Part shown: piece by piece, positions 1 to 64,000 of the stretch
Layout: the number at the start of each line of letters is the position of its first letter
How positions within the stretch are numbered: position 1 is the first letter of the stretch
Assembly (NCBI RefSeq): GCF_036634195.1
Contig: NZ_JAZIFY010000001.1
Span: 5,900,501-5,964,500, forward strand
Length of the DNA stretch: 64,000 bases
From: Streptomyces sp. P9-A4
GTDB lineage: Bacteria > Actinomycetota > Actinomycetes > Streptomycetales > Streptomycetaceae
Direction of reading: 5' to 3'
Notes under the pieces: generated by a model
The model's input: only the letters and a program-made list of their open reading frames with translations
Database searches by the model: none
Told to the model about the DNA's origin: nothing
Program-made: the position numbers and the translations under genes

Positions 1-2
1 TC

Positions 3-1331
3 ACCGCGTACGAGACGGAACGACGGCCCGTCGTCGAGTCCACCCAGCGCGCTGCGGCCGCCAGCCTGCACTGGTTCGAGGAACTCGCCGGCCACGTCGA
101 CCGGCCGCCCCGCCGCTTCGCCTTCGACCTCCTCACCCGCAGCCGCCGCGTCACCCACGCCAACCTGCGGCTCCGCGACCCGGCCTTCACGGCCGCCGTC
201 GAACGCGACTTCGGCTGCCCGCCCGGCACCCCGCCCATGTTCACCCCCTTCCGGCTCCGCGGCCTCACCCTGCGCAACCGGATCGTCGTCTCGCCCATGG
301 ACCTGTACGTCGCCGAGGACGGCGTCCCCGGCGACTTCCACCTCGTCCACCTCGGCTCCAGGGCGCTCGGCGGCGCCGGACTCGTCATGACCGAGATGGT
401 CTGCGTCAGCCCGGAGGGCCGTATCACCCCCGGCTGCTCCGGCCTCTGGACCGACGGACAGGCCGCCGCCTGGGCCCGGATCGCCGACTTCGTCCACACC
501 TCGGCGCCCGGCGCCGCGCTCGGCGTCCAGCTCGGCCACTCCGGCCGCAAGGGCTCCACCCGGCGTATGTGGGAGGGCATCGACCAGCCCCTCCCCGCCG
601 GGAACTGGCCCCTGGTCGCCGCCTCACCCCTCCCGTACCGCCCCGGCGTCAACCAGGTCCCGGCCGCCCTCGACCGCGCCGGACTCACCGCCGTGCGCGA
701 GCAGTTCACCGGCGCGGCCCGGCGCGCCGCCCGCAGCGGCTTCGACCTCCTCGAACTGCACGCCGCCCACGGCTACCTCCTCTCCGGCTTCCTCTCCCCG
801 CTCACCAACCACCGCACCGACGCCTACGGCGGCGACCTCGAAGGCCGGCTGCGGTTCCCGCTCGAAGTCTTCGACGCGATACGGGAGGTGTGGCCGCGGG
901 CGCGCCCGATGACCGTCCGCGTCTCGGCCACCGACTGGGCCGAGGGCGGGACCACCGACGAGCAGGCCGTCGCGGTCGCCCGCGCCTTCGCGGACCACGG
1001 GGCCGACGCGATCGACGTCTCCACCGGCCAGGTCGTCCCCGACGAGACCCCCGCCTACGGCCGCTCGTACCAGACCCCGTACGCCGACCGCATCCGCAAC
1101 GAGGCCGGGGTGCCCGTCGTCGCCGTCGGCGCGATCTCCTCCTGGGACGACGTCAACTCCCTTCTCCTGGCGGGCCGCGCCGACCTCTGCGCCCTGGCCC
1201 GCCCGCACCTCTACGACCCGCACTGGACGCTGCACGCGGCGGCCGAGCAGTCCTACGAGGGCCCGGCGGCCCCCTGGCCGGCCCCGTACCGGGCGGGCAG
1301 CCGCCCGCCCCCCACGGGCCGCCGGGAGTAG
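3..1331 (+). CDS. Bifunctional aromatic acyl-CoA monooxygenase / Old Yellow Enzyme reductase, 3' part
   Basis: The reading frame is open from the first full codon of the window and ends at TAG 1329-1331; the 5' part lies outside. The first ~78 codons match the tail of a flavin monooxygenase domain. From about codon 79 (MFTPFRLRGLTLRNRI) a complete Old Yellow Enzyme barrel begins, with the substrate motif HAAHGYLLSGFLSP and the FMN-binding C-terminal part VPVVAVGAI. This fusion architecture is known for salicylyl-CoA 5-hydroxylase/oxidoreductase and for 2-aminobenzoyl-CoA monooxygenase/reductase, which hydroxylate and then reduce the CoA-bound ring. The internal ATG at 237 is not taken as a start, because coding continues upstream without a break. 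The nearby acid-CoA ligase, acyl-CoA dehydrogenase and RidA protein support a ring-degrading role. Which acyl-CoA is used cannot be read from this fragment. Confidence 0.85.
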   Translation, partial: TAYETERRPVVESTQRAAAASLHWFEELAGHVDRPPRRFAFDLLTRSRRVTHANLRLRDPAFTAAVERDFGCPPGTPPMFTPFRLRGLTLRNRIVVSPMDLYVAEDGVPGDFHLVHLGSRALGGAGLVMTEMVCVSPEGRITPGCSGLWTDGQAAAWARIADFVHTSAPGAALGVQLGHSGRKGSTRRMWEGIDQPLPAGNWPLVAASPLPYRPGVNQVPAALDRAGLTAVREQFTGAARRAARSGFDLLELHAAHGYLLSGFLSPLTNHRTDAYGGDLEGRLRFPLEVFDAIREVWPRARPMTVRVSATDWAEGGTTDEQAVAVARAFADHGADAIDVSTGQVVPDETPAYGRSYQTPYADRIRNEAGVPVVAVGAISSWDDVNSLLLAGRADLCALARPHLYDPHWTLHAAAEQSYEGPAAPWPAPYRAGSRPPPTGRRE

Positions 1332-1418
1332 ACGCCGTCCGGGCGCCCTGGACGCTCGCGTATGCGGGTGCGACGCGGAACCATGTCGTGCGCGCCCCCG
1401 GCACCCTTGGATGGGGAC

Positions 1419-1919
1419 ATGACACAGAACAGGAGTGGGAACGGCGCCGGGGCGGTCCTCGGCGCGGCGACGGCGGCGACCGGACTGCTGGCGGGGGTGT
1501 GGTTCGCGTACGTCTGCTCGGTGATGCCGGCGCTGGCGCGCAGCGACGACCGGGTCTACGTCGAGGTGATGCGGAACATCAACGACGTGATCCAGAACCC
1601 GGTCTTCTTCACCCCGTTCCTCGGGGCGCCGCTCCTCGTGGCGGTGGCCGCCTGGCAGCACCGCGCCGGCCGGGCGCGGCTCTGGACGCTCGCCGCGGCG
1701 GTGCTGTGCGCGGCGGTCTTCGTGGTCACGGCCGCGGTGAACGTACCCCTCAACGACGCCCTCGCCGCGGCGAAGGACCCGACCGCGGCCCGCGCCGCCT
1801 TCGAGGCCCCCTGGGTGGCGTGGAACCTGGTCCGCGCGGCCCTGTCGACGCTGGCCCTCGGCTGCCTGCTGCGGGCCCTGGCCGTACGGAGGGACCCGGG
1901 CCTGCCGGGCACCCCCTAG
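1419..1919 (+). CDS. DUF1772-type (anthrone oxygenase-like) membrane protein
   Basis: A protein of 166 residues with about four hydrophobic segments (residues ~10-32, ~55-75, ~82-102 and ~140-158). The pattern NPVFFTPFLGAPL, then NVPLND, then a Trp/Asn/Arg motif (WVAWNLVRAAL) is typical of the DUF1772 family, which includes proteins called anthrone oxygenase-like. ATG 1419 was chosen over upstream starts because the hydrophobic N-terminus begins there. It overlaps the 3' end of the convergent paaX-type gene by 4 bp. The biochemical role is unknown. Its position beside the aromatic cluster may be coincidental. Confidence 0.7.
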   Translation: MTQNRSGNGAGAVLGAATAATGLLAGVWFAYVCSVMPALARSDDRVYVEVMRNINDVIQNPVFFTPFLGAPLLVAVAAWQHRAGRARLWTLAAAVLCAAVFVVTAAVNVPLNDALAAAKDPTAARAAFEAPWVAWNLVRAALSTLALGCLLRALAVRRDPGLPGTP

Positions 1920-2743
1920 GGGGTGTCTCCCGAGAGGAACGGCCGCACGTACTGGGCGCCCCGGTCCCGCAGCAGCTCGTGCAGGGACGCGAAGACCTCC
2001 GCCGAGCGCCGGCCGGGCCAGTCGTCCGGGAGGAGTTCCGCGGGCAGGACCGGGTCGGCGTACGGCAGACGGCGCCAGGAGTCCAGGGCGAGCAGATAGT
2101 CCCGGTAGGCGTCCTCGGCGCCCGCCGGGGCCGTCCGCCAGGCCCGCAGCACCGGCTCGTGCGCCGCGAGGAACTCCTCGTGGAGCCCGGCGACGGCGGG
2201 CAGGTCCCACCAGCGGGCCACCGCGCCGGCCGTCGGCGCGTACCCCAGGTGGTCGCCCCGGAAGAAGTCCACGTACGGGGAGAGCTCCAGGCGCTCCAGG
2301 GCGTTCCTGGTCTCCTCGTACAGCCGCGCGGGCGCGATCCAGACACCCGGCGCCGCCGTGCCGAAGCCGAGCCGGGCGAGCCGGGAGCGCAGCAGGTGCC
2401 GCTTGTGCCGCTCGGCCTCGGGGACCGAGAAGACGGCGAGGACCCAGCCCTCGGACAGTTTCGGCTCGGCGCGGGCGTAGATGCGGCGGTCGCCGTCGTC
2501 GAGGAGGCGGCGGGCGTCCTCCGAGAGGGCGTACCCGGCGGCCCCGTCCGCCGTACGGCCCGGCAGCAGCAGCCCGCGCCGCTTCAGCCGCGACACCGAG
2601 GAACGCACGGAGGGCGCGTCCACCCCGAGCACCCCGAGCAGCCGGATGAGCGCGGCCACGGGCAGCGGGGACCCGTCGGGCGCACGGCCGTACGCGCCGT
2701 ACAGGGAGACGATGAGGGATCGGGGGGTGTGCTGCTCGGCCAC
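1916..2743 (-). CDS. PaaX-family transcriptional regulator
   Basis: A GTG-started protein of 275 residues. The N-terminal winged helix (residues ~5-85; RSLIVSLYGAYGRAPDGSPL, then VRSSVSRLKRRGLL) is followed by the PaaX central segment (FSVPEAERHKRHLLRSRLARLGFGTAAPGVWIAP) and a C-terminal domain with WRRLPYADPVLP. Length and motifs fit PaaX, the aryl-CoA-responsive repressor of phenylacetate genes. Family members usually sense a CoA thioester, so control of the neighbouring aromatic acyl-CoA genes is likely but inferred. It lies 120 bp downstream of the CoA ligase gene on the same strand, separated by a palindromic repeat. Confidence 0.88.
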   Translation of the reverse strand: MAEQHTPRSLIVSLYGAYGRAPDGSPLPVAALIRLLGVLGVDAPSVRSSVSRLKRRGLLLPGRTADGAAGYALSEDARRLLDDGDRRIYARAEPKLSEGWVLAVFSVPEAERHKRHLLRSRLARLGFGTAAPGVWIAPARLYEETRNALERLELSPYVDFFRGDHLGYAPTAGAVARWWDLPAVAGLHEEFLAAHEPVLRAWRTAPAGAEDAYRDYLLALDSWRRLPYADPVLPAELLPDDWPGRRSAEVFASLHELLRDRGAQYVRPFLSGDTP

Positions 2744-2754
2744 GTGATCACTCT

Positions 2755-2836
2755 AGGGCCTGTCGTCGAACTCCCGTCGTCGCCCGAAGGGCGGCCCAGG
2801 CGTCGTGGGGCAGGCGGGAGTGTGACGACAGGCCCT
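2755..2836. repeat. 82-bp palindromic element (MITE-like or terminator)
   Basis: Outer 22-bp arms at 2755-2776 and 2815-2836 are inverted repeats matching at 20 of 22 positions (AGGGCCTGTCGTC at each outer end). The interior holds a smaller hairpin, CGCCC-GAA-GGGCG. It fills most of the gap between the CoA ligase stop and the paaX start. No clear target duplication is visible. It could be a miniature mobile element or an elaborate terminator for the ligase gene. Confidence 0.65.
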
Positions 2837-2863
2837 GGGGGGTGGCGCGGGCGTCGTGCCCGG

Positions 2864-4486
2864 TCAGGCCGGGTCGCGGAGTCGGAAGCGCTGGAGCTTG
2901 CCCGTGGCCGTGCGCGGCAGCTCGTCCAGGAAGACGATCTCGCGGGGCGACTTGTACGGGGCGAGGCGGGCGCGGACGAAGGCCCGCAGCGCGGCGGCGG
3001 TGCCCGCGTCGCGCGGCACTCCCTCCCGTACCACCGTGTAGGCCACGACGACCTGGCCGCGCAGCTCGTCCGGGCGGCCCACGACGGCCGTCTCCACCAC
3101 GTCGGGATGGTCCAGGAGCACTTCCTCGACCTGCGGTCCGGCGATGTTGTAGCCCGCCGAGATGATCATGTCGTCGGACCGTGACACATAGCGGAAGTAG
3201 CCGTCGGGCTCGCGGACGTACGTGTCGCCGGTGACGTTCCAGCCCTCCCGTACGTACTCCTCCTGGCGCGGATCGGCCAGATAGCGGCAGCCGACCGGGC
3301 CGCGCACCGCGAGCAGCCCCTCCTCGCCGTCCGGGACGGCCCGGCCCTCCCGGTCCACGATCCTGGCCTGCCAGCCGGGCACCGGGCGGCCGGTGGTGCC
3401 GGGGCGGATGTCGCCGTCGGCGGCGGAGATGAAGATGTGGAGGAGTTCGGTCGCGCCGATGCCGTTGATGAGCCGCAGACCCGTCCGCGCGTACCAGGCC
3501 TTCCAGGTGGCCTCCGGCAGGTTCTCGCCCGCGGAGACGCAGCGCCGCAGCGAGCCCAGCTCGGGGGCGGTGCCCTGGGTCAGCTCGTCGAGCATCACCC
3601 GGTAGGCGGTGGGGGCGGTGAAGAGCACGGACACCCGGTGCCGCTCGATCGCCGCGAGCAGCTGTTTGGGCCCGGCCTGCTCGAGGAGGACCGCGCTCGC
3701 CCCGGCCCGCAGGGGGAAGACGACGAGCCCGCCGAGGCCGAAGGTGAAGGCGAGCGGCGGCGAACCGGCGAAGACGTCGTCGGGCAGCGGGCGCAGGACG
3801 TGCGCGGAGAAGGTGTCGGCGACGGCGAGGACGTCCCGGTGGAAGTGGACGCAGCCCTTGGGGCGCCCGGTGGTGCCGGAGGTGAAGGCGATGAGGGCCA
3901 CGTCGTCGGCGGCGGTCGCCACAGCGGGGTAGGGGCCGGGCCGGCGGGCGGCGAGGGCGAGCAGGTCGTCGGGGCCGTCCCCGCCGAAGGGGGTGACGCG
4001 GAGCCCGGCGACGCGGGCCCCGAGGAGTTCGTCGACGGCGTGGGCGTCGCAGAGGGCGTGGCTGCAGCGGGCCGCTCTGGCCATCACGGCGAGTTCGGGG
4101 GCGCGCTGCTGGGCCAGGACGGTGACGGCGACGGCCCCGGCCTTCATCACGGCGAGCCAGCAGGCGGCGAGCCAGGGGGTGGTGGGGCCGCGCAGCAGGA
4201 CCCGGTTGCCGGGCTTGACCCGCAGGTCGGAGGTGAGGACGTGGGCGATGCGGTCGACGTGGTCCTGGAGCTGTCCGTAGCTCCAGACGCCGCCCTCGCC
4301 GTCGTGGAAGGCGGGCCGGTCGGCGCCGAGGCGTTCCACCGTGCGGTCGAGGAGTTCCTCCCCGCAGTTGAGCCGGTCGGGGTACACCAGCTCAGGGAGG
4401 TCGAAGAGGAGGCGGGGCCACCGCTCCGGCGGTGGCAGCCGGTCGCGGGCGAAGGTGTCGAGGTGGGCCGAGGGTGTCAGCTCCAT
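2864..4486 (-). CDS. Aromatic acid-CoA ligase (benzoate/2-aminobenzoate-CoA ligase family)
   Basis: A 540-residue AMP-forming acyl-CoA synthetase. The ATP-binding P-loop FTSGTTGRPKG lies at ~201-211, the adenylate motif near GIGATELLHIF, the hinge motif VTGDTYVREPDGYFRYVSRSDDMI, and the catalytic lysine in PRTATGKLQRF near the C-terminus. ATG 4486 follows CAGGGGGAC and begins MELTPSAH; coding upstream of this is not conserved-looking. The sequence is closest in style to benzoate-CoA ligases, which activate aromatic acids with ATP and CoA. It is transcribed away from the acyl-CoA dehydrogenase gene across a 171-bp divergent control region. It probably supplies the acyl-CoA for the monooxygenase fusion at the window start. 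Confidence 0.85.
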   Translation of the reverse strand: MELTPSAHLDTFARDRLPPPERWPRLLFDLPELVYPDRLNCGEELLDRTVERLGADRPAFHDGEGGVWSYGQLQDHVDRIAHVLTSDLRVKPGNRVLLRGPTTPWLAACWLAVMKAGAVAVTVLAQQRAPELAVMARAARCSHALCDAHAVDELLGARVAGLRVTPFGGDGPDDLLALAARRPGPYPAVATAADDVALIAFTSGTTGRPKGCVHFHRDVLAVADTFSAHVLRPLPDDVFAGSPPLAFTFGLGGLVVFPLRAGASAVLLEQAGPKQLLAAIERHRVSVLFTAPTAYRVMLDELTQGTAPELGSLRRCVSAGENLPEATWKAWYARTGLRLINGIGATELLHIFISAADGDIRPGTTGRPVPGWQARIVDREGRAVPDGEEGLLAVRGPVGCRYLADPRQEEYVREGWNVTGDTYVREPDGYFRYVSRSDDMIISAGYNIAGPQVEEVLLDHPDVVETAVVGRPDELRGQVVVAYTVVREGVPRDAGTAAALRAFVRARLAPYKSPREIVFLDELPRTATGKLQRFRLRDPA

Positions 4487-4657
4487 GAGTCCGTCCCCCT
4501 GTCGAGGTGGGGTCGCCCGTCGCCTCACGAGCGTATCGTGTTGGTGACGGCAGTCAACTGTTCGCGACAAGCGGCAAGGGCACCCGAGGGCGCGGGGAAG
4601 GAAACGCGCCGGACGGCGCTCCCGCCGGGGCGCCCGAGGGAGCCGGAGAGGGACCGC
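4487..4657. promoter_or_regulatory. Divergent control region of the aromatic cluster
   Basis: These 171 bp separate the ligase (minus) and acyl-CoA dehydrogenase (plus) genes, so they must hold both promoters. Weak imperfect dyads are visible around 4528-4560, none convincing. The ribosome site GGAGAGGGA precedes ATG 4658. A PaaX-type regulator would be expected to bind here, but no operator can be assigned by eye. Confidence 0.4.
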
Positions 4658-5794
4658 ATGCCCGCATTCTCGCTCGAACCGGAACAGATCACCTGGTGTG
4701 CGGAGCTCCGCGGCCTCGCCGCCGACCGCCTGAAGCCCCTCGCCGACAAGGGCGAACCCGGCCGGGTCAACCGCCCTCTCGTCGCCGCCCTCGGCGAGCT
4801 CGGGCTGATCGCCCGGCTCTTCGACGCCGGTGCCCTCGAACTCTGCCTCCTGCGCGAATCCCTCGCCCGCACCTGCACCGAGGCCGAGACCGCCCTCGCC
4901 CTCCAGGGCCTCGGCGGCCACCCCGTCGCCGCCTTCGGCACCCCGGCCCAGCGGGCCCGCTGGCTCCCCGAGGTCACCTCCGGACGGGCCGTCGCCGCCT
5001 TCGCGCTCTCCGAACCCGGCGCCGGCTCCGACGCCGCCGCACTCGCCCTCGAAGCCGTCCCCGACGGACACGGCGGCTGGCACCTGCACGGCGAGAAACA
5101 GTGGATCTCCAACGCCCCCGAGGCCGACTTCGCCACCGTCTTCGCCCGCACCACCCCGGGCGCCGGCTCCCGGGGCGTCACCGCCTTCCTCGTCCCCGCC
5201 GGCCGGCCGGGCCTCGACGGCGAGCCGCTCGACATGCTCGCCCCGCACGCCCTGGGCACCCTCACCTTCGACGGCGTCCCCGTCGGCCCGGAGGACCTCC
5301 TCGGCGAACCCGACCGGGGATTCCGCGTCGCCATGAACACCCTCAACCTCTTCCGCCCCAGCGTCGGCGCCTTCGCCGTCGGCATGGCCCAGGCCGCCCT
5401 CGACGCCGCCCTCGCCCACACCGCCGGCCGCCCCGCCTTCGGCGGCCACCTCGCCGACCTCCAGGCCGTCGCCCACCGGATCGCCGAGATGGCCACCCGT
5501 ACCGAGGCCGCCCGCCTGCTCGTCTACGCGGCGGCCACCGCCTACGACGACGGCGACCCCGACGTGCCCCGGCGCTCCGCCATGGCCAAACTGCTCGCCA
5601 CCGAGACCGCCCAGTACGTCGTCGACGCCGCCGTCCAGCTCCACGGCGCCCGCGCCCTGCAACGCGGCCACCTCCTCGAACACCTCTACCGGGAGGTCCG
5701 CGCACCCCGGATCTACGAGGGCGCCACCGAGGTCCAGCGCACGATCATCGCCAAGGAGCTGTACGCACGTCATCGCGAGGAGCCGTCCCCATGA
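4658..5794 (+). CDS. Acyl-CoA dehydrogenase family protein
   Basis: A 378-residue flavoprotein with the standard fold. The FAD/substrate motif FALSEPGAGSDA is at ~120, the second signature KQWISNAPEADFATVFART at ~150, and the C-terminal IYEGATEVQR carries the probable catalytic base Glu at ~353. The start at ATG 4658 is preceded by GGAGAGGGA. It overlaps the following ridA-like gene by 4 bp (ATGA), indicating coupling. In the inferred pathway it would oxidise the reduced alicyclic acyl-CoA made by the monooxygenase/reductase, as in 2-aminobenzoyl-CoA breakdown. The exact substrate is not known. Confidence 0.85.
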   Translation: MPAFSLEPEQITWCAELRGLAADRLKPLADKGEPGRVNRPLVAALGELGLIARLFDAGALELCLLRESLARTCTEAETALALQGLGGHPVAAFGTPAQRARWLPEVTSGRAVAAFALSEPGAGSDAAALALEAVPDGHGGWHLHGEKQWISNAPEADFATVFARTTPGAGSRGVTAFLVPAGRPGLDGEPLDMLAPHALGTLTFDGVPVGPEDLLGEPDRGFRVAMNTLNLFRPSVGAFAVGMAQAALDAALAHTAGRPAFGGHLADLQAVAHRIAEMATRTEAARLLVYAAATAYDDGDPDVPRRSAMAKLLATETAQYVVDAAVQLHGARALQRGHLLEHLYREVRAPRIYEGATEVQRTIIAKELYARHREEPSP

Positions 5795-6204
5795 GCCTGC
5801 ACCGGCACAACCCCGCCGAACTCGCCCCGCCCACCGGCTTCTCCCACGCCGTCACCGCGACCGGCGGCAGGCTGGTCTTCCTCGCCGGACAGACCGCCCT
5901 CGACAGCGGGGGCGCGGTGGTGGGGGACACCCTGACCGAGCAGTTCACCACCGCCCTCGGCAACCTCCTCACCGCCCTCCGCCACGCCGGCGGCACCCCC
6001 GCCGACCTCGCCCGCGTCACCGTCTACACCACCGACGTCGACGACTACCGCGCCCACGCCAACGAACTCGGCCGGATCTGGCGACGGTTGGCGGGCCGCG
6101 ACTATCCGGCGATGGCCGTGATCGGAGTCGTACGCCTCTGGGACGAACAGGCCCGGGTGGAACTCGACGGCTTCGCGGTCCTGGACGAGCCCGCCCACGG
6201 CTGA
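5791..6204 (+). CDS. RidA/YjgF-family deaminase
   Basis: A 137-residue single-domain protein of the RidA family. The core VFLAGQTALDSGG, the helix LLTALRHAGGTPADLARVTVY and Arg115 in VVRLWDEQARVELDGFAVL (position of the substrate carboxylate-binding Arg) are present. RidA proteins hydrolyse enamines or imines to ketones and ammonia, although several subfamilies differ in activity. The ATGA overlap with the acyl-CoA dehydrogenase gene ties it to the aromatic cluster. This makes sense if the substrate is an amino-aromatic acid such as anthranilate, whose reduced CoA ester is an enamine. That link is an inference. Confidence 0.85.
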   Translation: MSLHRHNPAELAPPTGFSHAVTATGGRLVFLAGQTALDSGGAVVGDTLTEQFTTALGNLLTALRHAGGTPADLARVTVYTTDVDDYRAHANELGRIWRRLAGRDYPAMAVIGVVRLWDEQARVELDGFAVLDEPAHG

Positions 6205-6252
6205 ACGGGGGCCGGCCCACGCCTGACCTGCGGGGCCCCGATGATCAACTGG

Positions 6253-6268
6253 TCACCCGTACGGGTGA
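6253..6268. promoter_or_regulatory. Perfect 16-bp palindrome upstream of the MFS gene
   Basis: TCACCCGTACGGGTGA is a perfect dyad ending 66 bp before ATG 6335. A possible -10 (TTAATG, 6272-6277) lies just downstream, so a bound repressor would cover the promoter. This layout is typical of TetR or MarR control of exporters. No regulator gene is adjacent. Confidence 0.55.
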
Positions 6269-6334
6269 GGCTTAATGTCGAAAGGTGGACTGACCGGCCC
6301 ACGGCTCACTCACCAGGCGGACCAGAGGCGCCAC

Positions 6335-7888
6335 ATGAGTACACCCAAGCCGACGACACCGGCACCGGCCGCCACCCCGAGGAAGGGCGGCGACGGCAAG
6401 GGCATCGCCCTGTTCGTGATCGCGTCCTGTCAGCTGATGGTGGTCCTCGACATCACCATCGTGAACATCGCGCTCCCGCACATCCAGACCGCGCTGGACT
6501 TCTCCACCACCAGCCTGTCCTGGGTCGTCAACGCCTACACCCTCACCTTCGGCGGTCTGCTGCTCCTCGGCGGGCGCGCGGGCGACATCCTCGGCCGCCG
6601 CCGGGTCTTCATCTTCGGTGTCCTGCTCTTCGGACTCGCCTCGCTCTTCTGCGGACTCGCGCAGAGCGAATGGCAACTTCTCGCCGCCCGCTCGCTGCAG
6701 GGCGTCGGCGGCGCGATAGCCTCGCCGACCTCGCTGTCCCTCATCACCACCACCTTCGACGAAGGCCCGGAACGCAACCGGGCCTTCGGTGTGTTCGCGG
6801 GCGTCTCGGCCGGCGGCGGCGCGATCGGCCTGGTCGCGGGCGGCATGCTGGTGCAGTGGCTCGACTGGCGCTGGATCTTCTTCGTCAACGTCCCCATCGC
6901 GCTGGTCATCGCCTTCCTCACCCCGCGCCACGTCAAGGAGTCCGAGCGGCACCCCGGCCACTTCGACCTCGCCGGTGCGCTCACCTCCACCCTCGGCATG
7001 GTGGCGCTGGTGTACGGCTTCATCCGGGCCGCGCAGGAAGGCTGGCGCGACCCCTACACGATCGGCTCGTTCGCCGCGGCGGTCGTGCTGCTCGCCGCGT
7101 TCATCCTGATCGAGCGGCGCTCCCGGCAGCCGATCACACCCCTGCACATGTTCGCCGACCGCAACCGCTCGGGCACCTACGTCATCATGCTCTGCCTGGC
7201 GGCGGCCATCTTCGGCATGTTCTTCTTCCTCACCCTGTTCGTGCAGGAGGTGCTGGGATTCAGCCCACTGACGACCGGTCTGGCCTTCCTGCCGGTCAGC
7301 GCGATCATCGCGGTCGGCGCCGGCTTCACGTCCAACCTGCTGCCGAGGTTCGGCCCGAAACCCTTCATGGTGACGGGCTCGCTGCTCACCGCGGTGGGCC
7401 TCTCCTGGCTGACCCGGACCAAGGTGGACTCCACCTATCTGGGCAGCATCCTCGGCCCGCTCCTCGTCTTCGGCCTGGGCATGGGGCTGATGTTCGTGTC
7501 GCTGACCATCATGGCCCTGTCCAACGTCGAACCACGGGAGTCGGGCGCCGCGTCCGGCCTGCTCAACGCCATGCAGCAGGTGGGCGGTTCGCTCGGCCTG
7601 TCGATCCTGGTGACGGTCTTCGGCACGGCCAGCCGCAACGAGGCGGAGACCCAGGTCCCCGCCTTCCTGGCCCAGGCGGGCCCCCTGGAGAAGTCCCAGT
7701 TCGCCCAGACGGGCCAGCTCCCACCCCCCTGGAGCGACCAGGTCCTCACCTCGGGCGTCTCCGCCGGCTTCGTCACGGCGGCCGTCTTCGCCGTACTGGG
7801 CGCCCTGGTCGCCCTCTTCGTCATCAAGGTCCGCCCCTCGGACATCGAACGGCTGAAGGGCGGCGCGGGAGTGATGCCGGGGGGCTGA
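6335..7888 (+). CDS. MFS drug:H+ antiporter, DHA2 (14-TMS) family
   Basis: A 517-residue membrane protein with about 14 hydrophobic helices. Family motifs include LDITIVNIALPHIQ in helix 1, WVVNAYTLTFGGLLLLGGRAGDILGRRRVF (motif A) after helix 2, and LQGVGGAIASPTSLSLI (motif C-like). These belong to the EmrB/QacA group that exports toxic organic compounds using the proton gradient. ATG 6335 was preferred to ATG 6275 because AGAGG precedes it and the extra N-terminal segment would be non-hydrophobic. It is monocistronic. The palindrome at 6253-6268 is its likely operator. The substrate is unknown. Confidence 0.88.
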   Translation: MSTPKPTTPAPAATPRKGGDGKGIALFVIASCQLMVVLDITIVNIALPHIQTALDFSTTSLSWVVNAYTLTFGGLLLLGGRAGDILGRRRVFIFGVLLFGLASLFCGLAQSEWQLLAARSLQGVGGAIASPTSLSLITTTFDEGPERNRAFGVFAGVSAGGGAIGLVAGGMLVQWLDWRWIFFVNVPIALVIAFLTPRHVKESERHPGHFDLAGALTSTLGMVALVYGFIRAAQEGWRDPYTIGSFAAAVVLLAAFILIERRSRQPITPLHMFADRNRSGTYVIMLCLAAAIFGMFFFLTLFVQEVLGFSPLTTGLAFLPVSAIIAVGAGFTSNLLPRFGPKPFMVTGSLLTAVGLSWLTRTKVDSTYLGSILGPLLVFGLGMGLMFVSLTIMALSNVEPRESGAASGLLNAMQQVGGSLGLSILVTVFGTASRNEAETQVPAFLAQAGPLEKSQFAQTGQLPPPWSDQVLTSGVSAGFVTAAVFAVLGALVALFVIKVRPSDIERLKGGAGVMPGG

Positions 7889-7959
7889 ACGCCGTCGCCG
7901 GAATCGGTTCGCCCCCCGTCCCGTACAACCATGGCTCGTTCCCGACGGTCTTGATCACG

Positions 7960-7975
7960 CATGTCCTATGACATG
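7960..7975. promoter_or_regulatory. Short inverted repeat before the secreted FnIII gene
   Basis: CATGTC-CTAT-GACATG forms a 6-bp dyad with a 4-bp loop, ending 25 bp before ATG 8001. It could be an operator or lie in the leader. Short dyads of this size occur by chance, so confidence is low. Confidence 0.25.
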
Positions 7976-8000
7976 TGCAGGATCACGACCGAAGGAACGC

Positions 8001-9932
8001 ATGAGAACTGCCCGACAGACCGCGGTGGCCACCACCCTGGTCCTCGCCGCGGCCGGCGAACTCCTCGCCACCGCACCCACCGCCTCCGCCGCGGTGACGT
8101 GTGCCTCCCCGCTGTTCAAGCGGGAGTATTTCGCCAACACCACCTTCACCGGCACCCCGAAGCGCGTCGACTGCGACAGCGCCGTCGCCGAGAGCTGGAC
8201 CGGCGCCCCCGCCTACGGCCTGCCCCGGGACCGGTTCGGCGTCCGCTGGACGGTCACCCGCGACTTCGGCTCCGGCGGCCCCTTCGCGCTGTCGGTGGCC
8301 GCCCGGGACGGCGTCCGTGTCTACCTCGACGGCGTCCGCAAGTACAGCGTGTGGACGGACCTGGCCACCGTCCGCGCCGGGACGGTCAACCTGACGATCC
8401 CGCAGGGCCGCCACACCCTCCGCGTCGACTTCGCGAACTGGACCGGGACGGCGGACGTCAAGTTCTCCTACCTGCCTCGCACCGCCGCCACCGTCGACAA
8501 GGTCCGGCCCCTCACCCCGGCCGGCTTCGCCGTCGCGTACGACCGGACCACCGGCCGCACCCGGCTCGCCTGGGCGAAGAACAAGGAGATGGACCTCGCC
8601 GGCTACCGCGTCTACCGACGCCTCGCCGGACAGACCTTCCCCGCCCGTCCGGTGGTCATCACCGGCAACGCCACCACCACCGCCACCGACACGCCCCCGG
8701 CCACCGGAGAGACCTTCGTCTACGAGCTCCGCGCCGTCGACCGCGCGGCGCACGAGTCCGTGGGCACCGCCGACCTGTCCGTCGTCACCGTCGACCGGAC
8801 CCCGCCCGCCGTGCCGTCCGGCGTCGCCGCCGCGGTCTCGGCGAGCGCGGTGACCGTACGCTGGACGGCGCCCTCGGGCGCCGCGACCTACCGCGTCCAG
8901 CGCGCCGCCGCCCCGGCCGGACCCTGGACCACCGTCGTCGAGTCCCTCGCCGGCGCGGCTTCCTACCGGGACCTCACCGCCGACTTCCATCAGCAGCAGT
9001 ACTACCGGATCGCCGCCCGCGACACGGCCGGCAACCTCTCCGCGTACTCCGCGACCGCCACCACCGGCGCCCCCGACACCACCGCCCCCGCCCCGGTCAC
9101 CGGCCTCACCGCCCAGGGCACCACCGCGGGCAACCGGATCACCTGGACGGCCCCGGCCACCACCGACACCGCCGGTTACGAGGTGTTCGCGGCGCCGGCC
9201 GGCCAGGAGGACCCGGACGGCCCCGAGCACGTCACCGGCACCTCGTACCACGACGTCCTCGCAGAGACCGGCGCCGAGACGGTCTACCAGGTCCGCGCCG
9301 TCGACCACTACGGCAACCTTTCGGCCGCGACGGAGGTGAGCACCAGCCGGCCCACGCCGGCCGCCGTCCCCGCGCCTCTGATGGAGCGCGCCGCGCCGAG
9401 CGACCTCCACAACGAGATAACGTTCCGCCCCGGCGGCCCGGACGCCGTCACCGGCTACCGCGTCTACCGGCGCTCGAACACCTCGTCCGCCTGGACACCG
9501 GTCGACACCACGGCCCCGTACACCTTCACCGGCACCGACCGCGGCGCACCGCTGGGCCGCGCGTACTACTACGTGGTGGCCCTGGACGCCGACGGCAACG
9601 AAGGCCCCCCGTCCGCCACGGCCGAGACCGTCCGCGACCGCCCGGTCCTGACGGCGCCGCTGTCCGCGCCCAGTCTGACCGTCGTCCAGGACGTCCGGAT
9701 CGCCGTCGTCGTCGACGTGAAGCCGGCGGACGCGGACCGGGGCAAGGGCATCACGGGCTACGAGTGGAGCTTCTCCTGCACGGACGGCGGCCGGCACAGG
9801 ACGACGGGCGAGACCGCCCGCATACAGGCGTCCGTCCCTTACGCCGGCCCCTGCGACCTGTGGGTCCGAGCGATCGGCCACTACGGAAGCACGGGAACCG
9901 CCGCGTACCAGGACTTCTTCTGGACCAGGTGA
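8001..9932 (+). CDS. Secreted PA14 / fibronectin type III multidomain protein
   Basis: A 643-residue exported protein. A Sec signal peptide (MRTARQ, hydrophobic core, cleavage near PTASAA) covers ~1-32. A PA14-like domain follows at ~40-150 (FKREYFANTTFTGTP, then VRVYLDGVRKYSVW). Four fibronectin type III repeats then occupy ~165-550, each with a WTAP or WAKN strand and a YRVYRR or YYRIAARD strand. A C-terminal module holds two cysteines (SFSCTDGG, AGPCDLWV). PA14 and FnIII modules usually bind carbohydrate or space out catalytic domains, but no catalytic domain is visible. ATG 8001 is preceded by GAAGGAA. It may be a stand-alone extracellular adhesion or carbohydrate-binding protein. Confidence 0.8.
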   Translation: MRTARQTAVATTLVLAAAGELLATAPTASAAVTCASPLFKREYFANTTFTGTPKRVDCDSAVAESWTGAPAYGLPRDRFGVRWTVTRDFGSGGPFALSVAARDGVRVYLDGVRKYSVWTDLATVRAGTVNLTIPQGRHTLRVDFANWTGTADVKFSYLPRTAATVDKVRPLTPAGFAVAYDRTTGRTRLAWAKNKEMDLAGYRVYRRLAGQTFPARPVVITGNATTTATDTPPATGETFVYELRAVDRAAHESVGTADLSVVTVDRTPPAVPSGVAAAVSASAVTVRWTAPSGAATYRVQRAAAPAGPWTTVVESLAGAASYRDLTADFHQQQYYRIAARDTAGNLSAYSATATTGAPDTTAPAPVTGLTAQGTTAGNRITWTAPATTDTAGYEVFAAPAGQEDPDGPEHVTGTSYHDVLAETGAETVYQVRAVDHYGNLSAATEVSTSRPTPAAVPAPLMERAAPSDLHNEITFRPGGPDAVTGYRVYRRSNTSSAWTPVDTTAPYTFTGTDRGAPLGRAYYYVVALDADGNEGPPSATAETVRDRPVLTAPLSAPSLTVVQDVRIAVVVDVKPADADRGKGITGYEWSFSCTDGGRHRTTGETARIQASVPYAGPCDLWVRAIGHYGSTGTAAYQDFFWTR

Positions 9933-9954
9933 GACAACGGACGGCTGTGTGACG

Positions 9955-9994
9955 CGAACGGCCCCCACCCCGAGGAGGGGGTGGGGGCCGTTCG
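9955..9994. terminator. Bidirectional hairpin terminator
   Basis: Perfect 17-bp arms at 9955-9971 and 9978-9994 enclose a 6-base loop. It lies between the convergent FnIII gene (stop 9932) and the murA-like gene (stop 10007). It can serve both genes. Confidence 0.85.
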
Positions 9995-10006
9995 TGCGCC
10001 GAAGGC

Positions 10007-11536
10007 TCAGATATCCCTGAAGATCTCGATCTGCGCGCCGATCGAGTTCAGGCGTTCCGCCAGGTCCTCGTAGCCGCGGTTGATGACGTAGACGTTGCGG
10101 AGGACCGAGGTGCCCTCCGCCGCCATCATCGCGAGGAGGACGACCACCGCCGGGCGGAGGGCCGGGGGGCACATCATCTCGGCGGCGCGCCAGCGGGTGG
10201 GGCCCTCGACCAGGACGCGGTGGGGGTCCAGGAGCTGGAGGCGGCCGCCCAGGCGGTTGAGATCGGTGAGGTAGATCGCGCGGTTGTCGTAGACCCAGTC
10301 GTGGATGAGGGTCTTGCCCTGGGCCGTGGCCGCGATGGCCGCGAAGAACGGGACGTTGTCGATGTTCAGGCCGGGGAACGGCATCGGGTGGATCTTGTCG
10401 ATCGGCGCCTCCAGCTTGGAGGGGCGGACCGTCAGGTCGACCAGGCGGGTGCGGCCGTTGTCCGCCGCGTACTCGGCCGAGCGGTCGTGGTCGAGGCCCA
10501 TCTCCTCCAGGACCGCGAGCTCGATCTCCATGAACTCGATCGGGACCCGGCGGATGGTCAGTTCGGATTCCGTGACGACCGCCGCGGCCAGCAGGCTCAT
10601 CGCCTCGACCGGATCCTCCGAGGGGGAGTAGTCGACGTCCACGTCGATCTGGGGCACGCCGTGCACGGTCAGCGTGGTGGTGCCGATCCCGTCGACCCGT
10701 ACGCCGAGCGCCTCCAGGAAGAAGCACAGGTCCTGGACCATGTAGTTGGAGGAGGCGTTGCGGATGACGGTCACGCCGTCGTGGCGGGCGGCCGCCAGGA
10801 GGGCGTTCTCGGTGACCGTGTCCCCGCGCTCGGTCAGCACGATCGGGCGGTCGGGGGAGGCCGAGCGCTCGACCTCGGCGTGGTAGATGCCCTCGGTGGC
10901 GGTGACCTCGAGGCCGAAGCGGCGCAGCGCGATCATGTGCGGCTCGATGGTGCGCGTACCGAGGTCACAGCCTCCGGCGTACGGCAGCTTGAAGCGGTCC
11001 ATGCGGTGCAGCAGCGGGCCGAGGAACATGATGATCGAGCGGGTGCGGATCGCGGCCTCGGCGTCGATGGACTCCATGTCCAGCTCGGCGGGCGGCACGA
11101 TCTCCAGGTCGACGCCGTCGTTGATCCAGCGGGTGCGGACGCCGATGGAGCCCAGGACCTCCAGGAGCCGGAAGACCTCCTCGATGCGGGCGACGCGGCG
11201 CAGGACGGTGCGGCCCTTGTTGAGGAGGGAGGCGCAGAGCAGCGCGACGCAGGCGTTCTTGCTGGTCTTGACGTCGATCGCGCCGGAGAGCCGGCGGCGG
11301 CCGACGACCCGGAGGTGCATGGGTCCCGCGTAGCCCAGGGACACGATCTCGCTGTCGAGGGCCTCGCCGATCCGGGCGATCATCTCAAGGCTGATGTTCT
11401 GGTTGCCGCGCTCGATCCGGTTGACGGCGCTCTGGCTCGTGGCCAGTGCCTCGGCGAGCTGCGTCTGTGTCCAGCCCCGGTGCTGACGGGCGTCACGGAT
11501 GAGCTTGCCGATGCGTACGAGGTAGTCGTCTGCCAT
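10007..11536 (-). CDS. murA2: XRE helix-turn-helix fused to MurA-like enolpyruvyl transferase
   Basis: A 509-residue protein of two parts. Residues ~5-65 form an XRE helix-turn-helix (TQTQLAEALATSQSAVNRIERG). Residues ~75-509 form a UDP-N-acetylglucosamine 1-carboxyvinyltransferase fold. MurA transfers enolpyruvate from PEP to UDP-GlcNAc in the first step of peptidoglycan synthesis. Cys190 in AGGCDLGTR aligns with the MurA catalytic/fosfomycin Cys, and TSKNA replaces the usual GAKNA of the PEP site, so activity is possible. Streptomyces carry a second, stand-alone murA elsewhere (known). The HTH suggests the enzyme also binds DNA, perhaps reporting precursor status. A dyad of the right size for an XRE site lies 10-29 bp before its own start. 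Confidence 0.85.
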   Translation of the reverse strand: MADDYLVRIGKLIRDARQHRGWTQTQLAEALATSQSAVNRIERGNQNISLEMIARIGEALDSEIVSLGYAGPMHLRVVGRRRLSGAIDVKTSKNACVALLCASLLNKGRTVLRRVARIEEVFRLLEVLGSIGVRTRWINDGVDLEIVPPAELDMESIDAEAAIRTRSIIMFLGPLLHRMDRFKLPYAGGCDLGTRTIEPHMIALRRFGLEVTATEGIYHAEVERSASPDRPIVLTERGDTVTENALLAAARHDGVTVIRNASSNYMVQDLCFFLEALGVRVDGIGTTTLTVHGVPQIDVDVDYSPSEDPVEAMSLLAAAVVTESELTIRRVPIEFMEIELAVLEEMGLDHDRSAEYAADNGRTRLVDLTVRPSKLEAPIDKIHPMPFPGLNIDNVPFFAAIAATAQGKTLIHDWVYDNRAIYLTDLNRLGGRLQLLDPHRVLVEGPTRWRAAEMMCPPALRPAVVVLLAMMAAEGTSVLRNVYVINRGYEDLAERLNSIGAQIEIFRDI

Positions 11537-11545
11537 GGCGTCACG

Positions 11546-11565
11546 TTATCTCAGATATGAGATGA
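11546..11565. promoter_or_regulatory. Operator-like dyad before the XRE-murA gene
   Basis: TTATCTC-N6-GAGATGA sits 10-29 bp upstream of the start codon at 11536. Half-sites match at 6 of 7 positions. The same arrangement, TTATCTC-N6-GAGATAA, recurs at 12066-12085 in the VOC/aconitase control region. Autoregulation by the fused HTH is an attractive but untested reading. Confidence 0.6.
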
Positions 11566-11587
11566 CACTCGCCGTTGGGGTGGGCCG

Positions 11588-11944
11588 TCAGGGTGAGAGG
11601 CCGAGCGCGGTGGGGTGACGCGGTTCGTACAGGGGGAGTTCGGTGCCGCTCGGCAGCCGTACGGCCGCGAGCAGGCCCCAGCGCTGCTCGGTGATGGCGC
11701 GTGAGATCTCGGCGCCCCGGTCCTCCAGCTCCGTCAGGGTCCGGGTGAGGTCCTCGCACATGAGGTAGACCTCGTGCCGGGGTTCGTGCGTCGTGGGGTG
11801 CACGGCGACCTCGGCGGGCGGCAGCCGGAAGACGAGCCAGCCCCCTCCGGCGTCCACGTGCTCGAAGCCGAAGACGTCCCTGAGGAACGCGCGGTCGGCC
11901 TCCGCGTCCTGGGTGTAGAGGATCACATGCGCGCCACTGAACAT
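11588..11944 (-). CDS. VOC-family (glyoxalase/bleomycin resistance-like) protein
   Basis: A 118-residue protein with the paired beta-alpha-beta-beta-beta pattern of vicinal oxygen chelate proteins: an N-terminal VILYTQDAEADRAFLRDVFGF and a second half with VYLMCEDLTRTLTELEDRGAEI and GLLAAVRLPSGTELPLYEP. ATG 11944 starts the first strand; longer upstream versions add low-complexity sequence. VOC proteins may be metalloenzymes or ligand-binding resistance proteins, and nothing in the sequence decides which. It lies on the same strand as the XRE-murA gene (51-bp gap) and diverges from aconitase. Confidence 0.75.
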   Translation of the reverse strand: MFSGAHVILYTQDAEADRAFLRDVFGFEHVDAGGGWLVFRLPPAEVAVHPTTHEPRHEVYLMCEDLTRTLTELEDRGAEISRAITEQRWGLLAAVRLPSGTELPLYEPRHPTALGLSP

Positions 11945-12063
11945 GCTCCGATCGTCGACGGCCCCCGGGGGCCCGGCAACGCGTCGGCGGCCGTACGGGT
12001 GCCGAGCGGATTCCCCGGCGGCGCGGGGGATCCGGGCATGACCACGCGGCGGGGATGCACTAG

Positions 12064-12087
12064 AGTTATCTCGACATCGAGATAACT
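12064..12087. promoter_or_regulatory. Perfect dyad in the VOC/aconitase divergent region
   Basis: Two 11-bp arms, AGTTATCTCGA and its exact complement, are separated by CA. The site is ~127 bp before the aconitase start and ~120 bp before the VOC start. It contains the TTATCTC-N6-GAGATAA core shared with 11546-11565. It is likely a repressor site for one or both divergent genes. Confidence 0.65.
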
Positions 12088-12127
12088 GCTTACGGCGCAC
12101 CGTGGCCGCCCTCCTGGTAAGGGTTAC

Positions 12128-12146
12128 CTAACTAAGCCTTACCTTA
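12128..12146. promoter_or_regulatory. Possible DmdR/IdeR iron box before aconitase
   Basis: The 19-mer CTAACTAAGCCTTACCTTA, read on the minus strand, matches the DtxR/IdeR-type consensus TTAGGTTAGGCTAACCTAA at 13 of 19 positions. It lies 68 bp upstream of the aconitase GTG. Aconitase holds a 4Fe-4S cluster and is iron-regulated in other actinobacteria, which makes the site plausible. The match is imperfect. Confidence 0.35.
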
Positions 12147-12147
12147 G

Positions 12148-14931
<2,784 letters not shown>

Positions 14932-14958
14932 CGCCTCCGGATCCGGTAGCACGAAAAG

Positions 14959-14990
14959 GGCCCCGCTCCTCGGAAGAGGAGCGGGGCCTT
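14959..14990. terminator. Bidirectional hairpin terminator
   Basis: GGCCCCGCTCCTC pairs with its complement across a GGAA loop, followed by TT on the plus strand and preceded by an A run. It serves aconitase (stop 14931) and probably the convergent FG-GAP gene (stop 15010). Confidence 0.88.
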
Positions 14991-15009
14991 CGTGTTGCCG
15001 TGGGGACGG

Positions 15010-15930
15010 TCAGAACATCAGCTTGAAGCCGTTCCAGCCGGACGTGCCGATCTTGACCTTGGTGTGGAAGGGCGCGGCGGCGTTGCCCGTGCCCTTGTAC
15101 AGCCACAGGGCACCCGCGGCGTCGCGGGCCACCAGGTCCGCGATGCCGTCGAAGTTCATGTCGCCGACGGACAGCAGGTTGTTGAAGGTGTTCCAGCCGC
15201 CACCGATGCGGATGGGGGCGGAGAAGGGCGCCTTGTAGTTGCCGGTGCCCTTGTAGAGGTACAGCACGCCCGAGCCGTTGCGCGCGACGATGTCGGCCTT
15301 GCCGTCACCCGACAGGTCACCCTTGCCGGTGATCTGGGTGTAGGCGTTCCAGCCGCCGCCGACCTTGATGCGCGGTGCGATGGTGCCGTTGTTGTAGCCG
15401 AGGTACAGCCACAGCACGCCGGCGCTGTCGCGGGCGAGCAGGTCGTCCGCGGTCCCGCCGCCGATGTTGGAGGGGGAGAAGAGGCGGTTGTAGACGCCGT
15501 AGCCGCCACCGAGGTCACGCCGGTCCTGGCTCCAGGGGCCGTAGTACAGGCGGTTGTTCTCGACGAACCAGACACCGTCCGACTCGCCGTTGTTGTTGAC
15601 GTCCGCCTGGGTGACGAACTTCTTGTACTGGAAGCCGTAGCCGGTCTTCTCGGAGGCCGTGAGGCCACCGGAGCCGGTGAGGCCGTACCCGTAGATGTCG
15701 CCGGCGTTGTTGACGCCGTACAGGGCGTTGGTCGGGGTGACCGAGGCCGTGGTCGCGGCGAAGGTGGTGGCGCGGGGCGCCGCCTGGGTGGCGCCGACGG
15801 CCTTGGCGGACGCCCCGGGCGTCTCGGCCGCCACCGCGGCCGTGGTGGTGCCCACGAGGGCGGCGGTGATCGCAGCGACGGTGACGCGGGACAGGAAGCC
15901 CGTGCGCTTCAGGCCAGAAGACTTGGCCAC
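15010..15930 (-). CDS. Secreted FG-GAP/VCBS repeat protein
   Basis: A 306-residue exported protein. The signal peptide (residues ~1-38: AKSSGLKRTGFLSRVTVAAITAALVG, ending AVAAE) precedes about five FG-GAP-type beta-propeller blades. The repeated unit is of the form GDLSGDGKADIVARNGSGVLYLYKG, with Ca-binding-like Asp-rich loops (DVNNNGESDG, DLSGDGKAD, DMNFDGIAD). Such propellers occur in many Streptomyces secreted proteins; their ligands are mostly unknown. GTG 15930 is preceded by GGAG at correct spacing. An inverted repeat at 15961-16006 lies in the leader. Confidence 0.8.
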   Translation of the reverse strand: MAKSSGLKRTGFLSRVTVAAITAALVGTTTAAVAAETPGASAKAVGATQAAPRATTFAATTASVTPTNALYGVNNAGDIYGYGLTGSGGLTASEKTGYGFQYKKFVTQADVNNNGESDGVWFVENNRLYYGPWSQDRRDLGGGYGVYNRLFSPSNIGGGTADDLLARDSAGVLWLYLGYNNGTIAPRIKVGGGWNAYTQITGKGDLSGDGKADIVARNGSGVLYLYKGTGNYKAPFSAPIRIGGGWNTFNNLLSVGDMNFDGIADLVARDAAGALWLYKGTGNAAAPFHTKVKIGTSGWNGFKLMF

Positions 15931-15960
15931 GTAGTACTCCAGATCCGAGTGGAATGAGGC

Positions 15961-16006
15961 AGGTCCCACCGCGCGTCCGTCGCGAAGGAGGGAAGCGGTG
16001 GGACCT
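15961..16006. promoter_or_regulatory. 12-bp inverted repeat in the FG-GAP gene leader
   Basis: AGGTCCCACCGC (15961-15972) is exactly complementary to 15995-16006, with a 22-base loop. It begins 31 bp upstream of the start at 15930. It could form an mRNA hairpin or act as a DNA dyad. Confidence 0.5.
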
Positions 16007-16271
16007 CTATGATCCCGGATCGCCCTTACAGAACCTTCACCGGGCAGGGGGTCTGTGACACAACTGTTTCGATCCCGGCTGTATGTCTGCTTTGCCTCGT
16101 TCGTGTTCACGTGCGGGGGAGAGCGTCGTGTCGTGCCTCCAGTACGGGTAGTTCTGAGGTGCTGTCAAGAGTGTTGCGAAGCCAATGCTTGGACGAAACG
16201 CCGCAGATCGCGCCTGCTTATCCCGGAGGTCTCAACTCGGGAAAGATGGCCGTCGAAACCTGCTTACGATC

Positions 16272-16304
16272 TTGCTCAGGTGAAGGGAAGTGGACTATAC
16301 CTGT
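16272..16304 (+). promoter_or_regulatory. ngcE promoter with overlapping DasR (dre-like) site
   Basis: TTGCTC (16272-16277), an 18-base spacer and TATACC (16296-16301) make a sigma-70-type promoter. AGTGGACTATACCTGT (16289-16304) overlaps the -10 and matches the published dre consensus A(G/C)TGGTCTAGACCA(G/C)T at 13 of 16 positions. DasR is the GntR-family N-acetylglucosamine regulator of Streptomyces. Its binding here would block the promoter until amino-sugar phosphates release it. The start codon is ~155 bp downstream. Confidence 0.6.
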
Positions 16305-16457
16305 CGGCGTCCAGTCAGTCGTTTCCATCACACGACGGCCCGACGCCTGCACGACCCGGCTGCAAATGACCGCGGTGGCGGGGCCCTTCGCCTGTGGCGA
16401 GCGAGTACGGGCGACCGGTACACCGCCTGAGTCCTGAATGAAGGCGAGGACTTGAGC

Positions 16458-17900
16458 ATGGGATCCACCTCCGCACACACCAATGAGGGCCTTGGCCGTC
16501 GCGATCTGATCAAGCGTTCTGCCGCTATCGGTCTGATCTCCGTACCGACGATGGGCTTCCTCTCCGCATGTGCGAGCAGTGACAGCGGTGGCAACGGAAA
16601 GGTCGAGAAGGGCACGAAGTCCGAAAAGAACCCGCTCGGGGTGAACGAGTCGGCACCGCTCGATTTCGTCCTCTTCGACGGCGGATTCGGACAGCAGTAC
16701 GCCAAGGACGCGGTCAAGGTCTACGAGACCAATTACCCCAAGGCGACCGTCAAGTTCACCCCCACCCAGAAGATCACCACCACGCTCCAGCCCCGCTTCA
16801 ACGGCGGCAACCCGCCGGACCTCATCGACAACTCGGGCGCCGAGCAGATGGACATGGGTGTCCTCGTCGGCCAGAAGCAGCTCGCTGACCTCACCCCGCT
16901 CCTCGACGCGCCGTCCGTCGACGACCCGTCCAAGAAGGTCCGCGACACCCTGCGGCCCGGCATCGTCGAGATGGGCCAGTTCGACGGCGAGCAGTGCTGG
17001 ATTCTCAACTACGCCTACACCGTCTACGGCGTCTGGTACTCGCAGAAGCTCCTCGACTCGCTCGACGCGAAGTACCCCGAGACCTGGGACGAGATGCTGG
17101 CCGTCTGCGAGAAGGCCAAGCGGAAGGGCATCGCGGGCTGGACGTACGCGGGCAAGCACCCGTACTACGTCCCGTTCTCGCTCTACCCGATGATCGGCAA
17201 GGTCGGTGGCCGCGAGGTCCTGGACGCCATCGACAACCTGGAGCCGAAGGCCTGGGAGCACCCCGCGGTCAAGGCCTGCTTCGAGGCGTACTACGAGCTC
17301 GTCCAGAAGGGCTACATCCTCAAGGGCACGCCCGGCCTGGACCACATCCAGTCGCAGACCGCCTGGACCGAGGGCAAGGCGCTGTTCATCCCGAACGGCT
17401 CCTGGGTCGAGAACGAGGCCGCGAAGACCATGCCGGCCGACTTCGGCCTGTCCGTCTCCGCCCCGACCGGCATCGACGCCTCGGACAAGTTGCCGTTCGG
17501 CACCATCTGGGCGGCCGGCGGTGAGCCCTTCATCGTCCCGGCGAAGGCGGCCAACGCCGAGGGCGGCATGGAGCAGCTGCGCATCATGCTCAGCGAGTCG
17601 TCCTCCAAGAACTTCACGCAGTCCGTGAAGTCCCTGACGGCCCTCAACGGCGGCACCGACGGCATCGAGCTGTCCCCGGGTCTCAAGTCCGGTGTGGCGG
17701 CCCTGGAGAAGGCCGGCCAGAACGTCGTCAACCCGCGCCTGCAGGACTGGTACGTCGCCCTCCAGAAGGAGAAGATCGGCGTCGCCGGCATCGGCGAGAT
17801 GATGGCCGGCCGCGCGACCCCGGCCGAGACGATCAAGAAGATCCAGAAGTACGCCGACGAGGCGGCCAAGGACTCCTCGATCAAGCACTACAAGCACTAG
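16458..17900 (+). CDS. ngcE: N-acetylglucosamine / chitobiose ABC transporter lipoprotein
   Basis: A 480-residue solute-binding protein. The N-terminus has a twin-arginine (GRRDLIKRS), a hydrophobic core and lipobox FLSAC, so it is an exported lipoprotein. The mature part has the CUT1 binding-protein pattern (QYAKDAVKVYETNYPKATVKF near the N-terminus, NGSWVENEAAKTMP in the middle). ATG 16458 is used because AGGCGAGGA lies 7 bases upstream; TTG 16452 is too close. Name and role rest on the arrangement with two permeases and rok7B7, which matches S. coelicolor ngcEFG. It should capture GlcNAc or N,N'-diacetylchitobiose from chitin. Confidence 0.85.
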   Translation: MGSTSAHTNEGLGRRDLIKRSAAIGLISVPTMGFLSACASSDSGGNGKVEKGTKSEKNPLGVNESAPLDFVLFDGGFGQQYAKDAVKVYETNYPKATVKFTPTQKITTTLQPRFNGGNPPDLIDNSGAEQMDMGVLVGQKQLADLTPLLDAPSVDDPSKKVRDTLRPGIVEMGQFDGEQCWILNYAYTVYGVWYSQKLLDSLDAKYPETWDEMLAVCEKAKRKGIAGWTYAGKHPYYVPFSLYPMIGKVGGREVLDAIDNLEPKAWEHPAVKACFEAYYELVQKGYILKGTPGLDHIQSQTAWTEGKALFIPNGSWVENEAAKTMPADFGLSVSAPTGIDASDKLPFGTIWAAGGEPFIVPAKAANAEGGMEQLRIMLSESSSKNFTQSVKSLTALNGGTDGIELSPGLKSGVAALEKAGQNVVNPRLQDWYVALQKEKIGVAGIGEMMAGRATPAETIKKIQKYADEAAKDSSIKHYKH

Positions 17901-17909
17901 TGGGACAGT

Positions 17910-17948
17910 GCCGGGGCCCCTTCCCGCCGACCGGGAGCGGGCCCCGGC
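17910..17948 (+). terminator. Intercistronic hairpin between ngcE and ngcF
   Basis: GCCGGGGCCC (17910-17919) pairs with 17939-17948 in the 107-bp gap. There is no U tract. It probably stabilises the ngcE message or partly terminates transcription, so that binding protein exceeds permease. Confidence 0.5.
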
Positions 17949-18007
17949 CACTTCGCGCGCGGCAGCAGCGGCGCGCCTGGCGCGGGAAAGATCGGGGTCG
18001 GTAGGAA

Positions 18008-18937
18008 ATGCAACACGGCAAGTACCGTTTCATCGTGGGGTTCCTGGCGGCCCCCCTCGCGCTCTACGCGCTCTTCGTCATCTGGCCGTTCATCCAGTCG
18101 ATCTACTACTCGTTCACGGACTGGACCGGGCTGAGTCCCGAATTCGGGATGGTCGGATTCGACAACTACAGTCGGATGCTGGACGACGAGATCTTCTGGA
18201 AGTCGTTCCAGCACAGTCTGATCCTCGCGCTGGTGCTGCCGCTGGTGACCGTCGGCCTCGCACTTTTCTTCGCCTTCATGCTGAATGTCGGCGGTCGGCG
18301 CCGCAGGGGTGCCGCCATCGCGGGTGTGCGCGGATCATCTTTCTACAAGATCGTCTATTTCTTCCCGCAGGTGCTGTCGATCGCGATCGTGGCGCTGCTC
18401 TTCCAGTTCGCGTACAACCCCAATAGCGGAGCCATTAACTCCGTTTTGAAGGGTGTCGGCCTCGGCAGCATCCAGCCCGACTGGCTCGGCGATCCGGACC
18501 TCGCACTCATCTGCGTGATGGTGGTTCTCGTCTGGTCCACCGTCGGATTCTTCGTCGTCCTCTTCTCGGCCGGCATGGCGTCCATTCCGCGGGACTTCTA
18601 CGAAGCCGCCCTGCTCGACGGCGCCAGCCGGTTCACCACGTTCTTCAAGATCACGCTGCCGCTGCTCTGGGACACCGTGCAGTCGGGCTGGATCTACATG
18701 GGCATCCTCGCGCTCGGCGCGGAATCCTTCGCCGTCGTCCAGATCATGACCGTCGGTCCCTCCGGCGGCGGGCCCGACTACTCCACCATCGTCCTTCCGC
18801 TGTACGTGTACCAGAAGGCGTTCCGGGACGGTCAGGCCGCCTACGCAACGACCATCGGTGTCGCGCTCCTCGTCCTCACGCTGGCCTTCGCGGCCGTCGT
18901 GACGAAGCTGGGCCGGCGCGAGCGGCTGGAGTTCTGA
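18008..18937 (+). CDS. ngcF: Carbohydrate ABC transporter permease
   Basis: A 309-residue inner-membrane protein with six hydrophobic helices. It starts with FIVGFLAAPLALYALFVIWPFIQSIYYSFTDW, typical of MalF-type CUT1 permeases, and carries the EAA loop EAALLDGASRFTTFFKITLPLL at ~197-218 that contacts the ATPase. It shares one base with the downstream permease gene. Together with NgcG it forms the channel for the sugar captured by NgcE. No ATPase gene is in the operon. Confidence 0.87.
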   Translation: MQHGKYRFIVGFLAAPLALYALFVIWPFIQSIYYSFTDWTGLSPEFGMVGFDNYSRMLDDEIFWKSFQHSLILALVLPLVTVGLALFFAFMLNVGGRRRRGAAIAGVRGSSFYKIVYFFPQVLSIAIVALLFQFAYNPNSGAINSVLKGVGLGSIQPDWLGDPDLALICVMVVLVWSTVGFFVVLFSAGMASIPRDFYEAALLDGASRFTTFFKITLPLLWDTVQSGWIYMGILALGAESFAVVQIMTVGPSGGGPDYSTIVLPLYVYQKAFRDGQAAYATTIGVALLVLTLAFAAVVTKLGRRERLEF

Positions 18938-19875
18938 TGAAGACGACCGACACTGCCACCACCGGCGTCGAGACCCCCGGCGGGCCCGGCGGCCCGGGAC
19001 CCGCGGTCACCAGGACGACGGCGCCCGCGCCCCGCAAGGAGTCCAAGAGTGAGGGCGCGACCCTCAACGTCTTCTCGCACGGCGTCCTGATCATCTGGGC
19101 GATCATGGTCGTCACGCCGCTGCTCTGGGCGGTCATGACCTCCTTCAAGACCGACAAGGCGATCTTCACCTCGCCGTGGTCGCTGCCCGACAAGCTGCAC
19201 TTCGAGAACTGGTCGCGCGCCTGGACCGAAGCGCACATGAGCGACTACTTCCTGAACACGATCCTGGTGGTCGGCGGCTCGCTCATCGGCACCCTGCTCC
19301 TCGGCTCGATGGCGGCCTACGTGCTGGCCCGCTTCGACTTCCCGGGCAGCCGCTTCATCTACTTCCTCTTCATCGGCGGGATGAGCTTCCCGATCATCCT
19401 GGCGCTGGTGCCGCTGTTCTACGTGATGCAGAACATGGCCCTGCTCAACACGCTGCACGGCCTGATCGTGGTCTACATCGCGTACTCGCTGCCGTTCACC
19501 GTCTTCTTCCTCACGGCCTTCTTCCGCACCCTGCCGACCTCGGTCGCGGAAGCGGCCTTCGTGGACGGCGCCTCGCACACCCGGACCTTCTTCCAGGTGA
19601 TGCTGCCGATGGCCAAGCCGGGCCTCATCAGCGTCGGCATCTTCAACTTCCTCGGCCAGTGGAACCAGTACCTGCTGCCGACCGTGCTCAACACCGAGCC
19701 GGAGAAGAAGGTGCTCTCGCAGGGCCTGGTCCAGCTCGCCGTCAGCCAGGGCTACAAGGGTGACTGGTCGGGGCTCTTCGCCGGCCTGGTGATGGCGATG
19801 CTCCCGGTGCTCGCCGCGTACATCATCTTCCAGCGGCAGGTGGTCGCCGGTCTGACGGCCGGCGCCGTGAAGTGA
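18937..19875 (+). CDS. ngcG: Carbohydrate ABC transporter permease
   Basis: A 312-residue MalG-type permease. After a hydrophilic Pro/Gly-rich N-terminus (~1-45), six helices follow. The EAA loop EAAFVDGASHTRTFFQVMLPMAKPG lies at ~206. The ATG overlaps the TGA of the upstream permease by one base, indicating coupling. Streptomyces CUT1 importers of this type use the shared ATPase MsiK encoded elsewhere (known), which explains the missing ATPase gene. A strong hairpin follows the stop. Confidence 0.87.
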   Translation: MKTTDTATTGVETPGGPGGPGPAVTRTTAPAPRKESKSEGATLNVFSHGVLIIWAIMVVTPLLWAVMTSFKTDKAIFTSPWSLPDKLHFENWSRAWTEAHMSDYFLNTILVVGGSLIGTLLLGSMAAYVLARFDFPGSRFIYFLFIGGMSFPIILALVPLFYVMQNMALLNTLHGLIVVYIAYSLPFTVFFLTAFFRTLPTSVAEAAFVDGASHTRTFFQVMLPMAKPGLISVGIFNFLGQWNQYLLPTVLNTEPEKKVLSQGLVQLAVSQGYKGDWSGLFAGLVMAMLPVLAAYIIFQRQVVAGLTAGAVK

Positions 19876-19908
19876 CCTCCGGGGCCCCGCAGGCCCCTCC
19901 CGCAGAGC

Positions 19909-19948
19909 CCGAAGGGCCCCCGGCGCACCGCGCGCGGGGGCCCTTCGG
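19909..19948. terminator. Hairpin terminator after ngcG
   Basis: CCGAAGGGCCCCCG (19909-19922) pairs exactly with 19935-19948 around a 12-base loop. It ends the ngc operon before the rok7B7 promoter. Confidence 0.8.
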
Positions 19949-19950
19949 CG

Positions 19951-19973
19951 CTCCGTCACACCGTGTGACGGAG
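19951..19973. promoter_or_regulatory. Perfect 10-bp dyad upstream of rok7B7
   Basis: CTCCGTCACA and its complement flank a CCG centre. It lies 62-84 bp before ATG 20035 and just after the ngc terminator. A short second dyad, TCAAG-GT-CTTGA, follows at 19987-19998. Either could be an autoregulatory ROK site. Confidence 0.5.
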
Positions 19974-20034
19974 TACCGTCCGCCACTCAAGGTCTTGACG
20001 GGGAGCGAGCCGAAAGCGTCCCCTTAGGGTTCAC

Positions 20035-21279
20035 ATGTTGGAGATAACGGTGGGAGTGAGTGAGTCGATGGAGACTCCGGGGTCGCAGACGTCGCTGCAC
20101 AGGGCCAATCTCGAACGGGTCGTCCGGGCGGTGCGCATGGCCGGATCGCTCACCCAGGCGGAGATCGCCCGGACGACGGGCCTGTCCGCCGCCACGGTCT
20201 CCAACATCGTCCGGGAGCTGAAGGACGGCGGCACCGTCGATGTCACGCCCACCTCGGCGGGCGGCCGGCGGGCCCGCAGCGTCTCGCTCTCGGGCGACGC
20301 GGGCATCGTGATCGGCGTCGACTTCGGCCATACGCACCTCCGGGTCGCGGTCGGCAACCTCGCCCACCAGGTGCTCGCCGAGGAGGCCGAGCCGCTGGAC
20401 GTGGACGCCTCCGCCGCCGAGGGCTTCGACCGGGCGGAACAGCTGGTCAACCGGCTGATCCTGGCCACCGGCATCGGCCGGGACAAGGTGATCGGCGTCG
20501 GACTCGGCGTACCGGGACCGATCGACGTCTCCTCCGGCACGCTCGGGTCGACCTCGATCCTGCCGGGCTGGAGCGGCATCAACCCCGCCGAGGAGCTGTC
20601 CGGCCGGCTCGGCGTCCCGGTGCACGTCGACAACGACGCCAACCTCGGCGCGCTCGGCGAGCTGGTCTGGGGCAGCGGGCGGGGCGTCAAGGACCTGGCG
20701 TACATCAAGGTGGCCAGCGGCGTCGGAGCCGGGCTCGTCATCGACGGGCGGGTCTACCGGGGGCCCGGCGGCACCGCGGGCGAGATCGGGCACATCACGC
20801 TCGACGAGTCGGGCCCGGTCTGCCGCTGCGGCAACCGGGGCTGCCTGGAGACCTTCACCGCCGCCCGGTACGTGCTGCCGCTGCTCCAGCCGGGCCACGG
20901 CCCCGATCTGACCATGGAGAAGGTCGTCCGGCTGGCCCGGGAGGGCGACCCCGGCTGCCGTCGGGTGATCGCCGACGTGGGGCGGCACATCGGCAGTGGC
21001 ATCGCCAACCTCTGCAACCTGCTGAACCCGAGCCGGGTGGTGCTCGGCGGCGACCTCGCGGAGGCCGGGGAGCTGGTCCTGACGCCCATCAGGGACTCCG
21101 TCTCGCGGTACGCGATCCCCAGTGCCGCCCGGCAGCTCTCGCTGGTCCAGGGGGCCTTGGGCGGCCGCGCCGAGGTACTGGGCGCCCTCGCCCTCGTACT
21201 GAGCGAGATGGGCGATTCGACCCTTTTGGAGAGCGCCCTGCCGACGGCGGGTCCGGCCTCGCGTCTTGCCTTCACTTAG
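20035..21279 (+). CDS. rok7B7: ROK-family transcriptional regulator
   Basis: A 414-residue regulator with an N-terminal winged helix (~30-85: TQAEIARTTGLSAATVSNIVRELKDGG) and a C-terminal ROK sugar-kinase-like domain. That domain shows GVDFGHTHLRVAV (phosphate loop), DNDANLGALGE, GEIGH, and the zinc motif CRCGNRGCLETF. ROK repressors respond to sugars or sugar phosphates. In S. coelicolor, Rok7B7 affects xylose transport, carbon control and antibiotic production (known). The start is uncertain: ATG 20035 has no ribosome site and could be leaderless, while GTG 20056 or ATG 20068 lie after GGTGGGAG. It precedes xylFGH in the same direction. Confidence 0.88.
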   Translation: MLEITVGVSESMETPGSQTSLHRANLERVVRAVRMAGSLTQAEIARTTGLSAATVSNIVRELKDGGTVDVTPTSAGGRRARSVSLSGDAGIVIGVDFGHTHLRVAVGNLAHQVLAEEAEPLDVDASAAEGFDRAEQLVNRLILATGIGRDKVIGVGLGVPGPIDVSSGTLGSTSILPGWSGINPAEELSGRLGVPVHVDNDANLGALGELVWGSGRGVKDLAYIKVASGVGAGLVIDGRVYRGPGGTAGEIGHITLDESGPVCRCGNRGCLETFTAARYVLPLLQPGHGPDLTMEKVVRLAREGDPGCRRVIADVGRHIGSGIANLCNLLNPSRVVLGGDLAEAGELVLTPIRDSVSRYAIPSAARQLSLVQGALGGRAEVLGALALVLSEMGDSTLLESALPTAGPASRLAFT

Positions 21280-21280
21280 A

Positions 21281-21337
21281 TAACGAACACCACCGTTGTC
21301 ATCTCGTTAAGAATTTACTTCTTGACGGCAACGTTGC
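21281..21337. promoter_or_regulatory. xylF control region with two dyads
   Basis: TAACGA (21281-21286) and TCGTTA (21304-21309) form a split inverted repeat. GCAACGTTGC (21328-21337) is a perfect 10-bp palindrome just after a TTGACG -35-like hexamer (21322-21327). GC is locally low. These are the best candidates for Rok7B7 or another sugar regulator. Confidence 0.45.
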
Positions 21338-21401
21338 AGCCGAGTTGACTTCGTGCCACCTCGGCCGCAATGTCGCGGCCACGTCAGGGAGGCAAACCCA
21401 C

Positions 21402-22466
21402 ATGAACGCAGTGACGCGTCGTGCCGTCATAGCAACGGCCGCGGTCTCGATGGCCCTCTCGCTCGCAGCCTGCGGCAAGGCCGGCGGCGACGACAGCGCG
21501 GACAAGGGCAGCTCGACCAAGATCGGCCTGCTCCTTCCGGAGAACAAGACCTCGCGCTACGAGGCCCTGGACAAGCCCCAGTTCGAGAAGGCCGTCAAGG
21601 CCGCGTGCGGCGACTGCGAGGTCGTGTACAACAACGCGGTCTCCGACGTCGTCAAGCAGAAGCAGCAGTTCGACCAGCTGATCGCCGACGGCATCAAGGT
21701 CATCGCGCTCGACCCGGTCGACGCGACCAAGGCCGAGGGCTGGGTCAAGGACGCCAAGGCCAAGGGCGTCAAGATCGTCGCGTACGACCGTGCCGTCAAG
21801 GGCGCCGACGCCTACGTCAGCCACGACAACAACAAGGTCGGCGAGATCCAGGGCAAGGCGCTCCTCGCCGCCCTCGGCACCAAGGCCGCCACCGCCAACG
21901 TCGTGATGATCAACGGCGACGAGAAGGACCCGAACGCCGGTCTGTTCAAGAAGGGCGCCCACACCGCCCTCGACGGCAAGGTCGGCAAGATCGCCTACGA
22001 GGCCTCCGGCGAGTGGGACCCGAAGATCGCCGGCGAGAAGATGTCCGCCGCGATCTCCTCGGTCGGCAAGGACAAGATCAACGCCGTCTACTCCGCCAAC
22101 GACGGCATGGCCGGCGGTGTCATCACCTCCCTCGAGAACGCCGGCATCAAGGGCATCCCGGTGGGTGGCCAGGACGCCGAGGTCGCGGGCATCCAGCGGA
22201 TCATCGCGGGCACGCAGACCTTCACCATCTACAAGTCGCCGCTCCAGCTGGCTCCCGAGGCCGCCAAGTTCGCGGTGAACCTGCTCCAGGGCAAGGACCT
22301 GGGCGCCCAGGGCACGACCGACGGCGTCCCGTCGACGCTCTTCGACCCGGTCGTGGTGGACAAGACCAACATCCAGTCCACGGTCGTCCAGGACGGCATC
22401 TACAAGGCCGCCGACCTCTGCACCTCGGACCTCGCCGCCAAGTGCGCCGCGCTGGGCGTGAAGTAG
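21402..22466 (+). CDS. xylF: D-xylose ABC transporter substrate-binding lipoprotein
   Basis: A 354-residue periplasmic-binding-type protein. Lipobox LAAC follows a hydrophobic signal (residues ~1-24). The mature protein has the CUT2/ribose-binding pattern: IGLLLPENKTSRYEALDKPQFEKAV, DQLIADGIKVIALDPVDA, AYDRAVKGADAYVSHDNNKVGE and VYSANDGMAGGVITSLENAGI. AGGGAGG lies 9 bases before ATG 21402. The role as xylose receptor follows from the xylFGH order after rok7B7. The fold is certain; xylose specificity is inferred. Confidence 0.88.
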   Translation: MNAVTRRAVIATAAVSMALSLAACGKAGGDDSADKGSSTKIGLLLPENKTSRYEALDKPQFEKAVKAACGDCEVVYNNAVSDVVKQKQQFDQLIADGIKVIALDPVDATKAEGWVKDAKAKGVKIVAYDRAVKGADAYVSHDNNKVGEIQGKALLAALGTKAATANVVMINGDEKDPNAGLFKKGAHTALDGKVGKIAYEASGEWDPKIAGEKMSAAISSVGKDKINAVYSANDGMAGGVITSLENAGIKGIPVGGQDAEVAGIQRIIAGTQTFTIYKSPLQLAPEAAKFAVNLLQGKDLGAQGTTDGVPSTLFDPVVVDKTNIQSTVVQDGIYKAADLCTSDLAAKCAALGVK

Positions 22467-22483
22467 TCCAGGCCGACCCCCGT

Positions 22484-22502
22484 CGGGCCCCGCGAGGGCC
22501 CG
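22484..22502 (+). other. Small hairpin between xylF and xylG
   Basis: CGGGCCC (22484-22490) pairs with 22496-22502 around CGCGA. It lies in the 286-bp gap after the binding-protein gene, where a stabilising or attenuating structure is common. The rest of the gap shows nothing else clear. Confidence 0.35.
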
Positions 22503-22752
22503 GCGGCACGGATCCGCGCAGGAGCGCCCCCGAAGCGGGCGCCGCGGCCCCGAGTACAGAGGGTGAAGACCCTCGGTAACAAGGCCGGCGCACGACGCCC
22601 GGATCCGTCCCCCAAGCCCGTCCGGCCCCCGGCCGACCCAGACCCCGCTGTCGGTCCGGGGGCCGGACGAGCCCAGCCCCCCTCGAAACTTCGGCGCCGC
22701 ACAGGCGGCGCGCCATTGCCGCCGCCCGCGGGCGGCGAAGGAGTTGGTTCAC

Positions 22753-23532
22753 GTGTCCCAGACGCCCGTGCTGGCGTTGCGTGGGATCTTCAAGCGGTTC
22801 GGAGCGGTCCAGGTCCTCTCCGGTGTCGATCTCGAAGTCCACGCAGGAGAGGTCGTCGCACTCGTCGGCGACAACGGAGCGGGAAAGTCCACGCTGGTCA
22901 AGACGATCGCCGGCGTGCACCCGATCGACGAGGGCGTCATCGAGTGGGAGGGCGAGCGCGTCGAGATCCAGCGCCCGCACGACTCCCAGAACCTCGGTGT
23001 CGCGACCGTCTACCAGGACCTCGCCCTCTGCGACAACCTCGACGTCGTCGCCAACCTGTTTCTCGGCCGCGAGATCAAGAAGGGCGGCGTCCTCGACGAG
23101 GTCGCCATGGAGAAGCGGGCCAAGGACCTCCTCTCCACCCTCTCCATCCGCATCCCCAGCGTCCGCATCCCCGTCGCCGCCCTCTCCGGCGGCCAGCGGC
23201 AGGTCGTCGCCATCGCGCGCGCCCTGGTCGGCGACCCCAAGATCGTGATCCTCGACGAGCCGACCGCCGCCCTCGGCGTCGAGCAGACCGCCCAGGTCCT
23301 CGACCTGGTCGAGCGGCTGCGCGAGCAGGGCCTCGGCGTCATCCTCATCAGCCACAACATGGCCGATGTGAAGGCCGTCGCCGACACCGTGGCCGTGCTG
23401 CGCCTGGGCCGTAACAACGGCACCTTCCCGGTGGCCACCACCACGCACGAAGAGATCATCGCCGCGATCACCGGTGCCACGGACAACGCCGTGACCCGCC
23501 GCCAGGCCCGCAACGCGGAGGTAGCGAAGTGA
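22753..23532 (+). CDS. xylG: Sugar ABC transporter ATPase, single-domain
   Basis: A 259-residue ATPase with Walker A GDNGAGKST (~40), signature ALSGGQRQ (~143), Walker B KIVILDEPTAALG (~163) and the switch His in LISHNM (~197). CUT2-family ATPases are usually about 500 residues with two nucleotide-binding domains; this one has only one, so it must act as a dimer. GTG 22753 lies 9 bases after GAAGGAG; the TTG at 22744 directly abuts it. It overlaps the permease gene by 4 bp (GTGA). Confidence 0.9.
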   Translation: MSQTPVLALRGIFKRFGAVQVLSGVDLEVHAGEVVALVGDNGAGKSTLVKTIAGVHPIDEGVIEWEGERVEIQRPHDSQNLGVATVYQDLALCDNLDVVANLFLGREIKKGGVLDEVAMEKRAKDLLSTLSIRIPSVRIPVAALSGGQRQVVAIARALVGDPKIVILDEPTAALGVEQTAQVLDLVERLREQGLGVILISHNMADVKAVADTVAVLRLGRNNGTFPVATTTHEEIIAAITGATDNAVTRRQARNAEVAK

Positions 23533-24830
23533 GCAAGACCCCTCCCACCGCGAGCGACCAGGCCGCCGTGCCCGATCCCCGGACGGGCGAGGAGGCCCCG
23601 GCCGCCGCCGCGATCCCCGCCGTCGACCCCCGCCTCCTCGTGCGCGAGCAGGGCTTCAAGGGTTACGTCGAGGAGTTCAAGCGCAAGATCCGCTCCGGTG
23701 AGATCGGCTCGCTGCCCGTCGTCGTCGGCCTGATCGTCATCGGCATCGTCTTCCAGGCCCTCACCGGCAACTTCATCACCTCGTACAACCTCGACCAGAT
23801 CACGCTGTACGCGGTCGGCCCCGGCATCATGGCGGTAGGCATCGTCTTCGTGCTGCTGCTCGGCGAGATCGACCTCGCCGTCGGCTCCGTCGCGGGTCTG
23901 GCGGGCGCGGTCTGGGGCGTCCTCGGCACGGACATGCCGGACGGTCTCGCGATCCTCCTCGGCATCCTGTCCGGCACCCTGCTCGGCGCCTTCCACGGTC
24001 TGGTCTTCGCCAAGATCGGCGTGCCCGCCTTCGTCGTCACCCTGGCGGGCTTCCTCGGCTGGGCCGGACTCCAGACCTGGGTGATGGGCGACCGCTCCAC
24101 CATCCCCACCCCGATCGGCAGCTTCGTCGGCGACCTCACGAAGTACTACTTCTCCGACGTCGCCGCCGCCTACGGCCTCGCCGTGGTCGTCGTCGCCGCC
24201 TTCTACCTCGCCCAGCTGCGCGACTCCCGCCGCCGCAGGGCCGCCGAGCTGCCGCACCGCCCGCAGAGCGAGATCATCCTGCGCACCGCCGTCCTCGCGG
24301 TCCTGGTCCTCGTCGCCGCGTACGGCTTCAACCAGGAACAGGGCCTGCCGCTCTCCCTGGTGATCTTCCTGGTGATCCTCCTCGTCACCGACTTCGTGCT
24401 GCGCCGCACCACGTACGGCCGCCAGGTCTTCGCGGTCGGCGGTGGCATCGAGGCCGCCCGCCGCGCCGGCATCAACGTCTCGTGGATCCGGGTCTCGGTC
24501 TTCATGATCTCCGGCACCATGGGCGCCATCGGCGGCCTGTTCCTCGCCTCCGCGACCGGCGGAGCCGACCGCTCCCTCGGCGGCGGCAACCAGCTGATGA
24601 TGTGCATCGCGGCGGCCGTCATCGGCGGTACGTCCCTGTTCGGCGGACGCGGCAAGGTCTGGTCGGCCCTCCTCGGCATCCTGGTCATCCAGTCGATCGT
24701 CCAGGGCCTCAACCAGATGAACCTGTCCTCGAACGCGATCCAGTACATGATCACCGGAGCGGTCCTGCTCATCGCCGTGATCATCGACTCGGTCTCCCGC
24801 CGCACACAGAAGACGGCGGGACGCGCGTAA
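23529..24830 (+). CDS. xylH: Sugar ABC transporter permease
   Basis: A 433-residue CUT2-type permease. A hydrophilic N-terminal tail (~1-65) is followed by about ten hydrophobic helices. Typical motifs are FVLLLGEIDLAVGSVAGLAGA, VVTLAGFLGWAGLQTW, AVGGGIEAARRAGINV and GTSLFGGRGKVWSALLGILV. It starts at GTG 23529 inside the end of xylG. With XylF and XylG it should import xylose. A GC hairpin at 24845-24872 follows. Confidence 0.9.
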   Translation: MSKTPPTASDQAAVPDPRTGEEAPAAAAIPAVDPRLLVREQGFKGYVEEFKRKIRSGEIGSLPVVVGLIVIGIVFQALTGNFITSYNLDQITLYAVGPGIMAVGIVFVLLLGEIDLAVGSVAGLAGAVWGVLGTDMPDGLAILLGILSGTLLGAFHGLVFAKIGVPAFVVTLAGFLGWAGLQTWVMGDRSTIPTPIGSFVGDLTKYYFSDVAAAYGLAVVVVAAFYLAQLRDSRRRRAAELPHRPQSEIILRTAVLAVLVLVAAYGFNQEQGLPLSLVIFLVILLVTDFVLRRTTYGRQVFAVGGGIEAARRAGINVSWIRVSVFMISGTMGAIGGLFLASATGGADRSLGGGNQLMMCIAAAVIGGTSLFGGRGKVWSALLGILVIQSIVQGLNQMNLSSNAIQYMITGAVLLIAVIIDSVSRRTQKTAGRA

Positions 24831-24844
24831 CGCCCGTCACACCG

Positions 24845-24872
24845 GCCCGGCACCGTGAAACCGGTGCCGGGC
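24845..24872 (+). terminator. Hairpin terminator after xylH
   Basis: GCCCGGCACCG (24845-24855) pairs with 24862-24872 around a 6-base loop. No U run follows, as is common in Streptomyces. Confidence 0.7.
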
Positions 24873-24875
24873 TCC

Positions 24876-24919
24876 GGCGCGTCCGGGGCAGTGCACCGGC
24901 GCGTCCGGACCAGTGCACG
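24876..24919. repeat. Two tandem 22-bp units upstream of dxs
   Basis: Units at 24876-24897 and 24898-24919 both begin GGCGCGTCCGG and contain CAGTGCAC; they agree at 19 of 22 positions. They lie about 145 bp before the dxs start. Function unknown; possibly a direct-repeat binding site. Confidence 0.5.
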
Positions 24920-25063
24920 CGCGCGTACAGAGCCGTACAGATCAGCGACATGTAGGCCGTGAGGGTGACGCCTCACTCCCCGGCCCGATGCCCGCGATCC
25001 AGGACGGAACATTAGACTCGACAAATCGGCAAGCTCGACCAGCTCAAACGCAAGGAGGCACGG

Positions 25064-26983
25064 GTGGCTCTGCTGACCCGTATCAGGGGACCGCGAGATC
25101 TGGACCGGCTCTCCCCGGAACAGCTGGACCAGCTGGCCGACGAGATCAGGACGTTCCTCGTGGACGCCGTCTCCAAGACCGGCGGGCACCTCGGGCCCAA
25201 CCTCGGCGTGGTCGAGCTGACCATCGCCCTGCACCGCGTGTTCGACTCCCCGAAGGACAAGGTCCTCTGGGACACCGGCCACCAGAGCTACGTCCACAAG
25301 CTCCTCACCGGGCGCCAGGACTTCTCGAAGCTCAAGATGAAGGGCGGCCTCTCCGGCTACCCCTCGCAGGCCGAGTCCGAGCACGACGTCATCGAGAACT
25401 CGCACGCCTCGACGGTCCTCGGCTGGGCCGACGGCCTCGCCAAGGCCAACGAGGTCCTGAAGAAGGACGACCACGTCGTCGCGGTGATCGGCGACGGCGC
25501 CCTCACCGGCGGCATGGCCTGGGAGGCGCTGAACAACATCGCCGCCGCCAAGGACCGCCCGCTCGTGATCGTCGTCAACGACAACGAGCGCTCCTACGCG
25601 CCCACCATCGGCGGCCTCGCCAACCACCTGGCCACCCTGCGCACCACCGACGGCTACGAGCGCTTCCTCGCCCGCGGCAAGGACATCCTGGAGCGCACCC
25701 CGGTCGTCGGGAAGCCGCTCTACGAGACCCTGCACGGCGCCAAGAAGGGCCTCAAGGACTTCATCGCCCCGCAGGGCATGTTCGAGGACCTCGGCCTCAA
25801 GTACGTCGGCCCCATCGACGGCCACGACATCGAGGCCCTGGAGTCCGCCCTCACGCGCGCCAAGCGCTTCGGCGGCCCCGTGATCGTCCACTGCCTCACC
25901 GAGAAGGGCCGCGGCTACCAGCCGGCCCTCCAGGACGAGGCAGACCGCTTCCACGCCGTCGGCAAGATCCACCCCGACACCGGCCTGCCCATCGCCTCCT
26001 CCGGCGCCGACTGGACCTCGGTCTTCGGCGAGGAGATGGTGAAGCTCGGCAAGGAGCGCGGGGACATCGTCGCCATCACGGCGGCCATGCTCCAGCCCGT
26101 CGGCCTCGACAAGTTCGCCAAGGCCTTCCCCGAGCGGGTCTTCGACGTCGGCATCGCCGAGCAGCACGCCGCTGTCTCCGCCGCCGGCCTCGCCACCGGC
26201 GGACTGCACCCGGTCTTCGCGGTGTACGCGACCTTCCTCAATCGCGCCTTCGACCAGGTCCTGATGGACGTGGCCCTGCACAAGTGCGGTGTCACCTTCG
26301 TCCTGGACCGGGCCGGTGTCACCGGCACCGACGGCGCCTCCCACAACGGCATGTGGGACATGTCGATCCTCCAGGTCGTCCCCGGCCTGCGGCTCGCCGC
26401 CCCGCGCGACGCCGACCAGGTCCGCGCCCAGCTGCGCGAGGCCGTCGAGGTCACCGACGCCCCCACCGTGGTCCGCTTCTCCAAGGGCGCGGTCGGCCCC
26501 GCCGTCCCCGCCCTGCGCCGCGTCGGCGGCATGGACGTGCTCCGCGAGCCCGGCTCGGACCGGCCCGACGTCCTCCTGGTCTCCGTGGGCGCCCTGGCGC
26601 CCATGTGCCTGGAGATCGCCGACCTGCTCGACCGTCAGGGCATCTCCACCACCGTCGTCGACCCGCGCTGGGTCAAGCCCGTCGACGAGGCCCTCGCCCC
26701 GCTCGCCGAGCGCCACCGGGTCGTCGTCACCGTCGAGGACAACAGCCGCGTCGGCGGTGTCGGCTCCGCCGTCGCCCAGGCGCTCCGCGACGCGGGCGTC
26801 GACGTGCCGCTGCGCGACTTCGGCATCCCGCCCCGCTTCCTCGACCACGCCTCGCGCGGCGAGGTGCTCGCAGAGATCGGCCTGACCGCCCCCGATGTCG
26901 CCCGCCAGGTCACCGGTCTGGTCTCGCGGCTCGACGGTCGGTTCGAGAACAGCGCGCAGGCGGTGGAGCCCGCCCGCGACTGA
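25064..26983 (+). CDS. dxs: 1-deoxy-D-xylulose-5-phosphate synthase
   Basis: A 639-residue TPP enzyme that condenses pyruvate and glyceraldehyde 3-phosphate in the first step of the MEP isoprenoid pathway. The TPP/Mg motif [16 protein letters not shown] is at ~143-158, the N-terminal substrate His in [14 protein letters not shown], and the transketolase central domain has [17 protein letters not shown] at ~363. The C-terminal domain ends with [16 protein letters not shown] and [19 protein letters not shown] 25064 follows AAGGAGGC. Streptomyces often carry a second dxs (known). It is monocistronic, closed by a hairpin at 27013. Confidence 0.96.
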
Positions 26984-27012
26984 CGGACACCCCGTCACCC
27001 CGCGTCACCCTT

Positions 27013-27050
27013 GGGCCGGTCGGCTCACTCTTCGGAGTGCCGACCGGCCC
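27013..27050 (+). terminator. Hairpin terminator after dxs
   Basis: GGGCCGGTCGG and CACTC pair with GAGTG and CCGACCGGCCC around a TTCG loop, with a 2-base bulge (27024-27025), followed by TTT. A classical intrinsic terminator 30 bp after the dxs stop. Confidence 0.88.
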
Positions 27051-27104
27051 TTTCGCGTGCATTCTGACCACAGGACGGGCAGTCCCCTGGCAGGGAGGTA
27101 CGAC

Positions 27105-28619
27105 GTGAGCACGGACCAGCGGCCACGCGCCAACACGGGATTGTTCCGGACCAAGTCCGTCGAGCAGTCGATCCGCGACACGGAGGAGCCGGAGCACGCG
27201 CTCCGGAAGTCCCTGTCGGCCTGGGACCTGACGGTCTTCGGCGTCGGCGTCATCATCGGCACCGGCATTTTCGTCCTGACCGGCAAGGTGGCCAAGGAGA
27301 ACGCCGGGCCGGCCACCGCCCTCGCCTTCGTCGTGGCCGGCATCGTCTGCGCCCTGGCCGCCCTCTGCTACGCCGAGTTCGCCTCGACGGTGCCGGTGGC
27401 CGGATCGGCGTACACCTTCGCGTACGCCTCCATCGGCGAGCTGCCCGCCTGGATCATCGGCTGGGACCTGGTCCTGGAGTTCGCCCTCGGCACGGCGGTG
27501 GTCGCCGTCGGCTGGTCCGGCTACGTCAGATCCCTGATGGACAACATCGGCTGGCATCTGCCGGCCGCGCTCGAAGGGCCCGACATCCCGGGCGGCACCT
27601 TCGACATCCTGGCCTTCCTGCTGGTCCTGGTGCTCACCGTGGTCCTCGTCCTGGGCATGAAGCTCTCCGCCCGGATCACCACCGTCGTCGTCGCGATCAA
27701 GGTCACCGTGGTGATGATCGTGATCGTCGCCGGTCTGTTCTTCATCGTCGGCGACAACTACAAGCCCTTCATCCCGCCGGCCGTCACCCCGCCCGGTGGC
27801 GGCTCCGGCTGGAGCGAACCGCTGGTCCAGCTGATGTTCGGCTACGAGCCGACCAACTTCGGCGTCATGGGCATCTTCACCGCCGCCTCCGTCGTCTTCT
27901 TCGCCTTCATCGGCTTCGACGTCGTCGCCACCGCCGCCGAGGAGACCAAGCTGCCGCAGCGGGACATGCCCCGGGGCATCCTCGGCTCGCTCCTCATCTG
28001 CACCGTGCTGTACGTGGCCGTCGCGCTGGTCGTCACCGGTATGCAGCACTACACCGAGCTGTCCGTGAGCGCCCCCCTCGCCGACGCCTTCAAGGCCGCC
28101 GGACACCCCTTCTACGCGGGAGTGATCAGCTTCGGCGCCGCCATCGGCCTCACCACGGTCTGTCTGATCCTGCTCCTCGGCCAGACCCGGGTGTTCTTCG
28201 CGATGAGCCGCGACGGCCTGCTGCCGCGCTTCTTCTCCAAGACGCACCCGCGCTTCAGGACCCCCTACCGGCCCACCATCCTGCTCGGCACGATCATCGC
28301 CGTCGTCGCCGGCTTCACCAGCATCAACGAACTCGCCACCCTGGTGAACATCGGCACGCTCTTCGCCTTCGTCGTGGTCGCCGTCGGCGTCATGGTGCTC
28401 CGCCGCTCCCGCCCCGACCTGCCGCGCGCCTTCCGCACCCCCTGGGTGCCCTTCCTGCCCATCCTCTCCATCGCCGCCTCGGTCTGGCTGATGCTCAACC
28501 TGCCCGGCGAGACCTGGTTCCGCTTCGCCGTGTGGATGCTGATCGGCTTCGTCGTGTACTTCCTGTACGGGCGCGGTCACAGTCGGCTCGGGCGGGCGGG
28601 CGGGGAGTCCCGGTACTGA
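27105..28619 (+). CDS. APC-family amino acid permease
   Basis: A 504-residue membrane protein with about 12 hydrophobic helices. The first helix carries LTVFGVGVIIGTGIFVLTGKVA, the substrate-binding unwound-helix motif of cationic amino acid transporters. FFAFIGFDVVATAAEETKLPQRDMPRGI and GQTRVFFAMSRDGLLP are also typical of the CAT subgroup. GTG 27105 lies after AGGGAGGT at correct spacing. Substrate not determined; basic amino acids are the usual cargo of the subgroup. Confidence 0.87.
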   Translation: MSTDQRPRANTGLFRTKSVEQSIRDTEEPEHALRKSLSAWDLTVFGVGVIIGTGIFVLTGKVAKENAGPATALAFVVAGIVCALAALCYAEFASTVPVAGSAYTFAYASIGELPAWIIGWDLVLEFALGTAVVAVGWSGYVRSLMDNIGWHLPAALEGPDIPGGTFDILAFLLVLVLTVVLVLGMKLSARITTVVVAIKVTVVMIVIVAGLFFIVGDNYKPFIPPAVTPPGGGSGWSEPLVQLMFGYEPTNFGVMGIFTAASVVFFAFIGFDVVATAAEETKLPQRDMPRGILGSLLICTVLYVAVALVVTGMQHYTELSVSAPLADAFKAAGHPFYAGVISFGAAIGLTTVCLILLLGQTRVFFAMSRDGLLPRFFSKTHPRFRTPYRPTILLGTIIAVVAGFTSINELATLVNIGTLFAFVVVAVGVMVLRRSRPDLPRAFRTPWVPFLPILSIAASVWLMLNLPGETWFRFAVWMLIGFVVYFLYGRGHSRLGRAGGESRY

Positions 28620-28719
28620 GCGGCCGTTGCCGCAGGCGCGGAAGGCGGGGTTCGGGAGGGCGACTACAGTCGGCTCGTACCCGAACTCCTTCCGACCACC
28701 GGAGTGCTGGATCCCCCCC

Positions 28720-29796
28720 ATGGCGAATCGATCCCAGGTCCCCGCTGCCCGCACCCACGGCGCCACCGCCCCCCTGCTCCAAGGCGCCTGGCTGACCAGA
28801 GGAGAGGAGGGGAGGTTCAGCGCCTACCTGCCACGGGACGGGGAGGTGCTGCGCTGGACCGAGCGGCCGGACGGCGGCTGGAGCGGCCCCGACTCGCTCG
28901 GCGGCGACGGACTCAACCCCTTCCTCGCGGTCGGCCAGGGCGCCGACCGCTACGTCCACCTCGTCGGCGTGCGCCCCACCACCGGGGGCGAAGGACACGT
29001 CGAGCTGGTCCACAGCGTCCAGTTCCAGACCGGCCGCCCGGCCGCCCCCTGGCGCTCGATCGGCCACTCCAACGGCAAGTGGCGGTGGACGGGCAACCCC
29101 ACCGTCGCGGTGGACGCCCAGGGCCGCGCGCATGTCTTCATGCGCAACGGCGGCGGCGGACTCAGCGTCCGCGCCCAGAAGGACGCCGGCGGCTGGCACC
29201 CCTGGTGGGACCTGCACGGCTCGGGCACGGACCCCTCCCCGGTCGCCGCCGTCAACGGAGAGGGGCGCGTCGAGCTCCTCACCACGACCGACAAGGGCCT
29301 GCTCCGCTACGTCCAGGAGGAGCCGGGCGCCCGCCCGGTCCGCCAGGACGTGCTGCCCGCCGAGGTCACCTTCGGCACCCTCGCGACCGTGACCGGCCCC
29401 TCCGGGCACGTGACGCTCTTCTACGTCGACAAGGCGGGCAAGGTCCGCGCCTGGTCGCCGGACCGCTCCCTGGAGCCCACGACCGTCGGCGACGCGGTCG
29501 GCACCGGCCGGCTCGCCGCCACCCGCTGCCTCATCGACGGCTTCGACTGCACGGTCCTCGCCCAGCAGTCCGACGACGGCCGGCTCGCCCTCGCGGCCTA
29601 CCCGAGCGAGCAGGAGGCCGACGGCATCACGTGGTCGGAGACCGGGGACCCGCAGGGCGACCTCGCGACCGTCCTCACCCGGGGCCTCGACGGCCGGCTC
29701 GTCGCGATGGCCCTGGTCGGCGGCGCCCAGCTGATCACCACCCGTCAGAAGGCGGCGGAGGGACTCCTCCTGGAGGGCTGGCGCTCCATAGGGTGA
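28720..29796 (+). CDS. Conserved beta-propeller-like protein of unknown function
   Basis: A 358-residue soluble protein without a signal peptide or membrane segment. It is built of repeated ~50-residue beta units with W-rich strands (LRWTERPDGGWSGPDSL, WRSIGHSNGKWRW, GWHPWWDLHGSGTDPSP) and Asp/Gly turns such as NGEGRVELLTT and DKAGKVRAWSPD. This resembles tectonin or PLL-like propellers, which bind sugars or other ligands. No catalytic residues can be assigned. No good ribosome site precedes ATG 28720, so the start is uncertain. It lies between the permease and a convergent fadB-like gene. Confidence 0.6.
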   Translation: MANRSQVPAARTHGATAPLLQGAWLTRGEEGRFSAYLPRDGEVLRWTERPDGGWSGPDSLGGDGLNPFLAVGQGADRYVHLVGVRPTTGGEGHVELVHSVQFQTGRPAAPWRSIGHSNGKWRWTGNPTVAVDAQGRAHVFMRNGGGGLSVRAQKDAGGWHPWWDLHGSGTDPSPVAAVNGEGRVELLTTTDKGLLRYVQEEPGARPVRQDVLPAEVTFGTLATVTGPSGHVTLFYVDKAGKVRAWSPDRSLEPTTVGDAVGTGRLAATRCLIDGFDCTVLAQQSDDGRLALAAYPSEQEADGITWSETGDPQGDLATVLTRGLDGRLVAMALVGGAQLITTRQKAAEGLLLEGWRSIG

Positions 29797-29804
29797 CCCG
29801 CACC

Positions 29805-29836
29805 CACCCTGTCGGGGGCGTACCCCTGACAGGGTG
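29805..29836. terminator. Hairpin after the propeller-like gene
   Basis: CACCCTGTC (29805-29813) pairs with 29828-29836. The first base is 9 bp after the stop codon. A second, stronger hairpin follows at 29871. Confidence 0.55.
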
Positions 29837-29870
29837 ACACGCGCCCCCGACGCCCCCGTGGACGACGGGA

Positions 29871-29905
29871 ACGGCCCCGGCACCTGGAGAAGGTGCCGGG
29901 GCCGT
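29871..29905. terminator. Bidirectional hairpin terminator
   Basis: ACGGCCCCGGCACCT pairs perfectly with 29891-29905 around GGAGA. It separates the propeller-like gene from the convergent fadB-like gene (stop 29928). Confidence 0.85.
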
Positions 29906-29927
29906 CCGCGTACGCCCTGAGGGGTGG

Positions 29928-32066
29928 TTACGCCGGGACGCTCGCCACGCCCTGCGCGAGGAAGGGCTTGCCGTTGACGCGCTCGGAGACGCCCTCACGG
30001 TCCAGGTACGGCGTGATGCCGCCCAGGTGGAAGGGCCAGCCCGCGCCCGTGATCAGGCAGAGGTCGATGTCCTGCGCCTCGGCGACGACACCTTCCTCCA
30101 GCATCAGGCCGATCTCCTGCGCCACCGCGTCCAGGACGCGGTCGCGGACCTGCTCCTCCGTCAGGACGGAGTCGCCCTGGACGAGAAGGGCGGCGACCTC
30201 CGGGTCGAGCTCCGGCTTGAAGCCGTTCTCGGCGTTGTAGACGTAGAAGCCGCGCTTGCCGGCCTCGACGACCCGCTTGAGGTTCGGCGAGACGGTGAAG
30301 CGCTCCGGGAAGGAGCGGTTCAGGGTCTCGGAGACGTGCAGACCGATCGCCGGGCCGACGAGCTCCAGGAGGACCAGCGGCGACATCGGCAGACCGAGGG
30401 GCTCGATGGCCTTCTCGGCCGTCTCGACCGAGGTGCCCTCGTCGATGACGTTCTGGATCTCGCCCATGAAGCGGGTCAGGATGCGGTTCACGACGAACGC
30501 CGGGGCGTCCTTCGTCAGGACCGCGGTCTTCTTGAGCTTCTTCGCGACACCGAAGGCGGTGGCGAGCGAGGCGTCGTCCGTCTTCTCGCCGCGGACGATC
30601 TCCAGGAGCGGGAGGATCGCGACCGGGTTGAAGAAGTGGAAGCCGACCACGCGCTCCGGGTGCTGGAGCTTGGAGGCCATCTCCGAGACGGACAGCGAGG
30701 AGGTGTTGGTGGCGAGGATCGCGTGCGCCGGGGCGACCGCCTCGACCTCCGCGAACACCTTCTGCTTGACGCCCATCTCCTCGAACACGGCCTCGATGAT
30801 GAAGTCCGCGTCCCCGAAGCCCTCGGCCTTGTCCAGGACACCGGAGACCAGGCCCTTGAGACGGTTGGCCTTGTCCTGGTTGATCCGGCCCTTGCCGAGC
30901 AGCTTCTCGATCTCGCCGTGGACGTAGCCCACGCCCTTGTCGATCCGCTCCTGGTCGATGTCGGTCAGGACGACCGGCACCTCCAGACGGCGCAGGAAGA
31001 GCAGGGCCAGCTGGGAGGCCATCAGACCGGCGCCGACGACGCCGACCTTGGTGACCGGACGGGCCAGCGACTTGTCCGGGGCGCCGGCGGGGCGCTTGCC
31101 GCGCTTCTGCACCAGGTTGAAGGCGTAGATGCCGGAGCGCAGCTCGCCGCCCATGATCAGGTCCGCGAGGGCCTGGTCCTCGGCGTCGAAGCCCTTCTGC
31201 AGGTCGCCGTCCTTGGCGGCCTCGATGATGTCGAGGGCGCGGTAGGCGGCCGGGGCGGCGCCGTGCACCTTGGAGTCGGCGACGAGGCGGCCCTTGGCGA
31301 CGGCCTGGTCCCAGCCCTCGCCGCGGTCGATCTCGGGGCGCTCGACGGTCACGGAGCCGTTCAGGACGGAGGCCGTCCAGATCAGCGACTGCTCCAGGAA
31401 GTCGGCGCCCTCGAACAGCGCGTCGGCGATGCCGAGCTCGAAGACCTGCTTGCCCTTGAGCTGGCGGTTCTGGTTCAGCGAGTTCTCGATGATGACCGAG
31501 ACGGCCTTCTCCGCGCCGATCAGGTTCGGCAGGAGGGCGCAGCCGCCCCAGCCGGGGACCAGACCGAGGAAGACCTCGGGCAGCGAGAAGGCCGGGAGGG
31601 CCTTGGAGACGGTGCGGTAGGTGCAGTGCAGACCGACCTCGACACCGCCGCCCATGGCCGCGCCGTTGTAGTACGCGAAGGTCGGCACGGCGAGCGCGGA
31701 CAGACGCTTGAAGACGTCGTGGCCGCCCTTGCCGATGGCCAGCGCCTCGTCGTGCTTGCGCAGCAGCTCGACGCCCTTGAGGTCGGCGCCGACGGCGAAG
31801 ATGAACGGCTTGCCGGTGATGCCGACGCCGGTGATCTCACCGTTCGCGGCCTCGGCCTCGACCTGGTCGATCGCCGTGTTCAGGTTGGCGAGCGACTGCG
31901 GGCCGAAGGTGGTCGGCTTGGTGTGGTCGAAGCCGTTGTCCAGCGTGATCAGCGCGAACCGGCCCGCACCCGCGGGCAGTTCGAAGTGCCGTACGTGGGC
32001 GGAGGTGACGACCTCGTCCGGGAAGAGCTCCGCGGCGCCCTTCAGAAGCTCGGCGGTGGTGCTCAC
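29928..32066 (-). CDS. fadB: 3-hydroxyacyl-CoA dehydrogenase / enoyl-CoA hydratase fusion
   Basis: A 712-residue trifunctional-type beta-oxidation enzyme. The N-terminal crotonase half has AVGADLKG and GAAMGGGVEVGLHCTYRT (oxyanion-hole region). The C-terminal half has the NAD-binding motif VGVVGAGLMASQLALL at ~345 and the dehydrogenase signature VVGFHFFNPVAILPLLEIVRG with its catalytic His. The GTG start at 32066 overlaps the thiolase stop (GTGA), so the two are coupled. It performs the hydration and NAD-dependent oxidation steps of fatty acid degradation. Confidence 0.93.
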   Translation of the reverse strand: MSTTAELLKGAAELFPDEVVTSAHVRHFELPAGAGRFALITLDNGFDHTKPTTFGPQSLANLNTAIDQVEAEAANGEITGVGITGKPFIFAVGADLKGVELLRKHDEALAIGKGGHDVFKRLSALAVPTFAYYNGAAMGGGVEVGLHCTYRTVSKALPAFSLPEVFLGLVPGWGGCALLPNLIGAEKAVSVIIENSLNQNRQLKGKQVFELGIADALFEGADFLEQSLIWTASVLNGSVTVERPEIDRGEGWDQAVAKGRLVADSKVHGAAPAAYRALDIIEAAKDGDLQKGFDAEDQALADLIMGGELRSGIYAFNLVQKRGKRPAGAPDKSLARPVTKVGVVGAGLMASQLALLFLRRLEVPVVLTDIDQERIDKGVGYVHGEIEKLLGKGRINQDKANRLKGLVSGVLDKAEGFGDADFIIEAVFEEMGVKQKVFAEVEAVAPAHAILATNTSSLSVSEMASKLQHPERVVGFHFFNPVAILPLLEIVRGEKTDDASLATAFGVAKKLKKTAVLTKDAPAFVVNRILTRFMGEIQNVIDEGTSVETAEKAIEPLGLPMSPLVLLELVGPAIGLHVSETLNRSFPERFTVSPNLKRVVEAGKRGFYVYNAENGFKPELDPEVAALLVQGDSVLTEEQVRDRVLDAVAQEIGLMLEEGVVAEAQDIDLCLITGAGWPFHLGGITPYLDREGVSERVNGKPFLAQGVASVPA

Positions 32067-33277
32067 TTGCCCTCCCAGTGGGGGTTTTCCCAGATGACCG
32101 TGGCGCCCATGCCGAAGCCGACGCACATCGTGTTGAGGCCGTAGCGGACCTGCGGGTTCTCCTCGAACTGGCGGGCCAGCTGCGTCATCAGACGGACGCC
32201 GGAGGAGGCGAGCGGGTGACCGTAGGCGATGGCGCCGCCGTACTGGTTGACGCGGGCGTCGTCGTCGGCGATGCCGTAGTGCTCCAGGAAGGCGAGGACC
32301 TGGACCGCGAAGGCCTCGTTGATCTCGAAGAGGTCGATGTCCTCGATGGACAGACCGGCCTTCGCGAGGGCCTTCTCGGTCGCCGGGATCGGGCCGTAGC
32401 CCATGACCTCGGGCTCGACACCGGCGAAGGCGTACGAAACGAGGCGCATCTTCACCGGGAGGTCGTGCTCGCGGGCGAAGTCCTCGGAGGCGATGATCGA
32501 GGCGGTGGCGCCGTCGTTGAGACCGGCGGCGTTGCCCGCGGTGACGTTGCCGTGGACGCGGAACGGCGTCTTCAGACCGGCCAGCGACTCCAGGGTGGTG
32601 CCCGGACGCATCGGCTCGTCGGCGGTGACCAGGCCCCAGCCGGTCTCACCGGTGGAGGCGTCGGTACGGCGGACCGAGATCGGCACCAGGTCCTGCTGGA
32701 TCTTGCCGTCGGCGTACGCCTTGGCGGCCTTCTCCTGCGAGCGCACGGCGTACTCGTCGGCGCGCTGCTTGGTGATGCTCGGGTAGCGGTCGTGCAGGTT
32801 CTCGGCGGTCATGCCCATGAAGAGGGCGGACTCGTCGACCAGCTTCTCGCTGACGAAGCGCGGGTTCGGGTCGACGCCCTCGCCCATGGGGTGGCGGCCC
32901 ATGTGCTCGACGCCACCGGCGATGACGGCGTCGTACGCGCCGAAGGCGATCGAACCGGCGACCGAGGTGACGGCGGTGAGCGCGCCGGCGCACATGCGGT
33001 CGATGGAGTAGCCCGGCACCGACTGCGGCAGCCCGGCGAGGATGCCCGCCGTACGGCCGAGGGTCAGACCCTGGTCGCCGATCTGCGTGGTCGCGGCGAT
33101 GGCGACCTCGTCGATCTTCGCGGGGTCGAGGCCCGGGTTGCGGCGCAGCAGCTCCCTGATGGCCTTGACGACGAGGTCGTCGGCGCGGGTCTCGTGGTAG
33201 ATGCCCTTCGGGCCCGCCTTGCCGAACGGGGTGCGGACGCCGTCGACGAAGACGACGTCCCTGACGGTACGAGGCAC
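32063..33277 (-). CDS. fadA: Acetyl-CoA acyltransferase (thiolase)
   Basis: A 404-residue thiolase with nucleophile Cys96 (DRMCAGAL), the His motif NQYGGAIAYGHPLASSG and the second Cys in MCVGFGMG near the C-terminus. It cleaves 3-ketoacyl-CoA with CoA, the last step of beta-oxidation. GTG 33277 follows GGAGGAGAG. It is the first gene of a two-gene operon with the fadB-like gene. Together they give a complete beta-oxidation pair, except for the acyl-CoA dehydrogenase. Confidence 0.93.
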   Translation of the reverse strand: MPRTVRDVVFVDGVRTPFGKAGPKGIYHETRADDLVVKAIRELLRRNPGLDPAKIDEVAIAATTQIGDQGLTLGRTAGILAGLPQSVPGYSIDRMCAGALTAVTSVAGSIAFGAYDAVIAGGVEHMGRHPMGEGVDPNPRFVSEKLVDESALFMGMTAENLHDRYPSITKQRADEYAVRSQEKAAKAYADGKIQQDLVPISVRRTDASTGETGWGLVTADEPMRPGTTLESLAGLKTPFRVHGNVTAGNAAGLNDGATASIIASEDFAREHDLPVKMRLVSYAFAGVEPEVMGYGPIPATEKALAKAGLSIEDIDLFEINEAFAVQVLAFLEHYGIADDDARVNQYGGAIAYGHPLASSGVRLMTQLARQFEENPQVRYGLNTMCVGFGMGATVIWENPHWEGK

Positions 33278-33425
33278 GATGGCTCTCCTCCAGGGTGCGG
33301 GATGGCACTGCTGCGGCGCGCACCTAAGCGCGCGCTTGCTCCCCCCATGCTACTTGCGGGTAACCAAGCTGCCCAGCCCCTGGGGGCCAAGCGGCGAAGG
33401 TCACATCCGCGGCGGGGTGCGCGAA

Positions 33426-33451
33426 GGCCCCCGGCGGGAGTGCCGGGGGCC
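33426..33451 (-). terminator. Hairpin terminator after the RNase D gene
   Basis: GGCCCCCGGC pairs with 33442-33451 around GGGAGT. It begins 27 bp beyond the RNase D stop on the minus strand. Confidence 0.8.
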
Positions 33452-33477
33452 CTTTCGTCGAGGCGCCGGAGGCGGTG

Positions 33478-34761
33478 TCACGCCGTCGCCGTCAGCGCCT
33501 TCACCAGGAGCGGGGTCACCAGCTCCACCTGCCAGGGGCGCGCGCCGTGGCCCGCGAGGGCCGCCGCCACGCTCTCCGGGCCGGCCTGGGCCGGCGGCTC
33601 CCAGCAGACCCGGCGCACGGTGTCCGGGGTGATCAGGTTCTCCTGCGGCAGGTTCAGCTCCTCCGCGAGCGCCGACACCGCCGCGCGCGCCGCCGAGAGG
33701 CGGGCCGCCGCGACCGGGTCCTTGTCCGCCCAGGCGCGCGGCGGCGGCGGGCCCGCCACCTGCGTGCCCGGCTGCGGCAGTTCGCTCTCGGGCAGGGCCC
33801 TGGCGCGGTCCACCGCCGCCTGCCACTGCTCCAGCTGGCGCCGGCCCATCCGGTGCCCGAAACCGGGCAGGGCGGTGAGCGCGGCCAGGTTCACGGGCAC
33901 GGCCAGCGCCGCTTCCACGATCGCCGCGTCGCTCAGCACCTTGCCGGGGGAGACGTCACGCCGCTGGGCGACCTTGTCGCGGGCCGTCCACAGCTCCCGT
34001 ACGACCGCCATCTGGCGACGGCGCCGCACCTTGTGCATCCCGGAGGTGCGCCGCCACGGGTCCTTGCGCGGCGGGGCCGGCGGGGCGGAGGCGATGGCGT
34101 CGAACTCCTGGTGGGCCCAGTCCAGCTTGCCCTGGCGGTCGAGTTCCTTCTCCAGCGCGTCGCGCAGGTCGACGAGGAGTTCGACGTCGAGGGCCGCGTA
34201 CCGCAGCCAGGGCTCGGGCAGTGGGCGGGTGGACCAGTCCACCGCGGAGTGGCCCTTCTCCAGGGCGTAGCCGAGGACGGACTCGACCATCGCGCCGAGG
34301 CCGACGCGCGGGAAGCCCGCGAGCCGTCCGGCCAGCTCGGTGTCGAACAGCGAGGTCGGGCGCATGCCTATGTCGCGCAGGCACGGGAGGTCCTGGGTCG
34401 CGGCGTGCAGGATCCACTCGGTCCCGGCGAGCGCGTCGCCGAGGCCGGAGAGGTCGGGGCAGCCGACCGGGTCGATGAGCGCGCTGCCCGCGCCTTCCCG
34501 GCGGAGCTGTACGAGGTAGGCGCGCTGCCCGTAGCGGTAGCCGGAGGCGCGCTCGGCGTCCACGGCGACGGGGCCGCGGCCCGCGGCGAAGGCGGCGATC
34601 ACCTCGGCGAGGGCTTCCTCGGTCTCGACGACGGGCGGAATCCCCTCGCGGGGCTCCAGCAACGGGATCGGAAGCCCATTCGCAGGGACATCGTCGTCCG
34701 GGGGGCCGCCCCCGGTGGTGCGCAGTGCTGTGTCTGCTGCGGTCTCTTGGGCGTCGGTCAC
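33478..34761 (-). CDS. rnd: Ribonuclease D (HRDC domain)
   Basis: A 427-residue 3'-5' exoribonuclease. The DEDD-type exonuclease domain (~40-220) starts with PVAVDAERASGYRYG (metal-binding Asp/Glu), continues with HAATQDLPCLRDIG, and ends with YAALDVELLVDLRDAL. An HRDC nucleic-acid-binding domain follows at ~240-320 (ELWTARDKVAQRRDVSPGKVL). RNase D trims tRNA and other structured RNA 3' ends. It is transcribed alone, downstream of whiI on the same strand with an 80-bp gap. Confidence 0.9.
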   Translation of the reverse strand: MTDAQETAADTALRTTGGGPPDDDVPANGLPIPLLEPREGIPPVVETEEALAEVIAAFAAGRGPVAVDAERASGYRYGQRAYLVQLRREGAGSALIDPVGCPDLSGLGDALAGTEWILHAATQDLPCLRDIGMRPTSLFDTELAGRLAGFPRVGLGAMVESVLGYALEKGHSAVDWSTRPLPEPWLRYAALDVELLVDLRDALEKELDRQGKLDWAHQEFDAIASAPPAPPRKDPWRRTSGMHKVRRRRQMAVVRELWTARDKVAQRRDVSPGKVLSDAAIVEAALAVPVNLAALTALPGFGHRMGRRQLEQWQAAVDRARALPESELPQPGTQVAGPPPPRAWADKDPVAAARLSAARAAVSALAEELNLPQENLITPDTVRRVCWEPPAQAGPESVAAALAGHGARPWQVELVTPLLVKALTATA

Positions 34762-34841
34762 CTGTCAAGGGTATCGGTGAACGGCAAGCGCCTGTCGACG
34801 GAACGTTCCGTCGACAGGCGCGGGCTTCCTTTCGGCTGCCG

Positions 34842-35507
34842 TCAGTGGATGATCCCGGTCCGCAGGGCCACCGCGACCATGCCGGCGCGGTCGCCGGTGC
34901 CCAGCTTGCGGGCGATGCGGGCGAGGTGGCTCTTCACGGTGAGGGCCGAGAGGCCCATGGAGACGCCGATCGCCTTGTTCGACTGGCCCTCCGCGACGAG
35001 CCGGAGCACCTCGACCTCACGGCCGGAGAGCTCGCGGTAGCCGCCCGGGTGGCTCGGGGCACCCGGGGGGCGGCGGTGGCCGAGCCGTGCGGCCGCGGCG
35101 CCGATGGGGGCGGCGCCGGGCCGGGTGGGGTGACCGATGTTGGTGCGCGTACCGGTGACGACATAGCCCTTCACGCCGCCCGCGAGGGCGTTGCGCACGG
35201 CGCCGATGTCGTCGGCGGCCGAGAGGGCGAGGCCGTTGGGCCAGCCCGCGGCACGGGTCTCGGACAGCAGCGTGAGGCCGCTGCCGTCGGGCAGGTGGAC
35301 GTCGGCAACGCAGATGTCGCGCGGGTTGCCGACGCGGGGACGTGCCTCCGCGATGGAAGAAGCCTCGATCACGTCGCGTACTCCGAGGGCCCACAGGTGG
35401 CGGGTCACGGTGGAGCGGACGCGCGGGTCGGCCACGACGACCATGGCCGTCGGCTTGTTCGGGCGGTAGGCGACCAGGCTTGCGGGCTGCTCGAGGAGAA
35501 CGGACAC
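34842..35507 (-). CDS. whiI: Atypical LuxR-type response regulator WhiI
   Basis: A 221-residue protein with a receiver-like domain (~20-120) and a LuxR helix-turn-helix (~157-215: LSGREVEVLRLVAEGQSNKAIGVSMGLS, then TVKSHLARIARKLG). The receiver keeps Asp69 (CVADVHLPDG) but has only one acidic residue at the first pocket (VVVADPRV, Asp27), and Thr118 replaces the conserved Lys (GYVVTG). So normal phosphorylation is unlikely. WhiI of S. coelicolor is such an atypical regulator needed for sporulation and acts with BldM (known). The name is supported by its place between RNase D and DUF3000/hemE and by the WhiG-type promoter upstream. GTG 35507 follows AGGAGG. Confidence 0.87.
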   Translation of the reverse strand: MSVLLEQPASLVAYRPNKPTAMVVVADPRVRSTVTRHLWALGVRDVIEASSIAEARPRVGNPRDICVADVHLPDGSGLTLLSETRAAGWPNGLALSAADDIGAVRNALAGGVKGYVVTGTRTNIGHPTRPGAAPIGAAAARLGHRRPPGAPSHPGGYRELSGREVEVLRLVAEGQSNKAIGVSMGLSALTVKSHLARIARKLGTGDRAGMVAVALRTGIIH

Positions 35508-35594
35508 CAGGCCTCCTGGGGGGAAGGGTGCGGGACGGAGCCGGCTCGGGGAAGAAGCCGGGGGCGAACCCGTGCTGTGAAGGGGTCATTGACT

Positions 35595-35622
35595 CCTTCG
35601 GCAGGTGAGCCGCCCGCCTTTA
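35595..35622 (-). promoter_or_regulatory. WhiG-dependent promoter of whiI
   Basis: Read on the minus strand: TAAA (35622-35619), a 16-base spacer, then GCCGAAGG (35602-35595). The WhiG/FliA consensus in Streptomyces is TAAA-N15/16-GCCGATAA. It lies ~90 bp before the whiI start. whiI is a known direct WhiG target, so this fits both sequence and biology. Confidence 0.75.
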
Positions 35623-35768
35623 GGGAAAGATCACGATTTAGTGAGTAACAATTAGGGCAATTCGGACGCGCGATCGATCATCCTACGAGCGGCCCCCGCA
35701 CCGTCACCCCTGAGGGGAGCGTCGGGGCCGCCGTTCGGACACTCCGAAGAGTGGCTTGATCTGGTCCC

Positions 35769-36464
35769 TCAGGTCTGCTGCGGGCCCCGTCGCTGGGGCA
35801 ACGAGACGACCCCCGCGCCCGATACCGTCCCCGCCGTCCCCGGTTCGGCCGGTGCCGGCGGCAGCCCCGCGATCTGGCAGAGCAGATCGCACCAGGCCGC
35901 CAGGTGCGCCCCCGTGTCCGGCACCCCGCCCAGACCCTCGCGCGGCGTCCAGGACGCCCGGATCTCGATCTGCGTGGCCGGCCGGCGGTCCGCGAGACCG
36001 CCGAAATAGTGCGAGCCCGCCATCGTCACGGTCCCGCTCGCCTCCCCGTACGCCAGTCCCCGGGCCTCCAGCGCCCCGGTCAGCCAGGACCAGCACACCT
36101 CGGGCAGCAGCGGGTCCGCCGCCATCTCCGGCTCCAGCTCCGCCCGGACCAGGGTCACCAGCCGGAACGTTCCCTTCCAGGCCTCATGGCCGTCCGGATC
36201 GTGCAGCAGCACCAGCCGGCCGTCCGCCAGATCCTCCTCGCCGTCCACGACGGCCGCCTCCACCGCGTACGCGTACGGGGCGAGGCGCTGCGGCGGCCTC
36301 GTCGGATCGATCTCCATCTCGGGCCGCAGCCTTGCCGAACGCAAGGCCTCCACCGCGCGCCGGAACGCGGGTGGCACCGAGTTCGTCTCCGTACTGTCCG
36401 CCGTTTCGTCCGTCCCTCGATCGCCGTCGGAATGATCGGAAAAATGTCCCTGAGCCGCAGCCAT
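35769..36464 (-). CDS. DUF3000 family protein
   Basis: A 231-residue soluble actinobacterial protein. After an acidic, disordered N-terminus (~1-28) comes the DUF3000 core: [45 protein letters not shown] and a Trp/Arg-rich strand [12 protein letters not shown]. It has no recognised catalytic motif. It is divergent from hemE with a 91-bp gap, as in other Streptomyces. ATG 36464 lacks a clear ribosome site and may be leaderless. Function unknown. Confidence 0.8.
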
Positions 36465-36555
36465 GCGGGGAAGAGTAGGCGGAACGGGGCCTTCGCGCAG
36501 GGAGGGACACCCGGCCCGGACGAGCGGCTTCCCGCCACATGCGAAGATTCTGGGC

Positions 36556-37632
36556 GTGAGTGCCATGGACAGCCCGCAGGGCCAGCAGACGAAGCAGCAG
36601 TCGCGGACGTACGACTCCGCGTTCCTCAAGGCGTGCCGGCGAGAGCCCGTGCCGCACACCCCTGTCTGGTTCATGCGACAGGCCGGGCGTTCCCTCCCCG
36701 AGTACCTCAAGGTGCGCGAGGGCATCCCCATGCTCGAATCGTGCATGCGGCCCGAGCTGGTCACCGAGATCACTCTCCAGCCCGTCCGCCGCCACAAGGT
36801 CGACGCCGCCATCTACTTCAGCGACATCGTCGTCCCGCTCAAGGCCATCGGCCTCGACCTCGACATCAAGCCCGGCGTCGGCCCGGTCGTCGCCGACCCG
36901 ATCCGCACCCGCGCCGACCTCGACCGGCTGCGCGACCTGACCCCCGAGGACGTCCACTACGTCACCGAGGCCATCGGGATGCTCACCGAGGAGCTGGGCG
37001 ACACCCCGCTCATCGGCTTCGCCGGCGCGCCCTTCACCCTCGCGAGCTACCTCGTCGAGGGCGGCCCGTCGCGCAGCCACGAGCGCACCAAGGCGATGAT
37101 GTACGGCGACCCGCAGCTCTGGGCCGACCTGCTCGACCGCCTCGCCGGGATCACCTCGGCCTTCCTCAAGGTGCAGATCGAGGCCGGTGCCTCCGCCGTC
37201 CAGCTCTTCGACTCCTGGGTCGGCGCCCTCGCCCCCGCCGACTACCGCCGCTCCGTGATGCCGGCCTCCGTGAAGGTCTTCGACGCGGTCGCCGGCTACG
37301 GCGTCCCGCGCATCCACTTCGGTGTCGGTACGGGCGAGCTGCTCGGCCTCATGGGCGAGGCCGGCGCGGACGTCGTCGGCGTCGACTGGCGCGTCCCGCT
37401 CGACGAGGCCGCCCGCCGCGTCGGCCCCGGCAAGGCCCTCCAGGGCAACCTGGACCCGGCCGTGCTGTTCGCCCCGACCGAGGTCGTCGAGGCCAAGACC
37501 GACGAGGTGCTGGCCGCCGCGAAGGACCTGGAGGGTCACGTCTTCAACCTGGGCCACGGCGTCATGCCCTCGATGGACCCGGACGCCCTGTCCCGTCTCG
37601 TCGAGTACGTGCACACCCGCACGGCCGTCTGA
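36556..37632 (+). CDS. hemE: Uroporphyrinogen decarboxylase
   Basis: A 358-residue heme-synthesis enzyme that turns uroporphyrinogen III into coproporphyrinogen III. Signatures are [15 protein letters not shown] (substrate-binding Arg), [13 protein letters not shown] (catalytic Asp), [17 protein letters not shown] and [18 protein letters not shown] 36556 begins VSAMDSP; ATG 36565 is an alternative, and neither has a strong ribosome site. A hairpin at 37652 ends the transcript. The next steps of the coproporphyrin-dependent route (hemY/cgoX and hemQ) lie 3 kb downstream. Confidence 0.95.
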
Positions 37633-37651
37633 CGGGTCACCCGCTCCGGCC

Positions 37652-37681
37652 GACGCCTCCGCCCCACCGGGCGGAGGCGTC
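37652..37681. terminator. Hairpin terminator between convergent genes
   Basis: GACGCCTCCGCCC pairs with 37669-37681 around a 4-base loop. It lies between hemE (stop 37632) and the convergent flavoprotein gene (stop 37688). Confidence 0.8.
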
Positions 37682-37687
37682 GCCGTG

Positions 37688-39061
37688 TCAGCCCGCCGCC
37701 CGGACCGCCGCCGTCGCCTTGCGCGCCGCGATCAGCACCGGGTCCCACACCGGTGAGAACGGCGGCGCGTACCCCAGGTCCAGGGCCGTCATCGCCTCCA
37801 CCGTCATCCCGGCGGTCAGCGCCACGGCCGCGATGTCCACCCGCTTCGCGGCGCCCTCCCGGCCCACGATCTGCACCCCGAGCAGCCGTCCCGTACGCCG
37901 CTCCGCCAGCATCTTCACCGTCATCGGCGCGGCCCCCGGGTAGTAGCCCGCCCGGCTGGTCGACTCCACCGTCACCGTCACGTACCGCAGCCCCACCTCG
38001 CGGGCGTCCTTCTCCCGCAGGCCGGTCCGGGCGATCTCCAGGTAGCAGACCTTCGACACCGCCGTCCCCACCACGCCCGGGAAGGTCGCGTAGCCGCCGC
38101 CGACGTTGGCCCCGATGACCTGGCCGTGCTTGTTCGCGTGGGTCCCCAGCGGCACGTGCCGATCCCGGTTCGAGACCAGGTCGAGCACCTCCACGCAGTC
38201 ACCGCCCGCCCAGATGTCCTCGTGGCCCCGCACCCGCATCGCGAGATCCGTGAGCAGCCCGCCGGACGTGCCGACGGGCAGGCCCGCCGCCCGCGCGAGC
38301 GAGGTCTCCGGTACCACGCCCATGCCGAGGACGACCACGTCCGCCGGGTACTCGGCCGCGTCCGTCGCCACCGCCCGGACCCTCCCGTCCGCGCCGGCCA
38401 GGATCTTCGTCACCTCCGCCGACGCGACCGTCGTGATCCCGAGCCCGTCCATCGCCCGGTGCACCAGCCGGCCCATGTCCGGGTCCAGGGTCGCCATCGG
38501 CTGCTCGCCCCGCGTCAGCACCGTCACCTCGTAACCCCGGTTGAGCAGCGCCTCCGCCATCTCCACCCCGATGTACCCCGCGCCGACCACGACCGCCCGC
38601 CGCCCCGGCGTACCCGCCAGGGAGTCGAGCAGCGCCTGCCCGTCGTCCAGGGTCTGCACCCCGTGCACCCCGGGCGCGTCGATGCCCGGCAGCGCGGGAC
38701 GGCGGGGCCGGGCCCCGGTGGCGATCACGAGCTTGTCGAAGCCGGTCCAGGACTCCGTCCCCGCCTCCAGGTCCCGCGCGAGGACCCGCCGGCCGGGCAC
38801 GTCGATCGCCGTGACCTCCGTCCGCATCCGCAGGTCGATGTCGCGGGCCCGGTGCTCCTCGGGGGAGCGGGCGATCAGCTCGCCGCGCGTGGCGACGTCG
38901 CCGCCGACCCAGTAGGGGATGCCGCAGGCCGAGTACGAGGAGAAGTGGCCGCGCTCGAAGGCGACGATCTCCAGCTCCCCGGGCCCCTTGAGCCTGCGCG
39001 CCTGCGACGCGGCGGACATCCCCGCCGCGTCGCCACCGATGACCACCAGTCGTTCGCTCAT
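37688..39061 (-). CDS. CoA-disulfide reductase-like FAD/NAD(P) oxidoreductase
   Basis: A 457-residue flavoprotein. The FAD motif VVIGGDAAGMSAASQARR is at the N-terminus, and the single redox Cys in SSYSACGIPYWVGGD (~46) matches CoA-disulfide reductases and NADH oxidases. The NAD(P) motif VVVGAGYIGVEMAEALL is at ~160, a second FAD motif AGGDCVEV at ~290, and a dimerisation domain follows. Likely reactions are reduction of CoA or other disulfides/persulfides, or of oxygen. There is no rhodanese domain. Substrate uncertain. Confidence 0.85.
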   Translation of the reverse strand: MSERLVVIGGDAAGMSAASQARRLKGPGELEIVAFERGHFSSYSACGIPYWVGGDVATRGELIARSPEEHRARDIDLRMRTEVTAIDVPGRRVLARDLEAGTESWTGFDKLVIATGARPRRPALPGIDAPGVHGVQTLDDGQALLDSLAGTPGRRAVVVGAGYIGVEMAEALLNRGYEVTVLTRGEQPMATLDPDMGRLVHRAMDGLGITTVASAEVTKILAGADGRVRAVATDAAEYPADVVVLGMGVVPETSLARAAGLPVGTSGGLLTDLAMRVRGHEDIWAGGDCVEVLDLVSNRDRHVPLGTHANKHGQVIGANVGGGYATFPGVVGTAVSKVCYLEIARTGLREKDAREVGLRYVTVTVESTSRAGYYPGAAPMTVKMLAERRTGRLLGVQIVGREGAAKRVDIAAVALTAGMTVEAMTALDLGYAPPFSPVWDPVLIAARKATAAVRAAG

Positions 39062-39084
39062 CCCCCTATTTTGGGCGCGTTCGC

Positions 39085-39275
39085 CTCCGGGGCGCCAAAG
39101 CCGGTGGAACAGCCCCGACCGTGCTCGCCTCCCTCGTTCCTCAGGAGGCTCCGCGCGCTCGGGGCCGTTCCACCGGCGCGCCCCTTCGGCTCACTTGCCG
39201 GTGCTGGGGGTCCTGGGCGTCTCCGGGGCACCGAAGCCGGTGGAACGGCCCTTCGGCTCACTCGCCGGTGCCGGG
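39085..39275. repeat. Duplicated and inverted segments around the 3' end of the DUF4349 gene
   Basis: A 31-bp unit at 39085-39115 recurs at 39221-39251 (28 of 31 matching; it contains AAGCCGGTGGAAC). A 28-bp unit at 39181-39208 recurs at 39248-39275 (25 of 28; it contains CCCTTCGGCTCAC and reaches into the DUF4349 stop). The complement of CCGGTGGAACGGCCC occurs at 39162-39176, so 39101-39118 and 39159-39176 can form a hairpin with 17 of 18 pairs. This fills the 196-bp gap. It may be a terminator shaped by repeated duplication. Confidence 0.65.
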
Positions 39276-40283
39276 CGCCTCCGGCGGCGCCGGGGACATG
39301 ACCGCTCCGGCGGCGTTCCGCGCCGGTCCGGCCTGTCCGGGGCGCGGCACCGGCAGCGGCGCGGGAGCGGCACCGGCCCTGCGGGGGAGGCGGGGGCGGA
39401 TCACCCGACGCCACAGGACGAAGGCGATCAGGGCGACCGCGAGCCACGGGGCCAGCGCCGCAAGGACGATCACGACCCAGGCCACCGCGCCCACCAGCGA
39501 GTCCCAGCCGCCGCCGAGGGCGTCGAGGAAGCCGGGGCGGTCGTCCTCGGGTGCGGCGGCCTTCGGCTCCTTCCGCTTCTCCGTGAGATCCAGGGTGATC
39601 GTCGCCAGCGAGGTCTGGTCCTTCAGCGAGGCCTGCTGGGCGAGCAGCGCCTCCAGGTCCGCCTGGCGGCGGCTCAGCTCGCCCTCCAGGGTCACCACGT
39701 CGGACAGCCGCTCCGCCCGGTCCATCAGCTCCCGCACCCGCGCGACGCTCGCCCGCTGGGTCGCGATCCGGCTCGTGACGTCCACGACCTGCCCGGTGAC
39801 GTCCTTCGCGTCCGCCTTGCGGGCCAGCAGCTTCCCCGAACCCGCGAGTTCGGTGAGGACGGAGTCGTACCGCTCCTGCGGCACGCGCAGCACGACGCGG
39901 GAGGTGACGTACCCCTCGTCGCCCCGCTCCGTCGTCTCGTTCTCGACGTGCCCGCCCGCGCCCGCCGTCACCGTACGGGCCGTGGCCAGCGCCTCCGTCA
40001 CGTCGCCGACCTCCACGGACAGCGAGGCGGTACGGATGACGTGGCTCTGCGCGGCGGCCTTCGGCGCGGCCTTCGCCGCCGCCGCTCCCGGAGCGCCGTC
40101 GGTCGTGCCCTCCGCCGCCCCGGCCCCGGAGCCGTCGGCTGGCCGCGCCGCGCCCAGGTCCCGCTTGCCGGCCTCGTCCGCCTGGGTGCCGCTCGCACCG
40201 CAGCCGGTGAGGGCCAGCGTGGCGGTGAGCAGGGCCGCGCCCGCCGCCACCCGTGTTCTTGCCGTCGTACGTGAGTTCCGCAT
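39258..40283 (-). CDS. DUF4349 lipoprotein
   Basis: A 341-residue exported protein. The lipobox ATLALTGCG (Cys ~28) is followed by an Ala-rich linker. The DUF4349 domain (~80-250) contains a coiled-coil stretch around RVRELMDRAERLSDVVTLEGELSRRQADLEALLAQQ, and a transmembrane helix (~270-300: WVVIVLAALAPWLAVALIAFVLW) precedes a basic C-terminus. ATG 40283 follows GGGGGGA; longer upstream versions lack features. DUF4349 proteins are cell-envelope proteins of unknown function. It is divergent from hemY. Confidence 0.85.
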   Translation of the reverse strand: MRNSRTTARTRVAAGAALLTATLALTGCGASGTQADEAGKRDLGAARPADGSGAGAAEGTTDGAPGAAAAKAAPKAAAQSHVIRTASLSVEVGDVTEALATARTVTAGAGGHVENETTERGDEGYVTSRVVLRVPQERYDSVLTELAGSGKLLARKADAKDVTGQVVDVTSRIATQRASVARVRELMDRAERLSDVVTLEGELSRRQADLEALLAQQASLKDQTSLATITLDLTEKRKEPKAAAPEDDRPGFLDALGGGWDSLVGAVAWVVIVLAALAPWLAVALIAFVLWRRVIRPRLPRRAGAAPAPLPVPRPGQAGPARNAAGAVMSPAPPEAPGTGE

Positions 40284-40448
40284 CGAGTCCCCCCAGGGGT
40301 GGTAGGTGTCGCCGGTTCGACGTACGACCCACCCGACGGGTTGCCCTCCGGCGGTAGCGATGCGGTCACGGTCCGGCCTCGGAACGGGCGCGGGCGGTCG
40401 CGGTGACCTCCGGGCGGGGGCCCGTGGGTGATTTGAGAGAGTGGTCCC

Positions 40449-41936
40449 ATGAACGCGGACACCACGGGATCCCATGTCGTCGTCGCCGGAGGCGGAATCG
40501 CCGGCCTCGCCGCCGCCCACCGGCTGGCCGTCGCCGGCCACAAGGTGACCCTCCTCGAAGCGGGGGACCGGCTCGGCGGCAAGCTGCTCGCCGGGGAGAT
40601 CGCGGGCGCGCCCGTCGACCTCGGCGCGGAGTCGCTGCTCGCCCGCCGCCCCGAGGCCGTGGAGCTCGCCAGGACCGTCGGCCTCGGCGACCGCCTCCAG
40701 CCCCCCGCCACCACCACCGCGTCCGTCTGGTCCCGGGGTGCGCTCGTCCCCATGCCCAAGGGCCACGTCATGGGCGTCCCCGGCGACGCCCGCGCCGTCG
40801 AGGGCCTGCTCTCCGAGGAGGGCCTGCGCCGCATCGGGGAGGACCGCGAGCTGCCGCCGACCGAGATCGGCGAGGACATCGCCATCGGCGCGTACGTCGC
40901 CGCCCGCATGGGCCACGAGGTCGTCGACCGGCTCGTGGAACCCCTCCTCGGCGGGGTGTACGCCGGTGACGCCTACCGCATCTCGATGCGCGCCGCCGTC
41001 CCCGCCCTCTTCGAGGCCGCCCGCTCCCACCCCACGCTCACCGCCGCCGTCCGCGCCGTGCAGCAGGCCGGCGCGACCGTCCCGACCGACGCGGCGGGCG
41101 CCGCCACCGGCCTCGGCGGCTCCGTCTTCCTCGGCATCGACGGCGGCGTCGGCACCCTGCCCGGCGCCGTCGCGGACGCGATCCGGGCGGCCGGCGGCGA
41201 GATCCTCACCAACGCCCCCGTGACCGCGCTGCGCCGCACCCCGGACGGTGGCTGGCAGGTCGTCAGCGGCGACCGCGTCCTCACCGCCGACGGCGTCGTC
41301 CTCGCCACCCCCGCCGGGCCCGCCGCCGCGCTGCTCGCCGAGCACGCGCCCGCCGCCTCCGCCGAACTCGACGCCGTCGCGTACGCCTCCATGGCCCTGG
41401 TCACCCTGGCCTTCCGCCGCTCCGACATGCCGGACCTGCCGGGCTCGGGGTTCCTCGTTCCACCCGTCGACGGCCACACGATCAAGGCCTCCACCTTCTC
41501 CTCGCGGAAGTGGCGGTGGGTCACCGACGGCGCCCCCGACCTGTTCGTGCTCCGCACCTCCGTGGGCCGCCACGGCGAGGAGGCGCAGGTCCACCGCGAG
41601 GACGCCGACCTGGTCGCCGCCTCCCTCAAGGACCTGGCCGCCGCCACCGGGCTCGCCGCCCGGCCCGTCGCCACCACGGTCACCCGCTGGCTCGACGGCC
41701 TGCCGCAGTACCCGGTCGGCCACCTCGCCCGGGTCGCCCGGGTCCGCGAGGCGGTCGCCGCGCTGCCCGGACTGCGGGTCGCGGGAGCCGCGTACGACGG
41801 CGTCGGGATCCCCGCCTGCGTCGCCTCGGCCCACCGCGCCGCCGACGAGATCCTCCGGGAGTTCGGGGCGAAGGCCGGGGACGAGATCATCGCCACGTCG
41901 AAAAGGACCGACCCCGGTGCGGGGCACTCCCTGTGA
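40449..41936 (+). CDS. hemY: Coproporphyrinogen III / protoporphyrinogen oxidase
   Basis: A 495-residue FAD enzyme of the HemY/CgoX family. The dinucleotide motif [18 protein letters not shown] is followed by [12 protein letters not shown] and [17 protein letters not shown]. The C-terminus has the closing FAD motif [28 protein letters not shown]. In actinobacteria this enzyme oxidises coproporphyrinogen III to coproporphyrin III in the coproporphyrin-dependent heme route (known). It lies 17 bp before hemQ on the same strand, so the two act in sequence. Confidence 0.92.
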
Positions 41937-41953
41937 CGGGCGAGAATAGGCGT

Positions 41954-42667
41954 ATGAGTGCGCCCGAAAAGATCCCGAACGCCGGTAAGAAGGCGAAGGA
42001 CCTCAACGAGGTCATCCGCTACACCCTGTGGTCCGTCTTCAAGCTGCGCGACGTTCTCCCCGAGGACCGCGGCGGTTACGCCGACGAGGTCCAGGAGCTG
42101 TTCGACCAGCTCGCGGCCAAGGACATCACCATCCGTGGCACGTACGACCTCTCCGGTCTGCGCGCCGACGCCGATGTCATGATCTGGTGGCACGCCGAGA
42201 CGAGCGACGAGCTCCAGGAGGCGTACAACCTCTTCCGCCGTACCAAGCTGGGCCGCGCCCTGGAGCCGGTCTGGTCGAACATGGCGCTGCACCGCCCCGC
42301 CGAGTTCAACAAGTCGCACATCCCGGCCTTCCTGGCCGACGAGAACGCGCGCGACTACGTCTCGGTCTACCCCTTCGTGCGCTCCTACGACTGGTACCTG
42401 CTGCCGGACGAGGACCGCCGCCGGATGCTCGCCGACCACGGCAAGATGGCCCGTGGCTACCCGGACGTCCGCGCCAACACGGTCGCCTCCTTCTCGCTCG
42501 GCGACTACGAGTGGATCCTCGCCTTCGAGGCCGACGAGCTGCACCGCATCGTCGACCTCATGCGCCACCTGCGCGCCTCCGAGGCCCGGATGCACGTCCG
42601 CGAAGAGGTCCCGTTCTACACCGGCCGCCGCAAGAGCGTCGCCGAACTGGTGGCGGCCCTGGCCTGA
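41954..42667 (+). CDS. hemQ: Coproheme decarboxylase HemQ (chlorite dismutase family)
   Basis: A 237-residue protein of the chlorite dismutase fold. It makes heme b by decarboxylating coproheme, the last step of the Gram-positive route. Seen: [12 protein letters not shown] and [25 protein letters not shown] in the N-terminal half, and [51 protein letters not shown] (the His of DHGKM is at the heme-ligand position) in the C-terminal half. The Arg needed for true chlorite dismutase activity is not apparent. ATG 41954 lies 17 bp after hemY. Confidence 0.93.
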
Positions 42668-42788
42668 CGGCCGTACGAAACCTGGTGGCGGCCCGGCTCC
42701 CGGCCGGGTGCGCCACCCCTCGACCCGGAAGATCAGACGGCAGGCGGGAACACCGCCCGCCGCTCCAGCGACACCGGGTCCGGCACCG

Positions 42789-42818
42789 GGTGCGGCGCGC
42801 GGTCTCGCGCGCCGCACC
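42789..42818. terminator. Bidirectional hairpin terminator
   Basis: GGTGCGGCGCGC pairs with 42807-42818 around GGTCTC. It lies between hemQ and the convergent TIGR04222 gene, only 5 bp from the latter's stop. Confidence 0.75.
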
Positions 42819-42822
42819 GGCG

Positions 42823-43584
42823 TCATTTCCGGGACCTTCTCCCTGACTCCCCGCCCAGCAGGGCGGCCCGCAGCTCCGGTTCGAGGACGGCGGGTCCGCG
42901 CGTCGCGAGGGCCGTCAGCGGATCGGCGGGCGAGAGGCCCGCGAGCAGCCGCTGACCGGCGGGGGAGGCCCAGCGGGTGTGCGGGTACACCTCGGTCAGG
43001 CCGATCAGCAGACAGAGCCCCGAACCGGCCAGCGGCAGTGCGAACCCGGCGAGCACCGGGCCCCGTTCGCCGGCCGGTACGAGCAGCGCCGACGCCGTCC
43101 CCAGCGCCAGGCTCAGCAGGAAACCGGCCCGCACCGCCCGCAGCGCGGCGGCGACCTCCCGGCGGCCCGCCTCGGACACGGCGAGCCCCCGGTCGACGAG
43201 CCCGTCCGCGAGGGAGCGTACGGCGTCGGCGGCGGCCACCACCGGACGCACGGCGGGGATCGATGACTGCCCGGCGGGCCCGATGGCCCCGAACACGGCC
43301 CGCTCCAGCGCGTCCCCCTCGCCCCCGTGGCCGGTGGCGTCCACGACCGTCGCCCAGCCGGTGTGGGCGAGCAGCAGCCGCCGCTTCCGGTGCAGTGACA
43401 CCAGGGTCAGATCGGTGACCCGCAGTGGCCCGCCCGCGAGGTAGGCCGCCTCACCGACGGTGAGTTCACCGGAACCGCCGGAAGCCTCGTGGGGACGGGC
43501 GACGGCGAGCGAGGCACGGCAGATCCGTGTACAGCCGACACCGGCCACCACGAACGCCACCAGGAGGAGCGGAACCCAGATCAT
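42823..43584 (-). CDS. TIGR04222-type membrane protein without Cys tail
   Basis: A 253-residue protein. An N-terminal hydrophobic helix (MIWVPLLLVAFVVAGVG) precedes a soluble region with the family pattern: ELTVGEAAYLAGGPLRVTDLTLVSLHRKRRLLLAHTG, a run of short helices, then two further hydrophobic helices (~145-200). The end is basic (GGESGRRSRK). It resembles the core of the neighbouring 43648-44700 protein but lacks its Ser/Gly/Cys tail. It is the third gene of the MNIO operon, 63 bp after the tailed gene. GTG 43587 is an alternative start. Function unknown. Confidence 0.75.
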   Translation of the reverse strand: MIWVPLLLVAFVVAGVGCTRICRASLAVARPHEASGGSGELTVGEAAYLAGGPLRVTDLTLVSLHRKRRLLLAHTGWATVVDATGHGGEGDALERAVFGAIGPAGQSSIPAVRPVVAAADAVRSLADGLVDRGLAVSEAGRREVAAALRAVRAGFLLSLALGTASALLVPAGERGPVLAGFALPLAGSGLCLLIGLTEVYPHTRWASPAGQRLLAGLSPADPLTALATRGPAVLEPELRAALLGGESGRRSRK

Positions 43585-43647
43585 CACCCGGTTCTATCGG
43601 GAGGACGGGCCGCCCCGCCACTCGAACAGCCGCTCCGCAGGCACCGC

Positions 43648-44700
43648 TCAGCTGCTGCTGGAGCTGGAACACGAACTGGAGCTGGAACACGAACTGGAGC
43701 TGGAACTCGAACACGAGCTGGAACTCCCGCAGCTCGAACCGCCCCCGGAACCGCCGCAGCTCGAACCGCCGCCCGAGCAGGAGCCGGAGGAACAGGACCC
43801 GGCCGAGCAGGACGAGCCGCCGCCCGAGCAGGAGCTTCCGCCGCCGCCTCCGCAGGAGCTGTTGGTCGCGCACCACTCCGTCGCCACCCCGAGGAGGGCC
43901 GCGTCGGAGGAGGAGAATTGGCTCGGCGAACGCCGCCCGCCGCGCCGGTTCCTGCGCGGCGGCGCGTAGAACCGGGCGGCGGCGACGAGCTGCTCCCGGA
44001 GCACCGGGTCCGGCAGGGCCCGCAGCCCGTACAGGGCCACGAGATGGCCGATGTCCCCGAGATGACCGTGCGCCCGCCCGTAGGCGCGGACCGCGCGGCG
44101 GCCGGCCGGGGTGACCTGCTTCCCGGCGATCGACCCGCAGACGGCGCCGGTGATCACGGCGGCGAACAGCACCGGCGCCACCTTGAAGACGAACGGCAGC
44201 CGGAACTCCGGGTCGGCGGCGAAGTCGACCACCGTGAGGAAGACCGAGAGCGGCAGGAGCGCGAAGGCCGCCAGGGCGAGGATGCCGCACCAGCGGGCGG
44301 TGGTCCGCCGCGTCGCCGGGTCCACCACCAGCCCGCGCGCCGCGAGACCGCTGCCGATCTCCTGGACCGCCGGGTGCCGCATCACCCCCAGCCGCAGGTG
44401 GTGCAGGGCCCCGTGCGGGGCGGCGGCGTGCTCCTGGAGGACGGCCCGCTCCACCGGGTCGTGCGCGGTGGGACGGACGATCGCGACGATGCCGGGGCCG
44501 CCGACCGCGAGTCTGCCGTCCGCCTGGAGGGCGGCGAGGGCGGTGTCGACGACCCTGGCCGGGCCGCCGTTGAGGAAGGCGACCTCGTACCGGTCGTGGA
44601 CCGGCCCGCCGGGACCGCCGCGGGTGCGGACGACCCGGGTGATGACGAGGGCGATGCCGGCGGCCGCCGCGAGGTGGATGAGCACGATCAGAAGGTTCAT
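43648..44700 (-). CDS. TIGR04222-type membrane protein with Ser/Gly/Cys-rich tail
   Basis: A 350-residue protein. An N-terminal helix (MNLLIVLIHLAAAAGIALVITRV), a soluble segment (YEVAFLNGGPARVVDTALAALQADGRL) and two further helices (~143-200) form the family core. The last 71 residues (~280-350) contain almost only Ser, Gly and Cys, with ten cysteines spaced 4-10 residues apart. ATG 44700 is chosen because GGAG lies 6 bases upstream. The gene begins 2 bp after the MNIO stop. MNIO enzymes modify cysteines, so this tail is a plausible substrate, presented from the membrane. A role as structural or metal-binding tail is also possible. Confidence 0.75.
   Translation of the reverse strand: MNLLIVLIHLAAAAGIALVITRVVRTRGGPGGPVHDRYEVAFLNGGPARVVDTALAALQADGRLAVGGPGIVAIVRPTAHDPVERAVLQEHAAAPHGALHHLRLGVMRHPAVQEIGSGLAARGLVVDPATRRTTARWCGILALAAFALLPLSVFLTVVDFAADPEFRLPFVFKVAPVLFAAVITGAVCGSIAGKQVTPAGRRAVRAYGRAHGHLGDIGHLVALYGLRALPDPVLREQLVAAARFYAPPRRNRRGGRRSPSQFSSSDAALLGVATEWCATNSSCGGGGGSSCSGGGSSCSAGSCSSGSCSGGGSSCGGSGGGSSCGSSSSCSSSSSSSCSSSSSCSSSSSS
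43651..43863 (-). repeat. Low-complexity repeats encoding the Ser/Gly/Cys tail
   Basis: The coding DNA repeats a short unit; on the plus strand it reads GGAGCTGGAACACGAACT several times between 43669 and 43728. Because Ser and Cys codons (TCC/AGC, TGC/TGT) are near-identical, slippage could easily change tail length and cysteine number. Confidence 0.75.
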
Positions 44701-44702
44701 GG

Positions 44703-46145
44703 TCATCTCCGTACGAGGGCGTGACGGGCGGCCCGTACGAGCCGGGTCGCGCGGCCGGGCGGGCGGCTGCCGGAACGGTCCTGCCACCACTCCGTGAGCT
44801 GCCGCCGCGCCGCCGGGTCCTCCGGGCGGTCGGCGAGCAGCAGGTGCTCGGCGAAGTCGAGCGCGTCACGGCGGTAGCCGCCGGACATGGGGCGGCTCCT
44901 GGCGTACGCGAGGAACGCGGGCCGGAAGCCCTTGCCGAGGATCTCCGGCAGCTCCGGCGCGACCTTCGCGACGACCCCGGCCCGCTTGGCGGCGAGGGCC
45001 CGGCTCTGGACCCCGAGCCGCCGGGTGTCGAAGCCCTCGGGCGCGGGGGTGCCGGCGACGAGCGCGGAGAGGAGGGCGGCCTGGGCCACGGCTGCGCGCT
45101 GACGTGCGGCGGTTCGCTGCGCGGGCTGCGGTACGTCCTCCGCGGCGGGGGTGGCGTTCGGCATCGGGCCGCCTGAGGCGCGGGCGCCCGCGCCGATGAG
45201 AAGCGGGGCGTCGACGGTTCCCAGGGGTGCGGGCAGCGGGGAACGTGTCCCGTGTGCGTGGGCTGTGCCCACCTTCTCCCGGACTTCGTCCGGGGGGACC
45301 CCCATCGCCCCGGCGGAACGCATGCCCACGCCAGTTGTGGTCCTGATCGCCTCCAGCTCTCCCGCCAGCTCCTCCGCCGGAGGGAAGTCGTCGTCCCGTT
45401 CCAGAAGGATCCCCGGCGGCGTGATGCGGCCGGCCAGGTCCGCCAGTACGTCGAGTACCGCCTCCGGTACCGGGTGTGCGTGGGTGTCGTGCCAGACGCC
45501 GTCCCGTTCCACGCCGCCCGCCACGTGCACGTACGCGATGGCCTCCACCGGAAGTTCGGCGAGCGCCCGTGCCGGGTCCTCGCCCCGGTTGACGTGGTTG
45601 GTGTGCAGATTGGCGACGTCGATGAGGAGCCGTACCCCCGTACGCTCCACCAGCTCCGCCAGGAACTGCCCCTCCGTCATCTCCTCGCCCGGCCAGGCGA
45701 TGAGGGCCGCGATGTTCTCCAGAGCGAGCGGCACGGGCAGCGCGTCCTGCGCGATGCGCACGTTCTCGCAGAGCACGTCGAGCGCGTCCCGGGTCCGGGG
45801 CACCGGCAGCAGGTGGCCGGCTTCGAGCTGCGGGGTCGCGGTGAGCGGGCCCCCGGCCCGTACGAACGCGATGTGCTCCGTGACCAGCGGCGCCCCCAGC
45901 GCCACCGCCTTCTCGCCGAGCGCCGCCAGGCGCGCCGGGTCGGGGCGGTCGGCGCCGCCGAGCCCGAGCGAGACCCCGTGCGGGACGACCGTGACGCCGC
46001 GCTGCCGCAGCCGGGTCAGTGAGTCGGGCAGATGGCCGGCGCAGATGTTCTCCGCGACGACCTCCACCCAGTCGACGCCGGACAGCCCCTCCACCGCTTC
46101 CGCGATCTCGGGACGCCAGCCGATGCCGATGCCGAGTGCCGTCAT
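44703..46145 (-). CDS. MNIO (DUF692) metalloenzyme fused to a partner-like C-terminal domain
   Basis: A 480-residue protein. Residues ~1-265 form a DUF692 TIM barrel with candidate metal ligands His56 (PHGVSL), Glu90/His91 (TEHIAF), Glu143 (LENIA), Asp176 and His181 (IDVANLHTN), His207 (YVHVAG), Asp220/His222 (DTHAHPVP) and Glu249 (LERDDDFP). These enzymes (for example MbnB, TglH, ChrH) use iron centres to oxidise peptide cysteines. After a linker (~270-345), residues ~346-455 resemble DUF2063/HvfC-type partner domains ([43 protein letters not shown]). Partner proteins normally bind the substrate peptide. ATG 46145 follows GGAGGGGG. The next gene encodes a Cys-rich tail. Confidence 0.82.
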
Positions 46146-46244
46146 GTCCCCCTCCTTCGGTCCTCAGTCACCCACCTGATGGCCCCGTGGGGGACGTTCG
46201 AACCCCGGGAGGGGGACGTTCAGAGCTTGATTTGAGGTTCCGTT

Positions 46245-46324
46245 CCGGTCAGGGAGAGAGGTCCCGATCCGGTCACGGAGAGAGGTCCCGATCCGGTCAC
46301 GCCCGTGAATCCCTTCCGGTCACG
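46245..46324. repeat. 24-bp tandem repeats beside the MNIO promoter
   Basis: CCGGTCAGGGAGAGAGGTCC and CCGGTCACGGAGAGAGGTCC open two 24-bp units (46245-46268, 46269-46292) differing by one base. CCGGTCACG recurs at 46293 and 46316. The array lies 100-180 bp upstream of the MNIO start and just past the 3' end of the Pth2-like gene. It may be a cooperative binding site or simple repeat expansion. Confidence 0.65.
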
Positions 46325-46342
46325 CCCCGGGGTTCTCTCCCG

Positions 46343-47026
46343 TCACACCCTGCCCGGGAAAGCCGACACCACCGTGCAGGAGCCCGGCGCGATCTCGGTG
46401 AAGCCCGCGTCCCGCACCACCGGAAGCCCGCTCGCCGTCAGCGCGGGCCACTCCCCGGCGGGGGCGGTGCGCACGGCGAGCGGGAAGCCCGCGTCCCGCC
46501 AGGACGCGCGGTCCGCGTCCGGCATCGCCCACCACAGCAGCTGCGCCCCGTGCCCGGCCTGGGCCATCGCCTTGCCCGCCGACATGTCGAGCTCCGGATT
46601 GAGCCACAGGACCGCCGCCCCGTCCGGTACGGGGCCGGGCGCGGCCGGGTCGTCGAGGTCGGTGCCGGACACCTGGAGCTTGGCCAGGTCCTTGGGCCAG
46701 CCGTCGAGCGGGACCGGCGGGAAGACGCGTACCTCCGCTTCCTTCCCCGTGACCGTGATGCCGGGGAGGGTGCCCGCGCGCCGCCATTCGGCGCCGCGCG
46801 CCCGGCGCACCACCTTGCGGATGCGGGCGTCCTGCCAGTCGGTCATGACCTGGGCCCACTCGCCCTCGCCGAGGGAACGGTCGTCGGTCAGAATCTCCAG
46901 GACGGCGCGCGCCGCGGTCTCCAGGGCGTCGGTGCGGGACGGCGGCGCGTCCCGTTCGATCCGCACCACCAGGGGAAGGACGAACTGGGGCTTCTCATCG
47001 CGGAGATCGGTGTCGTTGCTGCTCAC
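46343..47026 (-). CDS. Peptidyl-tRNA hydrolase 2-like protein
   Basis: A 227-residue protein. The C-terminal part carries the Pth2-like motif LDMSAGKAMAQAGHGAQLLWW, corresponding to the Lys/His region of archaeal-type peptidyl-tRNA hydrolase, followed by a C-terminal strand with VVRDAGFTEIAPGSCTVVSAF. The N-terminal ~120 residues (FVLPLVVRIERDAPPSRTDALETAARAVLEIL) are an actinobacterial addition. GTG 47026 opens the conserved part. Activity on peptidyl-tRNA is inferred from the family. The canonical bacterial pth is elsewhere. Confidence 0.75.
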   Translation of the reverse strand: MSSNDTDLRDEKPQFVLPLVVRIERDAPPSRTDALETAARAVLEILTDDRSLGEGEWAQVMTDWQDARIRKVVRRARGAEWRRAGTLPGITVTGKEAEVRVFPPVPLDGWPKDLAKLQVSGTDLDDPAAPGPVPDGAAVLWLNPELDMSAGKAMAQAGHGAQLLWWAMPDADRASWRDAGFPLAVRTAPAGEWPALTASGLPVVRDAGFTEIAPGSCTVVSAFPGRV

Positions 47027-47096
47027 CCGGCAAGTCTGCCACTGCCGTGACGAGCGATCCTTGTGGGAGCCGGGGCTTCCGGGCCAGGATGCCCCC

Positions 47097-47774
47097 ATGA
47101 AGAGTGATCTTTTCGCCGGCGAGAACCTCGCCGAGGTCTCCGACTTCCCGGGGATGACCCTCCAGAACGCCAAGTCGGTCAAGTACACCGTCAACGGCGA
47201 GATGCACGCGCGCCAGGGATCGATGATCGCCTTCCGCGGCGATCTCCAGTTCGAGCGCAAGGGCCAGGGCATCGGCGGCCTGCTCAAGCGCGCCGTCACG
47301 GGTGAGGGCCTGGCGCTGATGGCCGTGCGCGGCCAGGGCGAGGCATGGTTCGCGCACGAGGCGCAGAACTGCTTCATCGTCGAGATCGAGCAGGGCGACG
47401 CGTTCTCCGTCAACGGCCGGAACGTGCTCTGCTTCGACCCCACCCTCCACTACGAGATCAGGACGGTGAAGGGCGCCGGCATGACCGGCGGCGGCCTCTT
47501 CAACTCCGTCTTCTCCGGCTACGGGAAGGTCGCCCTGATCTGCGAGGGCAACCCGATCGTCATCCCCGTCACCCCGCAGGCCCCGGTCTACGTCGACACC
47601 GACGCCGTCGTCGGCTGGAGCGAGAACCTGCACACCTCGCTGAACCGCTCCCAGTCGCTCGGCTCGATGATGCGCGGCGGCTCCGGCGAGGCGGTGCAGC
47701 TGAAGCTGGAGGGGCAGGGCTTCGTGGTGGTCCGGCCCAGCGAGGCGACCCCGCAGAAGAACTCGGCCGGTTGA
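47097..47774 (+). CDS. AIM24-family protein
   Basis: A 225-residue beta-rich protein of the AIM24 (TIGR00266-like) family. It has the pattern KYTVNGEMHARQGSMIAFRGDLQFE, AWFAHEAQNCFIVEIEQGDAFSVNGRNVLCFD and GWSENLHTSLNRSQSLGSMMRGGSGEAVQLKLEGQGFVVV. In bacteria the role is unknown; the yeast relative is a mitochondrial organiser. The TGA overlaps the TTG of the downstream ABC ATPase gene, so the two are coupled. Confidence 0.82.
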   Translation: MKSDLFAGENLAEVSDFPGMTLQNAKSVKYTVNGEMHARQGSMIAFRGDLQFERKGQGIGGLLKRAVTGEGLALMAVRGQGEAWFAHEAQNCFIVEIEQGDAFSVNGRNVLCFDPTLHYEIRTVKGAGMTGGGLFNSVFSGYGKVALICEGNPIVIPVTPQAPVYVDTDAVVGWSENLHTSLNRSQSLGSMMRGGSGEAVQLKLEGQGFVVVRPSEATPQKNSAG

Positions 47775-48751
47775 GGCTGGAGCGGGTCGGGCGCCGCCAC
47801 GGCCTCCGGGGGCCGTGGGTGCTCCGCGAGGTGGGCCTCGACCTGCCCGCCGGGGCCCTCGTCCGGGTCGTCGGCGGCAACGGCGGCGGCAAGTCCACGC
47901 TGCTGCGGCTGGTCGCCGGGGCCGACGCGCCCACCGAGGGCCGGATCACCGGCCGGCCGGACCGTACCGCGTACGTCCCCGAACGCTTCCCGGTCGCCCT
48001 GCTGTTCACGGCCGTCGACTACCTGGTGCACCTCGGCCGGGTCCAGGGCCTCGGCCGGGGGGCGGCGCGGGCCGGGGCGGGGGAGTGGCTGGAACGCTTC
48101 GGGGCGGCCGGCCACGCCCGTACGGCCATGGCGGAACTCTCCAAGGGCACCAGCCAGAAGGTCGCCGTCGCCCAGGCCCTGCTGGCCGCCCCGGCGCTCC
48201 TGGTCCTCGACGAGGCCTGGACCGGCCTGGACACGGGTGCCCGCGCCGAACTGGACACGGCCGTCCGCGAACGCCTGGCGGCCGGGGCGACGGTCGTCTT
48301 CGTCGACCACGACCCCCGACGGCTGACGGGCGAGGCGGACGCGGTGTACGCGGTGGGGGAAGGGCGGGTACGGGTACGGGAAGCCGGGGACGTACAAGCC
48401 ATCGGCGCGGGCGCGACCGGAGGCGTACGGGCGGCGAGGCGCGGCTCCGACGCACCGGAGGCGAGGCGCGATTGGGCCTCACCGGAGTCGAGGCGCGATT
48501 GGGCCTCACCGGAGTCGAGGCGCGATTCCGCCTCACCGGAGGCCGCGTCCCTCCGCCCGCCCGTCCTGATCACCGTCTCCGGTGGCCGCGCGCTCCCCGG
48601 GCGTCTGCCCGGCGGCCCTTCGACCGCCCCCGGCCCCGACGGCACCACCGTCCTGACCGTGGACGCGGCCCACTCCGACGCCCTCCTGGGCGTGCTGCTC
48701 GCCGCGTCCTGGCACGTCCACCACCTGGGCACCGAAGGCGTACGGGTATGA
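47771..48751 (+). CDS. ABC transporter ATPase with repeat-containing C-terminus
   Basis: A 326-residue protein. The ATPase domain (~1-205) has Walker A GGNGGGKST, a slightly altered signature ELSKGTSQK, Walker B ALLVLDEAWTGLD and switch His in VFVDHDPRR. From ~222 a nine-residue unit (EARRDWASP and variants) repeats four times, encoded by 27-bp tandem repeats. A final ~75-residue domain (PVLITVSGGRALPG to the end) is of unknown role. TTG 47771 overlaps the upstream stop (TTGA), and no better start exists. It overlaps the permease gene by 4 bp. Confidence 0.8.
   Translation: MRLERVGRRHGLRGPWVLREVGLDLPAGALVRVVGGNGGGKSTLLRLVAGADAPTEGRITGRPDRTAYVPERFPVALLFTAVDYLVHLGRVQGLGRGAARAGAGEWLERFGAAGHARTAMAELSKGTSQKVAVAQALLAAPALLVLDEAWTGLDTGARAELDTAVRERLAAGATVVFVDHDPRRLTGEADAVYAVGEGRVRVREAGDVQAIGAGATGGVRAARRGSDAPEARRDWASPESRRDWASPESRRDSASPEAASLRPPVLITVSGGRALPGRLPGGPSTAPGPDGTTVLTVDAAHSDALLGVLLAASWHVHHLGTEGVRV
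48436..48543 (+). repeat. Four 27-bp tandem repeats inside the ABC ATPase gene
   Basis: Units at 48436, 48463, 48490 and 48517 all start GAGGCGCG. The second and third are identical; the first and fourth differ at several bases. They stay in frame and encode repeats of EARRDWASP type. In-frame expansion is likely recent. Confidence 0.85.
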
Positions 48752-49398
48752 CGGCGCTCCTGCGCTACCAGTCGGGTCTGCTGTTCCGCTCCCAGCGCTG
48801 GCTGGCGCCGCTGCTCCTCTACGCGGTGTTCATCGGCGTCGGCGTCCAGGCCGGCGAACCGGTGCTCGGCGCGCTCGGCTTCACCGCCGCCGCGCTGCTC
48901 CCGGTGTCCGCCTGGTCCGTGCGGATCTGCCTGACCCAGGAGCCGCCCGCCGCCCGGACCGTGGTCGCGGCGGCGGCCGGCCGGGGCCGGGCGCATCTCG
49001 CGGCGCTGCTCACCGGGGCCGCCTGGCCGGTTCTGGTCGGTACGGTCGCCGTGCTCGTGGTGACGGCGACCGGGAACAGGCGCGGGGTCACCGCGACCGC
49101 CGCGGCCCTTGCCGGGCTGCTCGCGGCAGGGGCCTGCGCCCTGACGGGCGCCGCCGTCGGCGCGCTGGCCTCGCGTCCCTTCCTCCGGGCCACCGGCTGG
49201 TCGCTGGCCGCCCTCGTGCTCGGTTCGCTGCTCGCGCTGGTGACCACCGGCTCCCCGGCGAAGCACGCGATGACCGCCCTGGTCGAGGGGGCCCGCACGA
49301 CGACCGCCGACCCGCCCTGGGCGGCCTGCGGCGGCGCGCTGCTGCTGGCGGGGGCGGTCGCGGCCCTGGCGTGCCGGGCCACGGCGCGCCTGGAGTGA
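48748..49398 (+). CDS. Membrane protein, ABC transporter permease partner
   Basis: A 216-residue protein with about six hydrophobic segments and a short cytoplasmic N-terminus (MTALLRYQSGLLFRSQRWL). It overlaps the ATPase gene (ATGA), a usual arrangement for a simple two-gene ABC exporter. It has no conserved permease loop that could name a substrate. GC-rich coding and length fit an ABC-2-type half subunit. Confidence 0.7.
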   Translation: MTALLRYQSGLLFRSQRWLAPLLLYAVFIGVGVQAGEPVLGALGFTAAALLPVSAWSVRICLTQEPPAARTVVAAAAGRGRAHLAALLTGAAWPVLVGTVAVLVVTATGNRRGVTATAAALAGLLAAGACALTGAAVGALASRPFLRATGWSLAALVLGSLLALVTTGSPAKHAMTALVEGARTTTADPPWAACGGALLLAGAVAALACRATARLE

Positions 49399-49408
49399 GG
49401 GCGCCGGG

Positions 49409-50293
49409 TCAGCGGCTCATCAGCTCGGAGACCTTCACGAAGCGGTAGCCGCGGGCCCGGAGTTCCGGGACGATCCGGCGGATCGCCCGCTCGGTGACGG
49501 GGGCGGCGCTGCGGGTGCAGTGCATGACGACGAGGGAGCCGGGCCTGACGCCGTCGAGGACCTGCTCGGCGACCGCGTCGGCGTCCTTCGCGAAGGCGTC
49601 CCCGCTGACCACGTCCCACTGGACGGCGGTCACCCCGGTGGGCGCGAGGGCGCGCAGGGCGGCGTCGTCGTAGCAGCCGCCGGGGAAGCGGAAGTACGGG
49701 ACGACGTTGACGGCCCCGGCGTCGCGGAAGGCGTCGAAGGCCCGCTGCACGTCGGAGGCCATGTCGGGCCCGGAGACCGTCGGGAGGCCGTAGCAGGGGT
49801 TCGCGAAGGCGTAGTGGCTGTAGGAGTGGTTGGCGATCTCGAAGCGCGGGTCGCCGCCGATGGACTTCGCCTGGTCGGGGTACTCCTCCGCCCAGCGGCC
49901 CGTCATGAACACGGTCGCGTCCACCTTGAGGCGGCGCAGGGTCGCGATCAGTTCGGGGTTGTCGAAGTGCTCGCCCGCGGCGGCCCGGGGCCCCTGATCG
50001 GCCGTCATGTCGGCGTCGAAGGTGAGCGCGACGACCTTCTCCGCGCCCTTCGCGCGGCGCGTGTAGACGGGGGTGAGCCCACCGGGCCCGAGGGCCATGG
50101 TGGGCGGGGCGGCGGGAACGCGCGCGGGCTTCGGGCCGGGGGCGGCGGCGCTGGCCCGGGGCGAGGGGGTTCCGGCGACGGTCGCTTTCGCCGTCGCCTT
50201 CGCCGCCGGGGTTTCGGCCGCGCCACTGCCACAGCCGACGAGGACGGCGCCCAGAAGGCCGAGAGCCGCCAACTTTCGTACAGAAGTGTTCAC
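49409..50293 (-). CDS. Polysaccharide deacetylase lipoprotein (NodB domain)
   Basis: A 294-residue exported protein. The lipobox VLVGC (Cys ~21) is followed by an Ala/Pro linker to ~70 and then a NodB domain. Its motifs are ALTFDADMT (general-base Asp region), ANHSYSHYAF (metal-binding His pair) and RFPGGCYDD (Arg-Pro motif), ending in GSLVVMHC. These enzymes remove N-acetyl groups from cell-wall glycans or chitin oligomers. GTG 50293 begins a basic signal sequence (NTSVRK). It may act on peptidoglycan. Confidence 0.85.
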   Translation of the reverse strand: MNTSVRKLAALGLLGAVLVGCGSGAAETPAAKATAKATVAGTPSPRASAAAPGPKPARVPAAPPTMALGPGGLTPVYTRRAKGAEKVVALTFDADMTADQGPRAAAGEHFDNPELIATLRRLKVDATVFMTGRWAEEYPDQAKSIGGDPRFEIANHSYSHYAFANPCYGLPTVSGPDMASDVQRAFDAFRDAGAVNVVPYFRFPGGCYDDAALRALAPTGVTAVQWDVVSGDAFAKDADAVAEQVLDGVRPGSLVVMHCTRSAAPVTERAIRRIVPELRARGYRFVKVSELMSR

Positions 50294-50393
50294 GACCGGA
50301 AGTTAACCGATCAATGTGATGATCTGCTGACGGCTCGGCGGTCATGACACCCGTGTGCGCCCACGGGACCCGGCGGTTCACCCGCCGGGCCGC

Positions 50394-51245
50394 TCATGTG
50401 GCCAGGAGCCGGGCCCGGCACTCCTCCATGTCGAAGTCCCCCGGCGGGTACGCCGGGTCCAGCGCCTCCAGGTGTTCCAGGAGGAGCTTGCTGATCGCCC
50501 AGTTGCGGTACCACTTGCGGTCCGCCGGGACCAGGTACCAGGGGGCCTCGTCCGTCGCGCAGCGTTCGAGGGCGATCTCGTACGCCTCCCGGTACGCCGG
50601 CCACAGCGCGCGTTCCTCGATGTCGCCGGGGTTGAACTTCCAGTGCTTCTCGGGATTGTCCAGGCGCTCCAGGAGGCGGTCGCGCTGCTCCTCGTACGAG
50701 AGGTGGAGGAAGACCTTGACCACCGTCACGCCGTCCTCGGCGAGGGACTTCTCGAAGCGGTTGATCTGGCCGTAGCGGCGGCCGAGCATACGGCGCGGGA
50801 CCAGCTCCCGTACGCGGGCGATGAGCACGTCCTCGTAGTGCGAGCGGTCGAAGATGCCGATCTCGCCCGGCCCGGGGAGCGCCCTTGTGATCCGCCAGAG
50901 GAAGGGGTGGTTCCGCTCCTCCGGTGTCGGGGCCTTGAAGGCGTGGATACGGCAGCCCGACGGGTTGAACAGGCCGATCACATGCTTGACCGTGCCGCCC
51001 TTCCCGCTGGTGTCCATGCCCTGGAGCACCAGCAGGACACGACGGCGGTCGCCCGCCGTGCTCGACGCGTACAGACGTTCCTGGAGTCCGGCGAGGCGGG
51101 GCGCGAGGGCGGCGGTGGCGGCCCGGCCGGCCGCCTTGCCGGCCGGGCCGCCCGGGGTCGCGGCGGCGTCGTACGCGGTGAGGTCGATCCGCTCGCCCAC
51201 CGGGACCCGCAGCAGGTCCCGCAGCGGCGCGGGCTCGCTCAGCAC
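50394..51245 (-). CDS. ppk2: Polyphosphate kinase 2 family protein
   Basis: A 283-residue kinase. The P-loop VLLVLQGMDTSGKGGTVKHV, lid motif (NHPFLWRITRALPGPGEIGIFDRSHYEDV) and KVFLHLSYEEQRDRLLERL are those of PPK2 enzymes, which phosphorylate nucleotides from polyphosphate. The start is GTG 51245 (or 51248) inside the end of the PhoX-like gene, so translation is coupled. Pairing with a PhoX-like enzyme suggests a phosphate-storage role. Confidence 0.88.
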   Translation of the reverse strand: MLSEPAPLRDLLRVPVGERIDLTAYDAAATPGGPAGKAAGRAATAALAPRLAGLQERLYASSTAGDRRRVLLVLQGMDTSGKGGTVKHVIGLFNPSGCRIHAFKAPTPEERNHPFLWRITRALPGPGEIGIFDRSHYEDVLIARVRELVPRRMLGRRYGQINRFEKSLAEDGVTVVKVFLHLSYEEQRDRLLERLDNPEKHWKFNPGDIEERALWPAYREAYEIALERCATDEAPWYLVPADRKWYRNWAISKLLLEHLEALDPAYPPGDFDMEECRARLLAT

Positions 51246-52615
51246 CACGGGCCCGTCACCGCGAACGTCGTGCCCGGCGTGTAGCAGTTCACGTACATCG
51301 TGCTCCGGTCCGGAGAGAAGGTGACGCCCGCGAACTCGCCCCACTCCGGGGCGTCCGGGGTCCCGATGTTCTGCGCGCCCCTCGCGACCGCGTACACCTC
51401 GCCCCGCTCGCTCACCCCGAAGACGTGCTGCGCCCCTTCGCCGTCCTCGCAGACCATCAGGCCCCCGCCCGGCGCCAGACAGATGTTGTCCGGGGACTCG
51501 CCGGGGAGCCGGACGTCGGTGCTCGGGCCGAAGACGACGACGAGGGTGAGGCGGCGGCGGTGCGGCTCGTACTTCCAGACCTGCCCGAAGTGGGTGGCGC
51601 CGGAGCCGTCCTTCTCGCGCGCGAAGGAGGACACGAAGTAGACGGCCCGCCCGCCCCAGTAGCAGCCCTCCAGCTTCTGGGCGTGCGTGATGCCCCGGGG
51701 GCCGAAGTCCTGGTGCCTGACCGGCGTCCCGGCCGCCAGGGGATCGGGTACGGGGACCCACTCGATGCCCTCGAAGCGGGTGCCGGTCTCCTGGACCACC
51801 GAGAGGTCGGGGACGCCGGGCACCCGCATGGCTTCCAGGGCGCCGCCCGCGCGGAGCGAGCCCGTGCCGCCGAGCGGCTTCTCCGGGAGGAAGCGGTAGA
51901 AGAGGCCGAAGGGGTGCTCGAAGGCGTCCTCCGTCTCGTAGACGACTCCGCTCGCCGGGTCGATCGCGATGGCCTCGTGCTGGAAGCGGCCCATCGCGGT
52001 GAGCGGGACGGCTCCGGTGCGGTGCGGGTCGGCGCCGTCGACCTCGAAGATGAAGCCGTGGTCCTTGGTGTACCCGTTGGTCCCGGCCCTGTCCTCGGTC
52101 TCCTCGCAGGTCAGCCAGGTGCGCCAGGGGGTGGGACCGCCCGCGCAGTTGACGGCGGTGCCGGCGATGGCGACCCGCTCGCCGAGGACGTTGTTCCGGC
52201 CGTCGAGCTCCAGGGCCGTACAGCCGCCCTTGCCCGCCGGGTCGTAGGTGAGGCCGGGGACGGTGGGTACGGCGATCTTCCCGGTGACCCGGTTCTCGTG
52301 GTTGCGGACCAGGTGGACGCGGCCCCGGCGGCCGGCGAAGGCGCCCATGCCGTCGGGATTGCTGGGGACCCGGCCCTCGCCGGAGCGGAGCTGGTCGCCC
52401 TGCCGGGAGAGCACCTGGTAGCGGAACCCGGCCGGGAGGTCGAGCAGGCCGTCGGGGTCGGGGACGAGGGGGCCGTAGCCTCCCCGGCCGGTGTGACCGA
52501 CGCCCGGGGCGGCACCGGCGCTGCCTGCGAAGAGTTCGGAGAGTGCGCCGGTGAAGGCGATCCCGGCGACGGAGGCGCCGGTGCGGGAGAGGATCTGACG
52601 TCGTGTTGCGGACAT
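51239..52615 (-). CDS. PhoX/DUF839-type secreted phosphatase-like protein
   Basis: A 458-residue Tat-exported protein. The signal has a twin-arginine (ATRRQILSRTGASVAGIAFTG). The mature part is a beta-propeller with DUF839 motifs: HLVRNHENR, TWLTCEETEDRAG, GRFQHEAIAIDPASGVVYETEDAFE and SPDNICLAPGGGLMVCEDGEG. Related PhoX enzymes are Ca/Fe alkaline phosphatases; many DUF839 proteins are untested. GTG 52627 is an alternative start. It overlaps ppk2. A possible PHO box lies upstream at 52687-52700. Confidence 0.82.
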   Translation of the reverse strand: MSATRRQILSRTGASVAGIAFTGALSELFAGSAGAAPGVGHTGRGGYGPLVPDPDGLLDLPAGFRYQVLSRQGDQLRSGEGRVPSNPDGMGAFAGRRGRVHLVRNHENRVTGKIAVPTVPGLTYDPAGKGGCTALELDGRNNVLGERVAIAGTAVNCAGGPTPWRTWLTCEETEDRAGTNGYTKDHGFIFEVDGADPHRTGAVPLTAMGRFQHEAIAIDPASGVVYETEDAFEHPFGLFYRFLPEKPLGGTGSLRAGGALEAMRVPGVPDLSVVQETGTRFEGIEWVPVPDPLAAGTPVRHQDFGPRGITHAQKLEGCYWGGRAVYFVSSFAREKDGSGATHFGQVWKYEPHRRRLTLVVVFGPSTDVRLPGESPDNICLAPGGGLMVCEDGEGAQHVFGVSERGEVYAVARGAQNIGTPDAPEWGEFAGVTFSPDRSTMYVNCYTPGTTFAVTGPWC

Positions 52616-52686
52616 GAGGCAACCCACTTTTCCTGCTGGCGGACAGGTGTGTGACGTGTGACCCGCATGTATGTATCACGCACGGC

Positions 52687-52700
52687 GGTGAACCGTGAAC
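52687..52700 (-). promoter_or_regulatory. Possible PHO box upstream of the PhoX-like gene
   Basis: On the minus strand GTTCACGGTTCACC contains two GTTCAC repeats, the core of Streptomyces PhoP sites. The repeats are 7 bp apart, not the usual 11, which weakens the match. It lies ~72 bp before the start at 52615. Confidence 0.35.
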
Positions 52701-52746
52701 CATGCGGGCCACAACGGCCTCATGTGGCGCGTGGAGTGATCCGGCG

Positions 52747-53172
52747 TCAGGCCAGTTCGGCCGTGAGCGTGATCGTCGTGCCCGTGAGCGCCTGGCTGAC
52801 CGGGCAGTTCTTCTTGGCGTCCTCGGCGAGCGACGCGAACTCCTCGGGGCTCAGCCCCGGGACCTCACCGCGCACGGTGAGGTGGATGCCGGTGATGCCC
52901 TCGCCCGGCTGGAAGGTGACGTCGGCCTTCGTCTCCAGCCGCGTCGGAGTGTTGCCGGCCTTGGCCAGGCCGTTGGAGAAGGCCATCGAGAAGCAGGCGG
53001 AGTGCGCGGCGGCGATGAGCTCCTCGGGGCTCGTCTTGCCGTTCGGCTCCTCCGACCGGGCGGGCCAGGAGACGTCGTACGAGCCGAGGCCGGACGAGTC
53101 GAGGGTGACGACGCCGGAGCCCTTGAGGAGGTCGCCCTGCCAGACGGTGTGTGCGTGACGCACGGTGGCCAT
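52747..53172 (-). CDS. OsmC-family peroxiredoxin
   Basis: A 141-residue OsmC/Ohr fold protein. The two catalytic cysteines are in AAHSACFSMAFSNGL (~60) and KKNCPVSQALTG (~125). Such proteins reduce organic hydroperoxides with a dithiol partner. ATG 53172 follows AAAGGGA. No OhrR-like gene is adjacent. The OsmC type fits better than Ohr because of the GKTSPEELIAAAHSAC pattern. Confidence 0.88.
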   Translation of the reverse strand: MATVRHAHTVWQGDLLKGSGVVTLDSSGLGSYDVSWPARSEEPNGKTSPEELIAAAHSACFSMAFSNGLAKAGNTPTRLETKADVTFQPGEGITGIHLTVRGEVPGLSPEEFASLAEDAKKNCPVSQALTGTTITLTAELA

Positions 53173-53206
53173 GGTGGATCCCTTTCGCTGGGGTACGGCC
53201 ACCAAG

Positions 53207-54292
53207 CTACTGCGCGACGAGTCCCTTGGCGTCGCGGGCGAGCGCGGTGAGCCGGGAGATGGCGCGGAAGTACTTCTTGCGGTAGCCGCCGTTCAGCATC
53301 TCGTCGCTGAACAGCCGGTCGAAGGGGAGTCCGGAGGCGAGCACGGGTATCTCGCGGTCGTACAGCCGGTCGGCGAGGACGACGAGCCGGAGGGCCGTCG
53401 ACTGGTCCGGGACGGGCTGGACGTCGGTGAGGCAGACGGCGGTGAGGTCGTCGGTGAGCGCGCCGTACCGGCTCGGGTGAACCTTGGCCAGGTGTTCGAG
53501 CAGGTGCGGGAAGTCGTCGAGGGAGGCGCCCGGCGTCGCGTACGCCGTCTCCGTGACGACCTGGTCGGTGTACGGGGCGGGGGCCTCGGGCAGCCCGCGG
53601 TGGCGGTAGTCCTCGCCGTCGATCCGCAGCGGCAGGAAGTGCGCGGAGAGGCCCTGGATCTCGCGGAGGAAGTCGGCGGCGGCGAAGCGGCCCTCGCCGA
53701 GCTTGCCGGGGAGCGTGTTGGAGGTGGCGGCGAGCGCCACACCCGATTCGACGAGCTTGCCGAGCAGGCTGGAGACGAGGACGGTGTCGCCCGGGTCGTC
53801 GAGCTCGAATTCGTCGATGCAGAGGAGACGGTGCTCGCCGAGGGTCCTGACCGTCTGCTGGAAGCCCAGCGCGCCGACCAGGTTGGTCAGCTCGACGAAG
53901 GTGCCGAAGGCCTTCAGGGCGGGCTCGGCGGGGGTCGCGTGCCAGAGCGAGGCCAGCAGGTGGGTCTTGCCGACGCCGTATCCGCCGTCCAGGTAGATCC
54001 CGCGCGGGCCGGTGGGGGCGGCGGGCTTCCGGGCGAACCAGCGGCGCTTCCCGGCGCCGGTGGCGTGCGCCCCGCCCAGGCCCTCGGCGAAGGTGCTCAG
54101 GGCCTTGACGGCGTCCGTCTGGCTGGGCTGGTTCGGGTCAGGGAGGTACGTGTCGAACCGTACGGAATCGAAGCGCGGCGGCGGCACCATCTCCGCGACG
54201 AGGCGGTCGGCGGGGACGTGGGGCTCTCGGGAGCAGAGCGAGAGCGGGGCCGCTGAGGCGGAAACGGCTTCGGTGATGGCACGGGTCGACAC
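53207..54292 (-). CDS. zapE: ZapE/AFG1-like ATPase
   Basis: A 361-residue AAA-type protein. Walker A is YLDGGYGVGKTHLLASLW and Walker B RLLCIDEFELDDPGD; the family motif AATSNTLPGKLGEGRFAAADF follows. ZapE/AFG1 proteins associate with cell division in E. coli and with mitochondrial protein quality control in yeast. The role in Streptomyces is unknown. GTG 54292 is 37 bp from the divergent reductase gene. Confidence 0.85.
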   Translation of the reverse strand: MSTRAITEAVSASAAPLSLCSREPHVPADRLVAEMVPPPRFDSVRFDTYLPDPNQPSQTDAVKALSTFAEGLGGAHATGAGKRRWFARKPAAPTGPRGIYLDGGYGVGKTHLLASLWHATPAEPALKAFGTFVELTNLVGALGFQQTVRTLGEHRLLCIDEFELDDPGDTVLVSSLLGKLVESGVALAATSNTLPGKLGEGRFAAADFLREIQGLSAHFLPLRIDGEDYRHRGLPEAPAPYTDQVVTETAYATPGASLDDFPHLLEHLAKVHPSRYGALTDDLTAVCLTDVQPVPDQSTALRLVVLADRLYDREIPVLASGLPFDRLFSDEMLNGGYRKKYFRAISRLTALARDAKGLVAQ

Positions 54293-54328
54293 AGTTCCCC
54301 ACTGTAAGCGCCATGTCAGACTGCGAGG

Positions 54329-55111
54329 ATGCGACGACTGCTCCCTGTGACGGACATGACAGCCCACGAAACCGCGTCCGGGGACCGGGAGTGGTCCCTC
54401 GACGAGCTGGCCGACGCCTACGCCTACCCGGAGCTTCCGGCCGGGAAGAACGCCTGGCTGCGGGCCAACATGGTCTCCTCGCTCGACGGGGCCGGCCAGC
54501 ACGAGGGGCGCTCCCAGCCGCTCTCCTCCGACGCGGACATGCGGATCTTCGGCACCCTGCGGGGCCTCGCCGATGTGGTCGTGGTGGGTGCGGAAACGGT
54601 ACGCCTGGAGGGTTACCGCCCCGCACGCGCGCGTGAGGCCTTCGCCGCCCGCCGCGCCGCCGCCGGACAGGGCCCCGCCCCCGCCATCGCCGTGGTCAGC
54701 GCCTCGCTCGGCCTGGACTTCTCGCTGCCCCTGTTCACCGAGCCGCTGGTGCCGACCCTGCTGCTCACCGGAGCCGCCGCGCCCGTCGAGCGGGTGCGGG
54801 CCGCCCGGGACGCGGGGGTCGCGGTGCTGGTGGCGGGCGACGGCGCCGGGGTGGACCCGGCCCGCGCGGTGGCGGCGCTCGCGGAGCGCGGGCTGCGGCG
54901 GCAGCTGATCGAGGGCGGTCCGCGGCTGCTCGGTCAGTTCGTCGCGGCGGAGGCCCTGGACGAGCTGTGTCTGACGGTCTCGCCGACCATGACGGCGGGC
55001 GGCGCGCAGCGGATCGCCGGGGGCCCCTCGGTGGCCGTCCCGACACGCTTCCAGGTGGCTTCCGTGCTGGAGCAGGACGGCTTCCTCTTCACCCGCTACC
55101 GTCGGATCTGA
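54329..55111 (+). CDS. Pyrimidine reductase (RibD C-terminal-like) family protein
   Basis: A 260-residue DHFR-fold protein like the reductase half of RibD. It shows LRANMVSSLDGAGQHEG, DVVVVGAETVRLEGY and RRQLIEGGPRLLGQFVAAEALDELCLTVSP. RibD-C reductases reduce the ribosyl side chain in riboflavin synthesis; stand-alone copies may act on other substrates. It is divergent from the ZapE-like gene with a 36-bp gap. ATG 54329 gives MRRLLPVT, a typical family N-terminus. Confidence 0.82.
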   Translation: MRRLLPVTDMTAHETASGDREWSLDELADAYAYPELPAGKNAWLRANMVSSLDGAGQHEGRSQPLSSDADMRIFGTLRGLADVVVVGAETVRLEGYRPARAREAFAARRAAAGQGPAPAIAVVSASLGLDFSLPLFTEPLVPTLLLTGAAAPVERVRAARDAGVAVLVAGDGAGVDPARAVAALAERGLRRQLIEGGPRLLGQFVAAEALDELCLTVSPTMTAGGAQRIAGGPSVAVPTRFQVASVLEQDGFLFTRYRRI

Positions 55112-55216
55112 CAATCAGCGGAATTTGTTGTTCCGCTTACCGTCCGCTGGGCACACTTACTGCGCAGACCCCGTGCGGGCACGGGGAAGGATGGTTTCCG
55201 CAGAAGGGCTCCCGAG

Positions 55217-55687
55217 GTGTTCACAAGCGTTCTGATGATCGAGAAGCCCCTCACGTCCGTCGACGTGGAATTCGTCACCACCCTGCACGGCGACGAGGGC
55301 GTGTCCTTCATCGTCCTGATGCAGCCGCGTGGTGACCAGGCCGATGTACTGCTGCGTGCCATCGACGACGTCGCCATGGGCGAGCTGAAGGAGGCGACCC
55401 GGGAGGGGGAGGAACCGGAGGGGAAGGCGGCCAGGGTCCCCGCCGAGCTGGCCCTGGAGCACTCGCTCCAGGCCCTGAGGGACGCCGGCTGCGAAGCGGT
55501 CGGCCAGGTCGTCGAGGACCACCCGCTCACCAAGATGAAGGCGGTCGTCGACGAGTCGGAGGCGGACGAGGTGATCGTGCTCACCGCCCCGCACTACGTG
55601 GAGGAGTTCTTCCACCGCGACTGGGCGTCCCGGGCCCGCCACAAGGTGGGGGTGCCGGTGCTCAAGCTCTTCGCCCACAGCGAGTAG
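55217..55687 (+). CDS. Conserved actinobacterial small protein, UspA-like features
   Basis: A 156-residue soluble acidic protein starting at GTG 55217. It has an alternating strand-helix pattern with SVDVEFVTTLHGDEGVSFIVLMQ, a central segment rich in Glu, and EADEVIVLTAPHYVEEFFHRDWASRARHKVGVPVLKLF. The last part resembles the end of universal-stress or nucleotide-binding folds (DEVIVLT, then a basic helix, then PVLKL). No catalytic motif is seen. Two strong hairpins follow before murC. Confidence 0.65.
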   Translation: MFTSVLMIEKPLTSVDVEFVTTLHGDEGVSFIVLMQPRGDQADVLLRAIDDVAMGELKEATREGEEPEGKAARVPAELALEHSLQALRDAGCEAVGQVVEDHPLTKMKAVVDESEADEVIVLTAPHYVEEFFHRDWASRARHKVGVPVLKLFAHSE

Positions 55688-55698
55688 GGGGGAGAGAG

Positions 55699-55727
55699 CG
55701 GCCCGGCCCGTCCCGCGGGCCGGGCCG
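55699..55727 (+). terminator. GC hairpin, first of two
   Basis: CGGCCCGGCCCG pairs with 55716-55727 around five bases, 11 bp after the stop at 55687. Confidence 0.75.
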
Positions 55728-55729
55728 CC

Positions 55730-55771
55730 GGTCCGGGTCCGCGCCCCGTGCAGGGGGCGCGGACCCGGACC
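55730..55771 (+). terminator. Long GC hairpin, second of two
   Basis: Eighteen-base arms at 55730-55747 and 55754-55771 (GGTCCGGGTCCGCGCCCC and its complement) around six bases. It stands directly after the first hairpin and ends 77 bp before murC. Confidence 0.85.
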
Positions 55772-55848
55772 GGCGCACGCCGGGGTCACCCGCGCACAGC
55801 CACTAGGCTGGGACTTCCACGTACCACGCACCCCGGGGAGAGATCCGC

Positions 55849-57240
55849 ATGGCACCCGCCATTCCCGCCGCCATGGAACGGCCGCACTTCATCGGCATCG
55901 GCGGTGCCGGAATGTCGGGCATCGCGAAGATCCTCGCCCAGCGCGGCGCGAAGGTCGCGGGCAGCGACGCCAAGGAGTCGGCGACCGCCGAGTCCCTGCG
56001 CGCCCTGGGCGCCACCGTGCACATCGGGCACGCCGCCGAGCACCTGGCCGACGACGCCTCCGCCGTCGTCGTCTCCAGCGCCATCCGCGCCGACAACCCG
56101 GAGCTGGCCCGCGCCGCCGAACTCGGCATTCCCGTGGTCCACCGCTCCGACGCCCTCGCCTCCCTCATGGACGGCCTGAGCGCGATCGCCGTCGCCGGTA
56201 CGCACGGCAAGACGACGACCACCTCGATGCTGGCGGTCGCCCTCACCGAGCTGGGCCTCGACCCCTCGTACGCGATCGGCGGCGACCTCGCGGGCCCCGG
56301 CACCAACGCGCTGCACGGCACCGGGGACGTCTTCGTCGCCGAGGCAGACGAGAGCGACCGCAGCTTCCAGAAGTACGACCCCGAGGTCGCGATCGTCCTC
56401 AACGTCGAGCTGGACCACCACGCGAACTACGCCTCCCTGGAAGAGATCTACGAGTCCTTCGAGGCCTTCACCGCCAAGATCCGCCCCGGCGGCACCCTGG
56501 TCGTCGGCGAGCACTCCGGCGCCCGCGAGCTGGCCCGCCGCGTCGCGGACCGCGAGGGGCTGAACGTCGTCACGGTCGGCGAGACCGAGGACTCCGACGC
56601 CCGCATCCTGAAGATCGTCCCGAACGGGATGAAGAGCGAGGTGACGGTCTCCCTCGACGGCGTCGAGCACACCTTCACCGTCTCCGTCCCCGGCCGCCAC
56701 TACGCCCACAACGCCGCCGCGGCCCTCGTCGCCGGCGCCCGCGTCGGCATCGACCCGGCGGAGCTGGCCCAGGCCCTCACGGCGTACACCGGCGTCGGCC
56801 GCCGCCTTCAGCTCAAGGGCGAGGCCAAGGGCGTCCAGGTCATCGACTCGTACGCGCACCACCCCACCGAGATGACCGCCGACCTGGAGGCGATGCGCGG
56901 CGCCGCCGGGGCCTCCCGTCTGCTCGTCGTCTTCCAGCCCCACCTGTTCTCCCGCACCCAGGAGCTGGGCAAGGAGATGGGCGACGCGCTGGCCCTCGCG
57001 GACGCGTCCGTCGTCCTCGACATCTACCCGGCCCGCGAGGACCCGATCCCCGGCATCACCAGCGAGCTGATCATCGCCGCCGCCCGCGCGGCCGGCGCCG
57101 ACGTGACGGCCGTCCACGACATGGCCTCGGTGCCGGAGGCCGTGGCGGGAATGGCGGGCCCCGGCGATCTCGTTCTCACCATGGGCGCCGGAGACGTCAC
57201 GGACCTGGGTCCGCGGATCCTCGCCCGCCTGTCGAACTGA
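55849..57240 (+). CDS. murC: UDP-N-acetylmuramate--L-alanine ligase
   Basis: A 463-residue Mur ligase that adds L-Ala to UDP-MurNAc in cytoplasmic peptidoglycan synthesis. It has the Rossmann start HFIGIGGAGMSGIAKIL, ATP loop VAGTHGKTTTTSM at ~118, the Mg/substrate region VAEADESDRSF, and the C-terminal YAHHPTEMTADLEAM and VFQPHLFSRTQELG. ATG 55849 follows GGGGAGAG. The MurA-like enzyme at 10-11.5 kb acts earlier in the same pathway. Confidence 0.96.
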   Translation: MAPAIPAAMERPHFIGIGGAGMSGIAKILAQRGAKVAGSDAKESATAESLRALGATVHIGHAAEHLADDASAVVVSSAIRADNPELARAAELGIPVVHRSDALASLMDGLSAIAVAGTHGKTTTTSMLAVALTELGLDPSYAIGGDLAGPGTNALHGTGDVFVAEADESDRSFQKYDPEVAIVLNVELDHHANYASLEEIYESFEAFTAKIRPGGTLVVGEHSGARELARRVADREGLNVVTVGETEDSDARILKIVPNGMKSEVTVSLDGVEHTFTVSVPGRHYAHNAAAALVAGARVGIDPAELAQALTAYTGVGRRLQLKGEAKGVQVIDSYAHHPTEMTADLEAMRGAAGASRLLVVFQPHLFSRTQELGKEMGDALALADASVVLDIYPAREDPIPGITSELIIAAARAAGADVTAVHDMASVPEAVAGMAGPGDLVLTMGAGDVTDLGPRILARLSN

Positions 57241-57255
57241 GGGAGTGGACGAACG

Positions 57256-57663
57256 ATGGCCTACGACGTCGAGAAGCCGGACGAGCAGTGGCGCGCGGAG
57301 CTGAGCCCGGCGGAGTACCAGGTGCTGCGCCAGGCGGGCACCGAGCCCGCCTTCCGCGGTGAGTACACGGACACCAAGACCAAGGGTGTCTACTCCTGCC
57401 GCGCTTGCGGCGCGGAGCTCTTCACCTCGAACGAGAAGTTCGAGTCGCACTGCGGCTGGCCGTCGTTCTTCGACCCGAAGGACAGCACGGCGGTCGAGCT
57501 GATCGACGACACCTCCCACGGCATGGTCCGCACGGAGGTCCGCTGCTCCCGCTGCGGCTCCCACCTGGGCCACGTCTTCGAGGGCGAGGGCTACCCGACG
57601 CCGACGGACCAGCGGTACTGCATCAACTCGATCTCGCTGCGCCTGGAGCCCGAGGAGGGCTGA
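57256..57663 (+). CDS. msrB: Peptide-methionine (R)-S-oxide reductase
   Basis: A 135-residue MsrB. Two Cys pairs hold the structural zinc (CRACG and CSRCG). The catalytic Cys is in DQRYCINSISL. Conserved GWPSFFDP and HLGHVFEGEG are also present. It repairs oxidised methionine R-sulfoxide in proteins. It lies 15 bp after murC and is probably co-transcribed. Confidence 0.95.
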   Translation: MAYDVEKPDEQWRAELSPAEYQVLRQAGTEPAFRGEYTDTKTKGVYSCRACGAELFTSNEKFESHCGWPSFFDPKDSTAVELIDDTSHGMVRTEVRCSRCGSHLGHVFEGEGYPTPTDQRYCINSISLRLEPEEG

Positions 57664-57726
57664 GCGCCCCACTGGAGGACGGCGGCCGGCTCGCGAACAA
57701 CCACTTCGAGCGGCTGCCGTCCTCGG

Positions 57727-57785
57727 GCCGGGCAGCCGTTCACCGGACCGGAGCAGCTGCCGGGCAGCCGTTCACCGGACCGGAG
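57727..57785. repeat. Perfect 27-bp direct repeat
   Basis: Copies at 57727-57753 and 57759-57785 start GCCGGGCAGCCGTTCACCGG and are separated by CAGCT. They lie between msrB and the convergent SDR gene (stop 57805). Each copy contains CCGTTCACCGGACCGG, partly self-complementary. Confidence 0.75.
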
Positions 57786-57804
57786 AAGTCGCCGGGGGTG
57801 CCGC

Positions 57805-58590
57805 TCAGTGGACCGAGAAGCCGCCGTCCACGAAGAGGGACTGGCCCGTGACGTACGCCGACGCGCCGCTCGCCAGGAAGACCGCCGCGCCCGCGAAGTC
57901 CTCCGCCAGGCCGTTCCGGCCGACCATCGTGCGCGCGGCCAGGGCCGCCACCTTCTCCGGGTCGGTCGACAGGCGCTCGTTGAGCGGTGTCATCACGAAG
58001 CCCGGTACCAGGGTGTTGGCCGTCACCCCGTACGGCGACCACGCCTCCGCCTGTGAACGCGCCAGCGACTCCAGGGCGCCCTTGGACACCCCGTACGCCC
58101 CGCTCTGCACGAACGCGCGGTGCGCCTGCTGCGAGGTGATGTGGATGATCCGCCCGAAGCCGCGCTCCGCCATCCCGGGGCCGAAGCGCTGCCCCAGCAG
58201 GAACGGCGCCTCCAGGTTCACCGTCATCGTGGTGTCCCAGACCTCCTCGCCCAGCTCACCGAACGGCGGACGCAGGTTGATCCCCGCCGAGTTGACCAGG
58301 ATGTCGGGTTCCCCGAAGACCGCCGCCGCCGCCTCCGCGCCGGCCTTGATCCCCGTACGGTCGCTCAGGTCGGCGCTCACCCAGGCCGCCCGGCAGCCGT
58401 CGGCCGTCAGCTCGTCGACGGTCGCGGTCAGCTCCGCCTCCTTGCGCGCCATCACGACCACGCCCGCCCCGGCACGGGCGAGCGCCCCGGCGATGGCACG
58501 GCCGATGCCGGAACTGCCGCCCGTGACGAGCGCGGTGCGCCCTTCGAGGGAGAAGAGGCCGGAGAGGTAGTCGCCGGGGGTCGTGCTCAT
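57805..58590 (-). CDS. Short-chain dehydrogenase/reductase
   Basis: A 261-residue SDR. NAD(P) motif TGGSSGIGRAI at ~20, NNAG-equivalent LVNSAGI, catalytic Ser-Tyr-Lys in HITSQQAHRAFVQSGAYGVSKGAL, and C-terminal VTGQSLFVDGGFSV. An Arg after the first strand (ARKEAEL) suggests NADPH use. ATG 58590 follows GAGGAGCG. The substrate cannot be read from sequence. Confidence 0.9.
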   Translation of the reverse strand: MSTTPGDYLSGLFSLEGRTALVTGGSSGIGRAIAGALARAGAGVVVMARKEAELTATVDELTADGCRAAWVSADLSDRTGIKAGAEAAAAVFGEPDILVNSAGINLRPPFGELGEEVWDTTMTVNLEAPFLLGQRFGPGMAERGFGRIIHITSQQAHRAFVQSGAYGVSKGALESLARSQAEAWSPYGVTANTLVPGFVMTPLNERLSTDPEKVAALAARTMVGRNGLAEDFAGAAVFLASGASAYVTGQSLFVDGGFSVH

Positions 58591-58672
58591 GAGTGTCGCT
58601 CCTCGCGTCGTGCGTGTACCGGCCCGTCCGCGTGCGGTGGAGGGCGGGTGCACGCATCCTGTCAGACGCGGT

Positions 58673-58912
58673 TCAGACCAGCTGGGCGAGGAACCCCGTC
58701 CAGGCGGCGGGCGCCACGGCGAACCGGGGGCCGTCCGGGTTCTTGGAGTCACGGACGTGGATGGTGGAGGGGCAGGCGGCGACCTCGACGCAGTTGTCGC
58801 CGTCGCCGCCGCTGTAGCTGGACTTGTGCCAGGAGAGGGCGACTTCCACGCAGTTGTCGCCACTGCCGCCGCTGTAGCTGCTCTTGAACCAGGCCAGTTC
58901 AGTGGTGCTCAT
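58673..58912 (-). CDS. DUF397 protein with duplicated motif
   Basis: A 79-residue protein of the DUF397 family, small partners of XRE/DUF5753 regulators. The core motif is present twice: WFKSSYSGGSGDNCVEVA and WHKSSYSGGDGDNCVEVA, 10 residues after the start and again 18 residues later; normally it occurs once. The C-terminal VRDSKNPDGPRFAVAPAAWTGFL completes one domain. Its ATG overlaps the regulator's stop (ATGA). Confidence 0.88.
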   Translation of the reverse strand: MSTTELAWFKSSYSGGSGDNCVEVALSWHKSSYSGGDGDNCVEVAACPSTIHVRDSKNPDGPRFAVAPAAWTGFLAQLV

Positions 58913-59742
58913 AGTGCTCCTCGGATCTCCCGCAACAGGCCCACGGATGCTTCTACGGACAGAGCCTGTGCCCGCATCCTGGCATATCGCTGCTGGAGGA
59001 TGCTGACCACTTTGGGGTCGGAGATGAGCTGGCCGGTCTCCTGGCCCTCGCAGTACGCGTACCAGGTGTTCTCCTCGGTCTCCAGGAGGCACAAGGGGCC
59101 GTCGAGACCCGCGTGGTGTCCGCGTGACTGCGGCATGATCTGGATGTCGATGTTGCGCCGCTTGCAGAGGCCGAGTACGTGGTCGATCTGCTCGCGCATG
59201 ACCTCCGTGCCGCCCATCTGGCGGCGCAGTACGTGCTCCTCGATGATGAAGCTGAAGATCGTCTCCGGGCGCTCCGTGAGGATGCTCGCCCGTTCCATTC
59301 GGGCGACCAGGTTCGACTCGATCTTGTCGTCACCCATCGCCGGGATCTGCTCCTCGAAGAGCGTCCGGGCGTATGCGGGCGTCTGGAACAGGCCCGGTAC
59401 GAGTCGGTTCTCGTAGGTGTACAACGTCACCGCCAGGGGCTCCAAGTCGGCCCACCCCTCGAACCACTTCGCCAGCCCCGCCTTACGCGTCAGGTGCTTG
59501 GCCGCTGCCTTGATGACCCCGAACGCGTCCAGCACCTCCTCCGCGCGGTCCACGAACTCCTTCGACGGCAGGCGCCGACCCTGTTCGATCGAGGCGACCA
59601 TGGGGGCCGAGTACCCGGCCAGCGGCGCGAACTGTTCCTGCGTCAGCCCCGCCCGTCTGCGGAAGGCCTTGACCACTTCCCCGAAAGCCCTCAGGCTCTC
59701 CGACGTCTCCGGTTCGCTTCCCTTCGGGACCTCGTCCGTCAC
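58909..59742 (-). CDS. XRE/DUF5753-type transcriptional regulator
   Basis: A 277-residue regulator. The N-terminal HTH (~18-75: FRRRAGLTQEQFAPLAGYSAPMVASIEQGRRLPS) is followed by the DUF5753 domain, with YENRLVPGLFQTPAYARTLFE, FIIEEHVLRRQMGG and IDIQIMPQS. These regulators pair with DUF397 proteins and with SpoIIE-like ATPases in Streptomyces, often linked to morphology or antibiotic control. GTG 59742 follows GGGAGG with a 7-base gap. A perfect dyad at 59822-59849 lies in the divergent promoter region. Confidence 0.92.
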   Translation of the reverse strand: MTDEVPKGSEPETSESLRAFGEVVKAFRRRAGLTQEQFAPLAGYSAPMVASIEQGRRLPSKEFVDRAEEVLDAFGVIKAAAKHLTRKAGLAKWFEGWADLEPLAVTLYTYENRLVPGLFQTPAYARTLFEEQIPAMGDDKIESNLVARMERASILTERPETIFSFIIEEHVLRRQMGGTEVMREQIDHVLGLCKRRNIDIQIMPQSRGHHAGLDGPLCLLETEENTWYAYCEGQETGQLISDPKVVSILQQRYARMRAQALSVEASVGLLREIRGAL

Positions 59743-59821
59743 CCCGCCACCTCCCGTACCCGTGTGCTCGCGCTGAACGCATCCAGGTTCACTGATAGTC
59801 ACCAGTACAGTCCAGAGCGTG

Positions 59822-59849
59822 AACCCGTACGCTGTGCAGCGTACGGGTT
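59822..59849. promoter_or_regulatory. Perfect 13-bp dyad between the divergent XRE and ATPase genes
   Basis: AACCCGTACGCTG and its exact complement flank TG. It is 80 bp from the XRE start and 43 bp from the ATPase start. It is the probable operator of the XRE regulator and could act on both genes. Confidence 0.75.
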
Positions 59850-59891
59850 TCTGAGCTGGCAACTCCCTCCGGTGGGCGCCACATTGGCCCC

Positions 59892-60380
59892 ATGACCTCC
59901 CCCGTGACCCGCGAAGCGCCCGTCACCGTACGTGTGTTCGCGCAGCGCTTCAGCTCGACCCCGCGCGGTGCCCGGCTCGCCCGCCGGCTCGCCCAGCACC
60001 AACTGCACCGCTGGGGCCTCCCGTACGGCTCCGAGGCCTCCGAGACCGTTGGACTCCTCGTCGCCGAACTCGCCGCGAACGCCGTCACCCACGGCCGGGT
60101 GCCCGGCCGCGACTGCGAGCTGCGGCTGACCTACTCGCCGGGCGCGCTGCTCCGCGTCGAGGTCTCCGACACCCGGGGCGAGCGCCGGCCGCCCGCCGGG
60201 GCCCCGGCCGCGCCGCGCCCCCTGGACGAGGGCGGGCGCGGTCTGCTCCTCGTCGAGGCGCTGGCGTCCCGGTGGGAGGTGCTCGACCGGGTGCCGGTCG
60301 GGAAGACCGTACGGGCGGAACTCGACTTCGCGCCCTGCGCCGATTCCGCTGACGCGGTCGTCCGACTGCCGCCAGACTGA
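59892..60380 (+). CDS. SpoIIAB/RsbW-like ATP-binding protein
   Basis: A 162-residue HATPase_c protein. Its N box is VAELAANAVTHG, G1 box VSDTRG, and G2 region DEGGRGLLLVEALASRW. The family contains anti-sigma kinases, and in Streptomyces many such proteins sit beside XRE/DUF397 pairs. It may sequester a sigma factor or kinase partner. Target unknown. Confidence 0.88.
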   Translation: MTSPVTREAPVTVRVFAQRFSSTPRGARLARRLAQHQLHRWGLPYGSEASETVGLLVAELAANAVTHGRVPGRDCELRLTYSPGALLRVEVSDTRGERRPPAGAPAAPRPLDEGGRGLLLVEALASRWEVLDRVPVGKTVRAELDFAPCADSADAVVRLPPD

Positions 60381-60411
60381 GGGGAATGGGGAGGAACGGG
60401 GGAACGGCACC

Positions 60412-61569
60412 ATGGCGACGGAGACGGACGAGGACAGGGCGCGGGCCTTTCTGTGGGAGCTACAGGCGCAGATCGCCCAGGCGGGCGGCAGGCGCCAGCC
60501 CAGGCAGGGGGCGCGCTGGAACGAGTTCGTCCTTGAGACCGGGAGGGGAATGCCGGGCCTGTCGGAGGAGCAACTGCAGCAGGTCGTCCAGTTCGGGGCG
60601 ACAGGTCAGGAGCACTGGCCGCCCTGCGGTCCCGACGAGCATCCCGGTGGATACATGGTGATCCACATGCTGGCGGACCGCCTTGAGGCCTCCCTCCCCG
60701 ACACCGTCCCCCGTCCCGTGCTGGGCATGATGGCCACGGGCGAGATCAACGCCGTGACGCTGCTCGCCCCCGACTCACGGACGCACCTGGTCGTCTTCGA
60801 GGACGAACTGCTCAACTTCGCGAACCTGTTCAGCAAGGCCGTGGCCCTGGCCATGCCCCACGAGAGGGCCGAGGACGGCCGGATCGCCTTCTCCGTGGAC
60901 ATCGACAAGGTGCGTCGTCACGTGCGGGAGTCACCGGAGGCCGTTCGCCGCTTCCGTGAGGTCGTGCTCGCCTATCTTCTTGAGGGCCGACCCGGCCGAG
61001 CGCCCCAGTACTTCGCCCCGGAGGGCATCAGCAATATGGGCGCCATCCTCCGGGAGGGGATGGAGCTCTTCGTCCTCGGCCATGAGTACGGCCATGTCAT
61101 GGCCGAACACGTGGCCGACCGGAAGTCTCGACGTCGCATGCTGGGGACGGCCGAGGGCGAGGTCACCGAGGTCGGCTGGAAATGGGAGCAGGAGGTCGTG
61201 GCCGACCTCCTCGGCTGGAACCTGTCCCTGGGGGCGATGAGCGGGGAGTACGGCGCGGCGCTGCCCCACGCGGGCGTCGAGCTGTTCTTCTCCGCCTGCG
61301 AGGTTCTCGAACGAGCGGTGCCCCTGCTGGTGACGGGCGCGAACGCGCCGCGCCGCGAGTCCCCGACCCATCCGCCGGCCGCGCTCCGGCGCGACCTCGT
61401 GCGCACGCACGCGCAGGCACGCCTCGAAGACGACGCGGCACCCCTTCTTGAACTGGGCACGGCCATCAAGGAGATCGTGGACGTCCTCTGGGAGCAGACC
61501 GCCCCCGTGATCGTCGACCTCCACCGGCAAGGCGCCGTCCCCGACGCCCGCTGGACGGCCAACCTCTAG
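60412..61569 (+). CDS. Putative HExxH zinc metallopeptidase of unknown type
   Basis: A 385-residue soluble protein starting 31 bp after the ATPase gene. The zinc motif HEYGHVMAEH is at 224-233, with a downstream EQEVVADLLG (Glu261, Asp265), the spacing of a third metal ligand in gluzincins. No signal peptide is visible, so it acts inside the cell if active. The N-terminal half (WNEFVLETG, PPCGPDEHPGGYMVIHMLADRLE) is not recognised. The last codons overlap an IS-end-like sequence (61564-61585), so the natural C-terminus may have been changed by insertion. Confidence 0.7.
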   Translation: MATETDEDRARAFLWELQAQIAQAGGRRQPRQGARWNEFVLETGRGMPGLSEEQLQQVVQFGATGQEHWPPCGPDEHPGGYMVIHMLADRLEASLPDTVPRPVLGMMATGEINAVTLLAPDSRTHLVVFEDELLNFANLFSKAVALAMPHERAEDGRIAFSVDIDKVRRHVRESPEAVRRFREVVLAYLLEGRPGRAPQYFAPEGISNMGAILREGMELFVLGHEYGHVMAEHVADRKSRRRMLGTAEGEVTEVGWKWEQEVVADLLGWNLSLGAMSGEYGAALPHAGVELFFSACEVLERAVPLLVTGANAPRRESPTHPPAALRRDLVRTHAQARLEDDAAPLLELGTAIKEIVDVLWEQTAPVIVDLHRQGAVPDARWTANL

Positions 61570-61585
61570 ACGAGTAAGTCCGATG
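61564..61585. repeat. IS terminal repeat (remnant element)
   Basis: The 22 bp match 63283-63304 at 18 of 22 positions; both contain ACGAGT and CGATG. It lies just outside the transposase remnant 61589-61732, in the position expected for that element's right end. Confidence 0.55.
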
Positions 61586-61588
61586 TGT

Positions 61589-61732
61589 TCAGTGATCGAA
61601 TGCGATCAGCGACCGCACGGTCGGGGCGCCGGTCTTGTGGTTGCGCCAGATCGCGGCCGCCATCGCGAGGTTGCGCTGGGCGACGCGGACGGCGACGCCC
61701 TCAAAGGTCCGTCCGCCGTGCCGGAGCCAGGG
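61589..61732 (-). pseudogene. IS982-like transposase, C-terminal remnant
   Basis: Forty-seven codons remain open, reading FEGVAVRVAQRNLAMAAAIW then RNHKTGAPTVRSLIAFDH and stop. This is the usual end of Streptomyces transposases of the IS982/DDE type (IWHN, SLIAYDH-like). A TGA cuts the frame upstream at 61733-61735. The rest of the gene is gone. Confidence 0.75.
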
Positions 61733-61757
61733 TCAGCATGGACCTGATCGAGGAGGA

Positions 61758-61788
61758 GGCGTGGCGGGCGGTGGAAGCCCGCCACGCC
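61758..61788 (-). terminator. Hairpin beyond the YqeB-like gene
   Basis: GGCGTGGCGGGC (61758-61769) pairs with 61777-61788. It lies 43 bp past the stop of the minus-strand membrane-protein gene. Confidence 0.6.
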
Positions 61789-61831
61789 AACACCCCCCGT
61801 ACTGTCCGCTGGTTGACCGTCGGCGGGCGCC

Positions 61832-62515
61832 TCACACCTTGCGGTATTGCTGGGCCTTGCCCCGGTCTCGCACGCTGATGCCGAGCGTGCGCAGCTCGTC
61901 GCGCGCTTCGTCGGCGGCACCGGTCCGGTCGTCGGCGAGCGCCCGCTGCCGCATCCGCAGCAACGTGTGGGCACGCTCGTCGAGGCCCGGCCTGTTGTCG
62001 ACCCAGGCGGTGTAATCCGCCTCGTGCGGGTCGATGGCGCCATGCCAGGGATACCTCTGCTGCTCGAACGCGGACTGCAGACGCCCCGCGAGGCCGCTAT
62101 CCACCCGGGTACGGATGTGCTCCCGGCCGTCGGCATCGCGCAGCACCAGCTCGCGGCCGTCGGTGAACACCTCGGCGATCCGGTCCCGTTCGACGTGGCA
62201 GCCGCCGGTGGCGTCGTGGACGACGACGCTGTCGGCGCCTACCTCGATCACGGGATTCTCCTTGCGCCAGGTGCCCGCCACCCACGCCCCGGCCACGCCG
62301 CCGCAGAGCGTCAGCACCGGCACGGCCCACACGCGTGGCAGCGCGGCCGCCAGCCGGAGCGGGCCCGGCGCGCTGTCGAAGAGGCTGATCATCCAGTCGG
62401 CGAGCGGGCCCACGGCGAACGCGGCGCCGAGGCCGAGCGCGGCCCCGCCCAGGATGATGGCCCGCAGCCACGCCTCGGGCAGCCGCACAGTGATGGGGGG
62501 CTCACGCTTGACCAT
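61832..62515 (-). CDS. YqeB-like membrane protein
   Basis: A 227-residue protein. Two N-terminal hydrophobic helices (~17-40 and ~60-85) are followed by a soluble PH-like domain (NPVIEVGADSVVVHDATGGCHVERDRIAEVFTDGRELVLRD) and a helical C-terminus (RAHTLLRMRQRALADDRTGAADEARDEL). This fits actinobacterial proteins called YqeB-like; role unknown. ATG 62515 overlaps the TetR gene end by 14 bp, so the two form an operon. Confidence 0.7.
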   Translation of the reverse strand: MVKREPPITVRLPEAWLRAIILGGAALGLGAAFAVGPLADWMISLFDSAPGPLRLAAALPRVWAVPVLTLCGGVAGAWVAGTWRKENPVIEVGADSVVVHDATGGCHVERDRIAEVFTDGRELVLRDADGREHIRTRVDSGLAGRLQSAFEQQRYPWHGAIDPHEADYTAWVDNRPGLDERAHTLLRMRQRALADDRTGAADEARDELRTLGISVRDRGKAQQYRKV

Positions 62516-63146
62516 CGGTGTTCTCACTCTCTCGCTCCGTCCTCTCGGGCTCTCGGTCCGTCCCTGCGGGCGCCAGGTAGCGCGCGACGGTGCGGCGCAG
62601 CGCGGGGAGCGGGGAGTGGTCGGGGCGGGCGCCCAGGTACGTGGCGTCCACCAGGTTCTCCAGCCAGGCGGCGGCCTCGGCAGGGTCGAGCTCCGGGTCG
62701 ACGGCACCTGCCTCGATTCCGCGCGCGAGGAGCCCCGCCAGCCCGTCGCAAACCACCCGGGACGTGCGGCCGACGACGTCGAGGAGCTCGGCGTCGTGCC
62801 CGACGCGCCGCAGCAGCTCGACGACCATGCCCGAAGCGCCCGGGTCCTCGGCCTCCGCGGCCAGCGCGGTCACGACGGCGAGGATGGCGGCGAGGGGATC
62901 GTCGGTCCCCTCGTGACGGGCGATGAGCGCCTCCGCGCGCGGAAGGTCCTGCTCGAAGACCGCGCGGAAGAGGGCCTGTTTGTCGGCGAAGTAGTAGAAG
63001 ACGCTGCCTGAGCTGAGCCCGGCGGCCGACGCGATCTGCGCGACCGTCGTCCCTTCGAATCCCTGCACCCCGAAGAGGCGGCCCGCCTCGGCGACAATCG
63101 CCTCCCGCCGCCGCGCGTGCCGCACTGGGTCGGCCGTTCGCGGCAT
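62502..63146 (-). CDS. TetR-family transcriptional regulator
   Basis: A 214-residue TetR repressor. The N-terminal HTH (RREAIVAEAGRLFGVQGFEGTTVAQIASAAGLSSGSVFYYFADKQALFRAVFE) covers ~11-60; the C-terminal ligand domain is helical. ATG 63146 follows AGGAGGT with a good spacer. It probably represses itself and the downstream membrane protein through the dyad at 63164-63179. Confidence 0.92.
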   Translation of the reverse strand: MPRTADPVRHARRREAIVAEAGRLFGVQGFEGTTVAQIASAAGLSSGSVFYYFADKQALFRAVFEQDLPRAEALIARHEGTDDPLAAILAVVTALAAEAEDPGASGMVVELLRRVGHDAELLDVVGRTSRVVCDGLAGLLARGIEAGAVDPELDPAEAAAWLENLVDATYLGARPDHSPLPALRRTVARYLAPAGTDREPERTERESENTDGQA

Positions 63147-63163
63147 CCCGCACCTCCTATTCA

Positions 63164-63179
63164 TTAACTGACCAGACAA
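63164..63179. promoter_or_regulatory. Imperfect dyad before the TetR gene
   Basis: TTAACTGACCAGACAA is a 16-bp imperfect palindrome (5 of 7 per arm) beginning 18 bp upstream of the start at 63146. It is placed correctly for an autoregulatory TetR operator. Confidence 0.4.
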
Positions 63180-63282
63180 TCAAAGAATAGTGCACACCTC
63201 AGCCACCATGTCCGCGGCGGGAGGCCCGGAAGGTCTCCGGTCCACCTCAGGAGGCGTTCATTTAGATAGTTCGCCCCCTGTG

Positions 63283-63304
63283 CCCTAAACGAGTCAGTTC
63301 GATG
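63283..63304. repeat. Left terminal repeat of an IS982-like element
   Basis: CCCTAAACGAGTCAGTTCGA begins the 22 bp. It matches the terminal sequence of the remnant element at 61564-61585 at 18 of 22 positions. It stands 48 bp upstream of the transposase start. Confidence 0.6.
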
Positions 63305-63351
63305 CCTGACGGCGTGCCTGGAAACGCGAAGAGGGCATCCAAGATCGTTCT

Positions 63352-64000
63352 GTGAACAACGAAGACTTGGACGCCCTGCTGACGGCACTGTACGTGAAGA
63401 TCGACGACGAGCTGGAGGTGGAGCGATGGATGGGCTGTCCGCCGCAGTTGAGCGATGCCGAGCTGGTCACGCTCGCTGTGGCCCAGTCCCTGCTCGGCTT
63501 CCACTCCGAAGCTCGGTGGCTGCGGCATGCGCGCAAGCACCTCGCGGCGATGTTTCCGTACCTGCCGCAGCAGTCTGGATACAACAAGCGCCTCAAGGCC
63601 GCGTTGCCGCTGGTCAAGAAGGCGATACGACTGCTCGCCGCGGACAGCGACTTCTGGTTCGACAACCACTGGATCGTGGACTCGACGCCGGTGGAGTGCG
63701 GGCGTTCGCGGCCGACGGTCAAACGCTCGAGCATGGCTGGTTGGGCCGGCTACGGCTACTGCGCCTCCCACTCCCGACTCTTCTGGGGCCTGCGCCTGTA
63801 CCTGGTCTGCACCCCGACGGGGATGCCAATCCTGTGGGCGCTCGCGAACCCGAAGATGGACGAACGCGAGGTGCTCCAGGCATTGCTTGACGTCGACGAG
63901 GACCTGGTCGCCGACCGGCCCGGCCTACTGCTGATCTCCGACAAGGGCTTCGCTTCCCAGGAGTTCGAGAGAGACCTCGCGATGCGGGGCATCGACCTGC
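63352..64000 (+). mobile_element. IS982-like transposase, 5' part, runs off the window
   Basis: From GTG 63352 the frame stays open to the window end, 216 codons. The protein begins MNNEDLDALLTALYVKIDDE. It has the N-terminal DDE-transposase pattern QLSDAELVTLAVAQSLLGF, then HWIVDSTPVECG (first catalytic Asp) and LLLISDKGF (second Asp). The final Glu lies beyond the window. Overall this fits IS982-family transposases. The frame is uninterrupted, so the element may be intact. Confidence 0.85.

Follow-up and report, generated by a model that had tools for sequence, protein, structure and literature searches.

Pairs of an MNIO enzyme and a TIGR04222 membrane protein have been described before. 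Of over 1,000 Cys proteins that lack a signal and are encoded before MNIO genes, 40% belong to TIGR04222 (Antoine et al. 2025, PMC12452194), and the sections of that paper on the family describe Ser/Gly/Cys tails, place them in the periplasm by prediction and propose subsets of these proteins as MNIO substrates. The locus reported here shares both families, the C-terminal Ser/Gly/Cys tail and the candidate substrate role with those pairs, some of whose clusters also include type 2 partner proteins, a further likeness. It belongs to this published kind of system, and what an earlier note on this DNA had put forward as a candidate new system is a pairing already in print. It differs from the pairs as those sections present them in that the tail is predicted to be cytoplasmic, a partner-like domain lies inside the enzyme and a Streptomyces MNIO clade is mostly tail-less; it is these three features, the predicted side of the tail, the one-frame fusion and the clade without the tail, that merit testing. 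At the 11 places that concern fusion in PMC12452194, no fusion of an MNIO with its partner is found.

Bufferins and captophorins, copper peptides with 5-thiooxazoles (sections of PMC12452194 and PMC12668002), likewise combine an MNIO and a DUF2063-type partner with Cys-rich substrates. Their precursors, however, are mostly small and carry Sec signals, and their partners are DUF2063-RRE proteins, whereas the candidate substrate here spans the membrane several times and no RRE was seen. In oxazolin and fontiphorin, Cys residues are converted to copper-binding 5-thiooxazoles, according to the relevant parts of PMC12668002 and PMC13419390. In the TglHI system (3-thiaglutamate; parts of PMC10880893), TglI, which has an RRE, is a protein of its own, unlike the partner-like domain described here, and the enzyme acts on a Cys that is added at the C-terminus. 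The substrate sections of PMC12452194 report that MNIOs act also on Asp, Asn or Phe, beyond the cysteines named in the earlier note. A TIGR04222 peptide is mentioned in a bacteriocin cluster in part of PMC5183585. Among the literature matches listed, from a search whose coverage excludes most subscription journals, there was no experimental study of an MNIO/TIGR04222 pair.

The locus and its enzyme

The window, that is the whole stretch of 64,000 nucleotides that was analysed, comes from Streptomyces sp. P9-A4, a soil bacterium. Three genes lie in a row on its minus strand, as had been read from the letters alone, and their family matches are all above the cut-offs. They encode a 480-residue MNIO (DUF692; 44703–46145), a 350-residue TIGR04222 protein with three membrane segments and a Cys tail, which is the likely substrate (43648–44700; 155.4 bits with NCBIfam TIGR04222, cut-off 43), and a second TIGR04222 protein of about 253 residues without a Cys tail (42823–43587; 112.6 bits, same cut-off), whose gene was called at 42823–43584 and may have its own start at the GTG at 43587. 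Only 2 bases separate the MNIO stop codon from the ATG of the tailed gene. Genome-wide there is one MNIO match and there are three TIGR04222 matches, the third of which lies about 200 kb away and has no Cys tail. A hemG-like (PF01593) and a hemQ-like (PF06778) gene, on the plus strand at 40449–42667 of the window, converge on the MNIO operon.

The barrel domain of the enzyme (approximately residues 5–269) matches PF05114 with an E value of 8.3e-78 and 261.7 bits, against a curated cut-off of 25. Nine presumed iron-ligand positions (H56, H91, E143, D176, N179, H207, D220, H222 and E249), seven of them set through an alignment with TglH and two through 3bww, are identical in all 61 loci; the TglH iron-ligand positions, as given in PMC10880893 where it treats TglH, are kept. 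Against NF050167, the NCBIfam equivalog for bufferin maturases, the protein scores 180.4 bits, below the cut-off of 310.

The last ~140 residues (341–480; 44703–45125, minus strand) form a helical domain, assigned to PF26136 by precomputed annotation, that resembles the DUF2063/TglI-like MNIO partner domain and, more narrowly, the N-terminal helices of the TglHI chain taken as TglI (parts of PMC10880893). Moderate evidence suggests that it is a partner domain; the Z of the helical-fold match is low for a helix bundle, and a Foldseek search gave nothing below E 0.001. The partner-like domain shares one frame with the MNIO at this locus; 7 of 60 relatives encode it in a separate frame. No second, recognition-type domain is seen in the structure model of residues 275–480. 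At locus L119, one MNIO with its partner domain in another frame is adjoined by two Cys-tailed TIGR04222 genes.

The cysteine tail and its co-occurrence with the enzyme

Residues 280–350 of the tailed protein (71 amino acids) comprise 40 Ser, 19 Gly and 10 Cys. Cys 277, in a WC motif just before this stretch, brings the total to 11, and from it the tail runs to residue 350 (43651–43872, minus strand). The ten tail cysteines of the earlier note are present, but they are repeated rather than regularly spaced, at gaps of 5–9 residues. The DNA under the tail end holds an 18-base tandem repeat of 3.7 copies, and despite this repeat the tail Cys and Ser codons are mixed. The sequence contexts of the cysteines are SSCG and GGCG, unlike the EGKCG motif. 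Among the top 120 of 995 relatives in the database, at least five Cys follow residue 240 in 117, and a Trp precedes the first Cys after that residue in 119.

Across two hundred Streptomyces genomes, an MNIO of some kind was matched in 189 and TIGR04222 in 178; 173 genomes have both, 16 only the MNIO, 5 only TIGR04222 and 6 neither. TIGR04222 is present in 173 of the 189 genomes with an MNIO versus 5 of the 11 without (p 0.0003, uncorrected for kinship). The pairing of DUF692 with TIGR04222, whose absence from other genomes had been named beforehand as grounds for giving up the idea, is thus recurrent. A tail with at least four Cys occurs in none of the five MNIO-less genomes that have TIGR04222; in one of the five, a draft in which the MNIO was not found (G336), locus L156 has three tail Cys.

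Sixty MNIO regions were picked by hand, approximately every second listed MNIO row, in a sample that omits the top-scoring rows (another MNIO type, 358–371 bits) and some rows near contig ends. Home-made HMMs seeded from the window served for the counts. A protein with at least four tail Cys (range 4 to 11) lies at the MNIO in 35 of them, downstream in 34, a count that takes in two odd cases, L139 and L105 (a partial TIGR04222 frame upstream of the MNIO). No tailed gene was found at the MNIO in 23, and the remaining two (L115 and L116) end at contig ends. Because it recurs both in the database relatives and at 35 of the 60 sampled MNIO loci, the Cys tail is not a product of chance. In 16 of the 35 tailed loci the region also encodes a second TIGR04222 protein with fewer Cys. 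Tailed and tail-less regions look like the same locus, since hemQ placement on the opposite strand is common to both (42 of 57 regions: 22 of 35 tailed, 20 of 22 tail-less). The MNIO strand also carries a DUF4142 gene in 12 of the 22 tail-less regions and in 11 of the 35 tailed ones, and at L107 (G389) this gene lies between the MNIO and the tail-less TIGR04222 gene. Outside Streptomyces, the fetched stretch includes an MNIO at 9 of 13 Cys-tailed loci; at the other four (3–4 Cys each) there is none up to 1.5 kb past the matched domain.

Predicted side of the tail

In the AlphaFold model of the tailed protein (mean pLDDT 74.9), long helices at residues 2–27, 128–162 and 170–192 hold the hydrophobic segments, a folded domain lies between the first two helices and the tail is disordered. 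Set beside the small size and cleavable N-terminal Sec signal of a bufferin-type precursor, this protein has 350 residues and a first segment that reads as an N-out anchor. Across 121 database proteins, the average number of Lys plus Arg in 15 residues is 2.6 to 3.2 at three places, following segment 1, ahead of segment 2 and following segment 3, versus 0.4 in the acidic loop between segments 2 and 3. Charge favours an outer N-terminus and an inner tail in 121 of 121, 34 of 34 (2 of 36 skipped) and 38 of 38 proteins, in a count that weighs about 45 inside against about 10–15 outside residues; the contrast is weaker in the tail-less set, whose 38 rows include L115, a tailed protein truncated where its contig stops. 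From these charge patterns the tail of the Streptomyces proteins is predicted to be cytoplasmic, contrary to the published periplasmic prediction.

In the count of a fourth membrane segment, which leaves out L197 (no tail Cys), all 119 tailed relatives lack one (hydropathy peaks at 1.13), and 4 of 13 Cys-tailed members outside Streptomyces carry such a hydrophobic stretch ahead of the tail (mean hydropathy at least 1.5). In these four (L006, L011, L012 and L193) the tail that follows it is a short Gly/Cys one, which may therefore lie on the other side of the membrane; as far as hydropathy can tell, the side of the tail may differ between branches.

Candidate substrates and product of the enzyme

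All 23 sampled regions without a tailed gene keep an MNIO with all nine ligand positions, and most have a tail-less TIGR04222 gene. A search of their 23 whole genomes for TIGR04222 listed 38 matches, of which 30 were made into loci and 29 scored (L189 was left out; 9 were unread), and none of the 29 has more than three tail Cys. In a quick MNIO tree with long branches, 22 of the 23 tail-less rows fall in a 24-row clade (SH-aLRT 98) together with two tailed members; the remaining one, G388, which has an MNIO but no TIGR04222 match, is placed among tailed rows. Probably the tail was lost in one clade that retained the enzyme, if the direction is read correctly. This clade is the strongest result against the tail as the sole substrate: because the MNIO and its ligands persist in 23 of 60 regions where no Cys-rich tail was found, the enzyme probably has a role besides the tail, and it probably does something else in the tail-less relatives. 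The earlier reading of the tail as MNIO substrate is therefore upheld as regards the pairing, which is real and recurrent, and weakened by these 23 regions.

The tail-less protein of the window has a CxxxC motif that ends its first membrane segment. At MNIO loci, 32 of 38 TIGR04222 proteins without a tail share it, 14 of them from tailed loci and 18 from tail-less ones (the window protein is counted and L115, cut by a contig end, is not), versus 1 of 4 from MNIO-less genomes, where three near-identical proteins lack the second Cys.

Our preferred reading, to which we give an even chance, is that the fused MNIO oxidises cytoplasmic tail cysteines of the membrane-anchored TIGR04222 protein, probably to metal-binding groups. 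A cytosolic enzyme with a built-in partner domain would act on the disordered C-terminal tail of a three-pass protein whose N-terminus would be outside and whose folded domain and tail would be cytoplasmic, and it would reach the tail while this is tethered to the membrane. The product would probably be thiooxazole-like, Cys-derived groups able to bind copper, or a different soft metal, on the inner side of the membrane. By analogy with oxazolin and fontiphorin, the enzyme would most likely make a metal-binding surface, but SSCG and GGCG are not EGKCG, and a different chemistry is conceivable. The computation itself shows the genes, the single-frame fusion, the conserved ligand positions, and the tail with its link to the enzyme; the partner role of the extra domain, the topology, the action on the tail, the chemistry and the metal role are inferences. 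Counting against the preferred reading are the 23 of 60 tail-less regions, the low-Z helical match, the published periplasmic tails, the missing recognition domain and the 4 of 13 Cys-tailed loci outside Streptomyces with no MNIO in the fetched stretch. A bolder version, in which a self-contained MNIO-partner fusion would turn the cytosol-facing tail into a row of metal-binding heterocycles, the membrane protein's own winged-helix-like domain would replace the missing recognition domain and a large clade would have switched target, is speculative and somewhat unlikely.

The tail might also be modified in the cytosol and end up periplasmic or extracytoplasmic, as published for TIGR04222, much like a tethered bufferin. 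The TIGR04222 sections of PMC12452194 and the fourth segment of the four members outside Streptomyces point this way, but the Streptomyces proteins have three segments, with positive charge flanking them on the side of the tail, and we consider this outcome unlikely. Equally unlikely, in our view, is a conserved substrate outside the Cys tail, for example an unlinked peptide or the CxxxC of the TIGR04222 protein that lacks a tail, with the tail as an extra substrate. The 23 regions that keep the MNIO, mostly beside a tail-less TIGR04222 gene, and the frequency of CxxxC at MNIO loci argue for such a substrate; however, the near identity at this end of three of the four MNIO-less proteins reduces the CxxxC contrast to few events, the motif lies within a membrane segment and is absent in 6 of 38, and G388 has the enzyme with no TIGR04222 match at all. 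That the tail stays unmodified and binds metal or forms disulphides, with the MNIO neighbourhood reflecting mere co-regulation, is very improbable: TIGR04222 proteins with 1–3 Cys near the end do occur away from an MNIO, and four Cys-tailed loci outside Streptomyces have none in the fetched stretch, but among the Streptomyces loci fetched, tails with at least four Cys are found beside the enzyme.

Should the fused enzyme modify the tail in place, the reach of MNIO chemistry would grow beyond small exported peptides and take in anchored, cytosol-facing proteins, in a genus where 189 of 200 sampled genomes have an MNIO of some kind. The natural one-chain enzyme is a convenient test system, and the tail-less clade offers a route to another MNIO substrate. 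Three further TIGR04222-like proteins (L184, L186 and L187), encoded away from the MNIO, have at their C-terminus a run of glycines interrupted by one Cys (GYGCGGG).
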